From Ferruginibacter sp. (lineage in GTDB: Bacteria > Bacteroidota > Bacteroidia > Chitinophagales > Chitinophagaceae), in the NCBI GenBank assembly GCA_014379905.1, contig JACMKX010000169.1:1-64000 (forward strand): DNA of 64,000 nt, in the 5' to 3' direction. Shown piece by piece: positions 1-64,000 of the stretch (positions are counted from its first letter, which is position 1; each line of letters opens with the position of its first letter). The position numbers and the translations under genes were made by a program. The notes beneath the pieces were generated by a model that worked only from the letters and a program-made list of their open reading frames with translations, ran no database searches and had not been told where the DNA came from.

Positions 1-333
1 GCGGATACCATTTTACTAAGGGATTGCTTTTCCGCCAACGCTGTTCTTCATACCATTAAGCATGATAAAGATGATATAAAAGTCATGGAGGGAAAAATTG
101 CTGATTTTATCGCATTTGTGGGTAAAGAAACCGTGGGCGCAGCCGATGAACAAATTGTTGTTGAAACTTTAAAAACAGATGGGTCACTGGCAATAGTGTG
201 GACCCCCTATCAATTTTTTTACAAAGGAAAATTCAGCCATTGTGGTGTAAATTCTATCCAGCTCGTCAGGCTAAAGGCTGGTTGGAAAATTCAATATATT
301 ATAGATACAAGAAGAAGGGAAGCCTGCCAGTAA
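1..333 (+). CDS. NTF2-like (lumazine-binding/SnoaL-like) family protein, 5' truncated by window
   Basis: The frame is open from base 1, so this is the C-terminal part of a longer gene and the ATG at 85 in the ORF track is internal. The visible 110 residues contain the pattern typical of Bacteroidota nuclear-transport-factor-2-like proteins: a strand ending in TPYQFFYKGKFSHCG, then an amphipathic strand with QLVRLKAGWKIQYIIDTRR at the C-terminus. These small cone-shaped proteins are often annotated as lumazine-binding or DUF4440-like, and the specific substrate is unknown. It converges on the next gene with only about 35 bases between the two stops. Family assignment is from motif recognition; the missing N-terminus could carry a signal peptide. 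Confidence 0.65.
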   Translation, partial: ADTILLRDCFSANAVLHTIKHDKDDIKVMEGKIADFIAFVGKETVGAADEQIVVETLKTDGSLAIVWTPYQFFYKGKFSHCGVNSIQLVRLKAGWKIQYIIDTRRREACQ

Positions 334-367
334 GTAGGATACCCCCCGCAGCAGGGAGGGACGATAT

Positions 368-1624
368 TTATTTCTTTTTAACCTTATATTTTTTATTCAC
401 TTTGGGGTTATTAAAATATTCATCTAGTTCCTTACTGTTTAAATTCTCTTCGGCAATTGGTACGTCAATCAGTTGAATTTGCATTTGCTTTAATTCATCT
501 TTCAGTTTTTTTGTCTTAATCAATATTTCAGGATCCCTTTCGCCTACGATGGTATTATCTGCTATCAGGTATTCCAGCCTTTTAATACTGTTTCTTATTA
601 AAGAGGCCATATTTTGGTCAGAACTGATATTGGGAGCAGTGGCTTCTTTTACAGGTACCAATGCCACACCAACACTGGGCAAAATTTTACCTACTGTCTT
701 TTGATCAGGAGTAGACATGGAAGAAAATACGGTTCCTCCCAATCCCGTGGCAGCAGAGCCCAGGTCAAAACCTGTCCTCGTTTTTTTTGTTCTTTTTAAT
801 TTTTTGTCAATTATCCTGAAACTGCTTTTTAGCTGAACAATGTAATCCATTACATCTTTTCTAAGTTTTTCAAATTCCATTACCCTTTGCGGATAGTTAA
901 TATTTTCTCTTACATAAACCTGTATAATGGCGGTATCCCTGTTGCTGAATTTATTGGTGCCTACAAAAAACAACTCCAGCATTTTTTGCCTATCCTTGTC
1001 ACCTTCTTTTATAAAGTCAAATGGCGCATACCAGGTATAATCATCATTGCATTTGTTTACCGGGGTAAGTGATTTCGCCTGGTAGTTGCTGAAATAAGTG
1101 ATTTCTTCAATGGGAAAACTTCCGTTGTCGCATTGCAGCTTAAAGCTAATGGTATCTCCTTCATCAATATATAAAGTTTTGGTAACCGTTGGCTTAATTT
1201 TAGAAGGAATGATCTCTGTGCTGTAAAATAACAGTATAAAGGAAGTATCTATTCTTTCTGCCGGGGTGTTCAAATTTTGTATACCGATATTAACCTTGTA
1301 TTCAAAATCATACTTCAGTTTTCCGGAAAGAAAATATGATTTTTCTGCTTTAAAAGTTAACAGCCCGTTGTCTTTATTGATTTTTAATCCAACCGGCGAA
1401 TTTTTTAAGTACCAGTAATATTGGGATTGATCTTTATTTATTTCAAACGCATATCTTAATGTTGAGTCTACGTGCAGGGTAAAATACGGATTGATATTCC
1501 TGATTCTCAAAGCAGAATCCGCATAATTCACTACTTTATGTGTGCTGTCTAATATAATCTGAGCCTGTCCTGCAATACAAAAAAGAAAAAATAAACCTGC
1601 AACTGTCACATTTTTTATACCCAT
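368..1624 (-). CDS. secreted hypothetical protein with signal peptide
   Basis: A 418-residue protein beginning with a clear signal peptide (hydrophobic AGLFFLFCIAG, likely cleavage after GQA/Q about residue 21). Residues 25-250 look beta-rich, with an LKINKDNGLLTFKA stretch resembling putative Ig/cadherin-like folds. Residues 255-285 are basic and probably helical. A Gly/Ser-rich stretch about 285-330 (FDLGSAATGLGG) could be membrane-interacting. The tail is Lys-rich (KVNKKYKVKKK). There is no T9SS sorting domain and no lipobox, so it is probably periplasmic or outer-membrane associated. The ATG at 1624 is the only start in front of the signal peptide. I do not recognise the family and assign no function. 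Confidence 0.7.
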   Translation of the reverse strand: MGIKNVTVAGLFFLFCIAGQAQIILDSTHKVVNYADSALRIRNINPYFTLHVDSTLRYAFEINKDQSQYYWYLKNSPVGLKINKDNGLLTFKAEKSYFLSGKLKYDFEYKVNIGIQNLNTPAERIDTSFILLFYSTEIIPSKIKPTVTKTLYIDEGDTISFKLQCDNGSFPIEEITYFSNYQAKSLTPVNKCNDDYTWYAPFDFIKEGDKDRQKMLELFFVGTNKFSNRDTAIIQVYVRENINYPQRVMEFEKLRKDVMDYIVQLKSSFRIIDKKLKRTKKTRTGFDLGSAATGLGGTVFSSMSTPDQKTVGKILPSVGVALVPVKEATAPNISSDQNMASLIRNSIKRLEYLIADNTIVGERDPEILIKTKKLKDELKQMQIQLIDVPIAEENLNSKELDEYFNNPKVNKKYKVKKK

Positions 1625-1670
1625 AACGGAAATTAAAACTTAAGCGCTAAAATTACAATTTTTAAAAGTA

Positions 1671-1704
1671 AAAAAGCCATCCTGATAAACCAGGATGGCT
1701 TTTT
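1671..1704 (-). terminator. bidirectional intrinsic terminator after hsp20
   Basis: A perfect 14-bp inverted repeat, AAAAAGCCATCCTG / CAGGATGGCTTTTT, with a 6-base loop, flanked by an A-tract and a T-tract so it can act on either strand. It lies just 3' of the minus-strand hsp20 gene and upstream of the next minus-strand gene, so it most likely ends hsp20 transcription. Confidence 0.85.
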
Positions 1705-1759
1705 AACCAAAATCAACCTTATACTCGCAGTTATTATAAAATTAATACCTGCGGGCTTT

Positions 1760-2200
1760 TTACTGAATAGTAATTTCCTTTGTTGTAACCTTAGCCACTT
1801 CTTTTTTAGGTAAGGTTAATTTTAAAATTCCATTTTCATATTTGGCTTCAATGGCCGAAGCTTCAATTTTTTCATCCAGTGTAAAACTGCGGGTGAAAGC
1901 TTTATGGCTGAATTCTTTCCTGATCACTTTTTCGGTTTCTGTTACCGGGGCTGATTTTTTATCAGCGCTGACAGTTAATAAATTACCATCTAATTTAATA
2001 TTGAAATCTGCCTTTTCTAATCCCGGTACAGCTACTTCCAATTGATAAGCATTTGTACTTTCCACAATATTAACAGGTGGAAAACTAAATACATCTTCCC
2101 TGAAAGTTTTGCCAAAGCTTGCGGGCAAATCATTGAAAAGATCATTCATTAAACCATCAAATGTTTTTGCAGCGGGGTTGTTTACTTTTACGAGTGTCAT
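1760..2200 (-). CDS. Hsp20/alpha-crystallin family small heat shock protein
   Basis: ATP-independent holdase chaperone of 146 residues, the usual size for bacterial Hsp20. The alpha-crystallin domain spans about residues 42-135: PPVNIVESTNAYQLEVAVPG at its start, the DFNIKLDGNLLTVSADKK strands, and the hallmark A-x-x-x-N-G-(I/V)-L box as AKYENGILKLTLPKK near the end. The short tail KEITIQ carries the I-x-I type motif used for oligomer assembly. It stands alone with its own terminator and a stretch of about 250 bases on its 5' side, consistent with an independently heat-controlled gene, though I see no CIRCE-type operator. Start chosen at the ATG giving MTLVKVNNP, which is typical of the family. 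Confidence 0.95.
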   Translation of the reverse strand: MTLVKVNNPAAKTFDGLMNDLFNDLPASFGKTFREDVFSFPPVNIVESTNAYQLEVAVPGLEKADFNIKLDGNLLTVSADKKSAPVTETEKVIRKEFSHKAFTRSFTLDEKIEASAIEAKYENGILKLTLPKKEVAKVTTKEITIQ

Positions 2201-2417
2201 AGTGATTATAATTTTTTTGTTTAAAAATTTATTGTTTGATTGTACTTTTTCAAATTCTGTTCCAACACATTTTTAATGCATAGATGGCAATAATCTAAAG
2301 AAAATGTAGACAAAATGACGTTAAATAAAAAAACTGCCGCCGTAATGGCGCTTTTGATGCATAACAGATTTTTTCAACACATTGAAATTCTTCGATAGAT
2401 AATTCATTGCAAGTATG

Positions 2418-2425
2418 TAAATTTG
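2418..2425 (+). promoter_or_regulatory. putative -7 box (TAnnTTTG) for the bacilliredoxin gene
   Basis: TAAATTTG matches the Bacteroidota -7 consensus TAnnTTTG and lies 23 bases before the start codon. No strong -33 TTTG is obvious, so the call rests on one box and position. Confidence 0.4.
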
Positions 2426-2448
2426 TATTTCCAAAAAAATAAAATTAT

Positions 2449-2865
2449 ATGTATCCAGCAGAAATTGTAATACCAATGAAAGAAGAGTTGACAGAAAACG
2501 GCTTCGCCGAAATGTTGACGGCAAATGATGTAGAAGAAAAAATTACCGACGAGGGAACCACTTTGGTGGTAATAAATTCGGTTTGTGGTTGCAGTGCAGG
2601 TACGGCCAGACCAGGTGTATTACTGGCAGTGCATAACAGCGCCAAAAAACCCGATCACCTGGCAACAAGTTTTGCCGGATTTGATGTAGATGCAGTAAAA
2701 AAAATAAGAGAACATCTTTTACCGTATCCACCGTCTTCACCTTCTATTGCTTTATTTAAAAACGGTGAGTTAGTGCATTTTATTGAAAGGCACAATATTG
2801 AGGGACGGAGCGCTCAAATGATAGCAGAAAACCTGATCGGCGCATTTGAACAATACTGCAACTAA
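2449..2865 (+). CDS. BrxA/BrxB family bacilliredoxin
   Basis: 138-residue thioredoxin-fold protein of the YphP/YqiW (DUF1094) family. The diagnostic C-x-C redox site is present as NSVCGCSAGTARPGV about residues 44-58. The N-terminus MYPAEIVIPMKEEL and the SPSIALFKNGELVHFIERH strand are typical of the family. In Firmicutes these proteins remove bacillithiol from S-bacillithiolated proteins, and many Bacteroidota also make bacillithiol, so the same role is likely here (inference). The gene is monocistronic, with a good intrinsic terminator 30 bases after its stop. Confidence 0.93.
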   Translation: MYPAEIVIPMKEELTENGFAEMLTANDVEEKITDEGTTLVVINSVCGCSAGTARPGVLLAVHNSAKKPDHLATSFAGFDVDAVKKIREHLLPYPPSSPSIALFKNGELVHFIERHNIEGRSAQMIAENLIGAFEQYCN

Positions 2866-2897
2866 ACAAACAATTTTTTTCAGATGGGTTAGTGTAG

Positions 2898-2927
2898 ATC
2901 CTGTAGTGAATAACTACAGGATTTTTT
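2898..2927 (+). terminator. intrinsic terminator after the bacilliredoxin gene
   Basis: A 10-bp perfect stem ATCCTGTAGT / ACTACAGGAT with a 5-base loop, followed by a run of T. Confidence 0.88.
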
Positions 2928-3058
2928 GTATGGGTATTCGCCGGTGATTAGTTTGGTTAAATGACTTCCTTAATCTTCAGTAAAATTGAAACGCGCTAAT
3001 AAAAAATCAGGTTTAACAGATGATTTATACTATTGGTGAAACTAAAATGCTGAATGAT

Positions 3059-3066
3059 TATATTTG
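3059..3066 (+). promoter_or_regulatory. putative -7 box upstream of lgt
   Basis: TATATTTG matches TAnnTTTG. A TTGG sits about 23 bases upstream as a possible -33 element. It is 37 bases before the lgt ATG. Confidence 0.4.
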
Positions 3067-3103
3067 AATATCTTGCAGCTCATAAATTTTAATTTTCAAA
3101 ATA

Positions 3104-4432
3104 ATGTATCCCAATTTATTTTACGTTTTTAAAGACTGGTTTGGTGTGGAGTGGGAAGCGCTTAAAATTTTGAACACATTCGGTTTAATGGTTGCCATGG
3201 GTTTCGTTACCGCAGCCATAGTAATATCCAGCGAACTAAAACGTAAAGAGAAACAAGGCCTGCTTTTTCCCAGGGAGGAATTTATTACAGTTGGTAAACC
3301 TGCTACCCTGGTAGATTTGCTGATCAACTTTATAGTTGGATTTATTTTTGGCTTTAAAGTATTTGGATTCAACTTTAATATGCCTGCTGGGACAAGCCCG
3401 CAATCCTATATCTTTTCCCTTGAAGGTAGTATCGCAGGAGGTTTGGTATTGGCAATTTTTTTAGCAGGGTTAAAATGGTGGGAAAAGAATAAGCAAAAAT
3501 TAAAAGAACCTGAACAAAGGGGCATACGCATATGGCCGCATGACAGGGTAGGTGATATTGTTATCATTTCACTGGTATTTGGGATTTTGGGGGCCAAGTT
3601 ATTTGATAACCTCGAAAACTGGGAGGATTTTATACAAAACCCGCTTGAGAGAATTTTTTCTGCAGGCGGACTAACTTTTTATGGAGGTTTAATAGCAGCA
3701 GGGATCGCTATTTGTGTGTATGCTGCAAAAAAAGGTATCAAACTGATCCACCTCGTAGATGCTATTTCAATCGCAATGTTACTTGCCTATGCGGTAGGCC
3801 GGATAGGCTGCCAGGTTTCAGGTGATGGCGACTGGGGTGTGTATAACAGTGCTTACGTCACCGATGCGAGTGGGAAAGTAGCCCTTGCAAAAGACGGTGA
3901 TTTCCAGGCGCAACTGGAAAGGTATAAGACGTATTTTTTAGATGGAACAGTTTTAGATTCCGGCAAAACAACCCCCACATTTGTTACCGACAGAAAAAGC
4001 GCCAGCCTCCAGGCTGTACCGCATCGTTATGTAAAGGCGCTTTCTTTCATGCCGGTTTGGATGGTTGCTTATAATTACCCCCAAAATGTAAACAATGATG
4101 GCGTATTAATTCCAGGCAATTATGATGATCATAACAGGGTGCTTCCCCAGCCGGTTTTTCCGACACCTTTTTACGAAACGGTTGTTTGCACATTACTATT
4201 TTTAATTGTATGGGCATTCAGAAAACGCATACATGTTGCGGGTACAATTTCTGGTATATACTTCATTATAAATGGGTTAGAGCGTTTTCTTGTTGAAAAG
4301 ATACGGGTAAATAACCAGTACCATTTTTGGGGCATTCATCCCAGCCAGGCCGAGATCATTTCCTTCTTTCTTATTTTGACGGGTGTTATTATTATTATAA
4401 CAGTACACGTAAAATCTCCACGAAAGAGCTAG
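3104..4432 (+). CDS. lgt: prolipoprotein diacylglyceryl transferase family protein (long form)
   Basis: Inner-membrane enzyme that transfers diacylglycerol from phosphatidylglycerol to the lipobox cysteine of prelipoproteins, the first step of lipoprotein maturation. At 442 residues it is much longer than E. coli Lgt (about 290). Several hydrophobic segments are visible (about residues 22-42, 65-85, 105-125, 150-170, 190-210, 215-235, 360-380 and 415-435). The core motif region reads LTFYGGLIAAG followed by GRIGCQVSGDGDWG, where E. coli has HGG and GRIGNFINGELWG; the essential Arg is kept but His103, Asn146 and Glu151 positions differ. An insertion of roughly 100 residues (about 245-345) follows this motif. 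It may be the true Lgt of this organism or a paralogue. Function in the window is plausible given the many lipoproteins here. Confidence 0.82.
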   Translation: MYPNLFYVFKDWFGVEWEALKILNTFGLMVAMGFVTAAIVISSELKRKEKQGLLFPREEFITVGKPATLVDLLINFIVGFIFGFKVFGFNFNMPAGTSPQSYIFSLEGSIAGGLVLAIFLAGLKWWEKNKQKLKEPEQRGIRIWPHDRVGDIVIISLVFGILGAKLFDNLENWEDFIQNPLERIFSAGGLTFYGGLIAAGIAICVYAAKKGIKLIHLVDAISIAMLLAYAVGRIGCQVSGDGDWGVYNSAYVTDASGKVALAKDGDFQAQLERYKTYFLDGTVLDSGKTTPTFVTDRKSASLQAVPHRYVKALSFMPVWMVAYNYPQNVNNDGVLIPGNYDDHNRVLPQPVFPTPFYETVVCTLLFLIVWAFRKRIHVAGTISGIYFIINGLERFLVEKIRVNNQYHFWGIHPSQAEIISFFLILTGVIIIITVHVKSPRKS

Positions 4433-4574
4433 TTTCTTTTTAAATTACATTTTTTAACATTGTGTAAAGGAATAAATTTTTATTCCGGAACTCATTGACC
4501 ATACCTGTTATTACCGATCATCCATAATATGTAACCGTCTGTGTAAACCAATGTTCCTTGCTATACAAAGTACC

Positions 4575-4582
4575 TACTTTTG
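4575..4582 (+). promoter_or_regulatory. putative -7 box for the outer-membrane receptor gene
   Basis: TACTTTTG matches TAnnTTTG, 37 bases before the ATG at 4619. The -33 element is weak. Confidence 0.35.
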
Positions 4583-4618
4583 TAATGTACAATTTAAAAC
4601 AAAGTATAAAGTATAGCC

Positions 4619-7063
4619 ATGAAACATTTTTTTAACATACTAGCTGCAATGGGTGTAAGTCTTGTCAGTTTCGCCCAGCATCCGGGCAAAGTATCCGGAT
4701 CAATAAAAGATGGCGGTAATCAAAAAATTATCGACGCCGCTACCATTTCCTTACTAAAAGCTAAGGATAGTAGTATCGCGAAAGTTGCCCTTACCGACAA
4801 AGGAGGGAATTTTATTTTCGAAAATCTGAAGGATGGCGCCTACCTGGTTTCGGCAACTTCTATTGGTCATAACAAAGTGTACAGTAGCAGATTTACCATT
4901 TCCCCCACTCAAAAAGAATTTAACCTGGGGGTTTTGCAACTTGTTGCGGCTGATAAAAATTTGAAGGAGGTAACGGTGACTTCAAAAAAGATGCTTATCG
5001 AACGCAAAATTGACAAAACTGTTGTTAATGTAGACGCAGCAATAAGCAATGAAGGGAGCACCGCGATGGAAGTGTTGGAAAAAAGCCCCGGGGTAACGGT
5101 AGATAAAGACGGAAACATAAGTTTGAAAGGTAAGCAGGGAGTGATGATTATGCTCGATGGTAAGCCTTCTTATCTTACCGGTCCCGAACTGGCTAATCTT
5201 TTAAGATCAATGCCTTCCAATAACCTTGACCAGATAGAGATTATGACGAATCCCTCCGCAAAATACGACGCAGCGGGTAATTCGGGAATTATCAATATCA
5301 AAACAAAAAAGAACAAGCAAAAGGGCTTTAACGGAAGTGTAAACCTTGCCTATGGCCAGGGAGTATACGAAAAGACAAATAACAGCCTTAACCTGAATTA
5401 CCGAAATGGGAAATTCAATTTGTTCGCAAATGTGAGTGGTAATTACCGGGAAAATTTTAACAAGCTTACCATTAAGCGGAAATACAAAAATGAGGACAAA
5501 TCCCTGAATGCGATTTTTGAACAAACTTCCGATGAAATGAGGTTCAACAGTAATTACAATACAAAATTGGGAGCAGATTTTTATGCGGGTAAAAATACAA
5601 CGATCGGGATTGTTTTAACGGGCTTTACCACGCCCTCAAGCCAGGGTGCCAATAATACGAGTTATCTTAAAAGCAACCTGGGTGTAATAGATTCTATTGT
5701 GACGGCAGCCAGTTACGAAAAATCTACCTGGAAGAACGGCGCTGTAAATCTAAATTTTCGCCACCAGTTTGATTCTGCGGGGAAAGAATTAACTGCAGAC
5801 CTCGATTACCTTACTTACCACGCACACCGGGACCAACATTTCACCAACACCTCCTATGCACCTGACTGGACGCTAAAAAACTATGATCAGCTAATGGGTG
5901 TGCTACCCTCAATAATTAGTATATACTCCGGCAAAATTGACTATTCGCATCCTTTAAAAAGTGGGTTAAAAATTGAAACAGGGTTGAAGACGAGTTTTGT
6001 TGAAACAGATAATACTGCAGGCTATTTTAATATCACTGGAAATACCAGGACCCCAGATTACGACAAGACAAATCAGTTTGTATATAAAGAAAATATTAAT
6101 GCTGCGTACCTGAATATGAACAAACAATTGAAGAAATGGGGACTACAGGCGGGCCTGCGCGCTGAAAATACCAACTACAATGGCCGGCAGTTTGGCAACC
6201 CCCTGCGACAGGATAGTTCATTTAAGAAAAGCTACACCGGACTTTTTCCAACAATGTTTGTAAGCTATGCGGCCAATGAAAAAAATCAATTTGGATTTTC
6301 TTATGGCCGCCGTATTAACCGACCGGATTACGAGGACCTCAATCCGTTCTTATTTTTCCTTGATAAATATACTTATGGCTCTGGCAACCCGTTTTTAAAA
6401 CCCTCCTATGCACATAGTTTTGAAGTATCGCATACCTATAACCAGTTTTTAACCACCACCATTAACTATGCAAATACAAAAAATCTCTTTAACGAAACTT
6501 TTGAGCAAAAGGGTTACGCAACAATAGTAAAGCAAGGAAATTTTGGATCGGCAAATAGTGCCAGCATATCGGTAAGTGCGCAAATAACCGTGGAAAAATG
6601 GTGGACAGCCATTGTTTATACAGAAGGTAATTACAATAATTATAAAGGCTTGTTGAATGGGGAATATGTAAATGTAAAAGGGGGGAATTTTTTGATTAAT
6701 GTAAACAACCAGTTTAAGTTCAAAAAGGGCTGGAGCGCCGAATTATCCGGCTTTTACAGAACAAGTGGTATCGAAGGCCAGATCATTATCAAGCCAATGG
6801 GCCAGTTAAATGCAGGTGTGCAAAAACAGGTGTTAAAAAATAAAGGAACATTGAAATTGAATATCAGGGATATGTTGTACACGATGCGTACCAATGGAGA
6901 AATTAATTTTCAGCGTACCGAAGCATCCTTTCACCAGGAAAGGGATTCAAGAGTTGTTACCCTGAGCATTGGATACCGTTTTGGAAAACCCATAAAAGGA
7001 TTGCAAAAGAGAAAAACCGGTGGCGCAGGAACAGAGCAAAACCGGGTGAAAGGAGGGAATTAG
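4619..7063 (+). CDS. outer membrane beta-barrel receptor-like protein (CarboxypepD_reg + TonB-receptor type)
   Basis: 814-residue outer-membrane protein. The signal peptide is MKHFFNILAAMGVSLVSFAQ (about residues 1-20). Residues 22-105 form a CarboxypepD-regulatory-like domain (GSIKDGGNQKIIDAATISLL). A plug-like domain follows at about 120-225 with the sequence LDGKPSYLTGPELANLLRSMP and MTNPSAKYDAAGNSGIINIKT. Residues 230-795 are aromatic-rich alternating strands of an OMP_b-brl_3 type barrel. No TonB box or SusD partner is present, so this is one of the stand-alone barrels common in the phylum; the ligand is unknown. The gene is monocistronic, between a -7-like box and a terminator. Confidence 0.9.
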   Translation: MKHFFNILAAMGVSLVSFAQHPGKVSGSIKDGGNQKIIDAATISLLKAKDSSIAKVALTDKGGNFIFENLKDGAYLVSATSIGHNKVYSSRFTISPTQKEFNLGVLQLVAADKNLKEVTVTSKKMLIERKIDKTVVNVDAAISNEGSTAMEVLEKSPGVTVDKDGNISLKGKQGVMIMLDGKPSYLTGPELANLLRSMPSNNLDQIEIMTNPSAKYDAAGNSGIINIKTKKNKQKGFNGSVNLAYGQGVYEKTNNSLNLNYRNGKFNLFANVSGNYRENFNKLTIKRKYKNEDKSLNAIFEQTSDEMRFNSNYNTKLGADFYAGKNTTIGIVLTGFTTPSSQGANNTSYLKSNLGVIDSIVTAASYEKSTWKNGAVNLNFRHQFDSAGKELTADLDYLTYHAHRDQHFTNTSYAPDWTLKNYDQLMGVLPSIISIYSGKIDYSHPLKSGLKIETGLKTSFVETDNTAGYFNITGNTRTPDYDKTNQFVYKENINAAYLNMNKQLKKWGLQAGLRAENTNYNGRQFGNPLRQDSSFKKSYTGLFPTMFVSYAANEKNQFGFSYGRRINRPDYEDLNPFLFFLDKYTYGSGNPFLKPSYAHSFEVSHTYNQFLTTTINYANTKNLFNETFEQKGYATIVKQGNFGSANSASISVSAQITVEKWWTAIVYTEGNYNNYKGLLNGEYVNVKGGNFLINVNNQFKFKKGWSAELSGFYRTSGIEGQIIIKPMGQLNAGVQKQVLKNKGTLKLNIRDMLYTMRTNGEINFQRTEASFHQERDSRVVTLSIGYRFGKPIKGLQKRKTGGAGTEQNRVKGGN

Positions 7064-7119
7064 TTTGGTGAATGGTTGATTGTAGATGGCCAATCGTCAA
7101 TGGTTAAAGGTCAAAGGTT
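7064..7119 (+). repeat. heptanucleotide-periodic tract after the receptor gene
   Basis: Starting at the base after the stop codon, the sequence falls into eight 7-base units of AATGGTT/AAAGGTC type (TTTGGTG, AATGGTT, GATTGTA, GATGGCC, AATCGTC, AATGGTT, AAAGGTC, AAAGGTT). Similar tracts occur at five other places in the window. Confidence 0.7.
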
Positions 7120-7153
7120 GCGGTAGCCTTTCACTTCTTCCCAAAGGACAGAT

Positions 7154-7186
7154 AAAAACACAGCTCAACATTGGGCTGTGTTTTTT
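7154..7186 (+). terminator. intrinsic terminator after the receptor gene
   Basis: An 11-bp stem AAAAACACAGC / GCTGTGTTTTT with a 10-base loop, followed by T residues. Its T-tract runs into the -7 box of yajQ. Confidence 0.85.
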
Positions 7187-7193
7187 ATATTTG
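7186..7193 (+). promoter_or_regulatory. putative -7 box for yajQ
   Basis: TATATTTG is an exact TAnnTTTG match, 28 bases before the chosen yajQ ATG, at the end of the upstream terminator. Confidence 0.45.
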
Positions 7194-7221
7194 CATATAT
7201 TTTGTCATTAATATTATTTTT

Positions 7222-7713
7222 ATGCCATCATTCGATTTTGCCAGTAAGGTTGATTTGCAAACACTCGACAACGCGATCAATACCGTAAGTAAGGAAATAA
7301 CCAACCGGTTCGATTTTAAAGGTTCGCCGGTAGTGATAGATTTAAATAAAAAGGAATACAAGGTAAACCTGGAGGCAGATAGTGAAATGAAACTGAACCA
7401 GATTATTGATGTAATGATCAGCCGTAGTATGAAACAGGGACTTGCCGCCGAAATCTACGATTTGAGCAAGGAGCCTTATCAAAGCGGCAAAGTAGTAAAA
7501 AAAGAAGTTCCGGTAAGAAATGGTATTCAACAGGATGATGCTAAAAAGATTGTGAAGCTGATAAAAGACAGCGGTTTAAAAGTGCAGGTAGCTATTATGG
7601 ATGATATTATAAGGGTAACGGGCAAAAAGATTGATGACCTGCAGGATGTCATTCATGCATCAAAAGGCTGGAACGTAGGGATAGCCTTGCAGCAAACCAA
7701 TATGAAGAGTTGA
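7222..7713 (+). CDS. yajQ: YajQ family cyclic-di-GMP-binding protein
   Basis: 163-residue protein with two ferredoxin-like domains. The N-terminus MPSFDFASKVDLQTLDNAIN is diagnostic, followed by KEITNRFDFKGS and a central MISRSMKQGL. The ORF track starts 17 codons earlier, but the ATG at 7222 gives the conserved family N-terminus and the typical length (about 163), and it lies just behind a -7 box. In other bacteria YajQ proteins bind nucleotides or tRNA, and in Xanthomonas and Pseudomonas they bind cyclic-di-GMP; the role in Bacteroidota is not settled. Confidence 0.95.
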   Translation: MPSFDFASKVDLQTLDNAINTVSKEITNRFDFKGSPVVIDLNKKEYKVNLEADSEMKLNQIIDVMISRSMKQGLAAEIYDLSKEPYQSGKVVKKEVPVRNGIQQDDAKKIVKLIKDSGLKVQVAIMDDIIRVTGKKIDDLQDVIHASKGWNVGIALQQTNMKS

Positions 7714-7938
7714 GGCCTTCTCAATGGCATATGTATGAATGGATATTATTAAAAACCATTTGCATTTCAAATTTACCGGGATAATATTTTGTGATAGTAA
7801 TTTCATCGGGTTGTAATAACAGACTAAGGCAGATGAAAATCATTAAAAATTACCGAAGTATTCAAAATCCCTCATTGGTTTAAGTGCCTTGTTTTTGCGG
7901 AACTGGGTTCGGCCTAGCGTTTTTTCATCAATTTCCCT

Positions 7939-7946
7939 TACATTTG
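7939..7946 (+). promoter_or_regulatory. putative -7 box for rpmE2
   Basis: TACATTTG matches TAnnTTTG and is 50 bases before the preferred start at 7996. If it is used, the upstream ATG at 7963 would lie at the very 5' end of the mRNA. Confidence 0.4.
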
Positions 7947-7995
7947 CAGTCTTAAAAAACGCATGGCAAAATCCATGCACAAAACTTTTATTATT

Positions 7996-8250
7996 ATGAA
8001 AAAAGATTTGCATCCTAAAAATTACCGTTTTGTAGTTTTTAAAGACATGAGTAATGGCACTACTTTTTTAAGTCGCTCCACTGCTAATTCCAATGAAACC
8101 ATAAAGCATGAAGACGGTAAAGATTATCCTGTAATTAAATTAGAGATCTCGAATACATCTCACCCTTTTTATACAGGAAAAAATGTACTGGTGGATACTG
8201 CTGGACGTATTGATAAGTTTAAGAAACGTTACGAAAAGAAAGCGCATTAG
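7996..8250 (+). CDS. rpmE2: 50S ribosomal protein L31 type B
   Basis: 84-residue ribosomal protein of the cysteine-free type B class: [21 protein letters not shown], then [30 protein letters not shown]. The absence of the zinc-binding cysteines of type A is the class mark; where both types exist, type B is used under zinc limitation. The ORF track starts 11 codons upstream, but [10 protein letters not shown] is the conserved family start. It is monocistronic and followed by a terminator. Confidence 0.97.
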
Positions 8251-8290
8251 TAAATTACTAAAGTTTGTTTTTCATGGCTATACTTTAAGT

Positions 8291-8319
8291 CCCTCCGGTT
8301 TTTCGGGGGGATTTTTTTT
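8291..8319 (+). terminator. intrinsic terminator after rpmE2
   Basis: The stem CCCTCCG / CGGGGGG (one G-U pair) with a short T loop is followed by eight T. Confidence 0.75.
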
Positions 8320-8368
8320 GGACTTGCCGGGTACAACAGTATCTCCGCTTTATTAATCAATCATTTAT

Positions 8369-9463
8369 TTGAAGTATTTTTATCCGGTGAACATAATTCT
8401 TGACGATACAAATGCAAAACAATGGCTGTATCCTTTCACGGCAACCAGGCATGCTGCGGATATACGGATTGGTATATTAACCACGAGGGAGAAATGGGCA
8501 TATTTGCCGGGCTTTCATATTTATACTGATTCAAATACATTTTTTACCGAAAACCCGGGGATTGAAAATGGGTTACCCGTTAGAATGGAAGCGAATATCA
8601 TCCCGACAAAAGAATGGCTGGATGAACTATTGAGCAATACCGGCAAACAGGATTTTTCCGAAATTCAATTAATTGATTCAGACAGGATAAAAAAGTTGAA
8701 TTACCCCTGGCAGATTTTTCAGTATAACGACTGGGCCCTCAGGAAGGATTTTGAAATGATAACTTCCGGAAGGGTTTCACAGCCTCTTTCCTCTACCAAT
8801 AAAATAGTTTGCGGTGATAATATTTTTTTAGAAGCAGGTGCCGTGGTTGAACATAGTATTTTAAATGCGTCTGCCGGTCCTGTTTATATTGGTAAGAATG
8901 CGCAGGTGATGGAAGGCTGTATGATACGGGGCGCTTTTGCTTTATGTGAAGGAGCTGTTTTGAAAATGGGAACTAAAGTATTTGGCGCTACTACCATTGG
9001 CCCATATTGTACCGTGGCGGGAGAAATAAAAAACTCTGTAATATTTGGTTACAGTAATAAGGCACATGATGGTTACCTCGGTGACAGTGTAATAGGCGAA
9101 TGGTGCAATCTGGGTGCAGGTACCACCAACTCCAATGTGAAGAACACTGCCGGTGAAGTGAAAGTATGGAGTAATGCCGCAAGGGATTTTTTAAACGCAG
9201 GCTTAAAATGTGGTTTATTAATGGGCGATTACAGCAGGTGTGCCATTAACAGTTCTTTTAATACTGGCACGGTAATAGGGGTTTGTTGTAATATTTTCGG
9301 TCAAAATTTTCCACCAAAATTTGTAGGCGATTTTACATGGGGTAAAGAAAGGTATACTATTGATAAAGCGCTTCAACATATTGGTAACTGGCAACGGCTT
9401 AAAGGAAAAATTACTACCGAACAGGAAATAGAAATATTAAAACATCTTTATACTCAATCATAA
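8369..9463 (+). CDS. GlmU-like putative sugar nucleotidyltransferase with left-handed beta-helix
   Basis: 364-residue protein of the GlmU-like family widespread in Bacteroidota. Residues 1-135 match the degenerate NTP-transferase-like N-domain (IILDDTNAKQWLYPFTATRHAADIRIGILT). Residues 145-320 form hexapeptide repeats of a left-handed beta-helix (VYIGKNAQVMEGCMIRGAFALCEGAVLKMGTKV broken into repeats), with GLLMGDYSRCAINSSFNTGTVIG near the end. The start is a TTG at 8369 because no ATG gives the conserved KYFYPVNIIL N-terminus and the first internal Met is about 70 residues in. It sits 9 bases before tpiA and is probably co-transcribed. The exact reaction is unproven. Confidence 0.88.
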   Translation: MKYFYPVNIILDDTNAKQWLYPFTATRHAADIRIGILTTREKWAYLPGFHIYTDSNTFFTENPGIENGLPVRMEANIIPTKEWLDELLSNTGKQDFSEIQLIDSDRIKKLNYPWQIFQYNDWALRKDFEMITSGRVSQPLSSTNKIVCGDNIFLEAGAVVEHSILNASAGPVYIGKNAQVMEGCMIRGAFALCEGAVLKMGTKVFGATTIGPYCTVAGEIKNSVIFGYSNKAHDGYLGDSVIGEWCNLGAGTTNSNVKNTAGEVKVWSNAARDFLNAGLKCGLLMGDYSRCAINSSFNTGTVIGVCCNIFGQNFPPKFVGDFTWGKERYTIDKALQHIGNWQRLKGKITTEQEIEILKHLYTQS

Positions 9464-9472
9464 AAAAACATC

Positions 9473-10237
9473 ATGAGAAAGCAAATAGCCGCAGCTAACT
9501 GGAAAATGAACCTTACGCTTTACCAGGCAGAAACTTTAGTAAATGATTTACTGGCTGCACCCATTGAAATAAGCGAACACCAGGAACTGGTTTTTGGGGT
9601 TCCGTTTCCCTATTTAATTGATATCCAAAAAAAGACAGAAGGGAGGGAGCGTATGCTGGTAGCCGCGCAGAATTGCTATAGCAAAGTGTCTGGCGCCTAT
9701 ACCGGCGAAGTAAGCGTGGAAATGCTGAAAAGTATCGGTGTACCCTATGTAATAATCGGGCATAGTGAGCGCAGGGAATACTGTAACGAAACAAATGCCC
9801 AGCTTGCTGAAAAAGTAAATGTATGTTTTGAATATGGGTTAAAACCTATCTTCTGTTGCGGAGAAGCCTTAGCTATCCGGGAAGCGGGCACACAAAACAG
9901 TTATGTGGAAAATCAATTGAAAGAAAGCTTATTTCATTTAACGGCGGAAAGCTTAACAGGATTTGTAATAGCATATGAACCGATCTGGGCCATCGGAACA
10001 GGTAAAACAGCTACCAGCGAACAGGCCCAGGAAATGCACGCACATATAAGAGCAGTAATGGCTGCCCAGTATAGCAGTGAACTTGCAGATAGCATTTCCA
10101 TATTATACGGGGGCAGTGTAAAATCCACCAATGCTAAAGAGTTATTTGGGCAACCAGATGTTGATGGGGGGTTGGTGGGCGGTTCCTCATTGGTGGCCAC
10201 CGAATTCTCAGCCATTGTTAACAGCCTCAAAAAATAA
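9473..10237 (+). CDS. tpiA: triose-phosphate isomerase
   Basis: Cytoplasmic glycolytic enzyme that interconverts dihydroxyacetone phosphate and glyceraldehyde 3-phosphate. 254 residues, normal length. All catalytic landmarks are visible: Lys in AANWKMN (about residue 11), His in IIGHSERREY (about 96), Glu in AYEPIWAIGTGK (about 169), and the phosphate-binding YGGSV and GGLVGGSSL loops. Probable two-gene operon with the GlmU-like gene upstream. Confidence 0.98.
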   Translation: MRKQIAAANWKMNLTLYQAETLVNDLLAAPIEISEHQELVFGVPFPYLIDIQKKTEGRERMLVAAQNCYSKVSGAYTGEVSVEMLKSIGVPYVIIGHSERREYCNETNAQLAEKVNVCFEYGLKPIFCCGEALAIREAGTQNSYVENQLKESLFHLTAESLTGFVIAYEPIWAIGTGKTATSEQAQEMHAHIRAVMAAQYSSELADSISILYGGSVKSTNAKELFGQPDVDGGLVGGSSLVATEFSAIVNSLKK

Positions 10238-10257
10238 CACAGGCATGTAGTAATGGT

Positions 10258-10413
10258 TTACATTAAATCCATCGCCTTGGCAAAAAAAGTAACGTTGAAC
10301 GGTAGTACCATTGAACTATATCCGCCGCCAATTTTGTAAACAATAACAGAAGCCGCTATAGAGACGAAAAACAGGATCCAATATAAACCGGTAGATTTTT
10401 TTACAGTTTCCAT
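10258..10413 (-). CDS. small single-pass membrane protein, hypothetical
   Basis: A 51-residue protein METVKKSTGLYWILFFVSIA..., with one hydrophobic segment (about residues 9-25) and a second weakly hydrophobic stretch (about 30-44) with a GGG turn between. The ATG at 10413 is preferred over the longer ORF-track start because the extra upstream part is not family-like. It converges on tpiA. The organisation resembles small conserved membrane proteins of Chitinophagaceae, but I cannot name it. Confidence 0.5.
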   Translation of the reverse strand: METVKKSTGLYWILFFVSIAASVIVYKIGGGYSSMVLPFNVTFFAKAMDLM

Positions 10414-10649
10414 TCTTAAATTTTTTTGACAAAAATAGGGGAAAACAAACATAATTGATGATAGAATAATTGATAAATGTTTTTTGCTAAAACCGGCCTC
10501 CATATCCCTGAAGTGTAACATTTGAAAACATTTTCAATTATCATCGGATAATTATCCATTATTTTACCTTTTAGGCTGTTTATTCATTGTGTATTTTTTA
10601 CATTTCGCTACAAAGGTTTTATATTGCTGTTTCTTAACCTTGCCATTCA

Positions 10650-13346
10650 ATGACACTTAACTTTTATATCCGGTTTTCAACAAAATTCGGGCAAACCCTG
10701 TTTGTTTCCGGGAACAATAAATCATTGGGAAATGAAGATTTTACCCAGGCAGTTTCACTACAGTATTTTAATGAGGAATTTTGGCGGGGAAGGGTGGATG
10801 TACCATCAACCGAAATTAATTCATCAGACATTGAATACAGGTACATGCTTAAAGAGGCGGATGGTACCCGGGTAATTGAGTGGGGTAACGACAGGGTGAT
10901 CAAACTCAGTAAAATCAGCTTCAGCGAGATCGTATTAATTGATACCTGGAACCATGCAGGGGATATTGAAAATGCATTTTTTACAAAAGCATTCCAGGAG
11001 GTTTTACTAGTATCAACCCTTGCTCCCGCAAAACAAAAATCAATTAAAACCTATACCCATGAATTTAAGGTAAAGGCTCCCCTGTTAAAGGAGGATGAGG
11101 TAGTATGCATAGGCGGGAGCGGCCTGCAATTGGGCGAATGGCAAACCAATCAGCCATTGCTACTTTCAAAAGAAGGAAATTGGTGGACAATCAGGCTAAA
11201 TCTTACCAGTGAAATTTTCCCCATTGCTTATAAGTATGGAGTGTATAATACCCGGCAAAAAATGTTCAGCAGTTATGAATCAGGGAAGAACAGGACATTG
11301 AACAGCGAAAGCGGCAAACCAGCACTCACGGTTATTCATGATGGATTTGCGCAATTTGCTTTTCCAAACTGGAAGGGGGCAGGGGTGGCAATTCCTGTTT
11401 TTAGTCTGCGCAGTGAAACCGGCTTTGGTACGGGCGAATTTTCGGACATTAAATTATTAGTGGATTGGGCGAAAATCAGCGGACTAAAATTAATTCAGTT
11501 GCTGCCCATCAATGATACAACGGCAACCCATAGTTTCGCGGACTCGTATCCTTATGCGGCTATCTCCAGTTTTGCTTTACATCCTTTGTACCTGAACCTT
11601 GGAAAAATGGCGGGAAGCAAAAATACCGGGGTCATTAAATTATTAAAGAAAAAGCAGGCCGACCTGAATAATTTACCGGAGGTTGATTATGAACAGGTGA
11701 TGAAAGTAAAATTTTCTGTCGCAAGGGAACTATTTATTTTACAGCAGGATGAATTTTTAAATGATGCTAAATATTTTGAATTTTTTGAATTGAACCGCCA
11801 TTGGCTGGTACCTTATGCTGCATTTTGTTACTTAAGGGAAAAATACAAGACGGCGGATTACAATCAATGGAAGTCGCAACGCATTTTTGATGAAGCGGCC
11901 ATTCAACGGCTGGCTTCACCCACTCAAAAGCATTACGATAGTATTGCACTCCATTATTTTATCCAGTACCATCTTTACCTGCAATTAAAAGATGCCACTG
12001 CCTACGCTCACAGGAATGGTATTGTTGTTAAAGGCGATCTGCCTATTGGCATTTACCGGTATGGCTGCGATGCATGGATGGCGCCGGAATTGTACAATAT
12101 GAATACACAGGCAGGTGCGCCACCGGATGATTTCGCCATCAAAGGACAAAACTGGGGATTTCCAACCTATAACTGGAAAAAAATGCAGGAAGACGGCTTT
12201 GCGTGGTGGCGTAAACGTTTTGAACAGATGAGTGAATATTTTGACGCTTTTCGTATTGATCATATTCTTGGATTTTTTAGGATCTGGAGTATCCCGTTAA
12301 ATGCAGTTGAAGGGATCATGGGGAAATTCGTACCCGCCATCCCTGTCCATATCAACGAACTGAACAATCAGTCAATTTCGTTTTTGCCTAACCGTTACTG
12401 CAGACCCTATATCCCCGATCATGTGGTTAATGAAAGATTTGGGCAGGAGGCGGATTATGTAAAAGAGCATTTCCTTTTCTGGAAGGATGGCAGTTTTCAG
12501 TTAAAACCCGATTTTGATACGCAAAGAAAAATAGAACATTATTTTAGCCTGCAACCGGAATCAACTCAATTTCACCTGGTTAAACAAGGCCTCTTTGATA
12601 TGGTCAGTAATGTGATATTTTTTGAAGAAGAGGGCTCACAAATGCAGCGGTTTCATTTTCGCATCAATATGCACCAGACAACATCTTTCAGGGATCTTGA
12701 TGATTATACAAAACAAAAGCTAAAACAACTTTATATCAATTATTTTTTCCATCGCCAGGATGATTTTTGGAAGAAAGAAGGCTTGAATAAATTGCCCGAC
12801 CTGAAAAGGAGTACTAACATGCTGGTTTGTGGCGAAGATCTGGGTATGGTTCCTGACTGCGTGCCGGATGTAATGCGACAATTGGGAATATTGAGTTTAG
12901 AGATACAACGCATGCCGAAAGATGCCCAAAGAGAATTTTTCCACCCCGCTGATGCGCCCTATTTATCAGTGGTGACCCCCTCTACGCACGACATGAGTAC
13001 CATCCGTGGGTGGTGGGAAGAGGATGCCGGGAAAACGCAGCGTTTTTATAATGCTGTATTAGGCCACTACGGTCCCTCCCCGTTTTATTGCGAAGCAAAA
13101 ATCAATAAAGAAATAATAATCGGGCATTTGTTTTCTCCGGCAATGTGGAGCATTTTTCAACTCCAGGATATCATGGGCATAGATGAAACCCTGAGGCGAA
13201 ATAATCCGGAGGAGGAACGGATCAATATCCCCGCAGATCCAAAACATTATTGGAAGTACAGGATGCACATAGGTCTTGAAGAATTAATTAATAAAAAAGA
13301 ATTTAATAAAGAGTTACAAACCTACATAAAGGCAAGCGGGAGATAG
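10650..13346 (+). CDS. malQ: 4-alpha-glucanotransferase (GH77) with N-terminal CBM20 domains
   Basis: 898-residue amylomaltase/disproportionating enzyme that transfers alpha-1,4-glucan segments between glucans. Residues about 1-125 and 130-230 are two starch-binding CBM20-type domains (GQTLFVSGNNKSLGNEDF and VVCIGGSGLQLGEWQ). The GH77 barrel follows from about residue 245: SLRSETGFGTGEFSDI, the nucleophile Asp in FDAFRIDHILGFFR, the acid/base Glu in LVCGEDLGMVPD, and the third Asp in PSTHDMSTIRGWW. This CBM20-CBM20-GH77 layout is that of plant DPE2 and is common in Bacteroidota. There is no signal peptide, so it is cytoplasmic and acts on glycogen or maltodextrin. It stands alone. Confidence 0.96.
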   Translation: MTLNFYIRFSTKFGQTLFVSGNNKSLGNEDFTQAVSLQYFNEEFWRGRVDVPSTEINSSDIEYRYMLKEADGTRVIEWGNDRVIKLSKISFSEIVLIDTWNHAGDIENAFFTKAFQEVLLVSTLAPAKQKSIKTYTHEFKVKAPLLKEDEVVCIGGSGLQLGEWQTNQPLLLSKEGNWWTIRLNLTSEIFPIAYKYGVYNTRQKMFSSYESGKNRTLNSESGKPALTVIHDGFAQFAFPNWKGAGVAIPVFSLRSETGFGTGEFSDIKLLVDWAKISGLKLIQLLPINDTTATHSFADSYPYAAISSFALHPLYLNLGKMAGSKNTGVIKLLKKKQADLNNLPEVDYEQVMKVKFSVARELFILQQDEFLNDAKYFEFFELNRHWLVPYAAFCYLREKYKTADYNQWKSQRIFDEAAIQRLASPTQKHYDSIALHYFIQYHLYLQLKDATAYAHRNGIVVKGDLPIGIYRYGCDAWMAPELYNMNTQAGAPPDDFAIKGQNWGFPTYNWKKMQEDGFAWWRKRFEQMSEYFDAFRIDHILGFFRIWSIPLNAVEGIMGKFVPAIPVHINELNNQSISFLPNRYCRPYIPDHVVNERFGQEADYVKEHFLFWKDGSFQLKPDFDTQRKIEHYFSLQPESTQFHLVKQGLFDMVSNVIFFEEEGSQMQRFHFRINMHQTTSFRDLDDYTKQKLKQLYINYFFHRQDDFWKKEGLNKLPDLKRSTNMLVCGEDLGMVPDCVPDVMRQLGILSLEIQRMPKDAQREFFHPADAPYLSVVTPSTHDMSTIRGWWEEDAGKTQRFYNAVLGHYGPSPFYCEAKINKEIIIGHLFSPAMWSIFQLQDIMGIDETLRRNNPEEERINIPADPKHYWKYRMHIGLEELINKKEFNKELQTYIKASGR

Positions 13347-13585
13347 GGAGATACGCTGATAATTTGAAAATGTGAAAATAGAGGATTGTTATTGGCGGGT
13401 AAGTAAAGGGCAAGGGGCGCAATATTTAATTTATATAAGGATGATATTACCCAAAATGCAGTTGGTGGCGATACCTGGCTTCTGAGCTATTATCGCTCCT
13501 GCATTTACATCAGCCGTATTTTTTTAACCCACAATATTCATTACTCTCCATTGACTGTCATTCTGCATTTATGTAAAATCGTATT

Positions 13586-14107
13586 TTATTTTTGCGCCAT
13601 TTTATTCAAAACTTTCAGCAATTCTATTTCTTCCCAGTTTCCATCGTACCTGGTACCGTTGATGAAAAAAGTAGGTGTGCCATTTACGCCACTCATTACA
13701 CCGCTTTCAAAGTCAGCCTCTACTTTTTCTTTCAGCGCTTCGTCTTTCATGTCAATATCAAAAGTTTTCAAATTCAATTTTAGTTTGCCTGCATAAGCCT
13801 CCAAATCATCATGGCTTAATCTTTCCTGGTTTTCAAATATCACATTGTGCATTGGCCAAAAGGCCTTTTGCCTCGCAGCAGCTTCAGTAGCCACCGCAGC
13901 CATAAAGGCATTTGGATGAGATTCCTGTAAAGGGAAATTTCTAAACACAAAACGTAAGATACCCTCCATTTGCACCTGAATATTTTTAATAATCCCGTGA
14001 GCACGACCGCAATGCGGACATTCATAGTCGCCATATTCGACTAATGTAATAATGGCGTTATCCGGACCGGAAATATTATCCCTATTGTTAATTGAAGGTT
14101 TTAGCAT
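13586..14107 (-). CDS. DsbA family thioredoxin-fold protein
   Basis: 173-residue thioredoxin-fold protein of the DsbA family. The redox site C-x-x-C reads YECPHCGRAHG at about residues 30-34, and the cis-Pro loop is NGTPTFFINGTRYDG near 147-161. No signal peptide is evident, so it is probably cytoplasmic, as in DsbA-like/Na+/H+-antiporter-associated forms. It is the third gene of a tight minus-strand group behind the peroxiredoxin (18-base gap) and the LLM oxidoreductase, suggesting shared expression and a role in thiol or peroxide stress. Confidence 0.9.
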   Translation of the reverse strand: MLKPSINNRDNISGPDNAIITLVEYGDYECPHCGRAHGIIKNIQVQMEGILRFVFRNFPLQESHPNAFMAAVATEAAARQKAFWPMHNVIFENQERLSHDDLEAYAGKLKLNLKTFDIDMKDEALKEKVEADFESGVMSGVNGTPTFFINGTRYDGNWEEIELLKVLNKMAQK

Positions 14108-14125
14108 GCTTGTATTATTAAAAAT

Positions 14126-14596
14126 TTACGATTGGTTTTTGTTATCCAATTCTTCTAATGCACCTAATATTCCGTCAGCACCCGGATTAATGCCATCAGG
14201 CGATAAATAACTCCATTGGATAATTCCTTCTTCATCAATTACAAACAATGCACGTTGAGCCTGCCCTTCCTGTTCATGATAAACTTCATAGTTTTTTGCC
14301 ATCGCACCCTTTGGTTCAAAATCCGCCAGCAACGGAAAATGGAGTTTGCGGCTTTCTGCAAATGCCATGTGGCACCATTTACTGTCAACAGAAATACCGA
14401 GTATTTGCGCTTTGTACTTTTGAAATAATTTCAGGGTTTCATTATACAACGACATCTGATCGCCGCATACCGGGCTCCAGTCTGCGGGATAAAATGAAAG
14501 AATAATCCGTTTTCCCCTGAAGTCACTTAATTTTAATTGCTGATCCGGAGTAGAATTAAGTTCAAAGTCCGGTGCTTTTGTTCCGATTGCTAACAT
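14126..14596 (-). CDS. peroxiredoxin (AhpC/TSA family)
   Basis: 156-residue peroxiredoxin that reduces hydroperoxides. Peroxidatic cysteine in YPADWSPVCGDQM (about residue 44), in place of the classical PxxxTxxC. The N-terminus has the APDFELNSTPDQQLKLSDFRGK strand. A Trp-Cys pair (SKWCHMAF) about residue 77 may offer a resolving cysteine. The length fits the AhpE/BCP-like single-domain class. It lies 26 bases downstream of the LLM gene and 18 bases before the DsbA-like gene on the same strand. Confidence 0.93.
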   Translation of the reverse strand: MLAIGTKAPDFELNSTPDQQLKLSDFRGKRIILSFYPADWSPVCGDQMSLYNETLKLFQKYKAQILGISVDSKWCHMAFAESRKLHFPLLADFEPKGAMAKNYEVYHEQEGQAQRALFVIDEEGIIQWSYLSPDGINPGADGILGALEELDNKNQS

Positions 14597-14622
14597 AGTT
14601 TTTCAATTTACTGCTTATTTAT

Positions 14623-15654
14623 TTATAATCCTTTTTCTTTAACCATTGGTATCAAAACTGTACCAATAAGCTCGATCGCATTCATTAATTTGTCGTGTGG
14701 CATGTTGGCCGTATCCATTTGAAAACTAACCCTGTTCAATCCGCCTAATGCATCACTGTGCCGTTTTATTTTTTCGGCAACATCTTGCGGGCTGCCCAAT
14801 AAAAATGCGCCGAGGGGCCCGGCCTGTGCATCAAAACGGGACCTTGTTACAGGAGGAAAATTGCGGTCTTTTGCCACACTGCCCGACATGGCAATTCTAT
14901 ATCCTTCGTACATTTCATCTGCAGCCTGCCTGGTTGTTTCGGCTACATAACCAAAAGCATGCATACCAACAATAAGTTGCTCCGGTTTATGACCCGCACG
15001 CAGGCCTGCCTGCCGGTAAAGGTCAACCAATGGCCTGAAACGATGCGTTTCGCCACCTATGATGGCTACCATTAAGGGCAAGCCCAGCACACCTGCTCTT
15101 ACAAAAGACTCCGGGGTGCCGCCCACACCAAGCCATATGGGCAAAGATTGCTGTACAGGCCTCGGGTACACAGGTTGATTTTTCATAGCCGGGCGAAACT
15201 TCCCGGACCAGGTCACAAACTCATTATCACGGATTTTCAGGAGCAGGTCGAGTTTTTCCGCAAAGAGGGCGTCATAGTCCTGCAGGTTTAACCCGAAGAG
15301 CGGATATGCTTCTATAAATGAACCCCGCCCCGCCACTATTTCGGCCCGGCCTTTTGATAATAAATCCAAAGTGGCAAAATTTTGAAAAACCCTAACCGGG
15401 TCTGCGGCACTCAGCACCGTAACCGCACTCGTGAGCCGGATTCGTTTGGTACGTGCCGCTGCTGCTGCGAGTATCATCACGGGTGCAGCGTCCAAAAATT
15501 CTTTGCGGTGATGCTCCCCAATGCCAAAAACATCGAGGCCCATTTTATCTGCAAACTCAATCCTGTCCAGCAGCAGTGCCATTGCATCCTGGCTGCTTAT
15601 ATTTGTATCGGGCTCATCGAAGTTTGCGGCAAAACTGTCAATTCCTATTTCCAT
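14623..15654 (-). CDS. LLM class flavin-dependent oxidoreductase
   Basis: 343-residue bacterial-luciferase-like monooxygenase (TIM barrel, FMN or F420 binding). Conserved segments are LDVFGIGEHHRKEFLDAAP near residue 40-58, RIRLTSAVTVLSAADPVRVFQ about 90-110, GRAEIVAGRGSF about 124-135, and LPIWLGVGGTPESFVRAG about 175-192. The substrate is unknown. It is the first gene of the LLM-peroxiredoxin-DsbA group. Its start overlaps the 3' end of a decayed DUF1330 gene by 17 bases. Confidence 0.93.
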   Translation of the reverse strand: MEIGIDSFAANFDEPDTNISSQDAMALLLDRIEFADKMGLDVFGIGEHHRKEFLDAAPVMILAAAAARTKRIRLTSAVTVLSAADPVRVFQNFATLDLLSKGRAEIVAGRGSFIEAYPLFGLNLQDYDALFAEKLDLLLKIRDNEFVTWSGKFRPAMKNQPVYPRPVQQSLPIWLGVGGTPESFVRAGVLGLPLMVAIIGGETHRFRPLVDLYRQAGLRAGHKPEQLIVGMHAFGYVAETTRQAADEMYEGYRIAMSGSVAKDRNFPPVTRSRFDAQAGPLGAFLLGSPQDVAEKIKRHSDALGGLNRVSFQMDTANMPHDKLMNAIELIGTVLIPMVKEKGL

Positions 15655-15862
15655 TTCTTTTTTTTACAAAGTTATTGCTTTGGTCGTGGATCATTGAATC
15701 CCCGATAATTACCATTTCAGCGAGGGCTACTCCATACAACCTTAATTTATGCGCTGCTCCATATTCCGGTGAATGGTAGCAGGCTATTGCATCTTCATAA
15801 CTGGTAAACGCTGTTACCACCAGCTTTGAACGGGGTCCACGACAGGTAAAGATTGTTAATCT
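15638..15862 (-). pseudogene. DUF1330 family remnant, N-terminus lost
   Basis: The readable part (GPRSKLVVTAFTSYEDAIACYHSPEYGAAHKLR...) is the C-terminal half of a DUF1330 ferredoxin-like protein: the S-x-E-x-A-x-x-C/F-Y-x-S-P-E-Y signature is intact. Upstream, the frame reaches a stop at 15863-15865 with no family N-terminus and no ATG; the only starts are GTG codons inside the domain. The usual first 40-50 residues are missing, so this is a broken gene, or an unlikely very short one. It overlaps the LLM gene start. Confidence 0.6.
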
Positions 15863-15865
15863 TTA

Positions 15866-16638
15866 GTTTCTTAAAAATTTACTTTACAAAGGTGCAGGAA
15901 AAGAGAAGCCTTTTCAAATGATAAATAGCAGGAAATTAACTTGACATATGTCAATGAGGGCGCATTAAATAACAGGGAGGGGTTTTACATCGATTCGCTT
16001 TATTGCGGATGCGGCTTAATGTTTCAGGCGAAACGCCTGGAAAGGAAGCAATCGTGGTTTGCGGAAGTGGTTGCATTAAAGCCGGGTTGATTGCAAATAT
16101 ATTTAAGCATCTTTCATCAGCCGAAAACAGTTGGAGGCTTTACTTCTTTGCTGTTTTGCAATGATATCTATAGCCCATAGCGCATGGCAAAGTTAAACAC
16201 GGGTACAGTGCTGAACAACTCCTGGAAATGAGCCCTTGCAACCAATGCAATATCAGAATTTTACACTTCAACACTATTACAGTGGTAAAGCAGGAGCATT
16301 GTAACTGTTCGCTGGAGGGCTTTTGCGCTATGGCAGCCTATTACCTGTGAGCTGCTAACTGGCATAAACAGTGGATCCGGCATTCATCTGTAATAGCCCT
16401 GCGGTGATACGATAATGCAAAAAACTGACTCTGAATATTTAACAGCGCTTATTTTTTAAAAGGAGTTTTTAAGCCTGTCAGCATTGATGTTAATCTCGCT
16501 TTGTTCTAACGCAGCGTATCATGCGCTGGAGTTAAACATCTTCTTAAGGCATCATTCAGGTACAGGGAGTTAAAAATAACTGATCCACTGATAACCTGCC
16601 GAAGCCAAAAGATGCCGGTTTTATATGACTGTATTAGT
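15866..16638. other. gene-free stretch of about 770 bases
   Basis: No ORF of 60 codons or more, no tRNA-like fold and no terminator that fits a gene was seen. A small hairpin CAGGCG-AAA-CGCCTG lies at about 16024-16038 and an imperfect palindrome around 16510-16535. Next to the broken DUF1330 gene, this looks like decayed sequence. Confidence 0.5.
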
Positions 16639-17631
16639 TTACAGCTTTATAAAAACCATCGCAATTTCCTCATTTTCGATGTTTGTTTTTAAGAAATATT
16701 TGCCCGCTGGTAAATTCCTTATATCTACAGATAAAACCGATTGATTATTGAAATAGTATTGCCCCCTGAGCATTATTTCTCCGCCTGCGCCTATTATAAC
16801 AATCAGTGCTTTTTTATTTTGCATTGACTTTACTTCAATTTTCAGGTAGTCGGATGCAGGGTTTGGGAATATTTTCAGGCTGGTAATTCCAGCTTTATAA
16901 TTTCTAATAAGTACAACAGGACTGTACGAAATATGCCCGGATCTTTCTGTTATTTTAAGCCGGTAATAATTATATCCTTTTACAACATTATCGTCGGCAA
17001 AGCTATATACTGCGTTGGCACTCGTATTCCTTGCTGCAAAACTCCCGTTTATCAAATCAGTGAAGTGGTTATCATCCATACTGTGCTGAACCTGGTAGGT
17101 ATTAAGGTTACTCTCTTCCGAACTTGACCATTTTATTATATTGCTGTTACTACTCGCATTTACTACAGTGAAGGAAAGCAACCTGAGGGGTAAAACCAGG
17201 GCTGCGGATGTAGAAACAGCATAAGGACCGGTTACATTATTTTTATAGGAGCAAATAACTACATAGTAAGTTCCGGCAGCAGGAAAATTATAAATAAATC
17301 CCGAATTGGGGAGTCCCCCAAAATCATCATTTGCACACAAGGAATTATTAAGGGGTAGTGCAGGATTAAATCCAACCGAATTATATAATATAGCAAAATT
17401 ATCCCATATACTGTTGCAACTAATGGTTATAAGTCCCGCCGCAGGCACAATGATTGGAACTACCTTATAGTATACATTTGTACCTACAGGAGATAAAGCA
17501 GTGGGAGGAATTCCTTCGTCCGGACGGTTAAATGTAAGATCAGTATTTGTAAGAGATCCCGTGTATTGGGTTTGTGAAAATGCCGGAATAAAACAAATTG
17601 CGAAGAATAACGCAAGTAAAGATTTTTTCAT
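16639..17631 (-). CDS. T9SS type A sorting domain-containing secreted protein
   Basis: 330 residues with a signal peptide (MKKSLLALFFAICFIPAFSQ). Residues about 20-145 form a beta-rich domain resembling pre-peptidase/PPC-like folds (YYKVVPIIVPAAGLITISCN ... FPAAGTYYVVICSYK). Residues 148-235 look FN3-like (LRLLSFTVVNASSNSNIIKWSSSEESNLNTYQVQ). The end is a type A T9SS sorting domain: SLKIFPNPASDYLKIEV through LPAGKYFLKTNIE. This domain directs export through the type IX secretion system to the surface or medium. Biological role unknown. Confidence 0.9.
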   Translation of the reverse strand: MKKSLLALFFAICFIPAFSQTQYTGSLTNTDLTFNRPDEGIPPTALSPVGTNVYYKVVPIIVPAAGLITISCNSIWDNFAILYNSVGFNPALPLNNSLCANDDFGGLPNSGFIYNFPAAGTYYVVICSYKNNVTGPYAVSTSAALVLPLRLLSFTVVNASSNSNIIKWSSSEESNLNTYQVQHSMDDNHFTDLINGSFAARNTSANAVYSFADDNVVKGYNYYRLKITERSGHISYSPVVLIRNYKAGITSLKIFPNPASDYLKIEVKSMQNKKALIVIIGAGGEIMLRGQYYFNNQSVLSVDIRNLPAGKYFLKTNIENEEIAMVFIKL

Positions 17632-17713
17632 AGTGGTCAGGTTAATTTTATAAGATATTGTGGATCAGGTTAATAATTACTTTATTTGGAATTATAAGTA
17701 ACTTTAACAGATT

Positions 17714-18730
17714 ATGGAGGTTAAAATTAAGCATTTTAATTTATTGTTTAAACATAAGTTTACTATTTCCAAGGGAAGCAAGACCCACCAGTCTATTATA
17801 ATAGTTGAACTTGATCATTTTGGCGTTAAAGGATATGGTGAAGCGCCGATGATCAGCTACTATAATATTACTGTTGAAAAAATGCTCGAAGACATGGAAA
17901 AGAAGAAAAGCTTTCTTGAAAAATTCGCTTTCTCCGACCCTGAACGATACTGGCATTACCTGCATCACCTTTTTCCCGATAATTCTTTTTTAGTATGTGC
18001 GCTGGATATGGCAGGCTGGGATCTTTACGGTAAAATAAAAAGAAAACAATTGCATGAATTATGGGGATTGGATATCGAGAAAGCCCCTGTTACCGATTTC
18101 ACTATTGGTATAGATACTATTGAAAATATGGTGGCAAAAATGAAAGAACAACCCTGGCCCATTTATAAAATAAAGGTAGGGGTGGAGAATGACATGGAAA
18201 TGGTAGCTGAACTGCGCAAACATACGGATGCAGTTTTTAGGGTAGATGCCAATGCAGGCTGGAGTTTGGAACAGGCCTTAGAAAAAATTCCTGTATTAAA
18301 AAAGCTGGGCGTAGAATTGCTGGAGCAACCGTTGGCCAAACAGGACTGGGAAGGTATGAAAACCCTGTATACCGTGTCTGCCATACCGCTAATTGCGGAT
18401 GAAAGTTGCGTTTCGGAAGCCGATGTAAAAAAATGCCATAAGCATTTTCATGGTATTAATATCAAACTAACCAAGTGCGGGGGTATTACGCCGGCCCGCA
18501 GAATGATTACAAAAGCGCGCGAACTGCAGATGGACATCATGATTGGATGTATGAATGAAAGTTCTGTAGGAACTGCCGCCATTGCACAACTGGCGCCATT
18601 AGTGGACTACGTGGACATGGACGGGCCCCTTTTGCTGGCAGAAGATATTGCCAGGGGGGTGGGTTTTGATTTTGGTAAAATTATTTATACTGCTTCACCC
18701 GGTTTAGGACTTGAAATTGAACCGTTGTAA
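17714..18730 (+). CDS. dipeptide epimerase (L-Ala-D/L-Glu epimerase, enolase superfamily)
   Basis: 338-residue muconate-lactonizing-type enolase superfamily member. Visible catalytic residues: Lys of the K-x-K motif in IYKIKVGVEND (about residue 155), metal ligands Asp in FRVDANAGWS (about 178), Glu in LLEQPLAKQD (about 204), Asp in LIADESCV (about 229), and the second base Lys in NIKLTKCGGI (about 253). A MIGCMNESSVGT segment, typical of dipeptide epimerases, follows. Likely role: epimerisation of L-Ala-D-Glu from murein turnover. It diverges from the T9SS protein gene with an 80-base spacer, and is followed by the his leader region. Confidence 0.92.
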   Translation: MEVKIKHFNLLFKHKFTISKGSKTHQSIIIVELDHFGVKGYGEAPMISYYNITVEKMLEDMEKKKSFLEKFAFSDPERYWHYLHHLFPDNSFLVCALDMAGWDLYGKIKRKQLHELWGLDIEKAPVTDFTIGIDTIENMVAKMKEQPWPIYKIKVGVENDMEMVAELRKHTDAVFRVDANAGWSLEQALEKIPVLKKLGVELLEQPLAKQDWEGMKTLYTVSAIPLIADESCVSEADVKKCHKHFHGINIKLTKCGGITPARRMITKARELQMDIMIGCMNESSVGTAAIAQLAPLVDYVDMDGPLLLAEDIARGVGFDFGKIIYTASPGLGLEIEPL

Positions 18731-18736
18731 ATTTTA

Positions 18737-18768
18737 TTTGGTGAAATAATTTATCAGTCTTTACTTTG
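18737..18768 (+). promoter_or_regulatory. putative promoter of the his operon leader
   Basis: TTTG (18737-18740), a 20-base spacer and TTACTTTG (18761-18768) resemble the Bacteroidota -33/-7 pair TTTG...TAnnTTTG with one mismatch. The predicted start would fall a few bases before the leader ATG at 18777, giving a nearly leaderless transcript. Confidence 0.45.
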
Positions 18769-18776
18769 CATTGCAA

Positions 18777-18827
18777 ATGAAACAAAATATTCATATAAAC
18801 CATCATCATTATTTTGCCGAAGGGTAA
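18777..18827 (+). CDS. hisL: his operon leader peptide (16 residues)
   Basis: ATG to TAA encodes MKQNIHINHHHYFAEG, with four His codons: one single and three in a row. This is far above chance for a 16-codon frame, and it lies directly upstream of a strong terminator and the hisG operon. By analogy to enterobacterial HisL, ribosome stalling at the CAT-CAT-CAT run when charged tRNA-His is scarce would expose the antiterminator. The stop codon UAA lies inside the proposed antiterminator 5' arm. The peptide itself has no expected function. It is too short for the ORF track. Confidence 0.88.
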   Translation: MKQNIHINHHHYFAEG

Positions 18828-18898
18828 GCTATGCTGATTGGTATGTAATCAAACATATTTTCAAAAAAGGGCTTACTCAAAAGGTAAGCCCTTTTTTT
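18822..18898 (+). promoter_or_regulatory. his operon transcription attenuator (antiterminator/terminator switch)
   Basis: Two mutually exclusive pairings can be read. Antiterminator: GGGTAAGCT (18822-18830) with GGCTTACTC (18870-18878), nine pairs including two G-U, enclosing a small TGATT/AATCA hairpin. Terminator: AAAGGGCTTAC (18866-18876) with GTAAGCCCTTT (18884-18894). The shared segment GGGCTTAC belongs to both. A ribosome reaching the leader stop codon would cover the antiterminator arm; one stalled on the His codons would not. Confidence 0.85.
18866..18898 (+). terminator. attenuator terminator before hisG
   Basis: An 11-bp perfect stem with a 7-base loop followed by a T run. It lies about 110 bases before hisG; the dipeptide epimerase stop is another 135 bases upstream, with the leader peptide between. 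Confidence 0.92.
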
Positions 18899-18931
18899 GT
18901 CTCGCGAATGAGTAAAAATAATGTTCTGGTT

Positions 18932-18959
18932 TTCACCATTGCCCATTCACCATTGACGA
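18932..18959 (+). repeat. short heptanucleotide tract between attenuator and hisG
   Basis: Four 7-base units TTCACCA, TTGCCCA, TTCACCA, TTGACGA. This is the reverse-complement style of the TGGTGAA units seen after hisF and sufS. Confidence 0.5.
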
Positions 18960-19011
18960 AAAAACGCTGTCATTTTACTGAAAGCCATATAAACATGGAT
19001 AAAAAATAATT

Positions 19012-19863
19012 ATGCTGAAAATTGCGATTCAAAAATCCGGGAGACTTTATGAAGACTCTATCAGGTTATTAAAGGAATGCGGAATAGAATTAAACAACGG
19101 TAACAAACAATTAAAAGCGGTTGCATTTAATTTCCCCCTGGAAGTATATTTTTTAAGGGATGATGATATTCCCCAGTATGTATATGACGGGGTTGCAGAT
19201 ATTGGAATTGTTGGCGAAAATGTATTGTTGGAAAAAACTAAAGATATCGACCTGGTTTACCGCCTTGGTTTTGGAAGGTGCAGGTTGAGTATTGCCGTTC
19301 CAAAGGCCATGCAGTATGAATCCTTGGATGATTTAAGAGGTTTGAAAATTGCCACAACTTATTCGACTATCCTCCAGGAATATTTATCCCAAAAGCAGGT
19401 GAACGCTGAGATTCATGAGATCAGTGGTTCGGTGGAGATTGCACCGGGTATCGGACTGGCAGATGCGATCTGCGACCTGGTAAGCAGTGGCAGCACACTT
19501 TTTACTAATGGGTTGAAAGAAGTGGAAGTAATACTGCGGTCTGAAGCTGTTTTGACTGCTAATAAAAATTTATCTGAAGAAAAGAAACAGGTACTGGATA
19601 AATTATTGTTGCGTATCAATGCAGTAAAAACAGCTAAAAACAATAAATACATTTTACTGAATGCACCTAATCACCAGTTAAAGAATATCTTTTCGCTATT
19701 GCCGGGTATGAAGAGCCCAACGGTAGTGCCGCTTGCTGAGGCTGGGTGGAGCAGTGTACAAAGCGTGGTGAACGAAAATGATTTTTGGGAAGTAATTGAA
19801 AAATTAAAACAATATGAAGCGCAGGGCATTATTGTAATCCCGATTGAGAAGATGATTGTTTAG
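19012..19863 (+). CDS. hisG: ATP phosphoribosyltransferase, long form (HisG-L)
   Basis: First and committed enzyme of histidine synthesis, joining ATP and PRPP. 283 residues is the long form. Residues 1-210 are the periplasmic-binding-protein-like catalytic part: KIAIQKSGRLYEDSIRLLKECGI, DDIPQYVYDGVADIGIVGENVL, and the PRPP-binding loop DLVSSGSTLFTNGLKEVE (about 160-177). Residues about 212-283 form the C-terminal ACT-like regulatory domain (KYILLNAPNHQLKNIFSLLPGMKSPTV in two parts), which binds histidine for feedback inhibition. No HisZ partner is needed. It is the first structural gene after the attenuator. Confidence 0.97.
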   Translation: MLKIAIQKSGRLYEDSIRLLKECGIELNNGNKQLKAVAFNFPLEVYFLRDDDIPQYVYDGVADIGIVGENVLLEKTKDIDLVYRLGFGRCRLSIAVPKAMQYESLDDLRGLKIATTYSTILQEYLSQKQVNAEIHEISGSVEIAPGIGLADAICDLVSSGSTLFTNGLKEVEVILRSEAVLTANKNLSEEKKQVLDKLLLRINAVKTAKNNKYILLNAPNHQLKNIFSLLPGMKSPTVVPLAEAGWSSVQSVVNENDFWEVIEKLKQYEAQGIIVIPIEKMIV

Positions 19864-19968
19864 GCTTGCAACCACCCGGAAATGGATATCGTTGAGGCCT
19901 GTAATTGTTTTATTTGAATATTGAGCATTGAACATTTTCCTATCGATGATGAACTGATAAAATGTATT

Positions 19969-21264
19969 ATGGAGAGAATATTTATTAACCCCGATAAAAA
20001 AGACTGGGCCGGCATTTTGCAACGGCCGGTTTTTGATAGCAAAGCATTGGAAGGGACCGTGTCGGCGATATTAACGGATATAAAATTAAATGGAGACGAA
20101 GCAATAAAAAAATATGCGGCCCGGTTTGACGGAGTTGAACTGGATGATGTAAAAGTGAACGATGGAGAAATAGAAGAGGCGTTAAAAATGGTGAGCGATG
20201 AATTGAAGGCAGCTATATTGGTAGCTAAAGATAATATACAGAAATTTCACGAGGCGCAGGCGCAGCATCCAGCGCAGATCGAAACCACCAGGGGGGTGTT
20301 GTGCTGGAGAAAATCAATTGCCATACAAAAAATTGGATTGTATATTCCCGGGGGTACCGCGGCTTTGTTTTCTACTTTGCTGATGCTGGGCGTGCCGGCA
20401 GTGCTGGCTGGTTGCAAAGAGATTATAGTGTGTACGCCCTGCGATAAAAATGGAAAAGTAAACCCTGTAGTTTTGTATGTGGCCCATTTGATCGGGATAA
20501 GAAATATTTATAAAATTGGTGGTGCGCAGGCAATAGGGGCGATGGCGTATGGAACAACTACCATTAAACAGGTAAATAAAATATTTGGGCCAGGTAACCA
20601 ATATGTAACCTGCGCAAAACAATTGGTGAACAGGGAGGGTTTGGCAATTGACATGCCCGCAGGCCCAAGCGAGGTAGCCGTATATGCAGATGAAACCTGT
20701 GATCCTGCTTTTGTGGCTTCCGATCTGTTGAGCCAGGCGGAGCATGGGGTTGATAGCCAGGTACTATTGGTTGCAGGTTCGCGGTTTGTAGTTGACGCAG
20801 TAATAAAAGAAATTAACCACCAGTTGCCCTTGCTTTCAAGAAATAAAATTGCAGGAACAGCATTACAAAACAGCCGCTTTGTGGTAATGGAAAATGCAGG
20901 TGCAGCATTCGATTTGCTGAATGAATACGCCCCCGAGCATTTGATCATTGCTTCAGGTAATGCCCTGGAATTGTCAGTTAAGGTAATAAATGCAGGGAGT
21001 GTATTTTTAGGCAATTATTCTCCTGAAAGTGCAGGTGATTATGCTTCAGGTACCAATCATACACTTCCCACCAATGGATATGCAAAAGCCTATAGTGGTG
21101 TATCTTTGGATAGCTTTGTTAAGAAAATCACTTTTCAATATATGGATAAAGAGGGTATTCAGAATATCGGTAATACCATTGAAATAATGGCGGCTGCGGA
21201 GGGACTGGATGCACATAAAAATGCAGTGACTTTGAGGTTAGAAAAGATCCGAAAAAGTCGGTAA
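19969..21264 (+). CDS. hisD: histidinol dehydrogenase
   Basis: Zinc enzyme for the last two steps, L-histidinol to L-histidine with two NAD+. Start set at ATG 19969 (MERIFINPDKKDW), giving 431 residues, the usual family length; the ORF track uses a TTG 16 codons earlier. Visible motifs: IGLYIPGGTAALFSTLLMLGVPA, the NAD-binding GPGNQYVTCAKQLV, IDMPAGPSEVAVYAD, the active-site LLSQAEHGVDSQV, APEHLII, and ASGTNHTLPTNGYA. It is about 105 bases after hisG. Confidence 0.97.
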   Translation: MERIFINPDKKDWAGILQRPVFDSKALEGTVSAILTDIKLNGDEAIKKYAARFDGVELDDVKVNDGEIEEALKMVSDELKAAILVAKDNIQKFHEAQAQHPAQIETTRGVLCWRKSIAIQKIGLYIPGGTAALFSTLLMLGVPAVLAGCKEIIVCTPCDKNGKVNPVVLYVAHLIGIRNIYKIGGAQAIGAMAYGTTTIKQVNKIFGPGNQYVTCAKQLVNREGLAIDMPAGPSEVAVYADETCDPAFVASDLLSQAEHGVDSQVLLVAGSRFVVDAVIKEINHQLPLLSRNKIAGTALQNSRFVVMENAGAAFDLLNEYAPEHLIIASGNALELSVKVINAGSVFLGNYSPESAGDYASGTNHTLPTNGYAKAYSGVSLDSFVKKITFQYMDKEGIQNIGNTIEIMAAAEGLDAHKNAVTLRLEKIRKSR

Positions 21265-21329
21265 CGGATGGCTATTGAACAAGCAAAAAATTAACCTGCC
21301 TGCTTTTTAAACGAAATAAAATTCTACAT

Positions 21330-22430
21330 ATGAACGACGCTGAAGATAAAGACGCATCTGCTAAACTCCCTGAAGGTGAAGGACCGCTGGCACTCGATTT
21401 TTTGGTACGAAAAAATATCAAAAAACTTGTACCTTATTCCACCGCCCGTCACGAGTTTACCGGCAGGGCCAGCGTTTTATTAGACGCGAATGAAAACGCT
21501 TATGGTTCGCCGCTCGAAGATAACTTCAACCGTTACCCCGATCCATTGCAATGGCAATTGAAATATGCGATTGCCGGGATTAAAGGAGTACCTGCAGAAA
21601 ATATCTTTATTGGAAACGGAAGCGATGAAGTGATCGATATTGCTTACCGTATTTTTTGCGACCCGTTAAAAGATAATGTAATTATCTGTCCGCCTACTTA
21701 CGGCATGTATGAAGTGAGTGCCAATATCAATAATGTGGATATCAGGAAGGTAAATCTTACACCGGGTTTCCAGTTAGATGTGCAGGGGATATTAAATGCC
21801 GTAGATGACAGTACAAAATTATTATTCATCTGTTCCCCCAATAATCCAACTGCCAATAATATGAACCGGGGTGATGTGGAAGTATTGTTGAATAATTTTC
21901 CGGGAATTATTTTAATTGATGAAGCTTATATCAATTACTCCAAACAAAAAACATTTATACAGGAGCTGACGGAATATCCTAACCTGGTGGTTATGCAAAC
22001 ATTATCTAAAGCATGGGGACTTGCCGCATTGCGTTTAGGGATTTGCTATGCCTCCGGCGATATCATTAACCTGTATAATAAAGTAAAGCCCCCTTATAAT
22101 ATCAATGAAGCATCACAGGAACTTGCTTTGGAAGCGCTGCAGCATACAGAGCAGGTAAATAACTGGATAAAGGAAGTGGTTACGCAGAAGAATTTTCTTA
22201 TCAAAAAATTGTTGGAATGCCGTTTTGTTGAAAAAATTCACCCGAGCGATGCAAATTTTTTATTAGTAAAAGTTAAAGATGCTGATGCCTTATACCAGTA
22301 CCTGGCAAAAAATGAGATCGTGGTAAGAAACCGGAGCAAAGAAGTATTATGTGATAATTGCCTGAGGATAACCATTGGCACACCGGAAGAAAATTTACAA
22401 TTAACAAGAATAATTAAAGCGTATGAATGA
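21330..22430 (+). CDS. hisC: histidinol-phosphate aminotransferase
   Basis: PLP enzyme converting imidazole-acetol phosphate to L-histidinol phosphate. 366 residues, fold-type I. Visible features: [12 protein letters not shown] near the N-terminus, [26 protein letters not shown] (substrate and PLP site), [14 protein letters not shown] lysine in [14 protein letters not shown] (about residue 231), and the carboxylate-binding Arg in CLRITIGT near the end. The first 30 residues are an extension not seen in all homologues, and a later start cannot be excluded. It overlaps hisB by 8 bases. Confidence 0.97.
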
Positions 22431-23625
22431 CAATGCCCAAGCAATAACTACCCAAATCCCCGATCAGGCGGCAGGGTTGAAACGGGTTAAAATATTATTT
22501 ATTGACCGCGATGGGGTATTGATAAAAGAAGCTCCGCCAACTTACCAGCTCGATTCTTTTGAGAAATTGCAGTTTTACCCGGGTGTATTTGAATATTTAA
22601 GGAAAATCGCCACTGAACTCGAGTACGAATTGATAATGGTTACCAACCAGGATGGATTAGGAACCCCTTCCTTCCCGGAGAACACATTTTTGCCCGTTCA
22701 TAATTTTGTAATAAACAGTCTCGCGAATGAAGGCATTCATTTTAGTGAAGTGTATATTGACAGAACATTTGCGAAGGATAAATCGCCTACCCGCAAACCG
22801 GGAACCGGGATGCTCACAAAATATTTGAACAATCCTCGTTATGATCTTACCAACTCGTTTGTAATTGGCGACAGGGTCACGGATATGCAACTGGCAAAAA
22901 ATTTAGGTTGTAAAGGTTGCTGGTTAAATAACGATGCAAGTTTAGGCGCCACAGAAATTAACAGTACTATTGAAGATTTAAGAAAAGAAGTGATTGTGCT
23001 GGAGTCGCCCCATTGGAAAGACATCTACAACTATTTAAAATTGCCGCCACGAATTATTACACACGAGCGAAATACCAACGAGACAAAAATAAAAGTAACC
23101 ATAAATCTTGATGGAACCGGTAAATCAGCTATCCAGACAGGACTGGCTTTTTTTGATCATATGCTCGACCAGCTTGCCCGGCATGGAAATATTGATCTGA
23201 CCGTTGAATGCCGGGGCGATCTGCAAATTGATGAGCACCACAGTATTGAAGATACGGGCATTGCATTGGGTGAAGCTTTTGTAAAAGTCTTAGGCGATAA
23301 AAGGGGTATCGAAAGGTACGGGTTTTTATTACCCATGGATGATTGCCTGGCACAGGTAGCCATTGATTTTGGCGGCCGGAGCTGGCTGGTATGGGAAGCG
23401 GAATTTAAAAGAGAAAAAATTGGTGAAATGCCTACGGAAATGTTTTTTCATTTCTTCAAATCATTCAGCGATGCGGCCAAATGCAATATCAATATAAAGG
23501 CAACAGGCGACAATGAACATCATAAAATTGAATCTATTTTTAAGGCATTTGCAAAAGCAATTAAAATGGCCGTCAAAAAAGACGTCAACAATAATTCTTT
23601 ACCAAGCACAAAAGGGGTGCTTTAG
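22423..23625 (+). CDS. hisB: bifunctional histidinol-phosphatase / imidazoleglycerol-phosphate dehydratase
   Basis: 400-residue fusion. The N-domain (about 22-190) is a HAD-type histidinol-phosphatase: nucleophile motif [25 protein letters not shown], and [17 protein letters not shown]. The C-domain (about 205-400) is imidazoleglycerol-phosphate dehydratase, with manganese ligand motifs [29 protein letters not shown] and [17 protein letters not shown]. This two-domain HisB is also found in enteric bacteria. It starts inside the end of hisC, implying translational coupling. Confidence 0.97.
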
Positions 23626-23657
23626 GATATAGGGGCTGGTGCATCACTGAAAGAAAC

Positions 23658-23727
23658 AGAACATCAACTAACAGCGCTCAACTAACAACCATCAACTAAC
23701 AACCATCAACCATCAACCACGAGCATC
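23658..23727 (+). repeat. heptanucleotide-periodic tract before hisH
   Basis: Ten consecutive 7-base units dominated by CAACTAA and CAACCAT, ending 7 bases before the hisH ATG. It fills most of the 109-base hisB-hisH spacer. Confidence 0.75.
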
Positions 23728-23734
23728 AATCAAA

Positions 23735-24328
23735 ATGATAGCAATAATTAAATACAATGCGGGTAACGTGCAAAGCGTGCAATATGCTTTAGAACGGATT
23801 GGCGTAGCGTCTGTAGTTACGGATGATGCGATGTTAATACAACGTGCGGATAAAGTGATTTTTCCCGGTGTTGGTCATGCCCATGCAGCTATGCGGTATT
23901 TGAGGGAAAGGGGATTGGATAAACTGATCATATCTTTACAACAACCGGTACTCGGGATTTGCCTCGGCCTCCAGTTAATGTGCAGGCACTCTGAAGAAGG
24001 CGATACCTCGTGCCTGGGTATATTTGACGAGAACGTTATTCTATTTCCAACATCGGGCAAGATGAAACTAAAAATACCGCAGATAGGCTGGAATAATATT
24101 TACGATTATAAGTCGGTATTATTTAATGGCCTCAGCGAAAACGCATTTGTTTATACCGTTCATAGTTATTTTGCCGCGGAGGGTAAGGAAACCATTGCCA
24201 CAACGGACTATATCCTTCCTTACAGTGCCGCACTTGAGAAGGATAATTTTTATGCGGTGCAGTTTCATCCTGAAAAATCAGGAAGGGTAGGGGAATCGAT
24301 ATTAAAAAACTTTATCAATATACCATGA
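23735..24328 (+). CDS. hisH: imidazole glycerol phosphate synthase, glutaminase subunit
   Basis: Class I glutamine amidotransferase that supplies ammonia to HisF. 197 residues. The catalytic triad is visible: Cys in VLGICLGLQLMC (about residue 76), and His and Glu in AVQFHPEKSGRVGE (about 177-179). The oxyanion and N-terminal strand motifs IIKYNAGNVQSVQYAL and FPGVGHAHAAM are also present. Its TGA overlaps the hisA ATG (ATGA), a sign of coupled translation. Confidence 0.97.
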   Translation: MIAIIKYNAGNVQSVQYALERIGVASVVTDDAMLIQRADKVIFPGVGHAHAAMRYLRERGLDKLIISLQQPVLGICLGLQLMCRHSEEGDTSCLGIFDENVILFPTSGKMKLKIPQIGWNNIYDYKSVLFNGLSENAFVYTVHSYFAAEGKETIATTDYILPYSAALEKDNFYAVQFHPEKSGRVGESILKNFINIP

Positions 24329-25062
24329 TCATCATCCCTGCAATAGATATTATTAATGGCAAATGCGTCAGGCTTACCAGGGGCGATTACGCTCAACAGG
24401 TAGTGTACAACGATAACCCGGTGGAAGTGGCTAAGCAGTTTGAGGGAGCGGGGATAAAAAGATTGCATATCGTTGACCTTGACGGCGCAAAGGAGGGCAG
24501 GATAATAAATTTAAAAGTGTTGGAAAATATCGCGTTAGCAACAGGGCTGGTGATCGATTTTGGAGGGGGGGTAAAAACCATCACTGATGTAAGCAATATA
24601 TTCAATGCAGGTGCCGCCATTGTAACCATTGGCAGCATGGCGGTAAAGCATCCTGAATTGCTGGAAGAATGGCTGATGGAATTCGGGACGGAGCAGTTTC
24701 TAATTGGGGCAGATGTACTGGATGGTAAAATAAAAATCAGCGGCTGGCTCGAAGACGGGGATATCGGTATTTTTGATTTTATTGGTAAAATGCTCAGTCT
24801 TGGGGTCACCAATATTTTCTGCACTGATATTTCAAAAGACGGTGCTATGGAAGGGCCCTCCGCGGACTTGTATAAAAAAATAATTGAGGAACATCCTGAA
24901 GTCAGCTTGATAGCGAGTGGTGGTGTAAGTAATATCGATGATGTGCTGTTATTAAAAGAGACAGGATGTAAAGGTGCGATTATTGGAAAAGCAATCTATG
25001 AAGGTAAAATACCCCTGAATCCCTTTGAAGCTGACTTAAATGCATATAAATATTTCAAATGA
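24325..25062 (+). CDS. hisA: ProFAR isomerase (HisA)
   Basis: Beta/alpha-barrel Amadori isomerase converting ProFAR to PRFAR, 245 residues. The general acid/base Asp residues are in IIPAIDIINGKCVRL (about residue 8) and in LIGADVLDGKIKISGW (about 130). Phosphate-binding loops DFGGGVKT and ASGGVSNIDD are present. It overlaps hisH by four bases and is 30 bases from hisF. Confidence 0.97.
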   Translation: MIIIPAIDIINGKCVRLTRGDYAQQVVYNDNPVEVAKQFEGAGIKRLHIVDLDGAKEGRIINLKVLENIALATGLVIDFGGGVKTITDVSNIFNAGAAIVTIGSMAVKHPELLEEWLMEFGTEQFLIGADVLDGKIKISGWLEDGDIGIFDFIGKMLSLGVTNIFCTDISKDGAMEGPSADLYKKIIEEHPEVSLIASGGVSNIDDVLLLKETGCKGAIIGKAIYEGKIPLNPFEADLNAYKYFK

Positions 25063-25092
25063 TTTTATTATCAGGATTAATCCCGGCTTATA

Positions 25093-25914
25093 ATGAATGA
25101 TGGCCCTGCAAATACTGAAACTTTACTCAACACCCATTTAGGTGCAGGAGTTCACGGCCTTACAAAGAGGATCATTCCATGCCTGGATATTAAAGACGGC
25201 AGAACCGTGAAAGGCATCAACTTCGAAGATATCCGCGATGCCGGTGACCCGGTTGAACTGGCCATATTGTATTCAGGAAAAGGAGCGGATGAATTGGTTT
25301 TCCTGGATATCACCGCAACTATAGAAAAAAGAAAAACCCTGGTTGAACTGGTAAAACGTATTGCCGCCAATATCAATATACCATTTACGGTAGGAGGTGG
25401 TATCAGTACGGTAGAAGATGTGGGCGTTTTGCTGAAAAATGGCGCCGATAAGGTTTCTGTCAATACCGCGGCGTTTAAGCATCCCGCTTTAATAGAGCAA
25501 TTGAGTAATGAATTTGGCAGTCAGTGTGTGGTTTTGGCGATTGATACCAAAAAAGAGCAAGATGGGGAATGGTATGTTTACCTGGATGGTGGAAGAACAA
25601 AAACTGAAATGAAAACAACGGAATGGGCGGGCAGTGCAGTAGCTTTAGGGGCAGGTGAAATATTACTAACGTCCATGAATAACGATGGCACCAAAAATGG
25701 CTTTGCTTTGGATATCACCGCAACCCTTTCCAATACATTACCCGTTCCGGTGATTGCATCCGGCGGAGCGGGAAGCATGGCGCATTTTAAAGAAGTATTT
25801 GAATCCGGCAATGCGGATGCGGCGCTGGCCGCCAGTATATTTCATTACAAGGAAATTGAAATAACAGACCTGAAAAACTATTTATCCGAACAGGGGATAA
25901 GGGTTAGGTTGTGA
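25093..25914 (+). CDS. hisF: imidazole glycerol phosphate synthase, cyclase subunit
   Basis: Beta/alpha-barrel cyclase partner of HisH. The core starts at [19 protein letters not shown] (catalytic Asp in CLDIKDG) and contains [11 protein letters not shown], the second Asp in VLAIDTKKE, and [14 protein letters not shown]. At 273 residues it is about 20 longer than usual because of an N-terminal extension ([19 protein letters not shown]). No closer ATG exists in front of the core, so a start at 25093 is kept; a non-ATG start near LTKRII is possible. Confidence 0.96.
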
Positions 25915-25981
25915 GTGAATTGGTGAATGGTGAATAGGCAAAAGACAGTGCAATTATTCACCAGTGCCCATTTACCCTTAG
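25915..25981 (+). repeat. heptanucleotide units after hisF, in both orientations
   Basis: Directly after the stop codon come GTGAATT, GGTGAAT, GGTGAAT, AGGCAAA, and about 12 bases later complementary-style units TTATTCA, CCAGTGC, CCATTTA, CCCTTAG. The two halves can pair (GGTGAATA with TATTCACC) into a hairpin. Confidence 0.6.
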
Positions 25982-26145
25982 ACAAATTATACGGCTGCGC
26001 TGGTAACCCCATCGCAACAGGTTTATTGAAAATAAATAATAGGATTAAGTAGATAGTTCGCAAAAGCAGTGCTAGTATGATTTTGGTAAATGCGCCATGG
26101 TCGATTTTAAATCAGTAACTGCATAAGCAGCCTCTTTTGGATCGG

Positions 26146-26274
26146 TCACGGCGAAGCCGTGATTCAGCATTTCGGCTACGCTCAATGCTTCAATAACATA
26201 ATATTGAGCGTAGCCGAAATGTTGAAAGATGCAAAAGCAGCTGCGTTGCAGTTACGCAGCCCCGCCGGCTGGGG
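26146..26274 (+). repeat. cluster of four consecutive hairpins between hisF and hisIE
   Basis: Hairpin 1: TCACGGC-GAA-GCCGTGA (26146-26162). Hairpin 2: a 19-bp perfect inverted repeat (arms 26168-26186 and 26203-26221), extendable to about 24 bp. Hairpin 3: GCTGCGT/ACGCAGC (26240-26260). Hairpin 4: CCCC/GGGG (26260-26274). No ORF is present. Nature unknown: REP-like element, processing site, or structured RNA. Confidence 0.65.
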
Positions 26275-26377
26275 AGGCGAAAGTTAGCATTCTAAAAGGA
26301 ATACCCAATATAGAAAAGCATATGCGAATCATCCACCTAATCCAAATAAATAATTTACCACCAGAAAAAAACGGATA

Positions 26378-26983
26378 ATGAATATTGATTTTAGCAAATA
26401 TGCCGATGGACTTGTACCAGCTATAATACAGGATGATGTTACCGGAAAAGTGCTAATGCTTGGCTTTATGAACGATGAAGCGCTGGCTAAAACAAAGGAG
26501 TTGCAAAAGGTTACTTTCTTTAGCAGGGGTAAAAACAGGCTATGGACAAAAGGAGAGGAAAGCGGTAATTTTCTTTTACTAAAAGATATCAAGTCGGATT
26601 GTGATAACGATACCCTGTTAATAAAGGTAAAGCCTGTTGGCCCGGTTTGCCATACCGGCGCGGATACCTGCTGGAATGAAAAAAATATCAACGATAATTT
26701 TTTGTTTCAACTGGAAGAAATCATCAGGGATAGAAAAAATAATCCTGCTGAAAAATCCTACACCAGTTCTTTATTCGAAAAAGGGATCAATAAAATCGCG
26801 CAGAAAGTAGGTGAAGAAGCGGTGGAATTAGTAATTGAAGCAAAAGATGATAATGAAGATCTTTTTAAAAATGAAGCGGCTGACCTCTTGTTTCATTATT
26901 TAATATTGTTGCAGGCCAAGGGTCATACATTGAGCGAGATACAGGATGTGTTGATTGCCAGGCACAAGGAAAAAGTTCAATAA
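26378..26983 (+). CDS. hisI: bifunctional phosphoribosyl-AMP cyclohydrolase / phosphoribosyl-ATP pyrophosphatase
   Basis: HisIE fusion for steps 2 and 3, 201 residues. Residues 1-105 are the cyclohydrolase: MLGFMNDEAL, FFSRGKNRLWTKGEESGN, the metal site DIKSDCDNDTLL and zinc cysteines in GPVCHTGADTCW. Residues about 115-201 are the all-alpha MazG-like pyrophosphatase: SLFEKGINKIAQKVGEEAVELVIEAK and NEAADLLFHYLILLQAKG. It is the last his gene, separated from hisF by 463 bases holding repeats, so it may have lower or separate expression. It converges on the PH-domain gene with only four bases between stops. Confidence 0.97.
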   Translation: MNIDFSKYADGLVPAIIQDDVTGKVLMLGFMNDEALAKTKELQKVTFFSRGKNRLWTKGEESGNFLLLKDIKSDCDNDTLLIKVKPVGPVCHTGADTCWNEKNINDNFLFQLEEIIRDRKNNPAEKSYTSSLFEKGINKIAQKVGEEAVELVIEAKDDNEDLFKNEAADLLFHYLILLQAKGHTLSEIQDVLIARHKEKVQ

Positions 26984-26987
26984 GGAT

Positions 26988-27617
26988 TTAACCGGCCATC
27001 AACTTCCTTTTTTGCGCAACATATTCTTCCTGGGTTATCGCTCCTTTCTGTAGCAGCTCAAACAACTTATGCAATTCATCCGCAATCATTTGCTGGGAGG
27101 GCGCCGAAGGCATAATATGGGAGGATGCAATTGCCCTGGCCAACTGCGTGGCCTGGTTACTGATCTGTGTTTTTTTATATTCTTCCTGTGCATGCGTAAT
27201 GGTATCTTTTAATAATTTGGGATGGTGAATGAGTTCGTAGGTTGTTTCGCCCAGTTCCGCAGCGGTTTGAATATCCACATCGCCGAAGCCAAAAATCCTG
27301 CCCAGGATACTTTGATCATACTCCACGTTGTTTATTTTGTCGAGCGGACTTTCTTTTGAATACCGGCTAAAAAAACCGCTCTCGTCTACCACCCTCAGGT
27401 TGGTTACACACCATAAATTACTTTTGTAGTTAAGGTATTCGTAGAGAGGGTATATGGAGGCCACCAGGGTAATGATAAACCCAGTGACCTTATTTTCCGG
27501 CAGCCATAGTAAGAGGGTAGCAGCTACCATCCATACAAACACCGGCAATAGCAGCCTGATCCAGTGCTGTCTTGTGATGAGTAAAATTTTTTCGTCTTTT
27601 TTTAATTCGGTTCTCAT
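26988..27617 (-). CDS. PH-like (bPH2/YdbS-type) membrane protein with SHOCT-like C-terminus
   Basis: 209 residues. Two adjacent hydrophobic segments (about 20-40 and 44-62) are followed by a bacterial PH-like domain (about 65-135: NLWCVTNLRVVDESGFFSRYSKESPLDKINNVEYDQSILGRIFGFGDVDI split into strands). A linker follows, and a C-terminal short helical domain (ADELHKLFELLQKGAITQEEYVAQKRKLMAG) matches the SHOCT pattern. Inner-membrane protein of unknown function. Confidence 0.85.
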   Translation of the reverse strand: MRTELKKDEKILLITRQHWIRLLLPVFVWMVAATLLLWLPENKVTGFIITLVASIYPLYEYLNYKSNLWCVTNLRVVDESGFFSRYSKESPLDKINNVEYDQSILGRIFGFGDVDIQTAAELGETTYELIHHPKLLKDTITHAQEEYKKTQISNQATQLARAIASSHIMPSAPSQQMIADELHKLFELLQKGAITQEEYVAQKRKLMAG

Positions 27618-27912
27618 AAATTATCATCCATTTTTTGTGCTAATACGGGGTTGAATTATCGGGCGGTAATTGCCAGGTACAGGTTCAGTAATATTACCCG
27701 GAAGTAGATTATTTAATAATATTTTATTTTTTAAAAGTAAGCAATGATTCGGGTAACGGATGAAAATTTTTATAAATGGAAATTAACTTTCGCCCCTGGC
27801 CTTTGTAAATAAAACAGATCTTATTTTTTGGAAATAAATTACGTTGTTCTTTTGCTTACGAAATACCACTCAACTTTCAAATTCCTTATTTTTACCTTCT
27901 TATCCCATTTAT
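27618..27912. other. spacer between divergent PH-domain and trmH genes
   Basis: About 295 bases, AT-rich, presumably with two divergent promoters. No box could be assigned with confidence and no small ORF is convincing. Confidence 0.4.
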
Positions 27913-28506
27913 ATGACCACGGAACGAAATGAACGGCTTACCGCTGTTTTAAATAAAAGACAGCCAGACCTTACTGTAGTGTTGGAAAATGTATTTGATC
28001 CCCACAATATTTCTGCAGTTATGCGTACCTGTGATGCAGTAGGTATACAGGATATTTATATTTTGAACCATAAAATTCCGCCGCATAGAAAATGGGGGGC
28101 AAAGAGTTCTTCGAGCGCGGCCAAATGGCTCACTATTCACCAGTTTACGGATGCGGCTGCATGTTTGGCTGAACTAAGAAAACAATATAAAAAAATTTAT
28201 ACCACCCATTTAAGCACAGATGCGTTTAGCCTGCATGAGATAGATTTAACAGAATCAGTAGCATTGGTGTTTGGCAACGAACACAGTGGCGTTAGCGAAG
28301 AGATTATCGCCATGGCCGATGGTAACTTTATCATACCGCAGGTGGGCATTATAAAATCGTTGAATATATCCGTGGCTTGTGCTGTTACCCTCTATGAAGC
28401 ATTCCGGCAGAAGCTTAATGCCGGACATTATGCGTCTGCAAAACTGGAAGGAGAAAAATTAATATCCCTACGGGAAGAGTGGGGTTTTATTGAGACGGAT
28501 GAATAA
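27913..28506 (+). CDS. trmH: TrmH-like tRNA/rRNA 2'-O-methyltransferase (SpoU family)
   Basis: 197-residue SPOUT-fold RNA methyltransferase using S-adenosylmethionine. Start moved to ATG 27913 (MTTERNERLTAVL), because the 23 upstream residues are hydrophobic and not family-like. The three SPOUT motifs are visible: ENVFDPHNISAVMRTCDAVG (motif 1), VALVFGNEHSGVSEE (motif 2), and IPQVGIIKSLNISVACAVTLYE (motif 3, trefoil knot). The N-terminal region and the C-terminal extension rich in charged residues resemble TrmH, which methylates G18 of tRNA; target assignment is by resemblance. Confidence 0.9.
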   Translation: MTTERNERLTAVLNKRQPDLTVVLENVFDPHNISAVMRTCDAVGIQDIYILNHKIPPHRKWGAKSSSSAAKWLTIHQFTDAAACLAELRKQYKKIYTTHLSTDAFSLHEIDLTESVALVFGNEHSGVSEEIIAMADGNFIIPQVGIIKSLNISVACAVTLYEAFRQKLNAGHYASAKLEGEKLISLREEWGFIETDE

Positions 28507-28516
28507 TTAATGTTGT

Positions 28517-28735
28517 TTGGTTAAGCCTGAAGGCCTTTAATTTGAATAGCCGGCGGTTTCACCGGCGGAAGAATAAGGTAACCAGATAGCAACCCCTTCG
28601 GGGTTGAATTTTATTTCGCCGTCTGTTTTCATTTGTTCAACCCCGAAGGGGTTGTTATCCGCGGCCATATATTATCCACGGGTTGCACCAGTAGCTATTC
28701 AAATTTTACCCTTTCAGGGTAATTCAACCTTAACT
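28517..28735. repeat. REP/REPIN-like palindromic element after trmH
   Basis: The ends form an imperfect inverted repeat of about 25 bp (CCTGAA...TTTGAATAGC at 28526-28550 against GCTATTCAAA...TTCAGG at 28694-28718). Inside lie two palindromes, AACCCCTTCGGGGTT (28591-28605) and AACCCCGAAGGGGTT (28639-28653), and TACCCTTTCAGGGTA (28707-28721) at the end. No ORF. The paired inverted hairpins are typical of REP doublets. Confidence 0.7.
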
Positions 28736-28828
28736 AAACGACATTGAATCAACAATGTGCAAATATTATGAGAAATGAATATTGGTCGCAATCAGGTGCC
28801 GCCGGTATTATCACGAATCTTACAATAA

Positions 28829-29902
28829 TTATTTGACCATTTTATCGGGCTTAATTAATTCCGGAACTGCCTTCTGTGTCCTGCGTAAACGGGGGATGGA
28901 TTCCATTTGAACGTATCTTTCATTGGGGTTGTGCTGTACATAATTCTGATGATAATCCTCCGCCTGCCAGAATTTAGTATAGGGCACAACCTGCGCTGCA
29001 ATAGGCTTTGTGTATTTACCTGATTTGGTTAATTGCCCGATGTACTCCTCTATTAATTGTTTTTCAGCGGCATTGCGGTAAAAGGCAATAGAGCGGTATT
29101 GTTTGCCATTATCAGGGCCCTGGCCATTGACCTGTGTTGGATCCTGCGAAGCAAAAAATACTTTGAGCAGCGAAGGAAAGCTTACCAATGCTGAATCGTA
29201 ATACACTTCTATCGCTTCAGCATGACCTGTAGCTCCGCTCCCCACTTGCTCGTATGTTGGATTTTCTTCATTTCCACCCGCATAGCCTGAGATCACTTCT
29301 TTTACACCCTTTACGCTTTCAAAAACCGCTTCTTCGCACCAAAAGCATCCTGCGGCAAATGTGGCTTTACTGAGCTTTACATTGATATCTTCTTTTTGAA
29401 ATAATAATGCAACGCCATCCATGCAATACCTTAATCCCGTTGGTTTTGGCCCATCGTTAAATACATGGCCTAAATGCGCATCGCATCGCTGGCAGGAAAT
29501 TTCATCCCTGGAAGTTCCTTCAGAATTGTCTGTTGATACCTGTACACTTTTAGTAGAATAAGGAGCATAAAAACTTGGCCAGCCCGTACCCGAATCAAAC
29601 TTGGTGGTTGATCTGAATAAAGGGTTTTTGCAGCTTACGCAATAATAAATACCCGTTTCTTTATTTTTTTCATACTCACTTGAAAATGGCTTTTCCGTGC
29701 CTTGCTCCCTTGTGATATTAAATTGAGCAGCAGTAAGAATTTTTTTCCATTCCTCCCTGGTTTTCTCAACTTTTGTGGTCCAGGTGGTATCCGGGATCAA
29801 ATTATCCATAAGGGTTGTTCCTGCATTTGCTGAACCTTTTGAAGGTTGGGTGCAACTGAAAAAGCCCTGAGTAATAAATAATGCGAGGATTAAATTTTTC
29901 AT
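28829..29902 (-). CDS. msrBA: MsrB-MsrA bifunctional peptide-methionine sulfoxide reductase, lipoprotein
   Basis: 357 residues repairing both R and S forms of methionine sulfoxide. The N-terminus MKNLILALFITQGFFSC is a lipoprotein signal with lipobox-like GFFSC, so the enzyme is probably anchored outside the cytoplasm. MsrB domain about 45-165: KTREEWKKILTAAQFNITREQGTEKPF (in part), zinc cysteines CVSCKNPLF and CQRCDAHLGHVF, and catalytic Cys in LRYCMDGVALLF. MsrA domain about 178-340: catalytic ATFAAGCFWCEEAVFE, GYAGG, GHAEAIEVYYD, and YHQNYVQHNPNERY. The order B-then-A is the reverse of the Neisseria PilB order. Confidence 0.95.
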   Translation of the reverse strand: MKNLILALFITQGFFSCTQPSKGSANAGTTLMDNLIPDTTWTTKVEKTREEWKKILTAAQFNITREQGTEKPFSSEYEKNKETGIYYCVSCKNPLFRSTTKFDSGTGWPSFYAPYSTKSVQVSTDNSEGTSRDEISCQRCDAHLGHVFNDGPKPTGLRYCMDGVALLFQKEDINVKLSKATFAAGCFWCEEAVFESVKGVKEVISGYAGGNEENPTYEQVGSGATGHAEAIEVYYDSALVSFPSLLKVFFASQDPTQVNGQGPDNGKQYRSIAFYRNAAEKQLIEEYIGQLTKSGKYTKPIAAQVVPYTKFWQAEDYHQNYVQHNPNERYVQMESIPRLRRTQKAVPELIKPDKMVK

Positions 29903-30289
29903 TTTTATGTTTATGTATTTTTTTGAAACTAGTTAAAGGTATCGCCACATACGTATTGTTGCTAAGTTTAGTTGAATAAGAATGTGAAAGCTTTGTTAGG
30001 GTTGGCATGTACCCGAATACAATGATCCTGCAAAATTAATAAGTGCAGGGTATTAAATATGTAATCCAGGCGACAATTATAACAATGCCTGTTGCCATGC
30101 TGGGTGCTAAGCTGGAAAAAAATTAATACGGAGCGTTAAAAAGTTCAGTCATGTACTTATGTACAAGCGTGCGACGCCAATGAAGTCATATAATTGTCGT
30201 GAAGCCGGGCCCATAACTCTTTTACCCCAGCAGAAATGTTTTGCCCCATGATTGCAACAATAAAAAGTGGTTGGTATAATTGATGGTTA
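29903..30289. other. spacer of about 390 bases between msrBA and sulP
   Basis: No convincing gene. The 5' flank of msrBA should hold its promoter. A short inverted motif GTACTTATGTAC at about 30151-30162 is the only local structure noted. Confidence 0.4.
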
Positions 30290-31948
30290 TCATTTATCAG
30301 TGAGTACAATCCTGCTTCTTTGTAATGCACGGTCAAATGTCGCCAGCACATTGCCTTTCCCGATTTTAAACAATAGCCGGGCTTTTTTCAACTCCTGGGT
30401 AACCTGTTCACTTTCCAGTTCCGAAAGGATGAGTTTGGTGCCGCTATTCCTGGTCTCTTTATGCAGATCTGCCAGCATCCGTATGCCGGTTGAATCAATA
30501 ATGGGCACCCGCCGCATACGGACGATGAGCACTTTTGGTGTTTTTTCAATGAATTTCATCGCGTCTTTGAATTTATAAGCGGCGCCAAAAAATAAGGGGC
30601 CGTTTATTTCAAATACTTCAACTCCCTCGGGGATTGAATAATTGCCGACCGGCTCATTATCCTCTTCCTGTTCTTCTTTATTCATCTCCCGCGTAAGAAT
30701 ATTTACATTGCTCGATTTGGTCATGTTTCGCATAAACAGGAATGCTGCCAATACCATTCCTATTTCGATAGCAACCGTTAAATCCACAATCACGGTTAAC
30801 AGGAATGTGATGAGCAATACAGCCACATCACTACGCGGGCCTTTCACCACCGAAATAAAACTATGCCACTCACTCATATTATAAGCTACTACCACTAATA
30901 TACCAGCCAGCGTGGCCATCGGGATCAGGGCGGCCCATTTGCCCACAAACAGGATAATGATTAATAAAACAATTGCGTGAACAATACCGGCAATGGGTGT
31001 ACGCCCGCCATTTTTTACGTTGGTAGCGGTACGGGCAATGGCGCCGGTAGCGGGAATACCACCAAACAATGCCGAAAAGATATTAGCCGTTCCCTGCGCA
31101 ACCAGTTCCATATTAGAACGATGGCTGCCACCGATCATGCTGTCGGCTACTACTGCAGACAGTAAGGACTCAATGCCACAAAGCAATGCAATTGTAAATG
31201 CAGGTTGTACCAGGTGTTTGATGGTCAGGAAATCTATATGTGGCAGGGAAGGCGTTGGAAAGGATGAATGGATGCTGCCAAAGCGGCTGCCAATAGTTTC
31301 TACGGGCAAATGAAAAATTTGTACGATGGCGGTGGTAATGAGTATGGCAATTAATGAACCCGGTATTTTATGGGTTATATATGGCCAGGCTAATATGGTA
31401 ATTACGGTTACCATTCCAATGATGGTTGCGGTAATGCTAAAACTGCTGAAAGAAAGAAAGTAAGCCTGCCATTTATTAATAAAGTCGGCCGGTACATTAC
31501 CCATTTGTAAACCAAAAAAATCTTTCATTTGCGAGGAAAAGATGATTAAGGCAATACCACTTGTAAATCCAACGATCAACGGGTGAGGAATGAATTTAAT
31601 AATAGATCCCAACCTGGCAAATCCCATAATGATCAGCATAATGCCGGCCATAAAAGTGGCGATGATCAGTCCATCAATGCCATAAACCTGCACAATGCCA
31701 TACACAATTACGATAAAGGCGCCGGTAGGACCGCCTATTTGCACCTTACTGCCTCCCAGCGCTGAAACGATGAATCCGGCTATTACCGCTGTAAACAACC
31801 CTTTTTCCGGTGATACTCCTGAAGCAATCGCGAAAGCAATCGCAAGCGGTAATGCTACTATTCCAACTATTAAACCTGCTAGCAGGTCTTTGCCAAACTG
31901 CTGCCGGCTATAGTTTTTTAATGTATCAAGTATCTTTGGTTTAAACAT
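30290..31948 (-). CDS. SulP family inorganic anion transporter with STAS domain
   Basis: 552-residue inner-membrane permease (SLC26/SulP). About 10-12 hydrophobic segments span residues 15-420, with the family motif region [22 protein letters not shown] near the N-terminus and [27 protein letters not shown] (Sulfate_transp signature) at about 295-320. A cytoplasmic STAS domain covers about 450-545 ([18 protein letters not shown] ... [15 protein letters not shown]). Typical substrates are sulfate or bicarbonate; sodium-dependent bicarbonate uptake is also possible. The 94-residue gene upstream ends 3 bases before it, so the two form an operon. Confidence 0.95.
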
Positions 31949-31951
31949 CCC

Positions 31952-32236
31952 TTATTCATTAGTTAACGTTAAAGCAAATTCCCTTTTGATATGTTGAAAA
32001 TATATTCTTGCCATATTCGAATTACTCCATTGCAAGGCATCCATATTCATTGGGTTTAAAGTTTCCAGATGAGTAATGTTTTCATTAACAAAGTCGGCAA
32101 CTTTCCCTGTATCCATTTTATTTTGTTCCAGTTTTTTTAGCGAGTTATCTATCAAAATTTTCACTTCTTCCTGTGAACCGGCAACCAGGATTTTATTGAA
32201 TAGTGTTGCCTGGTAATCATTTAGAGAAATTGACAT
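31952..32236 (-). CDS. small hypothetical protein upstream of sulP
   Basis: 94 residues starting MSISLNDYQATLFNKILVAGSQEE. The ORF-track start 48 codons earlier is not supported by composition (Pro-rich, then hydrophobic), so ATG 32236 is preferred. The sequence is mostly helical and charged, with no signal peptide and no known motif. Three bases separate its stop from the sulP start, implying co-transcription and possibly a regulatory or accessory role for the transporter (inference). I do not recognise the family. Confidence 0.65.
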   Translation of the reverse strand: MSISLNDYQATLFNKILVAGSQEEVKILIDNSLKKLEQNKMDTGKVADFVNENITHLETLNPMNMDALQWSNSNMARIYFQHIKREFALTLTNE

Positions 32237-32408
32237 GACTGTTAGTATTTTTTTTATTAAAGTAATATTAGTGTATGCAGGTGGCCTCTGCTTTTTTAAA
32301 TCCCCTTCGCTTTTTTGTGCCGGTGTTGATGATGGTGCCGGAATATAATAAAGCAGATATGAAGCTGTATTAGCTTGCATGTATAATGAGAAGCCGCTTT
32401 ACCGGTGC

Positions 32409-33020
32409 TCATATTTTTATCCAGAATTTTAAGGTGTTATCTATTTCAGTGCCTACTACCAGGAAATCTTCCGGCACTTCGTCTTCGAGACTATGAAATG
32501 TTGCTAACCTTGTTCCGGCAGGCTTTTGTTCCAGTTGTTTCAATAGGTAGCGGCTGTAATAATGATATAATTCTGGAGAGTAAGTTATACTGCTATCAAT
32601 TTTTTCGGAAAAGTCAAAATTTTCATAAAAGGAATTATAGAAATAGAAATGATCATAGTTTTTAAAATTCAGTTGTGTAAAATTACCATGAATAAAATCA
32701 ATATTTTTTAATCCTAAATTATTAACTGCATTTTTCGCATGATCAACTAATTTTTTCCGTTGTTCCACACCCGTGTAAAATGCATTGGGCATCGATTGAG
32801 CGGCGCCTATACAAAATTTACCTACCCCGCTTCCGATGTCCAGTATCCGGACGTTTTTTTCAGCAGCAAGAAACCTCGCCGCTTTCCGTGCAACGTTTAA
32901 TGGGGTCCAGTGTTTTGTTGCAAGCGACTGTATTGAAGCCGGGTACAATAAATGAAATTTTTCGTCTGAACTAAACCATTTATCGGTTTGTGAAATAGCC
33001 GGAGTTGCTACAGAGAGCAT
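32409..33020 (-). CDS. class I SAM-dependent methyltransferase
   Basis: 203 residues. The SAM-binding motif I is VRILDIGSGVGKFCIGAAQ (about 56-74), with the acidic ribose-binding position in FYTGVEQRKKLVDHA (about 82-96), and motif II-III around IDFIHGNFTQLNF and YDHFYFYNSFYENF. This is a Methyltransf-type Rossmann fold; the substrate is unknown. It is about 170 bases upstream of the small gene and sulP on the same strand. Confidence 0.85.
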   Translation of the reverse strand: MLSVATPAISQTDKWFSSDEKFHLLYPASIQSLATKHWTPLNVARKAARFLAAEKNVRILDIGSGVGKFCIGAAQSMPNAFYTGVEQRKKLVDHAKNAVNNLGLKNIDFIHGNFTQLNFKNYDHFYFYNSFYENFDFSEKIDSSITYSPELYHYYSRYLLKQLEQKPAGTRLATFHSLEDEVPEDFLVVGTEIDNTLKFWIKI

Positions 33021-33592
33021 AATGAATTTGAATTTTATTTGATATTGAATGTATATTGTTCTATTAGTAAGGATGTTTTTTAGCTGGCATAAAAGGCGGA
33101 ATTAAGACTTAGGTTCTTTTTGAAAGAAATTTCTTATGTCAACAGATTTTTTAAGATGCGGATGAAGTATTCTGCAAAGTTAACGGTTATTTTTTCCGAT
33201 AAGGTAAGCCTTATCAGTTTTAAAGGTGATTGTTGTCAATTTCTGCATTATTGTGTTGAGTATCATATTAAACATGAAGGAGATTAACCGGAATATTTTC
33301 TGAGAAGTTTTAATGATTACTTTTCCGCGAAAAATAAGATATGCCCTTCATCTAGTATTGATTGAACCGCTAAATATCCGGGATTTGCAATCCATGAACC
33401 TGATAATTTAGTATATGTGTGGGAATTATGCAATTGGGTAACCATTCAACTATAAGCAAGCTTGCCCGTGTATGAATTTACTTTGCTGAAGATCAAATAT
33501 GAAAGTTTGCGAAATCTTCAGTAATTTCAATTTTTATCCAAACACTTAAAAATAAGAAATAACAGGAAGCTGTTAATTAGAAGTGAACCATT
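33021..33592. other. intergenic stretch between the methyltransferase and cupin genes
   Basis: About 570 AT-rich bases separating divergent genes. A small hairpin GATAAGG-TAAG-CCTTATC lies near 33198-33215. No ORF or RNA gene recognised; it should contain both promoters. Notably it holds no sigma-factor gene. Confidence 0.45.
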
Positions 33593-34204
33593 ATGAAGGA
33601 TTTGAAATTATTTATTGAATCAGGTATATTGGAATCCTATGTAATGGGTGCCGTAACGCTTGAGGAAACTGACCTCGTTGAGCAAATGGCCGCGAGTTTT
33701 ATCGAGGTCAGGGCAGAGATCGATTCGATCAGTGAAGCGATTGAATTTTATGCTTTTTCACACGCAGTAGCGCCGGATCCAATAGTTAAGCCCTTTTTGT
33801 TAGCAACGATCGATTTTACTGAACGGCTCAAAAATGGAGAGCAGCCCTCTTTTCCACCCGAATTAAAGGAAGGTTCAACAATCAGCGATTTCTCCCAATG
33901 GCTAAGCAAGGCGGATATGGTTTTACCACAGGATTTCAAAGACCTGCACGCTAAAATAATAGGCTATACACCCAGTTCAATTACAGCAATTGTATGGATA
34001 AAGGAGCTGGCGCCACAGGAGGTACATGACAATGAATATGAGAAATTCCTGGTAGTAGAAGGTAGCTGCACTATTAGTGTTGGCGAAGCCATGCATCCTT
34101 TACTGCCGGGAGATTATTTTTCGATTCCCCTTCATGAAAATCACCGGGTAATTGTTACTTCTTCCATCCCCTGTAAAGTTATATTGCAAAGGATCGCGGC
34201 TTAG
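33593..34204 (+). CDS. anti-sigma-like/cupin two-domain protein
   Basis: 203 residues. Residues 1-75 (FIESGILESYVMGAVTLEE, then EVRAEIDSISEAIEFYAFSHAVAPDP) resemble the N-terminal sigma-binding region of RskA/ChrR-type anti-sigma factors: the ESYVLG start, EV-x-x-E-x-D-x-I-x-E-A-x-E-x-Y-A pattern and the APxPxxKxxxL helix. Residues about 110-203 form a cupin barrel with EVHDNEYEKFLVVEGSCTI and HENHRVIVTSS, giving possible metal-binding His. ChrR combines the same two parts, but its zinc cysteines are absent here. No ECF sigma gene is adjacent, so the partner must be elsewhere. Function inferred only. Confidence 0.75.
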   Translation: MKDLKLFIESGILESYVMGAVTLEETDLVEQMAASFIEVRAEIDSISEAIEFYAFSHAVAPDPIVKPFLLATIDFTERLKNGEQPSFPPELKEGSTISDFSQWLSKADMVLPQDFKDLHAKIIGYTPSSITAIVWIKELAPQEVHDNEYEKFLVVEGSCTISVGEAMHPLLPGDYFSIPLHENHRVIVTSSIPCKVILQRIAA

Positions 34205-34267
34205 ATTGGGTATTGGGTGCCGGATTCTGGATACTTGATTCTGGATACATGATTCTGGATACATGAT
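34205..34267 (+). repeat. heptanucleotide-periodic tract after the cupin gene
   Basis: Starting at the base after the stop codon: ATTGGGT, ATTGGGT, GCCGGAT, TCTGGAT, ACTTGAT, TCTGGAT, ACATGAT, TCTGGAT, ACATGAT. The second half is also a 14-bp tandem repeat (three units). Confidence 0.8.
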
Positions 34268-34525
34268 ATGAATTACCGGGTACTGATATTTAAATTATAC
34301 AATATTATTTCGATGGCCTTAAAAATATACACCTGTCGGCCTTGATGCACCAGGCAGACTTTTTTATTTTATCCTGCGAAGCTGAAGTGTTTTGTCAAAA
34401 GAATAGATTCTGTCTGAAACAACCGGGTAACAGGTTTGCGAACTACAGCGGCTAATCCCGAATTAATAAAGTAAAAGAAAGCAACGGTTGGAAAAAATAA
34501 AATTTCCGAATATTATTCTCCTTTA

Positions 34526-34750
34526 CTATTGATTACCACGTCTCCATCTATCATTTTTCACCGTGCATTTATAAACCCGATCCTGCCCGGTTTGCATTCC
34601 TGCCCAGCTCACAGAGTTCGGTCTTTTCTCCGCATCATTCAGAATCAATTGATATAAATCCTCATTTGTCGCGGGGTTGCCCGCACTAAAAGGTTGTAAT
34701 GCAGCAACAATGCTTGCCCGGGCCTGCAATCCGGTAAAACTTTAGGCGGG
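34526..34750 (-). pseudogene. possible gene fragment, unrecognised
   Basis: The frame gives about 70 residues (FTGLQARASIVAALQPF, NPATNEDLYQLILNDAEKRPN, ...NDRWRRGNQ) with normal-looking composition and no ATG; the only start is a TTG and the frame is closed by a stop shortly upstream. It could be the tail of a decayed longer gene or a chance ORF. No family recognised. Confidence 0.25.
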
Positions 34751-35056
34751 CGAATGAATTTAGGACACCAGTTGAACACACATACATACATTTTGTCATA
34801 TTTTTGCATTGTCTATTGATTATAAATTAGCCGGATTCTATTTCGCTAGCTTGGGATATAAACGGGTGCTTTTCCTGTTTTGAAATACCAGTTGAAACAG
34901 GTTTCCTAAACAAAAGGTGTCGTTGATGTGTTGATAGGGAATCACCTGAGCGTATAGCAAATATCCAAAATTGATCGAATTTAACTACAATAGTATTTGT
35001 TAATTGGTGAAATCTATGTAAAGGTCTTTTCCCATCAGTAAGTCAGGAACAGGTGG
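34751..35056. other. intergenic stretch before the suf operon
   Basis: AT-rich DNA without recognisable genes. Its right end leads into the sufB promoter. Confidence 0.4.
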
Positions 35057-35086
35057 TTGCGGTGAAAGTTTTGCGGTGTAACTTTG
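35057..35086 (+). promoter_or_regulatory. putative suf operon promoter
   Basis: TTG (35057-35059), a 19-base spacer and TAACTTTG (35079-35086) fit the Bacteroidota -33/-7 layout well, 22 bases before the sufB ATG. No clear iron-responsive palindrome was identified beside it. Confidence 0.6.
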
Positions 35087-35107
35087 TAATGAAAGAATAC
35101 TATTATA

Positions 35108-36553
35108 ATGAATAATAATAATGAAATACTGGAGCGGTTAACCACTGAGGTATACGAATACGGATTCGTTACTGATATCGAAATGGATATCGCACCCAAC
35201 GGGTTGAATGAAGAAACGGTACGGTTTATCTCTGCAAAGAAAAATGAACCAGGATGGTTACTCGAATGGCGGCTTAAAGGATTGCGTCAATTTCAGCAGG
35301 GCGAAATGCCCAACTGGCAAAATTTTGAAATGCCTGCCATTGATTTCCAGGGCATATCCTATTATGCGGCGCCCAGCAAAAAGGCGAAGTACAACAGTTT
35401 GGATGAAGTAGATCCTGAACTGCTGGCCACTTTTGAAAAGCTGGGCATTCCTTTAAACGAACAGAAAGCCTTGTCGGGGGTAGCGGTAGATGTGGTATTT
35501 GACAGCGTATCCGTTGCCACTACTTTCAGGGAGAAGTTACAGGAGCTGGGTATTATTTTTTGTTCTTTCAGCGATGCGGTAAAAGAGCATCCTGATCTGG
35601 TGAAAAAATATCTCGGTAGCGTAGTGCCCTATACGGATAATGTTTTTGCTTCCCTTAATGCTGCGGTGGTATCGGATGGGTCTTTCGCCTATATTCCAAA
35701 AGGTGTTCGCTGCCCCATGGAATTGTCTACTTATTTCCGTATCAACGCAAAAAATACCGGGCAGTTTGAAAGAACGCTAATAATTGCAGATGAAGGAAGT
35801 TATGTAAGTTACCTTGAAGGTTGCACTGCGCCCATGCGCGATGAGAACCAGTTGCATGCCGCGGTAGTGGAACTCATTGCACTCGACAATGCAGAGATCA
35901 AGTACTCCACAGTGCAAAACTGGTACCCGGGTGATAAAGACGGCAAAGGCGGTATTTTCAATTTTGTTACCAAACGGGGTATCTGTAAAGGCGTTAATTC
36001 AAAAATATCCTGGACGCAGGTAGAAACCGGTTCTGCCATCACCTGGAAATACCCCAGCGTTATCCTGCGTGGCGATAATTCAACAGGCGAATTTTATTCC
36101 GTGGCGCTTACAAAAAATAAGCAGATAGCCGACACTGGTACAAAGATGTTCCATATCGGTAAAAACACCCGCAGCAGGATCATTTCAAAAGGTATTTCCG
36201 CGGGCCAGGGCAATAACAGTTATCGCGGTCTTGTGCAGGTGGGTATTGGCGCTGAAAATGCCCGCAACTTTACTCAATGCGATTCATTGCTGATTGGTGA
36301 CGAGTGTGGCGCGCATACTTTTCCTTATATAGAATCGAAGAATAGTTCAGCCATCGTTGAGCATGAAGCCACTACTTCAAAAATTGGCGAAGACCAGATA
36401 TTTTATCTCAATCAAAGGGGCATTGCTACAGAAAAGGCGGTGGCACTGATCGTTAATGGTTACGCCAAAGAAGTATTGAACCAGTTACCCATGGAGTTTG
36501 CAGTAGAGGCACAGAAATTGCTGGCGATTTCTCTGGAGGGAAGTGTGGGGTGA
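35108..36553 (+). CDS. sufB: Fe-S cluster assembly scaffold SufB
   Basis: 481-residue scaffold subunit of the SufBCD complex on which Fe-S clusters form. Conserved stretches: [28 protein letters not shown] split over about 197-222, [22 protein letters not shown], and the C-terminal core [21 protein letters not shown] (with the cluster-related Cys) and [12 protein letters not shown]. Length and N-terminus are normal. First gene of sufB-C-D-S-E-DUF59, behind a good promoter. Confidence 0.98.
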
Positions 36554-36729
36554 TGCCTCCGGTCCCTAAAAGGTAGGTCTTCGAAGCGTCTATTGAAATT
36601 TCGGTTGACTTAAAAGGTAATATTAGATTTGATTATTGGCCGGATATTCATGATTTATTTTTTGCGGGGTCAGCAAATGATGAATAATCTTTTATAAAAA
36701 TGCAAAACAAAAATTAATACACGAACAAC

Positions 36730-37494
36730 ATGTTAATTATAAAAAACCTGAAGGCATCTGTTGAGGGAAAAGAGATTTTAAAAGGCGTTAACCTGGAGAT
36801 AAAGGCGGGGGAGGTCCATGCCATCATGGGACCAAATGGTTCGGGCAAAAGTACCCTGGCTGCAGTATTGGCGGGAAACCAAAATTATGAAGTGTTAGCC
36901 GGGGAAGTGACGCTAGACGGTAATAACCTGCTTGAAAAGACGCCGGAAGACCGTGCAAGGGAGGGGGTGTTTTTAGCATTTCAATACCCTGTTGAAATAC
37001 CCGGTGTATCTAATATTAATTTTTTAAGAACTGCCATGAATGAGATCAGGACGTACCGCAACCTGCCCCCAATGGAATCAAAAGAATTTTTGAAATTGGT
37101 AAAGGAAAAACAAAAGCTGGTTGAATTTGACGCGGCCCTTACCAACCGCTCGCTAAATGAAGGGTTTTCCGGCGGTGAGAAGAAGAGAAATGAGATCTTT
37201 CAACTGGCGATGCTTGATCCTAAATTAGCTATTTTGGATGAAACGGACTCTGGTCTTGATATTGACGCGTTGAGAATCGTTTCAAATGGCGTAAATAAAC
37301 TGCGTACCGAAAAAAATGCCTTTATCATCATAACGCACTACCAGCGTTTATTGGATTATATCGTTCCCGATTTTGTACACGTTTTGTACAATGGGCAGAT
37401 TGTAAAAACTGGCGGTAAAGAACTGGCCCTTGAACTGGAAGAAAAAGGATACGACTGGCTGAAAGAAGCATCCAAAGAAACAGAACTTGTATAA
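36730..37494 (+). CDS. sufC: Fe-S cluster assembly ATPase SufC
   Basis: 254-residue ABC-type ATPase of the SufBCD complex. Walker [10 protein letters not shown] (about residues 35-43), ABC signature [10 protein letters not shown], Walker [17 protein letters not shown] (the Suf-specific DETDSGLD), and switch His in [12 protein letters not shown]. Separated from sufB by 176 bases and followed closely by sufD. Confidence 0.98.
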
Positions 37495-37504
37495 CAGCAT
37501 ATTC

Positions 37505-38836
37505 ATGGTTAAACAAATAACAAATACTTTATTCGATCAGTTCATTGCTGATTTTGAACTGCGTTCTCTTATATCTGCGTCTGCTGAAACAACTGAATTG
37601 CATACGCTCAGGGAAACTGCTTTCGAACAGTTTAAACAAATAGGTTTTCCGAATACAAAAGTGGAGGACTGGAAATACATTAATCTCACCCCTTTTTTAA
37701 AGGAAGATTTCATTACAGAACCGGGAGATGAGCTATCGATGACCCGTGATGAAGTGATAGCTAAGGCAAAGATAAAAAATCTGGATGCTTATAGTATAGT
37801 GCTGGTGAATGGCCAATACCTTTCAGCCTTGTCTGATACCATTCCGGGCGAAGAAATTTCACTGTCGTCTCTTTCAGCAGCAACAAACCAGCCCTCGTTT
37901 AAGGCGCATTTTGGGAAATACATCCCCCTGGATAAAAATCATTTTGCCGCTTTAAATACTGCCTTGTTCCGGGATGGTTTATTTATATCAATAAAAGACA
38001 AAGCGGTGGTTGATAAACCTATACATATCATTCACATCGTTTCTTCGGATAATAACCTGTTTTTACAACCACGCCACCTTTTTGTAATGGGGGCAGGGGC
38101 AGCACTACAAATTGTTGAAAGCTTTATATCCGGCGACAGTTCCGCCATGGGCGGCGCAAAAATTTTCGTGAACAATGTTTCAGAAATAGTGTTGGGCGAA
38201 AGGGCAAAATTGCAGCATTATTATATCCAGACAGGTAATGAAAACACCAGTTATATCCACCATACAGAAATCGTGCAGGAGGCTTACAGCCTTTACAATA
38301 ATTACAAGTCATCTTTTCCCGGAACAGGGTTATTGCGCAATAACCTGAATGTATCATTAAATGGGGAACATATTGAAAGCCATTTATACGGTTTATATCT
38401 TGCGGGCGGGCGGCAGTTGATAGATAACCATACCATTGTAGACCACCTGAAACCAAATTGCCAAAGCAATGAATTATACAAGGGCGTAATGAAAGATGAA
38501 GCCGTTGCAATCTTCAACGGTAAAATATTTGTAAGAAAAGGCGCCCAGAAAACCAATGCATTCCAGAAGAATAACAACCTGATGCTGAGTAAAAAAGCTG
38601 TGGTAGATTCCAAACCGCAATTGGAGATCTTTGCTGATGATGTAAAATGCAGTCATGGCTCCACCATCGGGCAATTCAATGAAGACGCGTTATTTTACCT
38701 GAAGGCGCGCGGAATAGGGGAGGAAAAGGCAAAGGCATTATTGATCCATGCTTTTGCCTATGATGTAACAGAGAAGATACCAATCCCGGCAGTAAAAGCC
38801 TACATTAATGAGTTGATTGAAGAGGGATTGAAATGA
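37505..38836 (+). CDS. sufD: Fe-S cluster assembly protein SufD
   Basis: 443-residue SufB paralogue, partner in the SufBCD complex. N-terminal helical part includes PNTKVEDWKYINLTPFL. The beta-helix core and C-terminus contain LNNHTI-type strands, LYKGVMKDEAVAIFNGKIFVRKGAQKTNAFQ (in parts), DDVKCSHGSTIGQFNEDALFYLKARGI and HAFAYDV. The ORF track starts at a TTG overlapping sufC; ATG 37505, ten bases after the sufC stop, is preferred. Confidence 0.97.
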   Translation: MVKQITNTLFDQFIADFELRSLISASAETTELHTLRETAFEQFKQIGFPNTKVEDWKYINLTPFLKEDFITEPGDELSMTRDEVIAKAKIKNLDAYSIVLVNGQYLSALSDTIPGEEISLSSLSAATNQPSFKAHFGKYIPLDKNHFAALNTALFRDGLFISIKDKAVVDKPIHIIHIVSSDNNLFLQPRHLFVMGAGAALQIVESFISGDSSAMGGAKIFVNNVSEIVLGERAKLQHYYIQTGNENTSYIHHTEIVQEAYSLYNNYKSSFPGTGLLRNNLNVSLNGEHIESHLYGLYLAGGRQLIDNHTIVDHLKPNCQSNELYKGVMKDEAVAIFNGKIFVRKGAQKTNAFQKNNNLMLSKKAVVDSKPQLEIFADDVKCSHGSTIGQFNEDALFYLKARGIGEEKAKALLIHAFAYDVTEKIPIPAVKAYINELIEEGLK

Positions 38837-38874
38837 TTAGTAATAAGAAATAATTTTTGATAATCGGCCTATCC

Positions 38875-38986
38875 AGCCCTGAAAGGATGCAATATCCAAG
38901 CGATGGGTGAAGCCAATAACCCATCGTAAAAGATAATTTAACCCTGAAAGGGCTTAATACAAAAGCAGCGGGTGAAGCCCGTTGCG
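38875..38986. repeat. two REP-like units between sufD and sufS
   Basis: Two related units 65 bp apart (38875-38926 and 38940-38986) share the order CCCTGAAAGG, AATA, then a GGGTGAAGCC hairpin. Hairpin of unit 1: CGATGGGT/ACCCATCG. Hairpin of unit 2: GCAGCGGG/CCCGTTGC with one G-U. The CCCTGAAAGGG core also occurs inverted in the element after trmH. Confidence 0.7.
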
Positions 38987-39112
38987 ATATCATTGGGTTG
39001 CGTTGTCGGCACGTTTTCGTTGAAAAAAATACAATTCAAGTAAACCCATCACCATTCAACAACCATAATTTTTCTAAAAGCATTGACTATAAAAACAGCT
39101 ACAGCGCGGTTT

Positions 39113-40366
39113 ATGAAAACAAATACTGATATATTGAAGGAAATTATAGACATACAAAAAATCCGGAAAGATTTTCCCATACTTGATTCAATAATAAATG
39201 GCAGACCCTTAGTTTACTTTGATAATGCGGCCACCTCACAAAAACCATGGAGCGTTATTAAAGCTATTGAACATTATTATACTGACCTCAACAGTAACGT
39301 GCACAGGGGTGTACATCATTTAAGTCAGCAGGCAACAAATGCTTTTGAAGCTTCACGCAAAAAAATAGCTGATTTTATCAATGCGGCATATGATCATGAA
39401 GTGATCTTTACAAAGGGCACTACGGAAGGCATTAACCTGGTGGCGCATAGCTATGGGAAAAAATTTGTGCAGCAGGGCGACACGATCATTATATCCGCTA
39501 TGGAACATCACTCCAATATTGTTCCCTGGCAATTACTTTGTGAAGACAGAAAAGCAACACTGAAAATTATACCCATCAATGAAAAGGGAGAGTTGTTATT
39601 AGATGCATTTAAAGCAATGCTGGATGAAAAAGTAAAGCTCGTTTCAGTTACCTATGTTTCCAATTCGTTGGGCAGCATTAACCCAGTAAGGGAAATTATT
39701 GAACTTGCCCATCGGAAAAACATCCCGGTTTTACTGGATGCGGCGCAGGCGGTACAGCATATCCCGATTGATGTGCAGGAATTGGATGTAGATTTCCTTG
39801 CTTTCTCCGGTCACAAAATGTACGGCCCAACGGGTATTGGTGTTTTATACGGCAAGCAAAAATGGCTGAATCAAATGCCGCCTTACCAGGGTGGGGGGGA
39901 AATGATAAAATCTGTAAGTTTTGAAGCAACCACTTACAACGAATTACCTTTTAAATTTGAGGCCGGCACTCCCAATATCGAAGCGGCCATTTGTTTAGGT
40001 GCCGCTGTTGATTATATTAATGAAACGGGGTTGGAGAATATTCAACATTATGAGCAGGAATTGCTGGAATACGCCACCGGTAAATTATCGGAAATTGACG
40101 GAATAAAGTTTATAGGGACTTCAGATAACAAAGCAAGCCTTGTGTCATTTATTATAGAGAATGTACATCCTTATGATGTAGGCGTTATCCTCGATCAACT
40201 CGGTATAGCCGTACGAACAGGCCATCACTGCACGCAACCCCTCATGGATTTTTATGGGATACCTGGTACCGTGAGGGCCTCCTTTGCTTTTTATAATACC
40301 AGAGCAGAGATTGATACTTTGGTGGAAGGCGTGCGTAAAGCCGTGTCTATGTTAGCGGTAAAATGA
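39113..40366 (+). CDS. sufS: cysteine desulfurase SufS
   Basis: 417-residue PLP enzyme delivering sulfur from cysteine to SufE/SufBCD. PLP lysine in FLAFSGHKMYGPTGIGVLYG, the cofactor-binding HHSNIVPWQ and LLDAAQAVQH, and the active persulfide cysteine in VRTGHHCTQPLMD (about residue 367). Group II desulfurase. The start is ATG 39113 (MKTNTDILKEII); the ORF-track TTG adds ten residues without family support. The REP-like units lie in the gap to sufD. Confidence 0.98.
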   Translation: MKTNTDILKEIIDIQKIRKDFPILDSIINGRPLVYFDNAATSQKPWSVIKAIEHYYTDLNSNVHRGVHHLSQQATNAFEASRKKIADFINAAYDHEVIFTKGTTEGINLVAHSYGKKFVQQGDTIIISAMEHHSNIVPWQLLCEDRKATLKIIPINEKGELLLDAFKAMLDEKVKLVSVTYVSNSLGSINPVREIIELAHRKNIPVLLDAAQAVQHIPIDVQELDVDFLAFSGHKMYGPTGIGVLYGKQKWLNQMPPYQGGGEMIKSVSFEATTYNELPFKFEAGTPNIEAAICLGAAVDYINETGLENIQHYEQELLEYATGKLSEIDGIKFIGTSDNKASLVSFIIENVHPYDVGVILDQLGIAVRTGHHCTQPLMDFYGIPGTVRASFAFYNTRAEIDTLVEGVRKAVSMLAVK

Positions 40367-40373
40367 ATCATCG

Positions 40374-40401
40374 ATAGGTGAATGGTCAATGGTGAATGGG
40401 T
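40374..40401 (+). repeat. heptanucleotide tract just after sufS
   Basis: Units ATAGGTG, AATGGTC, AATGGTG, AATGGGT begin seven bases after the sufS stop codon. Confidence 0.6.
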
Positions 40402-40422
40402 AATACATCCAACGATCATCGG

Positions 40423-40513
40423 CCAACAAACAACGACCAACAAACAACGACCAACAAACAACAAACAACGACCAACAAACAACGACCAACCCCCAACAAC
40501 CAACCCCCAAACA
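40423..40513 (+). repeat. long heptanucleotide tract between sufS and sufE
   Basis: Thirteen consecutive 7-base units, mostly CCAACAA alternating with ACAACGA or ACAACAA, later CCAACCC. It ends 19 bases before the sufE ATG and explains the repetitive minus-strand ORF in the track here. Confidence 0.85.
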
Positions 40514-40532
40514 ACTATTCTAAATCAACCCA

Positions 40533-40961
40533 ATGACAATCAACGAAATACAGGATGAATTGATTGAAGAGTTTTCCCTCTTTGGTGACTGGATGGAAAA
40601 ATATGAACACATCATCCAGATGGCAAAGGAACTGCCGGTGATAGCGGAACGGTATAAGCTTGACGAAAACCTGATAAAAGGATGCCAGGCAAAAGTATGG
40701 CTGCACCCAGATTTTAAGGATGGCAAAATACTATTCAGCGCCGACAGTGATGCCATCATTACCAAAGGCCTGGTAAGCATGGTAGTTCGTATTTTGTCAA
40801 ATCATACCCCTGCAGAAATTGTTCATGCTGATCTTTATTTTGTTGATGCCATCGGGTTGAAAGAGCATCTTTCCATGACCCGCTCCAATGGATTATTATC
40901 TATGTTAAAGCAGATGAAAATGTATGCCCTGGCGCTGCAATCCACACAAAACGTAAATTGA
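40533..40961 (+). CDS. sufE: SufE family sulfur acceptor
   Basis: 142 residues. Takes the persulfide from SufS and passes it to SufB. The acceptor cysteine is in LDENLIKGCQAKVWL (about residue 51), and the family core FSLFGDWMEKYEHIIQMAKEL and ADSDAIITKGLVSMVVRIL are intact. It lies 6 bases before the DUF59 gene. Confidence 0.96.
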   Translation: MTINEIQDELIEEFSLFGDWMEKYEHIIQMAKELPVIAERYKLDENLIKGCQAKVWLHPDFKDGKILFSADSDAIITKGLVSMVVRILSNHTPAEIVHADLYFVDAIGLKEHLSMTRSNGLLSMLKQMKMYALALQSTQNVN

Positions 40962-40967
40962 TTGGTT

Positions 40968-41282
40968 ATGATTGATAAGGTTAGTTTAGAAATAAAGATC
41001 ATCGAAACACTGAAGACAGTGAATGACCCTGAATTGTCGGCGGATGTTTATGAACTGGGGCTGATTTATGCTATTGATATAAGTGACAATGGCTTTGTAC
41101 ATATTAAGATGACACTGACCGCACCCGGCTGCCCGGTTGCCGGTGATATCATCATGGAAGTGGACAATAAAATCCGTGCTATTGAAGGTATAACCGATGT
41201 AAACGTGATGCTTACTTTTGACCCGCCCTGGAACAGGGAGATGATGAGTGAGGAAGCTAAACTGGAGTTGGGCTTTTTATAA
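40968..41282 (+). CDS. SUF-associated DUF59 (MIP18/SufT-like) Fe-S assembly protein
   Basis: 104 residues: IIETLKTVNDPELSADVYELGLIYAIDI, then the hallmark LTAPGCPVAGDIIMEV with a conserved Cys, and VMLTFDPPWNREMMSEEAK at the end. This MIP18-family protein is regularly coupled to suf genes and helps in cluster maturation or delivery. Start taken at ATG 40968, since the ORF-track start is a TTG two codons before. Last gene of the operon, ending at a strong terminator. Confidence 0.93.
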   Translation: MIDKVSLEIKIIETLKTVNDPELSADVYELGLIYAIDISDNGFVHIKMTLTAPGCPVAGDIIMEVDNKIRAIEGITDVNVMLTFDPPWNREMMSEEAKLELGFL

Positions 41283-41324
41283 AACAAAATCCCCGTTCAT
41301 TTAATATGAACGGGGATTTTGTTT
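41282..41324. terminator. bidirectional terminator between suf and susCD operons
   Basis: A perfect 19-bp inverted repeat (AAACAAAATCCCCGTTCAT and its complement) with a 5-base loop, A-rich on the left and T-rich on the right. It separates convergent transcripts of the suf operon and the DUF4302 gene. Confidence 0.95.
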
Positions 41325-41352
41325 ATTCGAAAAAAAATCGGAATCAATTTTA

Positions 41353-42666
41353 TTAAAACACCCAGTTAATCCAGGATTTGCCGTTAAAAGCGCTTACCAT
41401 GTCGTAAGTGGTTGCACCGGTTTGCACAAAATAATACCCGCTGGTATTGTACAACAGTGTCCTGGTTAGCCCTGCAGGACCTGTGGTAGGGTGTGTGCCA
41501 TAATTACCCAATTGTAAAAAAACAGCCCGTCCATCGGCCGTAAATGTTGGTACCCGCGGCGCGGTTCCATATATAAGGGTAAGTCCGGTTTGTGCCGGAT
41601 TAAGAAAAACAGGACCAAAAAAATCATTGGCGGGAGCGTACTTAGGCCAATAAATTAAATAGTAATAGGTATTTGGGGGGGTGCCGCTGGTGAGTGTTTG
41701 AATTCCATAAGCATCATCAACACCATTTACATGGAAGCCCTTTCTGGAAATCCAGTAGTCACTTAAGTTAGCTGCATAATCCCACCATCTTTTGGGTGCC
41801 GCAATATCCACTTTTAGCGGAATTACAATACCAGTAATGGTGGCGGCAGTTGCATTTACCGTTAAATTAATTGTTTCAGTTGCGGCGGTCCATGTTATAT
41901 TGGTAAAGCCTGGAATTGTTTGCGATCCATTTACAAGCGGGGTGGTGAAAACTATTCCACCAGGGGTAAAATAATAGCCTGTGGTAAAAGTGACCAGGTT
42001 CCCGCTTGCATCCAGCCAGCTAAAAGTAAACTTGCGGGTAAGGGGATCAATTTTAACATCATACAACTGGGTACCTATTGTTAACCGTTTGAAATAGGTT
42101 AAAATTTTATTGATGGACAAACCTATTCCCAATGCACCGGCGTTATATGCATCTTCTTCAGGCTTGCTAGCCCTTACCAACACCAGTTTACTGGCATTAA
42201 ACCTCCCTACTAATTTAATAGTATCTGTTGACCCGGAATCAAAGTAAAACTCAAAATCTGAAGAAAGGCCCGCGCCATATCCACCCCCGTTTAAAGAAGC
42301 ATCAGGGTCTGATAACACATGGAGGTAAGAATAAGTGTCAAATATCAGGCTCGGCTGTTGTAAAGCCTTTAAACGATAGCTGCTTTCTTTCAACGTAACA
42401 GCGGATGTGGTATCAAAGTCTGAAAGCATCATCACCCTGTTAACAGCATTGAACTTAAAGTAGAAACTGAAAACTCCGCCCTTGCCACTATCAGTGGTTA
42501 ACAATCCCTTCCAGCCATTTAAAGCGCCGGAAAGCTGGGATTGGTAGGCCGCAAGTTTTTCATTTAGGCGTTCGTCCGCTGATTTTTCAAATACAGCTTT
42601 ATCCTCTTTTTTACAGGAGGATATACCAACGGCTACTATAAAAATAAATATTAAAACTTTTTTCAT
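41353..42666 (-). CDS. DUF4302 domain-containing lipoprotein
   Basis: 437 residues. Lipoprotein signal MKKVLIFIFIVAVGISSC with SCKKED after the lipobox. The body (SADERLNEKLAAYQSQLSGALNGWKGLLTTDSGKGG in parts; later FYFKFNAVNRVMMLSDF) matches DUF4302, a Bacteroidota surface-lipoprotein family that occurs downstream of SusC/SusD pairs. It is probably displayed at the outer membrane as part of a nutrient-import complex. Fourth gene of the operon. Confidence 0.88.
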   Translation of the reverse strand: MKKVLIFIFIVAVGISSCKKEDKAVFEKSADERLNEKLAAYQSQLSGALNGWKGLLTTDSGKGGVFSFYFKFNAVNRVMMLSDFDTTSAVTLKESSYRLKALQQPSLIFDTYSYLHVLSDPDASLNGGGYGAGLSSDFEFYFDSGSTDTIKLVGRFNASKLVLVRASKPEEDAYNAGALGIGLSINKILTYFKRLTIGTQLYDVKIDPLTRKFTFSWLDASGNLVTFTTGYYFTPGGIVFTTPLVNGSQTIPGFTNITWTAATETINLTVNATAATITGIVIPLKVDIAAPKRWWDYAANLSDYWISRKGFHVNGVDDAYGIQTLTSGTPPNTYYYLIYWPKYAPANDFFGPVFLNPAQTGLTLIYGTAPRVPTFTADGRAVFLQLGNYGTHPTTGPAGLTRTLLYNTSGYYFVQTGATTYDMVSAFNGKSWINWVF

Positions 42667-42700
42667 TTTGTATTTTTTAACGGGATAGTTTTTGTATCAA

Positions 42701-43615
42701 TTAATAAAGAAGGGCGTTGATTGCAGTTTTAACCCTGGTCTGCAGGCTGTAAAAATCAATATTCCAGGCCTGTTTAAAATAACTCACCACTGCAGATTCT
42801 TTCTGTCTTAATCTTGCTTTTGCTACCGCGGCAGTAGTTCCGTTAGGGGTTGTACCGGTATAATTTATGCTATTAACTAAGTTTTCGAACCAGGGGCGTC
42901 CTTTAACAAGCATCAATGAAACCATTTCCGCCCAATCTTCCCCTTTCTGCGAAATTGAATATTGTGATATAAAACCATCATATAATGCTTCCTGCGGATT
43001 AACGTTTGTCCAGTCTGAGGTATAAGCACTTGCACTTGACTGGCTGAATTCAGTTGGGATCTTTACATTCTGATCCAGTATATGTGCGTATTCATGCTGG
43101 ATAGTATGAAACATTTCAATCACCGTACTGGTATCACTTAACGTATAACCTGGCATTCCTTTAATCCTAAAGTTATTTAAAACATATAAAACAACTTTCC
43201 GGCCACCTTCAGCGGTACCTAAGGTAATAGATCCATCACTATTGTAAGATGCGCTTCCAACCAGGTCAAAAAATTTAGGACTTACATTTTTAAAGAAGGG
43301 CAGGCCTGCTTCTTTAACATATGGGTTGATCCATCCCTTTGCAATTGAACTTAATGCAGGGATTACTTTTTCCTCTTTAGGTGGTACAAGCGTCCTGTTT
43401 AAAGAAAGTTCAAACTGGTCCCATTTATATTTAACGGCAATATTATATGGAGCGGTTAAACTGTCATATATCCATTTATCTATTGCACCAGGTGCCCAGG
43501 TATCGCCTCCGAGACCGGGAATATTTTCAACACTCCCCAACGGATCTTCCTTTTTACAGGAGGTGATAAAGAGTCCGAATGATAATCCGATTAATATTAT
43601 TTTTAATGCTTTCAT
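42701..43615 (-). CDS. substrate import-associated zinc metallohydrolase lipoprotein
   Basis: 304 residues. Lipoprotein signal ending LFITSCKKEDP. A zinc-protease HExxH motif is present in MFHTIQHEYAHILDQ (about residue 170), with a downstream DWAEMVSLM segment that could give the third ligand. This matches the family described as substrate import-associated zinc metallohydrolase lipoproteins, which travel with SusC/SusD and DUF4302 genes. It is likely surface-exposed, acting on a peptide or protein substrate; the substrate is unknown. Confidence 0.9.
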   Translation of the reverse strand: MKALKIILIGLSFGLFITSCKKEDPLGSVENIPGLGGDTWAPGAIDKWIYDSLTAPYNIAVKYKWDQFELSLNRTLVPPKEEKVIPALSSIAKGWINPYVKEAGLPFFKNVSPKFFDLVGSASYNSDGSITLGTAEGGRKVVLYVLNNFRIKGMPGYTLSDTSTVIEMFHTIQHEYAHILDQNVKIPTEFSQSSASAYTSDWTNVNPQEALYDGFISQYSISQKGEDWAEMVSLMLVKGRPWFENLVNSINYTGTTPNGTTAAVAKARLRQKESAVVSYFKQAWNIDFYSLQTRVKTAINALLY

Positions 43616-43644
43616 ATTATAGTTATAACAGTTTAAATTAATTT

Positions 43645-45120
43645 TTATCTTGGGTTAGGCGCTAATCCGGCAAGAGAAGTTGATGGTGGTATTTGTATTA
43701 CTTTACGCAAATCATCCGCAGCCAGCGTAGCTATAACAGTTCCCGTGCCTCCCGGCACTGTTGGAGAGGCAGTATGAACAACCGGTAATTTGTACCGCAA
43801 TATATCAAACCAACGCAATCCTTCATGTATAAACTCGGCCCTTTTATAATATAGAATGGCTTGTATTAAACCATCCTTTATTGCGGTTGTTCCGAAAGTG
43901 GTATTAATTTTAGCTTCAGTAATACTATGGGTAGTTGCTGAATAGTTAGTAATTCTTGCACTCGCATAGGTATTTAAATCGGCAACGGCGCCCGCCGTGT
44001 TATTCAGGTAGGTATATGCTTCAGCACGGTTAAATAATACTTCTTCTACCGAAAATAAAGGAACCATCACGTAAGGATAACCTATCTCCGCATTTACAGA
44101 TACTTTTACAAAATATTCATCAATTTTCGGAATCAGTTTGTTATCACCTAAGGAGTACTGGGAGAAAGCAAAATTACCACCCGTTAAGCGATCTGGTCTC
44201 GGGAAAATCAGGTTTTGTTTATTGGCATCCACACCATAGCGGCTGCTGTAATAATAGCGGGCCCATAAAGACTGTGTTTCAACTATCAGCAGGTTGGCAT
44301 TTTCTGAGGCTTTGGCATAAATTTTAAATAATTCGGTTACATCAGTTATATTTTTATAGGTAGTATTCCAGCCTCTTAAATTCGTAACAAAATTATTACC
44401 GGGAACTGCGAGGTCTGCATATTGCACCACTTTGGCATAGTCCTTTTTAAACAGGTAGTAACGGCAGGCAAAGGCATAGGCGGCAGCTTTATTGAAATGA
44501 TATTTCGGCACATCGTAAACGTTATCCTTAATTAAGGGAATACCTTCGAGTAAATCTTTCTCTATCATATCGTACACGTACTGCACAGTTTTCCTTTCGT
44601 ACTGCCTGATAAAAACATTTTCAGGTTGGGTTACATATGGTATGCCTGCATCTGTTGCTGCTGTAGCAACATCATAAAATTTAGAAAAAAAGTTAACCAG
44701 CATAAAATGCGCATAAGCCCTCGCAACAAGAGCCTCACCTTTTTGGGCGATATAATCATTGGGATTATCCGCCTTGCCAATGGTTTGCAATGCCTGGTTT
44801 GCTGCGGCGATAGCTGTGTAACATCCATACCAGTATGATTCAGGAGAGTCCTGCTGGTTTTCCTTGGTATCAATAAAATAGAACGGGTCATGAATTACGT
44901 TGTCACTTCCACCGGAACCTAAATCCGCAACATTATCCGACATGGTTTCTGCAAATGCCTGGTAATTACTTTGTGGATAAGCAGTTCCTAATAATTGTGA
45001 TACCTTTTCCGGTGTATTAACTTTTGCCCTGTTGTCTGGTTCTTTATCCAGATATTTATTACAACCCACACCGGCAGTAATCAGTAAACAACAGGATGCG
45101 TATAAAAAAATTTGTTTCAT
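43645..45120 (-). CDS. RagB/SusD family nutrient uptake outer membrane lipoprotein
   Basis: 491 residues. Signal peptide with lipobox GVGC and the following NKYLDKEPDN, a classic SusD start. TPR-like helices cover much of the protein, and the C-terminal region has EEVLFNRAEAYTYLNN and AILYKRAEFIHEGLRWFDILRYKLP, diagnostic of SusD. It forms a lid on the SusC-like channel and binds substrate. It starts 9 bases after the SusC-like gene. Confidence 0.97.
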   Translation of the reverse strand: MKQIFLYASCCLLITAGVGCNKYLDKEPDNRAKVNTPEKVSQLLGTAYPQSNYQAFAETMSDNVADLGSGGSDNVIHDPFYFIDTKENQQDSPESYWYGCYTAIAAANQALQTIGKADNPNDYIAQKGEALVARAYAHFMLVNFFSKFYDVATAATDAGIPYVTQPENVFIRQYERKTVQYVYDMIEKDLLEGIPLIKDNVYDVPKYHFNKAAAYAFACRYYLFKKDYAKVVQYADLAVPGNNFVTNLRGWNTTYKNITDVTELFKIYAKASENANLLIVETQSLWARYYYSSRYGVDANKQNLIFPRPDRLTGGNFAFSQYSLGDNKLIPKIDEYFVKVSVNAEIGYPYVMVPLFSVEEVLFNRAEAYTYLNNTAGAVADLNTYASARITNYSATTHSITEAKINTTFGTTAIKDGLIQAILYYKRAEFIHEGLRWFDILRYKLPVVHTASPTVPGGTGTVIATLAADDLRKVIQIPPSTSLAGLAPNPR

Positions 45121-45129
45121 ATTTTCGAT

Positions 45130-48100
45130 TTAAAGTCCCGCTTTTAGTGAAAGGGTAAATTGTTTTTGAATAGGTTGGGCAACACCGCCGGTATTAAAAA
45201 ATTCAGGATCCTGTCCCTTTAATTTTGGATCCGCATAAATTAACCAGGGATTTGCTGAAACTGCGGTAAAAGATAAAGAATTTAATCCAATCTTTTTTAA
45301 TGAATTCTTATCTAAATTATAAGACAGTGACACGGTTTTTAACCGCACAAAACCGCCATCAGCAACTCTTTCTGTTGAATAATTATAATTGTTATAAGGA
45401 GCGGCGCCGCTTGCATTAACTAAATAACGCTCGTAAGCATCCAGCACAGAAGGAACATTGGTTACCAGTTCGTCTCCCGGCATAACCCACCTGTCTAAAA
45501 ACTCTTTGGGCATAGCATCAAAATCAGAATAAGATGTCCTGAATGCAGGATATAACCTGATCTTATTACCGGCCTGGTAAGTAACGAAAATATTTAGTGA
45601 AAAGGATTTGTAGTTAAAAGTATTTGAAAACCCACCAGTAAATTTAGGATCTACAGAACCTTCAAATACAAGATTGGATATGCCTTCATCCTGTAAATAA
45701 ACATTGGTACTTACCTCGCCTTTTTCGTTGATATACGTTGGTACGCCTGACCGGTGATCTAAACCTTTATACTTAATTGAAAATAAACTGTTAACAGGGT
45801 ATCCCAATGTGTTACCACCTTCTGATTTAACCAGGTCGAATATAATGGGCTGGTTTCTGGCATTGGTTATTTTAGTGGTGTTATAACCAAAAGTGATATT
45901 GGTTCTCCATCCCCAGTTTTTTGCACGAATTATAGTGCCGCCTATCAATGCCTCTGCACCATGGGCTTTCATATCCGCATAATTGGCTGCTTTCAGCGAT
46001 TCCCCGCCAATACCACCCGTTTTAATTACACTGATCAGGTCAAAACTCCTCCTTTGGTATACATCCAAACTCACATTAATCTTTCCTTTAAATAGCCCTG
46101 CATCCAAACCAATATTTGTCTGGTAATTTTTTTCCCAGGTAAGGTCGGAGTTTTCCAGGTTTGCGATTTGAATAACCGATTCTCTTTCGGTAGGGAAGGT
46201 CCTGTTAGTGGTAAGACTTCTTAAAACAACACCAGAGTTGGTTGCCGGCCCAAGACTGGCAGTAAGACCATAACTCGCCCTCAATTTCATATAACTGATC
46301 GAGTTAACGTTTTGAAGAAATGATTCTTCATCAATATTCCACGCTCCTCCAAAACTCCAGGTGGGCAGCCACCTCGCTTCTTTGGATGAACCTAATTTAT
46401 TTGAGCCATCGTACCTTACAGTACCATAAAAATTATATTTTTTATTATAAGTATACTGACCATTCAGGTAGAATGCTGCAAAGCGGTCATACTCCTTATT
46501 CATTCCATAATAAACGAAATTTGATTCAATGGTTTGTTTAAGGATCCGGTAATCAACAAAGGGGATGCCGCCGTTATCATACTGGTAACCATAACCTGTA
46601 TTGGAAAAATTCTGACGGTCGGCGGATTTTACCTGCTGGCCCAGCAAAACAGTGATTGTGTGTTTATCGCGGATGGTATTGGTATAGTTTAAACTGTTCC
46701 TTATGTCAAAAGAAAGCAGTCTGTCTTCTGTGCGGTTATAAAAACCACCATAGGGCAACACTACAACAGGTGGTGCGGAAGGATTATCAGGATCGGTATA
46801 TAAAAATTTATTGGCAGCGGCCATAGTTGCATTGTCGTTGGCCCTGTAAGCATTTGCCATATTTGCGTTTTCTGTTATCTGGTGCTCGCGGGTTGATTTT
46901 ACATAGCGCAAAGCCCCAATAAACTCATAACGTAAATGCTTAGTGATCTTATATCCAAGTTCACCCTGTAATTTCAAATCAATAACACTCAGATCGAGCG
47001 TATTATTCCTTACTTCGTCTATAATATTAAAAGGGGCGAAATTTCTCCTGAAATATTCCAGGTTACCATTGTCGTCGTAAGCGGTTAATGTACGGCTTGT
47101 ATTTAAAGCATAACTGAAAGGATTGATATCAAAATCACGGTCAAACTGACCTGATACAGGATTGCTTACCCTGCTTAATGCCCCGGGTGCTTTTTGCTGG
47201 CGCACAGAGGCAACCGTCATAAAGCCGGCGGATAATTTATCGGAAAAATTATAGTTGTTACGGAAGTTTAGCGTATATCGTTTTACATTGTCAGCTATCG
47301 TCCAGCCATTGTCGTTATAAAAACTGGTAGAGAAAAAACTTTGTGATTTGTCTGTTCCGGAAGAAATACTTAATGCATGTTCCTGGATAAGTGAATTGCG
47401 AAATAAGATATCGAACCAGTCTGTATTGGCACGACCGTACTTTTTTAAAAACGCGGATTTCGCTTCAGTTGTGTTCATTAAAGCAAAATTACCATTGGCA
47501 TCTGGTATATTGATAAGGTCGAACATTTTTCCATATACTCCATAATTAGAACCACTCAGTATATTCGGGGTTAATATCCCTTTCCTTTCCAGCTCTCCAA
47601 GAACAGAGAGTTGTTGCGCGGAATTCATGATGTTATAATTACTGTATTGTGGTTTTAACTGGGTACTGAAATTAGCCGTATAATTAATGGAAGGTTTGCC
47701 GGCCTTTCCTTTTTTTGTGGTAATTACAACAACACCATTCATCGCCCTGGCTCCATATAAAGCGGTTGCTGCGGCATCTTTTAAAATGTCAAAACTTTCT
47801 ATATCATTTGCGTTGATACCTGCAACAGAGGAGCCTAATAGGGTAGATGGGTCACCACTCGACAACTGGTCGTTCGATATATTTATGATATCTTCTAAAA
47901 CCACACCGTCTACCACCCATAATGGTTTATTATCCCCATTTATAGAAGTAGCACCACGCACACGCACTTTTGGGGCGCTTCCGAAAGTGCTGGACACGTT
48001 TTGAACAGATACCCCTGCCGCACGTCCTTCAAGCATACGGCTTACGTCTACAACACCATCTATCTTTACATCTTCGGCCTTTAATGTAACGGCCGCTCCC

Positions 48101-48510
48101 GTAAATTTCTTTTTGTCAATTCTTTGAAAACCCGTTACTACCACATCCTGCATGCTGGCTAATTCTACCCGCATCACAAGATTAAATGAAGTTTGCCTGG
48201 CCGACAGCCTTACTTCCTGGGTCTGTAGCCCAACATTACTCACCACCAAAACAGCCCTTTCCGCAACGCTGTTCAGGGTGAAATCACCGGAACTATTGGT
48301 ACTGGTGCCTATTTTTGTGCCTTTTACCGCTACCGATACACCTCCCAGCGGAGTTCCCACTGAGTCTGTTATTTTACCGCGTACCGTGCGGTTTTGTGCA
48401 TGCAATGCAGTTCCTGAAACGAGGAAAAAAATGATTAGATTGAGGAGGCAAATAAATTTATTAAAATTTATCTTTCGATCATTGGGGAACCCCAACGCAT
48501 TTCTTGTCAT
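45130..48510 (-). CDS. SusC/RagA family TonB-linked outer membrane protein
   Basis: 1126 residues. N-terminal signal segment (about 17-38) after a charged stretch, then CarboxypepD_reg-like domain with TVRGKITDSVGTPLGGVSVAVKGT (about 43-120), the linker DVVVTGFQRIDKKKFTGA, a TonB plug (DVSRMLEGRAAGVSVQNVSSTFG; FDILKDAAATALYGARAMNGVVVITTKKGKAG in parts) and a 22-strand barrel to the C-terminus. It imports an oligomeric substrate with the SusD-like partner, energised by TonB. First gene of the four-gene operon. The ATG at 48510 is used. Confidence 0.97.
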   Translation of the reverse strand: MTRNALGFPNDRKINFNKFICLLNLIIFFLVSGTALHAQNRTVRGKITDSVGTPLGGVSVAVKGTKIGTSTNSSGDFTLNSVAERAVLVVSNVGLQTQEVRLSARQTSFNLVMRVELASMQDVVVTGFQRIDKKKFTGAAVTLKAEDVKIDGVVDVSRMLEGRAAGVSVQNVSSTFGSAPKVRVRGATSINGDNKPLWVVDGVVLEDIINISNDQLSSGDPSTLLGSSVAGINANDIESFDILKDAAATALYGARAMNGVVVITTKKGKAGKPSINYTANFSTQLKPQYSNYNIMNSAQQLSVLGELERKGILTPNILSGSNYGVYGKMFDLINIPDANGNFALMNTTEAKSAFLKKYGRANTDWFDILFRNSLIQEHALSISSGTDKSQSFFSTSFYNDNGWTIADNVKRYTLNFRNNYNFSDKLSAGFMTVASVRQQKAPGALSRVSNPVSGQFDRDFDINPFSYALNTSRTLTAYDDNGNLEYFRRNFAPFNIIDEVRNNTLDLSVIDLKLQGELGYKITKHLRYEFIGALRYVKSTREHQITENANMANAYRANDNATMAAANKFLYTDPDNPSAPPVVVLPYGGFYNRTEDRLLSFDIRNSLNYTNTIRDKHTITVLLGQQVKSADRQNFSNTGYGYQYDNGGIPFVDYRILKQTIESNFVYYGMNKEYDRFAAFYLNGQYTYNKKYNFYGTVRYDGSNKLGSSKEARWLPTWSFGGAWNIDEESFLQNVNSISYMKLRASYGLTASLGPATNSGVVLRSLTTNRTFPTERESVIQIANLENSDLTWEKNYQTNIGLDAGLFKGKINVSLDVYQRRSFDLISVIKTGGIGGESLKAANYADMKAHGAEALIGGTIIRAKNWGWRTNITFGYNTTKITNARNQPIIFDLVKSEGGNTLGYPVNSLFSIKYKGLDHRSGVPTYINEKGEVSTNVYLQDEGISNLVFEGSVDPKFTGGFSNTFNYKSFSLNIFVTYQAGNKIRLYPAFRTSYSDFDAMPKEFLDRWVMPGDELVTNVPSVLDAYERYLVNASGAAPYNNYNYSTERVADGGFVRLKTVSLSYNLDKNSLKKIGLNSLSFTAVSANPWLIYADPKLKGQDPEFFNTGGVAQPIQKQFTLSLKAGL

Positions 48511-48882
48511 AAGCTTTCTTTGATTGTTTTTTCAAAAATATGTGTTAACATTTGATAAACCCAAAAAAATTAGATATTTAAATTTTTAACCTATAAGTAA
48601 ATCCCGATACAGTGGATAAAAAAATAAATTATTAACGAATCAGGCAGATATTAATTTTTATTTTAACAGCTTTACCATATTACCCGGCTACATTTTCCAG
48701 GTGAACTTGCCTGAATGATTGATGATCGTCACCCTTTTTTTAGGCTGTTAAAAATTATTGTTATTAAATACGGACTTACTTAAACAACTTGATAAAACCG
48801 GCTATTTCGTACTGATAAATTATATGCCTCCGTAAGATGGTGCTAAGATTATCTTAAATTATTAGAAATTGAAGTTGTTATA
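48511..48882. other. upstream region of the susC-like gene
   Basis: About 370 AT-rich bases without a gene. A TATTTTTG (minus strand, 48533-48540) fits the -7 consensus but lies very near the start codon and has no -33 partner. Confidence 0.35.
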
Positions 48883-49080
48883 GTGTTAAATGAGTTGGTT
48901 AATTCAAAAAACGCTGCATTAAAACTTAAAAAAATGTATTATCCGGGGAAAAAGATATCATTTCCTGTAACTATGAAAACCGGAAAAATCGAACCGCTAT
49001 GTGTGAAAATAATGTACCCCACAGAACGGGACCCGAATTTTATGGTCTATGAAAAGAATAGCTATTATTACCAAACGTAA
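48883..49080 (+). CDS. small ORF, doubtful
   Basis: 65 codons from a GTG (or 48 from ATG 48934): KKMYYPGKKISFPVTMKTGKI and MYPTERDPNF look protein-like and are not low complexity. No family was recognised and no promoter is visible. It ends just before a hairpin. Confidence 0.3.
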   Translation: MLNELVNSKNAALKLKKMYYPGKKISFPVTMKTGKIEPLCVKIMYPTERDPNFMVYEKNSYYYQT

Positions 49081-49109
49081 ACACCCCCCGTTTTACCCGG
49101 AGGGTGTTG
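49081..49109 (-). terminator. hairpin after the giant T9SS gene
   Basis: AACACCCCCCG against CCGGAGGGTGTT, one mismatch. No T run follows on the minus strand. A similar AACACCCT...AGGGTGTT hairpin follows the paralogue at 62251. Confidence 0.5.
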
Positions 49110-49140
49110 CTATGCAATCATTCATTTCATCCGTCCCACA

Positions 49141-52100
49141 TTACTGAATTACCAGGCTGATGATAGTTTTGCCTTTACCCGGATCCGTTATCTCCAGGTT
49201 ATACATTCCTTTAGCAATATCATTTGCCAGGATTATTTTTTCTGTTGCATTACCACCCGAATGGGTAAACCCTTTGAGAAAAAGCGACTGCCCAATGGTG
49301 TTCAATAAACGAATTTTATATTTGCCGGGCACCATATTGTTGAATTGCAGGCCGATTACCCCGCCAGTTACAGGGTTTGGATAAACCTCCATTCCGCCAG
49401 GTACTTTTCCTATATTGACTTTTACTATTTTACTATAAGCCGCGGTACCATCCCTGTCAACGTTTTTGATTCGATAAAAATTATCCCCGTTTGCCGCATG
49501 CAGGTCTAACCAGTTATAAGTAGTCGCGGTATTATTGGGGTCTGTAACGTGCTGTGTATTTACCTTAGTGAAATTGCTGCCATCCAAGGATTTTTCCACT
49601 TCGTAACGATCTACATTCAACTGGTTTTCCACCTTCCAGCTTACCGCTATATTTTCGCCCTGTTGCCTGGCGATTACATCACTAAAGGTAACGGGCAAGG
49701 CCCCCGACTGTTTAAACACCAGGCGGAACCGCGTGGAATTAATGGAGGCTGCATCGCTATTGATGGTGAAATTATAATCAGTAATGCCTTCCAGGGTTAC
49801 CGGGGTGGCCATACCCGTGTAATGGTCTTCCAAAAACGCCAGCAGGTTTGGCTGGTGAAGATCATTTGCCTTAAATACCAACTGGTAATTTCTTTTAGTG
49901 GATTGGGTTAATTTTAAAAACAAGGTATCGGTTGTAACGATCAGTGGCCTTCTTTCAATGGATAGGGCAGTCCCATTTCTTGGCAAACTAAAGGTTTCAT
50001 TGATATTGGTAAACTTAACGGCATCCTGGAAATCAACTCCTGCATTGTAACCACTGGCAAATTCTGCCACCACACCATCCGCCGGTATGGTTGAATTATC
50101 CGCTTCAGCGAGGTTCAATATTATTTCCATAGATTTTACCTGGTTCAAAGGCCGGAAAGCTGCATTATGGCTCACACTGGTTTTGCTGCTTTCAAAAAAG
50201 GTTAAGCTGGCCGCAGAAGCCGTGTCTGTCAATACAAAGAAGGCCTGGCTCGACTGGATATTTTTATCCTGCAAACTGCCCGGAGGTGATGTTATGTACG
50301 TTCCGTCACTATTAAATAACAAGGTTACATAACCGCCCAGGAGGTTCAGTTTAGCATCCCAGGTATAAAATAAATTTGCTACATGGGATCTTTGCACATT
50401 ATTGAAATCAACAGGTGATGCATATGGATTTACCATCAACGAATAGGCATTGAGTGTGCCCGAAGCAGTAAATATCTGCTTACCCGTTTGCAATATCCCT
50501 GTACTTTTTAAAGTGGTTGCACTGCTGTTACCGGCATATAAATTATTGGGGTGCCTGTCACCACGGACAAAAACAAAATAACCCATATTAGCGGCATTAC
50601 TGGTAATACCTGACAGGTTGGTATTCCTGGTATCGGTAACATTTGAAAATCCCTGGGTAGCTGCATTAAACATTTTCATGGAAATAGTATTGAATGCGCT
50701 AACGTCTAATCCGTTAGTGGCAGGTTGGGGGTTAGGCCCTGTAATGAACATGCCCTTGCCGGCTTCATAAACGCCCCCGTTCTGCCACGAATTAAAAATT
50801 GAACCTGTAGCAGACAGCGGTGCGGTCAATAAACGCCATGCACGTTTGTTGGGTATAAACCTTTCCACCGTCACATTACCGTTAATATAACTTGTTGGAT
50901 TGCCAGCACCATCAACGGGTAGCGGCGCTACAATTGCGGTAGAAGCGGCTGTTGATTTTAAAATAAGAAAATCGCTTATTGTAAGTGTTTTACCACTGCT
51001 TCCCACAGTTAAAGTGCCGGTTATGGTATCCGCCCCCGAGAGGGTAACATTATTATTGATTACTAAGTTTAGCAGGCTGTTGCCGGTAAATGCGTTAGCA
51101 GGAATGGTTTGCGGTGCTGATCCATTCATCTCTATGGTTCCGCCTGAAACATCAAATGTTCCTGCATTACTGATTGACCCGGCTATTTGCAGGGATGCAC
51201 CAGTTACTGTTAATGATGCGCCATTTTGAATAGTAATATTATTTATCGCGTTGGTAGTACCCATGACCGGGTAAATAGGCAAGCCAGTCGAAATTAGTAC
51301 ATCAGTAGTTGAAGCCGGTACAGCGCATGACCAGTTACTGGCATTGTTCCAATCAGCATTTGTAGTGCCTGTCCACGTGCCGGCAGTGCCGATTATTACC
51401 GGTGAAGTCGTTTGAAATTGTGAACATCCTGCCGAAGCAGGAATGGTATAATTTACCAGGTAGTTTCCCACCGTACTTGCACCTAAATTAATGGCGCCGG
51501 TGGTGGAATTAATGGATAAAGACGGATCGGAAGAAAAAGTTCCTGAGGAAGCGTCCGTAACTGTAACAGTTGCAGTACCGGCATTTGAACAATAAGGGGA
51601 ACCTGTATAAGAAAAAGCAGTACCCCTGTTGCAAATTTCTCCTATGGAAAAATCTCCGAAGGAGGTAATAGCGGTTGCCTGAATATTGGTGGCATTGGCC
51701 GAAGCTATACCCGGCAACGCCCACGAAGAACCATTATAAAGCCCCACGCCAAAATTGGAAGTGGCGGCCCCACCATCAATATCAGGCGCAACAAAATTGC
51801 AGGTAGCGGAATAATTGTTAAAAATGATACCCGAATTGGTTAATGTCCAGAACCGGTTCACGCTTTTAGTTGGATTAATAATGGAACTGCTGATATTGGG
51901 ATGATCGCCTGCAGTGGTAAATGCAATTAAATTTCCTGCGGTGGTAACATTTGAAAATGCAATTGAAACAGGGGTAAAGCTTAAGGCATCACCTATTTCA
52001 AATGTTTTTCCGGTTGCCCCGGTTGCTATATTTTTCTGTATTTTACCGTTTACCCACCCGGTGTTTTGAGCAGCGCCGGTAACCGTTCCTGATGATGGAA

Positions 52101-55100
52101 GGATAATTAGTTGATTATCCGTTTGAATTTTTCCCGCAATAAAATTTAATGTCCCATTCACGGTTATGTTGGAAGAAAGGGTAGATGCCCCCGCTGATTT
52201 ATTGATGGTAAGGTTATTAAAAGCAGACAGGGAATAAATATCCTGGGCACCGCCGCCATTCAGGGTAAAGGTAGAACTGCTGCTGTTAATGATACCGTTG
52301 TTTACGATATTACCCCCTACAAAATGTATGTAATTACCTGCATTTAAAATAGAACCGCTGTTGATGGAAAGGTTATTGGTAATATTCCAGGCAGAGGAAG
52401 GAGTAATACCCGCAACATTTGAATTGGAAATTAATATATTTTGGAAAGTGGAAGGTGTACCAGCGAGGGTTATTTCGCCCGCTCCATCAAAATTCACTAT
52501 TCCTGTACTTGAAAAATTGGTGCCCAGGTTGATTGTTTTTGCAGTAGAGGGTATAAAGTTAATGTTACCGCTACTGGTTACGGTGCCGTTGTTTGTTAAA
52601 CTACCATATATATTATGGGTAGAAGAACCACCATTAAATGTAGCGCCCGGCCCTACTGTCAGCGAAGTTGCAATTGTCCATCCTACGCTGGGACTTACAC
52701 CACCGGTATTATTAATATATAAATTGGCAAATTGAGGGGCAGAAGTAGAGTTAAGGGCAGGTGATACAGAACCATTAAAGTTTACAGTCAATGCAACTGT
52801 AGTAGCATTTATTAAACTTAGGGTTTGTAAAACATTCCCTGTGAAAGTAGTTGTTCCAAGTGTATACAAAATACCACTGTTTACCAGATCGCCATTCATG
52901 GTTACCACAATTGTACTCCCTGCCCTAAAATTTCCGGTACTGGTAACATTAAGTAAACCATTAAAGGTAACATTACTCAAAATGGTATCAGTTCCTGAAA
53001 CCGTTGCATTATTAAATGTAGTATTACCGGTAATGCTTTTAGCCATGCCATTAAACAGGATCGTGCTGGTGGAGGGCACAAAGCTACCGTTGTTGACCCA
53101 GTTGCCATTTAATGTAATGGTATTAGACCCAGCATTAAAACTTGATCCGCTTTCTATGGTTAAATTACCATTCACGGTAAAAGGTGCTGTCAGTGTTTTT
53201 ACCCCTGCATTTCTAAATATGATATGGCCAAAGGCAATTGGTAATGGTAATGATTGCGGACCCGTGCCATCCAAAATTACAGTGCTTGCATTACCGAGTA
53301 CACCGCTTGTAAAATTCGTTGGGATATTATTGGCCGAAATAATAACAGTACCTGCGTCGGCCACCAGTATGGACCCCCCCAGTGTACTCCTGTTCCAATT
53401 AAAAGTCTTGGTATTAAGTGTTCCGGAAGTTACTGTAATGTTTCCTTTTATAACAATATTTCCGGTAAGTTCCGCAATGCTACCTACCGGTTTGTTGATA
53501 TTAAAATTGTTGAAAGTACTGGATGATATGGTTTGTGTTCCGCTGCCATCAAAAAATATGCTTGCAGCGGTTGCTGTAAATGTTCCGTTATTGGTCCAGT
53601 TACCTCCTACGTGTAAAATATTATGATTGTGTAAGGTTGCACCTGAACTAATAATCACATTGCCTGCAATGGTGGTAGTGGAAAGATTATCAAGTTCCCC
53701 GGCGGTTACTGTCAGGTTACCACCAACAGTAACGGGACTATTTACAGTAACGGATGCCGTTGCCTTATTAACGACCAGGTTATTATAATTTACAGCACCC
53801 ATTAGCTGGTTTGATACACCGTTGTAAGTAACAGTGCCGGTTCCCGGTGTTAATGTTCCGCCGGTATAATTATAATCCCCGGCGAGGTTTAAGTTTCCCG
53901 CCCCACTGAAAACAATATTCGCCCCCCCGGTTTGGTCAAGCATGCCTGTTATATTTACCGTTCCGGAGGCAATGTTTAGATTAATCTCCTGTCCTGTTCC
54001 ACCATGACTCAGGGAAAGGTCACCGTTTATTGTGATTGACTGATTATTTGCATTAATAGCATGTATCGCATTGGTACTCCAGGATCCGTGAACATCACCT
54101 GTTGTGAGTGAACCGCCAGCCGCCATAGACAGGTTAACTGCCTGTGCAGATCCAAAATTTATATTTTTAACGCTTACTGTATTACTGATCAATGGCTGGT
54201 AACTAAAAGATACCGTTCCCAGGTTTACAATATCCGTAGCAGATGGAGGGGTTGACGCTGAACCCTGCACAACGGTCCAGTTACCTGCAGTATTCCAATC
54301 CGTACTTTCACTTCCATCCCATACCACCACGTTTGAATTATCCGACAAGGTCCACTGGTTGGTGATATCCGTTAGCCCGCTTTGTTCTACATAATTTAAG
54401 GTAGTATTGTTGCCCGTTTTACCAATAGCACCCCAAACAGCGCCATTATATTTCCATAGCCCCATTGAAGACTCATTACTGCCATTAAGTTCATCGTCCT
54501 CATAATGGAGTCGAACTGTAGCGGTATAGGTACCTGTTGGAACCGCGATCGTGTACAACCTGTTTATTGACCCGCCAAACGGAAAACCACTGATCCTTCC
54601 TTTTTCAACAGATACTGTAACAGTAGTAACCCCGGAAACAGCAGAAAAACGAATCGTATTATCGGGACCTTCGAAAGCATAGTCGACACCTGTTGTAAAA
54701 GCATGGGTTCGTTGGATATTACCCATGATAATTCCATTGCCCGTCCGCGTAGAGGTAATAGTAAGGGTATTTGCCCCGGTAAGGATGGTGCCCATTGTCA
54801 TATTTACCGTTGAAGCGGAAACATTACTTTGCAAAATTACTCCCGTAGCCGCGGTACTATTATTAACTGTAAGGATATTAAAGGTAGTTGCACCAGTGAT
54901 ATTTGTAGTTTGGCTTCCAAGAAATTGTATTGTACTTGCACCGGGAGTAAAACTGCCATTGTTAATCCAGTCAATATAAATATAATGTGTAAAAGCACCC
55001 GGGATAAATGTGGTGCCTGCACCAATAGTGATGCTATTGTTTATAGTTATACCCCCAATGGCTGTTTTGTTGTTTCCATTACTCAGTGTAAGATTGTCAT

Positions 55101-58100
55101 AAGTGATGGCATTGATATCCTGTGCACCTGTTCCATTGAAATTTACAGTATTGGGGACTGAAGAATTTACATTTAAAGTACCTGCCGTAATTGTCAATCC
55201 AGCGGCAATTCCCAAAGTAGAATTGGCGGATAACTGCAGGGAGGTCCCATTGATAACCGTATTGAAGAGGTTGGCTGTTCCGCTTAAAGTAGCTGTTCCT
55301 GTAAAAGTTACTATACCGGCCGAAGCGGATAAACTTCCGTTAACTGCAAGGACCGATGAAATGGAAAAACTTGCATCAGTAGTAACATTTCCTGCTATGG
55401 ACAGAACATTAAAGGCCTTTGTGCCCGCTCCTGATATGGTTTTTGAAACACCGCTCATGGTAATGATGCCCGCACTTGCGGTGAGGCTTCCACTCGCCGA
55501 TAAATTGCCCCACAGGTCAAAAGAAGTAGCAGTGCTTACAGTTCCGCCTACGGCCAGGTTATCTAATGATATTCCCGAACCGCTGATGGTAGTAGCCGTG
55601 CCTGTCATTGATAAAATTCCTCCCGAAGCCTGGCTGAATGAACCAGATCCTGTGGTAGCAAGGTTACCGGATAAGCTAATGGTGCTGGCAGAAAAACTAA
55701 TACCTGAAGCAGCCACGGTAAGGCTATTAAAATTTTGAGTACCTGGTCCGCTTACCGAAGTGCCCGCGCCGGTAAAAGTAATTGTGCCGGTGTTACCATT
55801 AAAGGTACCACTGTTAACCCAGTTGCCCGTTATGCTATGTACGTAGCCACCTCCATTAAACGTAGTGGAAGCGCCAATGGAAACATTTCCATTAACAGTA
55901 ATAATGGACGCAGCGGTAAATGAAACAGCCGTACCTGCACCCAATATGCTGGTTAGGTTACCAACCACCGTCAATGCTGTGGCAGGGAATGTTTTTACTG
56001 CTGCGCCGCCCGAACTGCTTAGTTTAAGGTTTCCATAAGTTTGTGCCCCTACAGTTTGATTGGTACCAGAATATTCCACCGTACTATTTACTGATAAGAA
56101 ATTGGTTGTATAATTGGCCGGATAAGTATTGGTACCGCCGATCTTTAAAGTGGCGTTATTTGCAACAGTAAGGTTAGCGCCGGAAGTTAAGCGGTTGGCG
56201 GTATAAATCCCCATATCGAATGTTCCGCTGGATATGCTAAGATCGTTACTAATGCTGGCATTTACATTCAAAGTAACCGATGTAGCCGCGTTCGCAATAG
56301 CTAATCTGTTAAAAGTGCTTGAAAATGTTCCGGCTATTAACTGGGCGGCTGTACCATTGAAACTGACCGTAGCAGTGCCTGCTGTAAAGGCGGTTGCTGA
56401 AGCATTGTTTGTCCAGTTACCCTTAACGGCGATATTGAAATTATTTGCATTGAGTGTACCGGCAGTAATCAACAGGTTATTGTTAACGGTGATTGCGGCA
56501 GGCAAAAGAAGGCCAAAGCTATTTGTAAGCGTTAAATTATAGAAGGAAATTACACCCGAAAAAGTTTGCAGGCTGGTTGTTCCGTTAAAATTGGTTGTGC
56601 CATTGTTGGCCATCGTGCCATTATTGGTGAGCGTACCCGCGATATTCAGGGAGCCCGCCAAAGAAGTAGTAAGGGTAGCCCCGGCATTGATCGTAAGATT
56701 ATTACAGGCTACACTGCTGATGATCGACGGCATATTGGTAGCAGGGGAACTGATAACAACATTGGTGGCAGCAGTGGGAACTACGCCATTGCACCAGTTG
56801 CTGGCAACAGCCCAATCGGTGCTTACCGCACCAGTCCACTGGCCGGCAGTAGTGCTTGAAACTACATTTGTGTAGGCCGTAGAAGTGCAACCTGCTGCTG
56901 TTACATTTAGCGTATATACGCCTGCGTTAACCGCATTGTAAACAAGTGTGGGGTTTTGTAAGGTGGACGTAAAACTGTTGGGCCCTGTCCAGGAGTAGCT
57001 TCCGCCAACCGTGGTGGCAGCAAGGCTGAGTGTTGATCCTATACACACCGGGCCATTATTGCCTGCACCATCGGGTGATTTATATAATGCAGCTATTTCA
57101 GCAGCAGAAAGTACGCCATGGTATATCAATACATCATCGAGGCTGCCATTAAAATAAAAACTGCCGGGTTGATTCGTCCAGGAGTTCACATTATCAAACC
57201 CTATCCTCCAATAACCGTTAAAATTTTCGGCTGTAGTGGGGGTGGCATTAGTGCCTGCCTGCACGCCGTCTATGTACAGGATCATTCCCGTAGCAGCGGA
57301 AAATGATCCGGTGGCCTGGTGCCAGTTACCGTCATTATAAGCCAACGTGGTATTTACGGTTCTTACCGCTCCATTGTAAACACCAAAATATATCTGCCCT
57401 CCGTTGGTCATATAAAGATGGCGGTCATAATTGGTGCTGGTACCTGTTTGAGATTTACCAAATCCAATTAATTTACCACCGGTAGTGGTGGTAGTTTTAA
57501 ACCAGATAGAGATCGTGAAAGTATTTGGGTTTGTATATAAATTAGCAGTGGAAATATAATCGTTGATACCATCAAAATTATAGGCTTTGCTGGCATTGTT
57601 AAAACGGTCTGTTGTTAATGCCGGGCCGTTTTGCAGTGTACCATTATTGTTAGCTATAGCATCGTTGGCATTTCCTTCAAACTTATAATTACCGATAAGA
57701 TTAGATGAAGGTACCTGCGTGATGGCTGGCGCTGCAGTTACAGTAATATTAGCAGTAGACGAAGATGCACAACCTCCCAAACTTGTATTTGTAACGATGT
57801 ATGTTCCGGCCGTACTGATCGCTAAATTTACCACACCCGTAGCTGCGTTGATAGATAGGCCGGCAATATTGGATGTAAATGTTCCGGCAGTTCCGGTAAT
57901 GGTAGGTACGGCAGTTCCTGCGTTAGAACAATAGGGTGTACCGGGGTAACTAAACGCAGAAGAAGATGCACATATTTCCCCTACGGCAAACTCACCAAAA
58001 GAAGTTAACGCGGTAGCCTGTATAGATGTTGCTAAGGGCGAAGCAATAGTGGGCAGGGCCCAGGTGGGATTGTTATATTTTCCAACCTTAAAATTGGCGG

Positions 58101-61100
58101 TAGTTGATCCTGCGTCTACGTCTGCTGAAACCCAATTAATAGTAAGCGTGGCATTGGTAAAAACTATACCGCTGTTGGTTAAAGCCAGGAAACGGTTTAC
58201 GCTTTTATCGTTTCTGAGGCCTGAGCCTGTAATGCCGGGATGTTCGGTTGCCGTTACAGTTGCTGTAAGGTCACCCGCCGTGGTAACGCTGGCAAATGCA
58301 ACAGTTGCTGGGGTATAGTTGCCTGTATTACCGGTTTCAAAACTAAGGGTAGGGGTACCTGTTGTAATATATTTTTTTAAGTTACCGATAACATGGCCCC
58401 CGGAGGTTCTTACGATGCCCGCGGCCGCGGAATTGAGGTAAATTGTATTTGCACCGGTAGTAATAGTTCCCCCGGAAAAACTAAGTATACCACTGACTGT
58501 TACATTGCCTGACACTGCATCCGTGCCGCTGGAATTACCCAGCTTTAGGTTGGTATATGTACCGTTCATTACGGTTTGTGCCCCTGTTGTGGCGGCATAT
58601 TCTACTGTACCTGTACCTCCCCATGTTCTGCCTGTTGGAAAAGGTGTTGCGCTCGTAGAAGTAATTACAGCGGTTTTAATAGTGCCGTTATTTGTAATTG
58701 TACCCAACATACTGATCAGCCTGTAAGTTGGGCCCATATCCAGTGTGCCTCCTGCGGTAGTTACAAATTGATTGTTTACAGTTAAATCGCCGGCCGCTGT
58801 GTTGGTTCCGGCAGTGTTTGAAAATCTTATAATATTATAGGTTCCTCCAACAATTGTTTGCGCACCTGCAGGGGCATTGTAATAAATAGAACCGTCCCAG
58901 GTTTTACCCGTCGGTATAGGTGTGGCGCTTGTTGAGGTGGGAACGGAGGTTCTGATGTCGCCGCTATTCGCAATGCCGGTCAATGCGCCGCTCAGCACAT
59001 AGGTACCCAGGTCAAAAGCTCCGAATGCTGTGGTAACCGTAAGCGCACCATCTATAACAATGTTACCACTTGCCGTTGCTATCTTGCTATTTCCGGGACG
59101 GACGGTAAGGTTATTGTATGTACCTGCCACCACAGTTTGATTAGCAGTGGCACTATTATAATCTATGGTACCGCCCCAGGTTTTTGAAGGGGGTATTGGT
59201 GTGGCGCTCGTGGTAGTAGGTACAGCCGTTTTAATGGTTCCGCTATTGCTGATGACGCCCAATGTGCCGGTTAATATGGTTGTTGTTCCAAGATCAAGAA
59301 TTGCTGATGTCCCTGTTGTTAAAGTTCCGTTTACCACTAACCCGGTTATTCCTGATGAAGATGTTACTGTGGACGATACCGCAATTGCAAGGTTATTAAA
59401 GGTATTGTTTAGTGTTGTGCCGCTCATAATGGTTATTCCATTAAAAGTAACGGTTGAAATGCTTTGGGTAAAAGTGCCGTTATTGATCCAGTTACCGCCA
59501 ACTGTAAGATCGAGCGTGTTGGGATCCAGTGTCCCCCCGGCGATAGTAAGATCGTTTTTAACAACGAGGGGCGCAGTCAATAGTTTGGCAACAGGCGCAT
59601 TGGTACTGTTAATAGTAAGGTTCCATACTGGTGGCGTAGAATTGATTCGAAAAGTATCAGTAGCAACGGTAGTACCGTTGCCAATCTGTAAAGTGCCACC
59701 GGTAACACTCGATGTGCCGGCGGCATTCGTATAACCCAGGTAAGACCCGCCACTTTTGGCAATTACAATGGTACCACCCGACATATTGAAAACAGATGCT
59801 GCTGCAGCAATAGTAAATGGTGCAAGGGGTGTTGTATTACCTATCACACCTGCATTGAAAGTTCCCCCCGACATGGTAAATGTTATCACATCTGTGGTAT
59901 TTAGATAACTAAGCCTACCCGCAATATTCACTATACCTCCCTCTATGGTAATAACTGCACCGGTTCTGATTCCAATCTTTTCATCAATAGCGTCCCCGGC
60001 ATTTAAAACACCATTGGAAACACGCAACAACCCGGCAAGAGAAAAACTACTTGTTGTTGTTATTGTTCCACCATTTACCCACAATCCGGCAGTGGAAGGG
60101 ATATTATAAGGAGCAGTAACATTTTCTGTTGTAAAGGGCGTAATGGTGGATGCACTTGATATTTTAAATGTTCCGTTGGTAAGGGTTAATCCACCCGCAG
60201 TCATTGTAACAATTGATTGCACATCAAGTATACTGCTATTGTTAGTGCCTTTATCTATGGTGATAGTATTAAATCCAGTGGTGGAAGAACCTGTTACAGT
60301 TGTAGAACCTGCGCCGTTAAAAGTTACCCTGCCCGTGCCCGCAGTAAATCCTGCATTGTTGATCCAGTTGCCACTGATAGAAATATTGAAATTATTTAGG
60401 TTCAATGTGCCAGACGACAGGGTCAGATTTCCACTTACAGTAACTGCGCTATTTAAAAGAAGTCCTGCTGCATTGTTTACTGTAAGATTAGTAAAAGTAG
60501 AAACCCCTGTAAATGTTTGCTGGCCGGTAGTTCCATTAAAATTGGTAGTACCATTATTTGTCATGGTTCCGTTGTTGGTAATATTACCGGCTACATTTAA
60601 GGTGCCTGCTGCTGAAGTGGTAACGCTGGCCCCTGGGTTTATTGTGAGGTTTTTACAGCTTGCTGCGCCGCTAATGCCAGGTTGAAGGGCTGTTGCGGGT
60701 ATAATCACATCGGTGGCAGAAGATGGGACAGCCCCACTGCACCAATTGCCAGCCGTAGCCCAGTCCGTGTTGATTGCTCCGCTCCACACACCGGTACATG
60801 TTACAAAAGCCCAGCCCGAAGCGCTGGTGGTACTTATGGCTGCGGCAGTGCTCATGTTAAAAAGGGTTCCGTCTGTTTGACCTGCAACCAGGTTGTCTGC
60901 AACGCCCCCTGTTCCCTCATTTAAATTTAAATATTTATAGAGCCCGGCTTCATTGCCAATAAGACTACTATTCATATTAGCTGAAATTTGTGCCGGTGTA
61001 CGGGCTGAATTCCAAACCCTTATTTCATCCAGGTAACTATTTAAGTTATTGCTTCCTATACCGCCAATACTTTGGGTTGTGTTAGCTGTTAAGGGAAGTG

Positions 61101-61605
61101 ATCCCGCAACCCCGGTGCTGCCATTTTGCACTCCATCTACATATAATTTAACTGTTCCAGGACTGCCGGCAGTTCTTACCACAGCAATATGGTGCCATAG
61201 GCCGTCATTCAAATTAGTGGTGCCTGCAGTTTCAGTGTTGGAATTACCATCGCCAAAAGCAAGCTTATTGTTCAACATAGAAAATGTAAAATCATCGGCC
61301 GCACCAACTATATCAGCAGAAAAAATGACATTACCCTGCCATGCAGCGGAACCGGTATTACTTGTTGCAGATGTCTTTATCCTGGCTTCTAAAGTAAAAC
61401 TTGCGGCTACACCATTCGGTATAGTTAGATAATCATTTACCCCGTCAAATCTTAACGCATAATCGGTTTGGCCAAAACTTTCAATTGTAGAAAAGAGTGC
61501 AATGCAACACACCCATATTAACTTTTTAACTGATGGCAGGCTATTAAAAAATCTTAAGCTAATTAAGACCAATAAATTAGAAAAGGGTACATATAATTTT
61601 TTCAT
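49141..61605 (-). CDS. giant T9SS-secreted surface protein with LamG and beta-helix-like repeats
   Basis: About 4154 residues from ATG 61605 (the ORF track uses a TTG 11 codons earlier). A signal segment ends at [13 protein letters not shown] (about residue 45). LamG/concanavalin-like domain 1 spans about 46-260. The motif W-x-G-x-x-x-x-D-W-x-x-x-x-N-W recurs at about residues 276, 1588, 2432 and 3410, each followed by long arrays of Gly/Asn/Thr-rich strands (NGT-NFNG-T-LTV). LamG domain 2 lies at about 1303-1515, and an Ig/PKD-like [12 protein letters not shown] at about 1530. Two copies of a YCSNAGTA module occur at about 1230 and 3355. The end has an FN3-like region and a type A T9SS sorting domain (VYPNPVTGG...). 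Probable adhesin or matrix protein; function inferred. Confidence 0.93.
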
Positions 61606-61930
61606 AGTCAGATCAATTATTTCAGGGTATCGGATCAATATTTTTTAAAAGTTCAGACCCGGGTGATTACAATTTCATTATTGCTTACATGCAAAGAATC
61701 AGGCATCTCAGGTTTTTAAAACCCACTGATGTATTTCTGCTAAATCCAGGGTGCAAAAACTAATTAAAAAATACATGGATTGACTGCAAAGTATGATATT
61801 AAAATGTAGTGGTTTGTAGCATGAACACAGCGACAGGTATAGCAATTTTTCTACAGATAACACTTGTAACCTGATTAGAAATAGGTGTAATTGATAGCCC
61901 TCAGCGTTTGTTTTTGAAATTAATGTAAGG
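61606..61930. other. upstream region of the giant gene
   Basis: About 325 AT-rich bases that should carry the promoter of the minus-strand giant gene. No box was assigned with confidence. Confidence 0.35.
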
Positions 61931-61942
61931 ATGAAATTTCGC

Positions 61943-62186
61943 TTCCCGGGCGAGTCTCTGCAACGGGATCTTCAATTTGAAGTAAATTTCCTGCAGGACC
62001 CGCCGCGCTACAAAGCAAAGGGATTTATCAATCATGTGAACGCTTCGTATTACGGCGAGTCCTGCCACTGGCAGTTCAATGGCTTGAATAGTTCACAGGC
62101 AGAGACTCGCCTGGGAAATCTTCAAAATTCACTTCCCAGGAGAGTCCCTGCAACGGGATCTTCAATTTGAAGTTGATTTCCTGCAG
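61943..62186. repeat. 54-bp direct repeat pair with internal inverted repeats
   Basis: Copy 1 at 61943-61996 and copy 2 at 62133-62186 agree at 49 of 54 positions (they share CAACGGGATCTTCAATTTGA). Between them, at about 62099-62118, lies an inverted copy of the first 20 bases (GCAGAGACTCGCCTGGGAA against TTCCCGGGCGAGTCTCTGC), and GGCGAGTCCTGCC occurs at about 62054. The 79-codon ORF of the track is built from this repeat. Confidence 0.75.
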
Positions 62187-62201
62187 TAACTAAACGACAA
62201 C

Positions 62202-62232
62202 ACCCTCCCGGCTTATCCGAAAGGGTGTTATC
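62202..62232 (-). terminator. hairpin after the paralogous T9SS gene
   Basis: AACACCCT/AGGGTGTT pairing just beyond the stop codon of the 62251 gene, matching the hairpin after the giant gene in position and sequence. The T run is weak. Confidence 0.5.
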
Positions 62233-62250
62233 ACTAACTCATAGCCCGTA

Positions 62251-64000
62251 TTATTGAATTACCACACTAATAACTGTCTTGTTCTTTCGGGGATCTGTTA
62301 TCTCCAGGCTATACAATCCTTTGGCAATATCATTTGTAAGGGTTATTTTTTCTGAAGCATTGCCACCCGCATGAGTCATCTCTTTAATTAAGAGCGCCTG
62401 CCCAATGGCATTCAACAAACGAATTTTATATCTACCCGGTGCCATGTTTTTTAATTGCAGGCCGATTACCCCGCCAGTTACAGGATTTGGGTAAATCACC
62501 ATTCCGCCGGGTCCTTTTCCTATATTCACTTTTACTATTTTACTATAAGCCACCGTTCCATCCCTGTCAACATTTCTGATACGATAAAAATTATCTCCAT
62601 TTACTGCATGCAGGTCTAACCAGTTATAAGTGGTTGCGGTAATATTTGGGTTGACAACAAGTTGGGTATTTACTTTATTGAAATTGCTGCCATCCACGGA
62701 TTTTTCCACTTCATAACGATCTACATTCAACTGGTTTTCCACCTTCCAGCTTACCGCTATATTTTCGCCCTGTTGCCATGCGTTTACATCACTAAAGCTA
62801 ACCGGTAAAGCCGCCGACTGTTTAAACACCAGGCGGAACCGGGTGGCATTAATAGAGGCAGGATCGCCGTTGATGGTGAAATTAAAATTAGTTCCACCCT
62901 GCAGGTCAACAGGGGTGGAAATGCCTGTGTACTTATCTTCAAGGAAAGCCAGCAGGGTTGGTTGTGAAAGATTACCGGCATTGAACACCAACTGGTAATT
63001 TCTCTGGGACGCCTGGGTTAGTTTTAAGAATAGTGTATCGATTGTAACAATGGACGGTCTTCTTTCAATGGCAAGGGAGACACCATTTCTTAGTAAGCTA
63101 AAAGTTTCATTGATATTGGTAAACTTAATGGCATCCTGGTGATCAACACCGGCATTATAACCATCCCCGAATTCTGCCACCACGCCATCCGCCGGTATGA
63201 TTGAACCATCCATTTCTACTAAGTTTAAGGTTATTTCCATTGATTTTACCAGGTTCAATGGACGAAATGCGGCATTATGGCTTACACTGCTCTTACTGCT
63301 TTCGTAAAAGGTTAAGTTTGCTGCAGTGGCTGTATCTGTTAGTACGAAGAATGCCTGCCCCGATTGAATATTTTTATCCTGTAAACTGCCCGGGGGTGAT
63401 GTAATGTATGTTCCGTCGGTATTAAATAATAAGGTTACATAACCGCCCAGAAGGTTCAGCTTGGCATCCCAGGTATAAAATAAATTAGCTATATGGGACC
63501 GTTGTATAGTATTAAAATCAACAGGGGAAGCATATGGGTTTACCATCAGCGAATAGCCATTGAGCGGGGCAGGAGTGGTAAATATTTGCTTACCTGTTTG
63601 CAATGTCCCTGTGCTCTTTAAAGTGGTGGCACTGCTATTACCTGCATATAAATTATTGGGGTTTCTGTCGCCGCGTACAAAAACAAAATAGCCCATATTT
63701 GCAGCACTACCGGTAGCATTTGAAAGATTGGTATTTTTTGTGTCCGTAATATTTATAAATCCCTGGGTGGCTACATTAAACGATTTCATGGAAACAGCAT
63801 TGAATGCGCTTGCATCTAATCCGTTAGCAGGTAGTGGGTTTGGGCCGGTAACGAGCATGCCTTTACCGGCTTCGTAAACACCCCCGTTTTGCCATGAATT
63901 ATAAATTGAACCGGTAGTTGATAAAGGCGCGGTTAATAAACGCCAGGCACGTTTGTTGGGAATGAACCTTTCCACCGTGACATTACCGGTAATATAACTT
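62251..64000 (-). CDS. T9SS type A sorting domain protein, paralogue of the giant protein (5' part beyond window)
   Basis: The frame is open to the window edge; the GTG at 63975 in the track is internal (preceded by SYITGNVT, as in the giant protein). The visible part, from [14 protein letters not shown] to the C-terminus, has the same length (574 residues) as the end of the giant protein and reads as nearly the same sequence throughout (for example [33 protein letters not shown]). It contains the FN3-like region and the C-terminal sorting domain ([18 protein letters not shown]). It is presumably another large cell-surface protein. Tandem duplication on the same strand is likely. Confidence 0.9.
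   Translation of the reverse strand, partial: SYITGNVTVERFIPNKRAWRLLTAPLSTTGSIYNSWQNGGVYEAGKGMLVTGPNPLPANGLDASAFNAVSMKSFNVATQGFINITDTKNTNLSNATGSAANMGYFVFVRGDRNPNNLYAGNSSATTLKSTGTLQTGKQIFTTPAPLNGYSLMVNPYASPVDFNTIQRSHIANLFYTWDAKLNLLGGYVTLLFNTDGTYITSPPGSLQDKNIQSGQAFFVLTDTATAANLTFYESSKSSVSHNAAFRPLNLVKSMEITLNLVEMDGSIIPADGVVAEFGDGYNAGVDHQDAIKFTNINETFSLLRNGVSLAIERRPSIVTIDTLFLKLTQASQRNYQLVFNAGNLSQPTLLAFLEDKYTGISTPVDLQGGTNFNFTINGDPASINATRFRLVFKQSAALPVSFSDVNAWQQGENIAVSWKVENQLNVDRYEVEKSVDGSNFNKVNTQLVVNPNITATTYNWLDLHAVNGDNFYRIRNVDRDGTVAYSKIVKVNIGKGPGGMVIYPNPVTGGVIGLQLKNMAPGRYKIRLLNAIGQALLIKEMTHAGGNASEKITLTNDIAKGLYSLEITDPRKNKTVISVVIQ

Follow-up and report, generated by a model that had tools for sequence, protein, structure and literature searches.

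A probable leader-peptide attenuator of the histidine operon in a Ferruginibacter genome, with a 5' end predicted to lie almost at the leader start codon

The window (the whole 64,000-nucleotide stretch of DNA analysed) carries a histidine biosynthesis operon in the order hisGDCBHAF-hisIE, with a gap of ~460 nt between hisF and hisIE, downstream of an epimerase-like gene (17714-18730) on the same strand as hisG (Table 1). Directly preceding hisG is a short open reading frame with four His codons at 18792, 18801, 18804 and 18807 (codons 6, 9, 10 and 11), all of them CAT and the last three consecutive, closed by a TAA stop codon at 18825-18827; the description of this frame in an earlier sequence-only reading (16 codons, four of them His, three in a row) is confirmed in each of these respects. 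The window contains 752 frames that open with ATG and span 10-30 codons, and no other of them has three His codons in a row, an event for which the random expectation in such frames is ~0.33 per strand.

Table 1. Features of the histidine operon and its leader region in the window
Feature	Coordinates	Strand	Details
Predicted sigma-A promoter, Bacteroidota type	18737..18768	+	TTTG 18737-18740, 20-nt spacer, TTACTTTG 18761-18768
Leader peptide frame MKQNIHINHHHYFAEG	18777..18827	+	ATG...TAA, 16 codons
Protector (1:2) hairpin	18795..18846	+	18795-18818 x 18823-18846; holds the three-codon His run and the stop codon
Antiterminator (2:3)	18822..18878	+	18822-18830 x 18870-18878, 18835-18837 x 18861-18863, 18840-18846 x 18853-18859
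Intrinsic terminator (3:4)	18863..18898	+	18863-18877 x 18883-18897; GC core GGGCTTAC / GTAAGCCC
hisG, first gene of the controlled operon	19012..19863	+	TIGR00070, 196 bits vs cut-off 75.75
hisD, hisC, bifunctional hisB, hisH, hisA, hisF, hisIE	19951..26983	+	NCBIfam equivalog matches

The full classical set of protector, antiterminator and terminator helices is present at the leader, and in folding the antiterminator is mutually exclusive both with the terminator and with the protector. The protector, missed in the sequence-only reading, carries the His run on its 5' side; its core has a pairing probability of 0.98 in a transcript ending at 18850, and the hairpin is also found in the consensus fold. 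The 5' arm of the antiterminator, GGGTAAGCT (18822-18830), includes the stop codon and forms nine outer pairs, as had been claimed, to which an inner part not described before adds up to 19 pairs in total. Likewise borne out is the segment shared between two helices, GGGCTTAC at 18869-18876, which is common to the antiterminator and the terminator, while the terminator itself, formerly given as an 11-bp stem with a T run, has 13-15 pairs when its A-U extension is counted, with T7 at 18892-18898. The fold of the leader region has a z-score of -4.97, none of 200 dinucleotide shuffles folding as well. One mechanical terminator scan listed no terminator at the leader, most likely because under its stem rule the T run is absorbed into the stem; in every test by direct folding the terminator is seen.

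A genome scan with HisG yielded 80 loci, mainly from Chitinophagales, with Ferruginibacter as the nearest named genus. A His-rich leader frame ending 74-270 nt before hisG was identified in 77 of the 79 related hisG loci with upstream DNA, a recurrence that rules out coincidence and disposes of the possibility, raised in the sequence-only reading, that relatives might have no such leader; in one further entry (L011) the sequence is cut inside the leader, with His codons still visible. A frame of this kind would be missed by annotation, yet it stands ahead of hisG in nearly all examined relatives. A terminator is present in 77 of 79 entries (the window and the second copy, L082, counted), the exceptions being L018, with masked bases, and L065, which has a hairpin with a short T run, and in every locus computed the His run is followed by a segment complementary to the 5' arm of the terminator, the paired part of which mostly starts ~13 nt past the last His codon. 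At one locus (L069:1613-2013) the His-rich leader has been lost, with a -7-type box and a terminator-like hairpin remnant retained; either this relative has naturally escaped attenuation or the assembly is at fault here.

Conservation of pairing differs in kind between the helices. In the terminator, 99.6% of cells are paired and four pairs have changes on both sides, and no shuffle out of 500 matches it on paired cells and on the covariation score. The outer antiterminator core is paired in 96% of cells (50 sequences) and the protector core in 94.7%, compared with only 18-61% in slid alignments of the two. Covariation was sought in both cores within the clade, and in the 19-pair version of the antiterminator in the near group, and none was found; the cores are nearly invariant, because segments 2 and 3 each must pair with two partners. 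The expected outcome of comparing regions upstream of hisG, conserved His runs together with compensatory changes in both stems, was thus obtained for the near-universal runs and for the terminator, and not for the antiterminator and protector cores. At each of the 69 loci compared, the inner part of the antiterminator folds more stably than its shuffles (combined z -13.6), and over the same number of loci the protector reaches a combined z of -11.9; support for these two predicted helices comes from such shuffles and from other families, described below, in which the entire core has been replaced.

The effect of a ribosome on these structures was computed by folding growing transcripts with a 31-nt ribosome footprint barred from pairing, co-transcriptional order being approximated by transcript length only. 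Without a ribosome, a transcript to 18850 forms the protector (0.98 in a constrained fold) and a transcript to 18882 the antiterminator (0.98, an equilibrium value, for which the earlier-formed protector would have to open). In the transcript to 18882, a footprint on any His codon gives the antiterminator at 1.00 and a footprint on the stop codon reduces it to 0.00: at the His codons the ribosome frees segment 2, and at the stop codon it covers it, so that the check once suggested, folding with and without the ribosome-covered segment, comes out in favour of a switch. The antiterminator arm begins ~13 nt past the last His codon; the reach of the ribosome beyond the codon has been put at ~12 nt (PMC4833913). 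Because the full-length transcript adopts the terminator in all cases at equilibrium (1.00), the switch depends on co-transcriptional order, as in other attenuators.

From these elements, the locus is most probably, with a probability of roughly 0.92, a classical ribosome-mediated transcription attenuator of the his operon, the sole reading that fits the His-codon run, the three exclusive helices, the ~13-nt spacing and the place before hisG in nearly every relative, and in this the ribosome-coupled mechanism proposed from the sequence is sustained. RNA polymerase would start near 18773, and the leader frame would be translated during transcription. With ample charged tRNA-His the ribosome would reach the stop codon and cover segment 2 (GGGTAAGC), leaving segment 3 (GGGCTTAC) to pair with segment 4, and transcription would end at the T run before hisG. 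With charged tRNA-His scarce, the ribosome would stall on CAT CAT CAT, break the protector and leave segment 2 free to pair with the emerging segment 3; no terminator would then form and hisGDCBHAF-hisIE would be transcribed. In the absence of a ribosome, the protector would be expected to form first, favouring termination.

Beyond the order, an even sample of 158 genomes was examined, of which 138 have HisG; 69 upstream stretches were taken and hisG was placed in 62. Within the window's class a His-rich frame is listed for each of the 34 loci (doubtfully for L120), as it is for many loci outside the class, where some of the long His-rich frames in the automatic list are probably due to chance. 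Complementarity to segment 2 was better than in shuffles at p <= 0.05 in 29 of 31 terminator-bearing loci, those with a terminator being the only loci outside the class to enter this test. The antiterminator cores differ: that of the window's order is GGTAAGC, whereas one family has CTCAAGCG and another GAGCCGGG, a pattern that points to a mechanism conserved across families while its core sequence is replaced. At five loci upstream of hisG outside the class (L084, L087, L088, L091 and L142), His-rich leaders were observed, some of the form VHHAHHGHHH, behind which an intrinsic terminator was sought and none found; control at these loci may be translational or depend on Rho, or the search may have reached its limits there.

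Sensing by the nascent chain itself would also place a His-rich frame before hisG: the peptide, H-rich with an LPxG motif, would stall the ribosome in the manner of ermC or tnaC with no sensing of tRNA-His charging, and in many relatives the peptide past the His run does seem conserved (HHHHxLPxGK). Yet TT[AG]CC, the partner of segment 2, occurs in all three reading frames relative to the leader, which indicates that RNA pairing and not peptide sequence has been selected; the C-termini of other families are unrelated (for example, CSQAMC) and again match antiterminator arms, whereas the His run alone is common throughout and the target is always hisG. Nascent-peptide arrest is on these grounds very unlikely.

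Upstream of the leader, the -7 box of the predicted promoter has one mismatch to TAnnTTTG and is also readable as TA-N-TTTG. Such a box has been placed at -12 to -5 (PMC9723704); here its end, at 18768, is 8 nt short of the leader AUG, which gives a predicted start near 18773 and a predicted 5' UTR of ~4 nt. Initiation on such a transcript would be near-leaderless and would involve no Shine-Dalgarno sequence, and the earlier suggestion of a nearly leaderless transcript is upheld as far as the position of the motif goes. Of 78 loci, 74 have a box of the same type whose end lies 4-20 nt ahead of the leader ATG; the two successive bins of equal width further upstream contain only 6 and 10 boxes. 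Box-to-ATG spacing has a median of 9 among relatives, for a predicted UTR of ~5 nt; named Chitinophaga loci mostly have longer spacings (15-20), and in other families they are often longer still. The position of promoter-type boxes also bears on a reading in which the hairpin is a plain terminator of the epimerase-like gene, the His-rich frame a coincidence and hisG served by its own downstream promoter, as the location between two same-strand genes might allow. A promoter-type box lies past the upstream stop codon and ahead of the leader, however, and none of the TAnnTTTG type was found between the terminator and hisG, where the sequence-only reading had envisaged that transcripts might begin; judged from the DNA, such starts are not indicated. 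With leader, antiterminator and terminator kept together before hisG in nearly all examined relatives, a plain terminator is extremely unlikely.

Initiation in Bacteroidota mostly proceeds without Shine-Dalgarno sequences, and attenuation requires a ribosome close behind the polymerase; a conserved attenuator whose leader is predicted to begin almost at the RNA 5' end therefore offers a direct test of transcription-translation coupling in this phylum. In mapped transcriptomes of two Bacteroidota species, 5' UTR medians are 24-32 nt, and leaderless or very short 5' UTRs account for only about 4-6% (3.7-5.5%) of mRNAs (PMC7366714, PMC9723704). A broader proposal, to which we would give even odds, is that in Chitinophagaceae the attenuators for amino acids are generally near-leaderless (0-8 nt before the leader AUG), the ribosome loading, with no Shine-Dalgarno step, on the 5' end of the RNA when this emerges from the polymerase, and that his attenuation is ancestral in Bacteroidota, its RNA core having been replaced several times.

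The element is absent from Rfam: no family was found in the window at gathering score, and up to E = 10 no histidine leader family is listed. The only sub-threshold match below E = 0.01 is to Thr_leader (RF00506), at 37.2 bits against a gathering score of 55 over 18773-18898, a likeness in the arrangement matched, although Thr_leader controls thr genes and the match falls below the gathering score. A T-box, histidine riboswitch or protein-binding RNA element sensing without translation has next to no chance of being correct, even though Firmicutes T-boxes serve his-related genes (PMC2965389), given that no Rfam family reaches its gathering score, that the sub-threshold Thr_leader match is itself to a leader-peptide attenuator, and that a translated His run would be purposeless.

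In hisL of E. coli and Salmonella, a His run in a short leader is combined with a protector, an antiterminator and a terminator, and the position of the ribosome acts as the sensor. The element described here is like this enterobacterial system in each of these features and in its location before hisG, but differs in having no Rfam-detected sequence similarity, four rather than seven His codons and a promoter of the TAnnTTTG type; its predicted 5' UTR is almost nil, and it lacks a Shine-Dalgarno sequence. Some attenuators in Bacteroidetes/Chlorobi were reportedly predicted by Vitreschak et al. in 2004. Closer in phylogeny, conserved structured 5' elements with no Rfam hits have been identified in Flavobacteriaceae, Flavobacterium psychrophilum among them, ahead of hisG and pheA, and the same study proposed leader-peptide attenuation for amino-acid operons (PMC9723704). 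The hisG elements share with the present one the phylum, the gene, the proposed mechanism and the lack of an Rfam family, and the statement that such leaders are far less documented in Bacteroidota is accordingly fair but not absolute, the same study giving both clues to attenuation and a 5' element before hisG (PMC9723704). In one other family of our sample the core is CTCAAGCG / CGTTTGAG and the predicted 5' UTRs are longer than that of the window's element; our guess is that this family is Flavobacteriaceae. Leaderless attenuators are represented by trpL of Sinorhizobium meliloti (PMC7298713) and ilvBNC of Corynebacterium glutamicum (PMC11857589), whose leader frames open together with the transcript or no more than 1 nt from its start, with attenuation still working, so that a near-leaderless his attenuator is not a new kind; these belong to other phyla and concern other amino acids, and the start in the window is a predicted one, ~4 nt before the AUG. 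The element is thus a well-supported attenuator of a known type, in which the mechanistic point of interest is the predicted 5' end.

Within the same genome, a covariance model of the element finds both his leaders strongly. The second belongs to another complete his operon in the assembly (L175, G000:C21:56500-70500), with its own attenuator at G000:C21:58951-59069, 61-78% protein identity and the same upstream gene, and is either a true duplication or derived from an admixed related genome (listed contamination 3.25%). Five further weak places (40.6 bits and lower) were dropped, the three that were read being terminator-like hairpins near unrelated genes. Leaders for other amino acids are also present, and their Trp and Thr runs, like the second his leader, count for the attenuator reading. 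A trp leader, MTIIKSNNKCWWWNIIS, with three Trp codons precedes trpE (L161:2954-3007, minus strand), its -7 box 8 nt before the AUG and followed by a GCCCCGACACAGTCGGGGC hairpin with a T run. A thr leader, MFTKNIHITPLCVAPFSGTTTTITTTTR, ending TTTTITTTTR, precedes an aspartokinase/homoserine dehydrogenase gene (L172:721-807), with a -7 box 5 nt before the AUG; no obvious intrinsic terminator was found behind it, and its mechanism may differ from that of the his attenuator. The stretches read ahead of ilvD and ahead of the second homoserine dehydrogenase yielded no convincing leader. In the gap that separates the window's terminator from hisG, the sequence at 18936-18957, CCATTGCCCATTCACCATTGAC, is unique in the genome, and a CCATTGA tandem on contig C69 resembles it.
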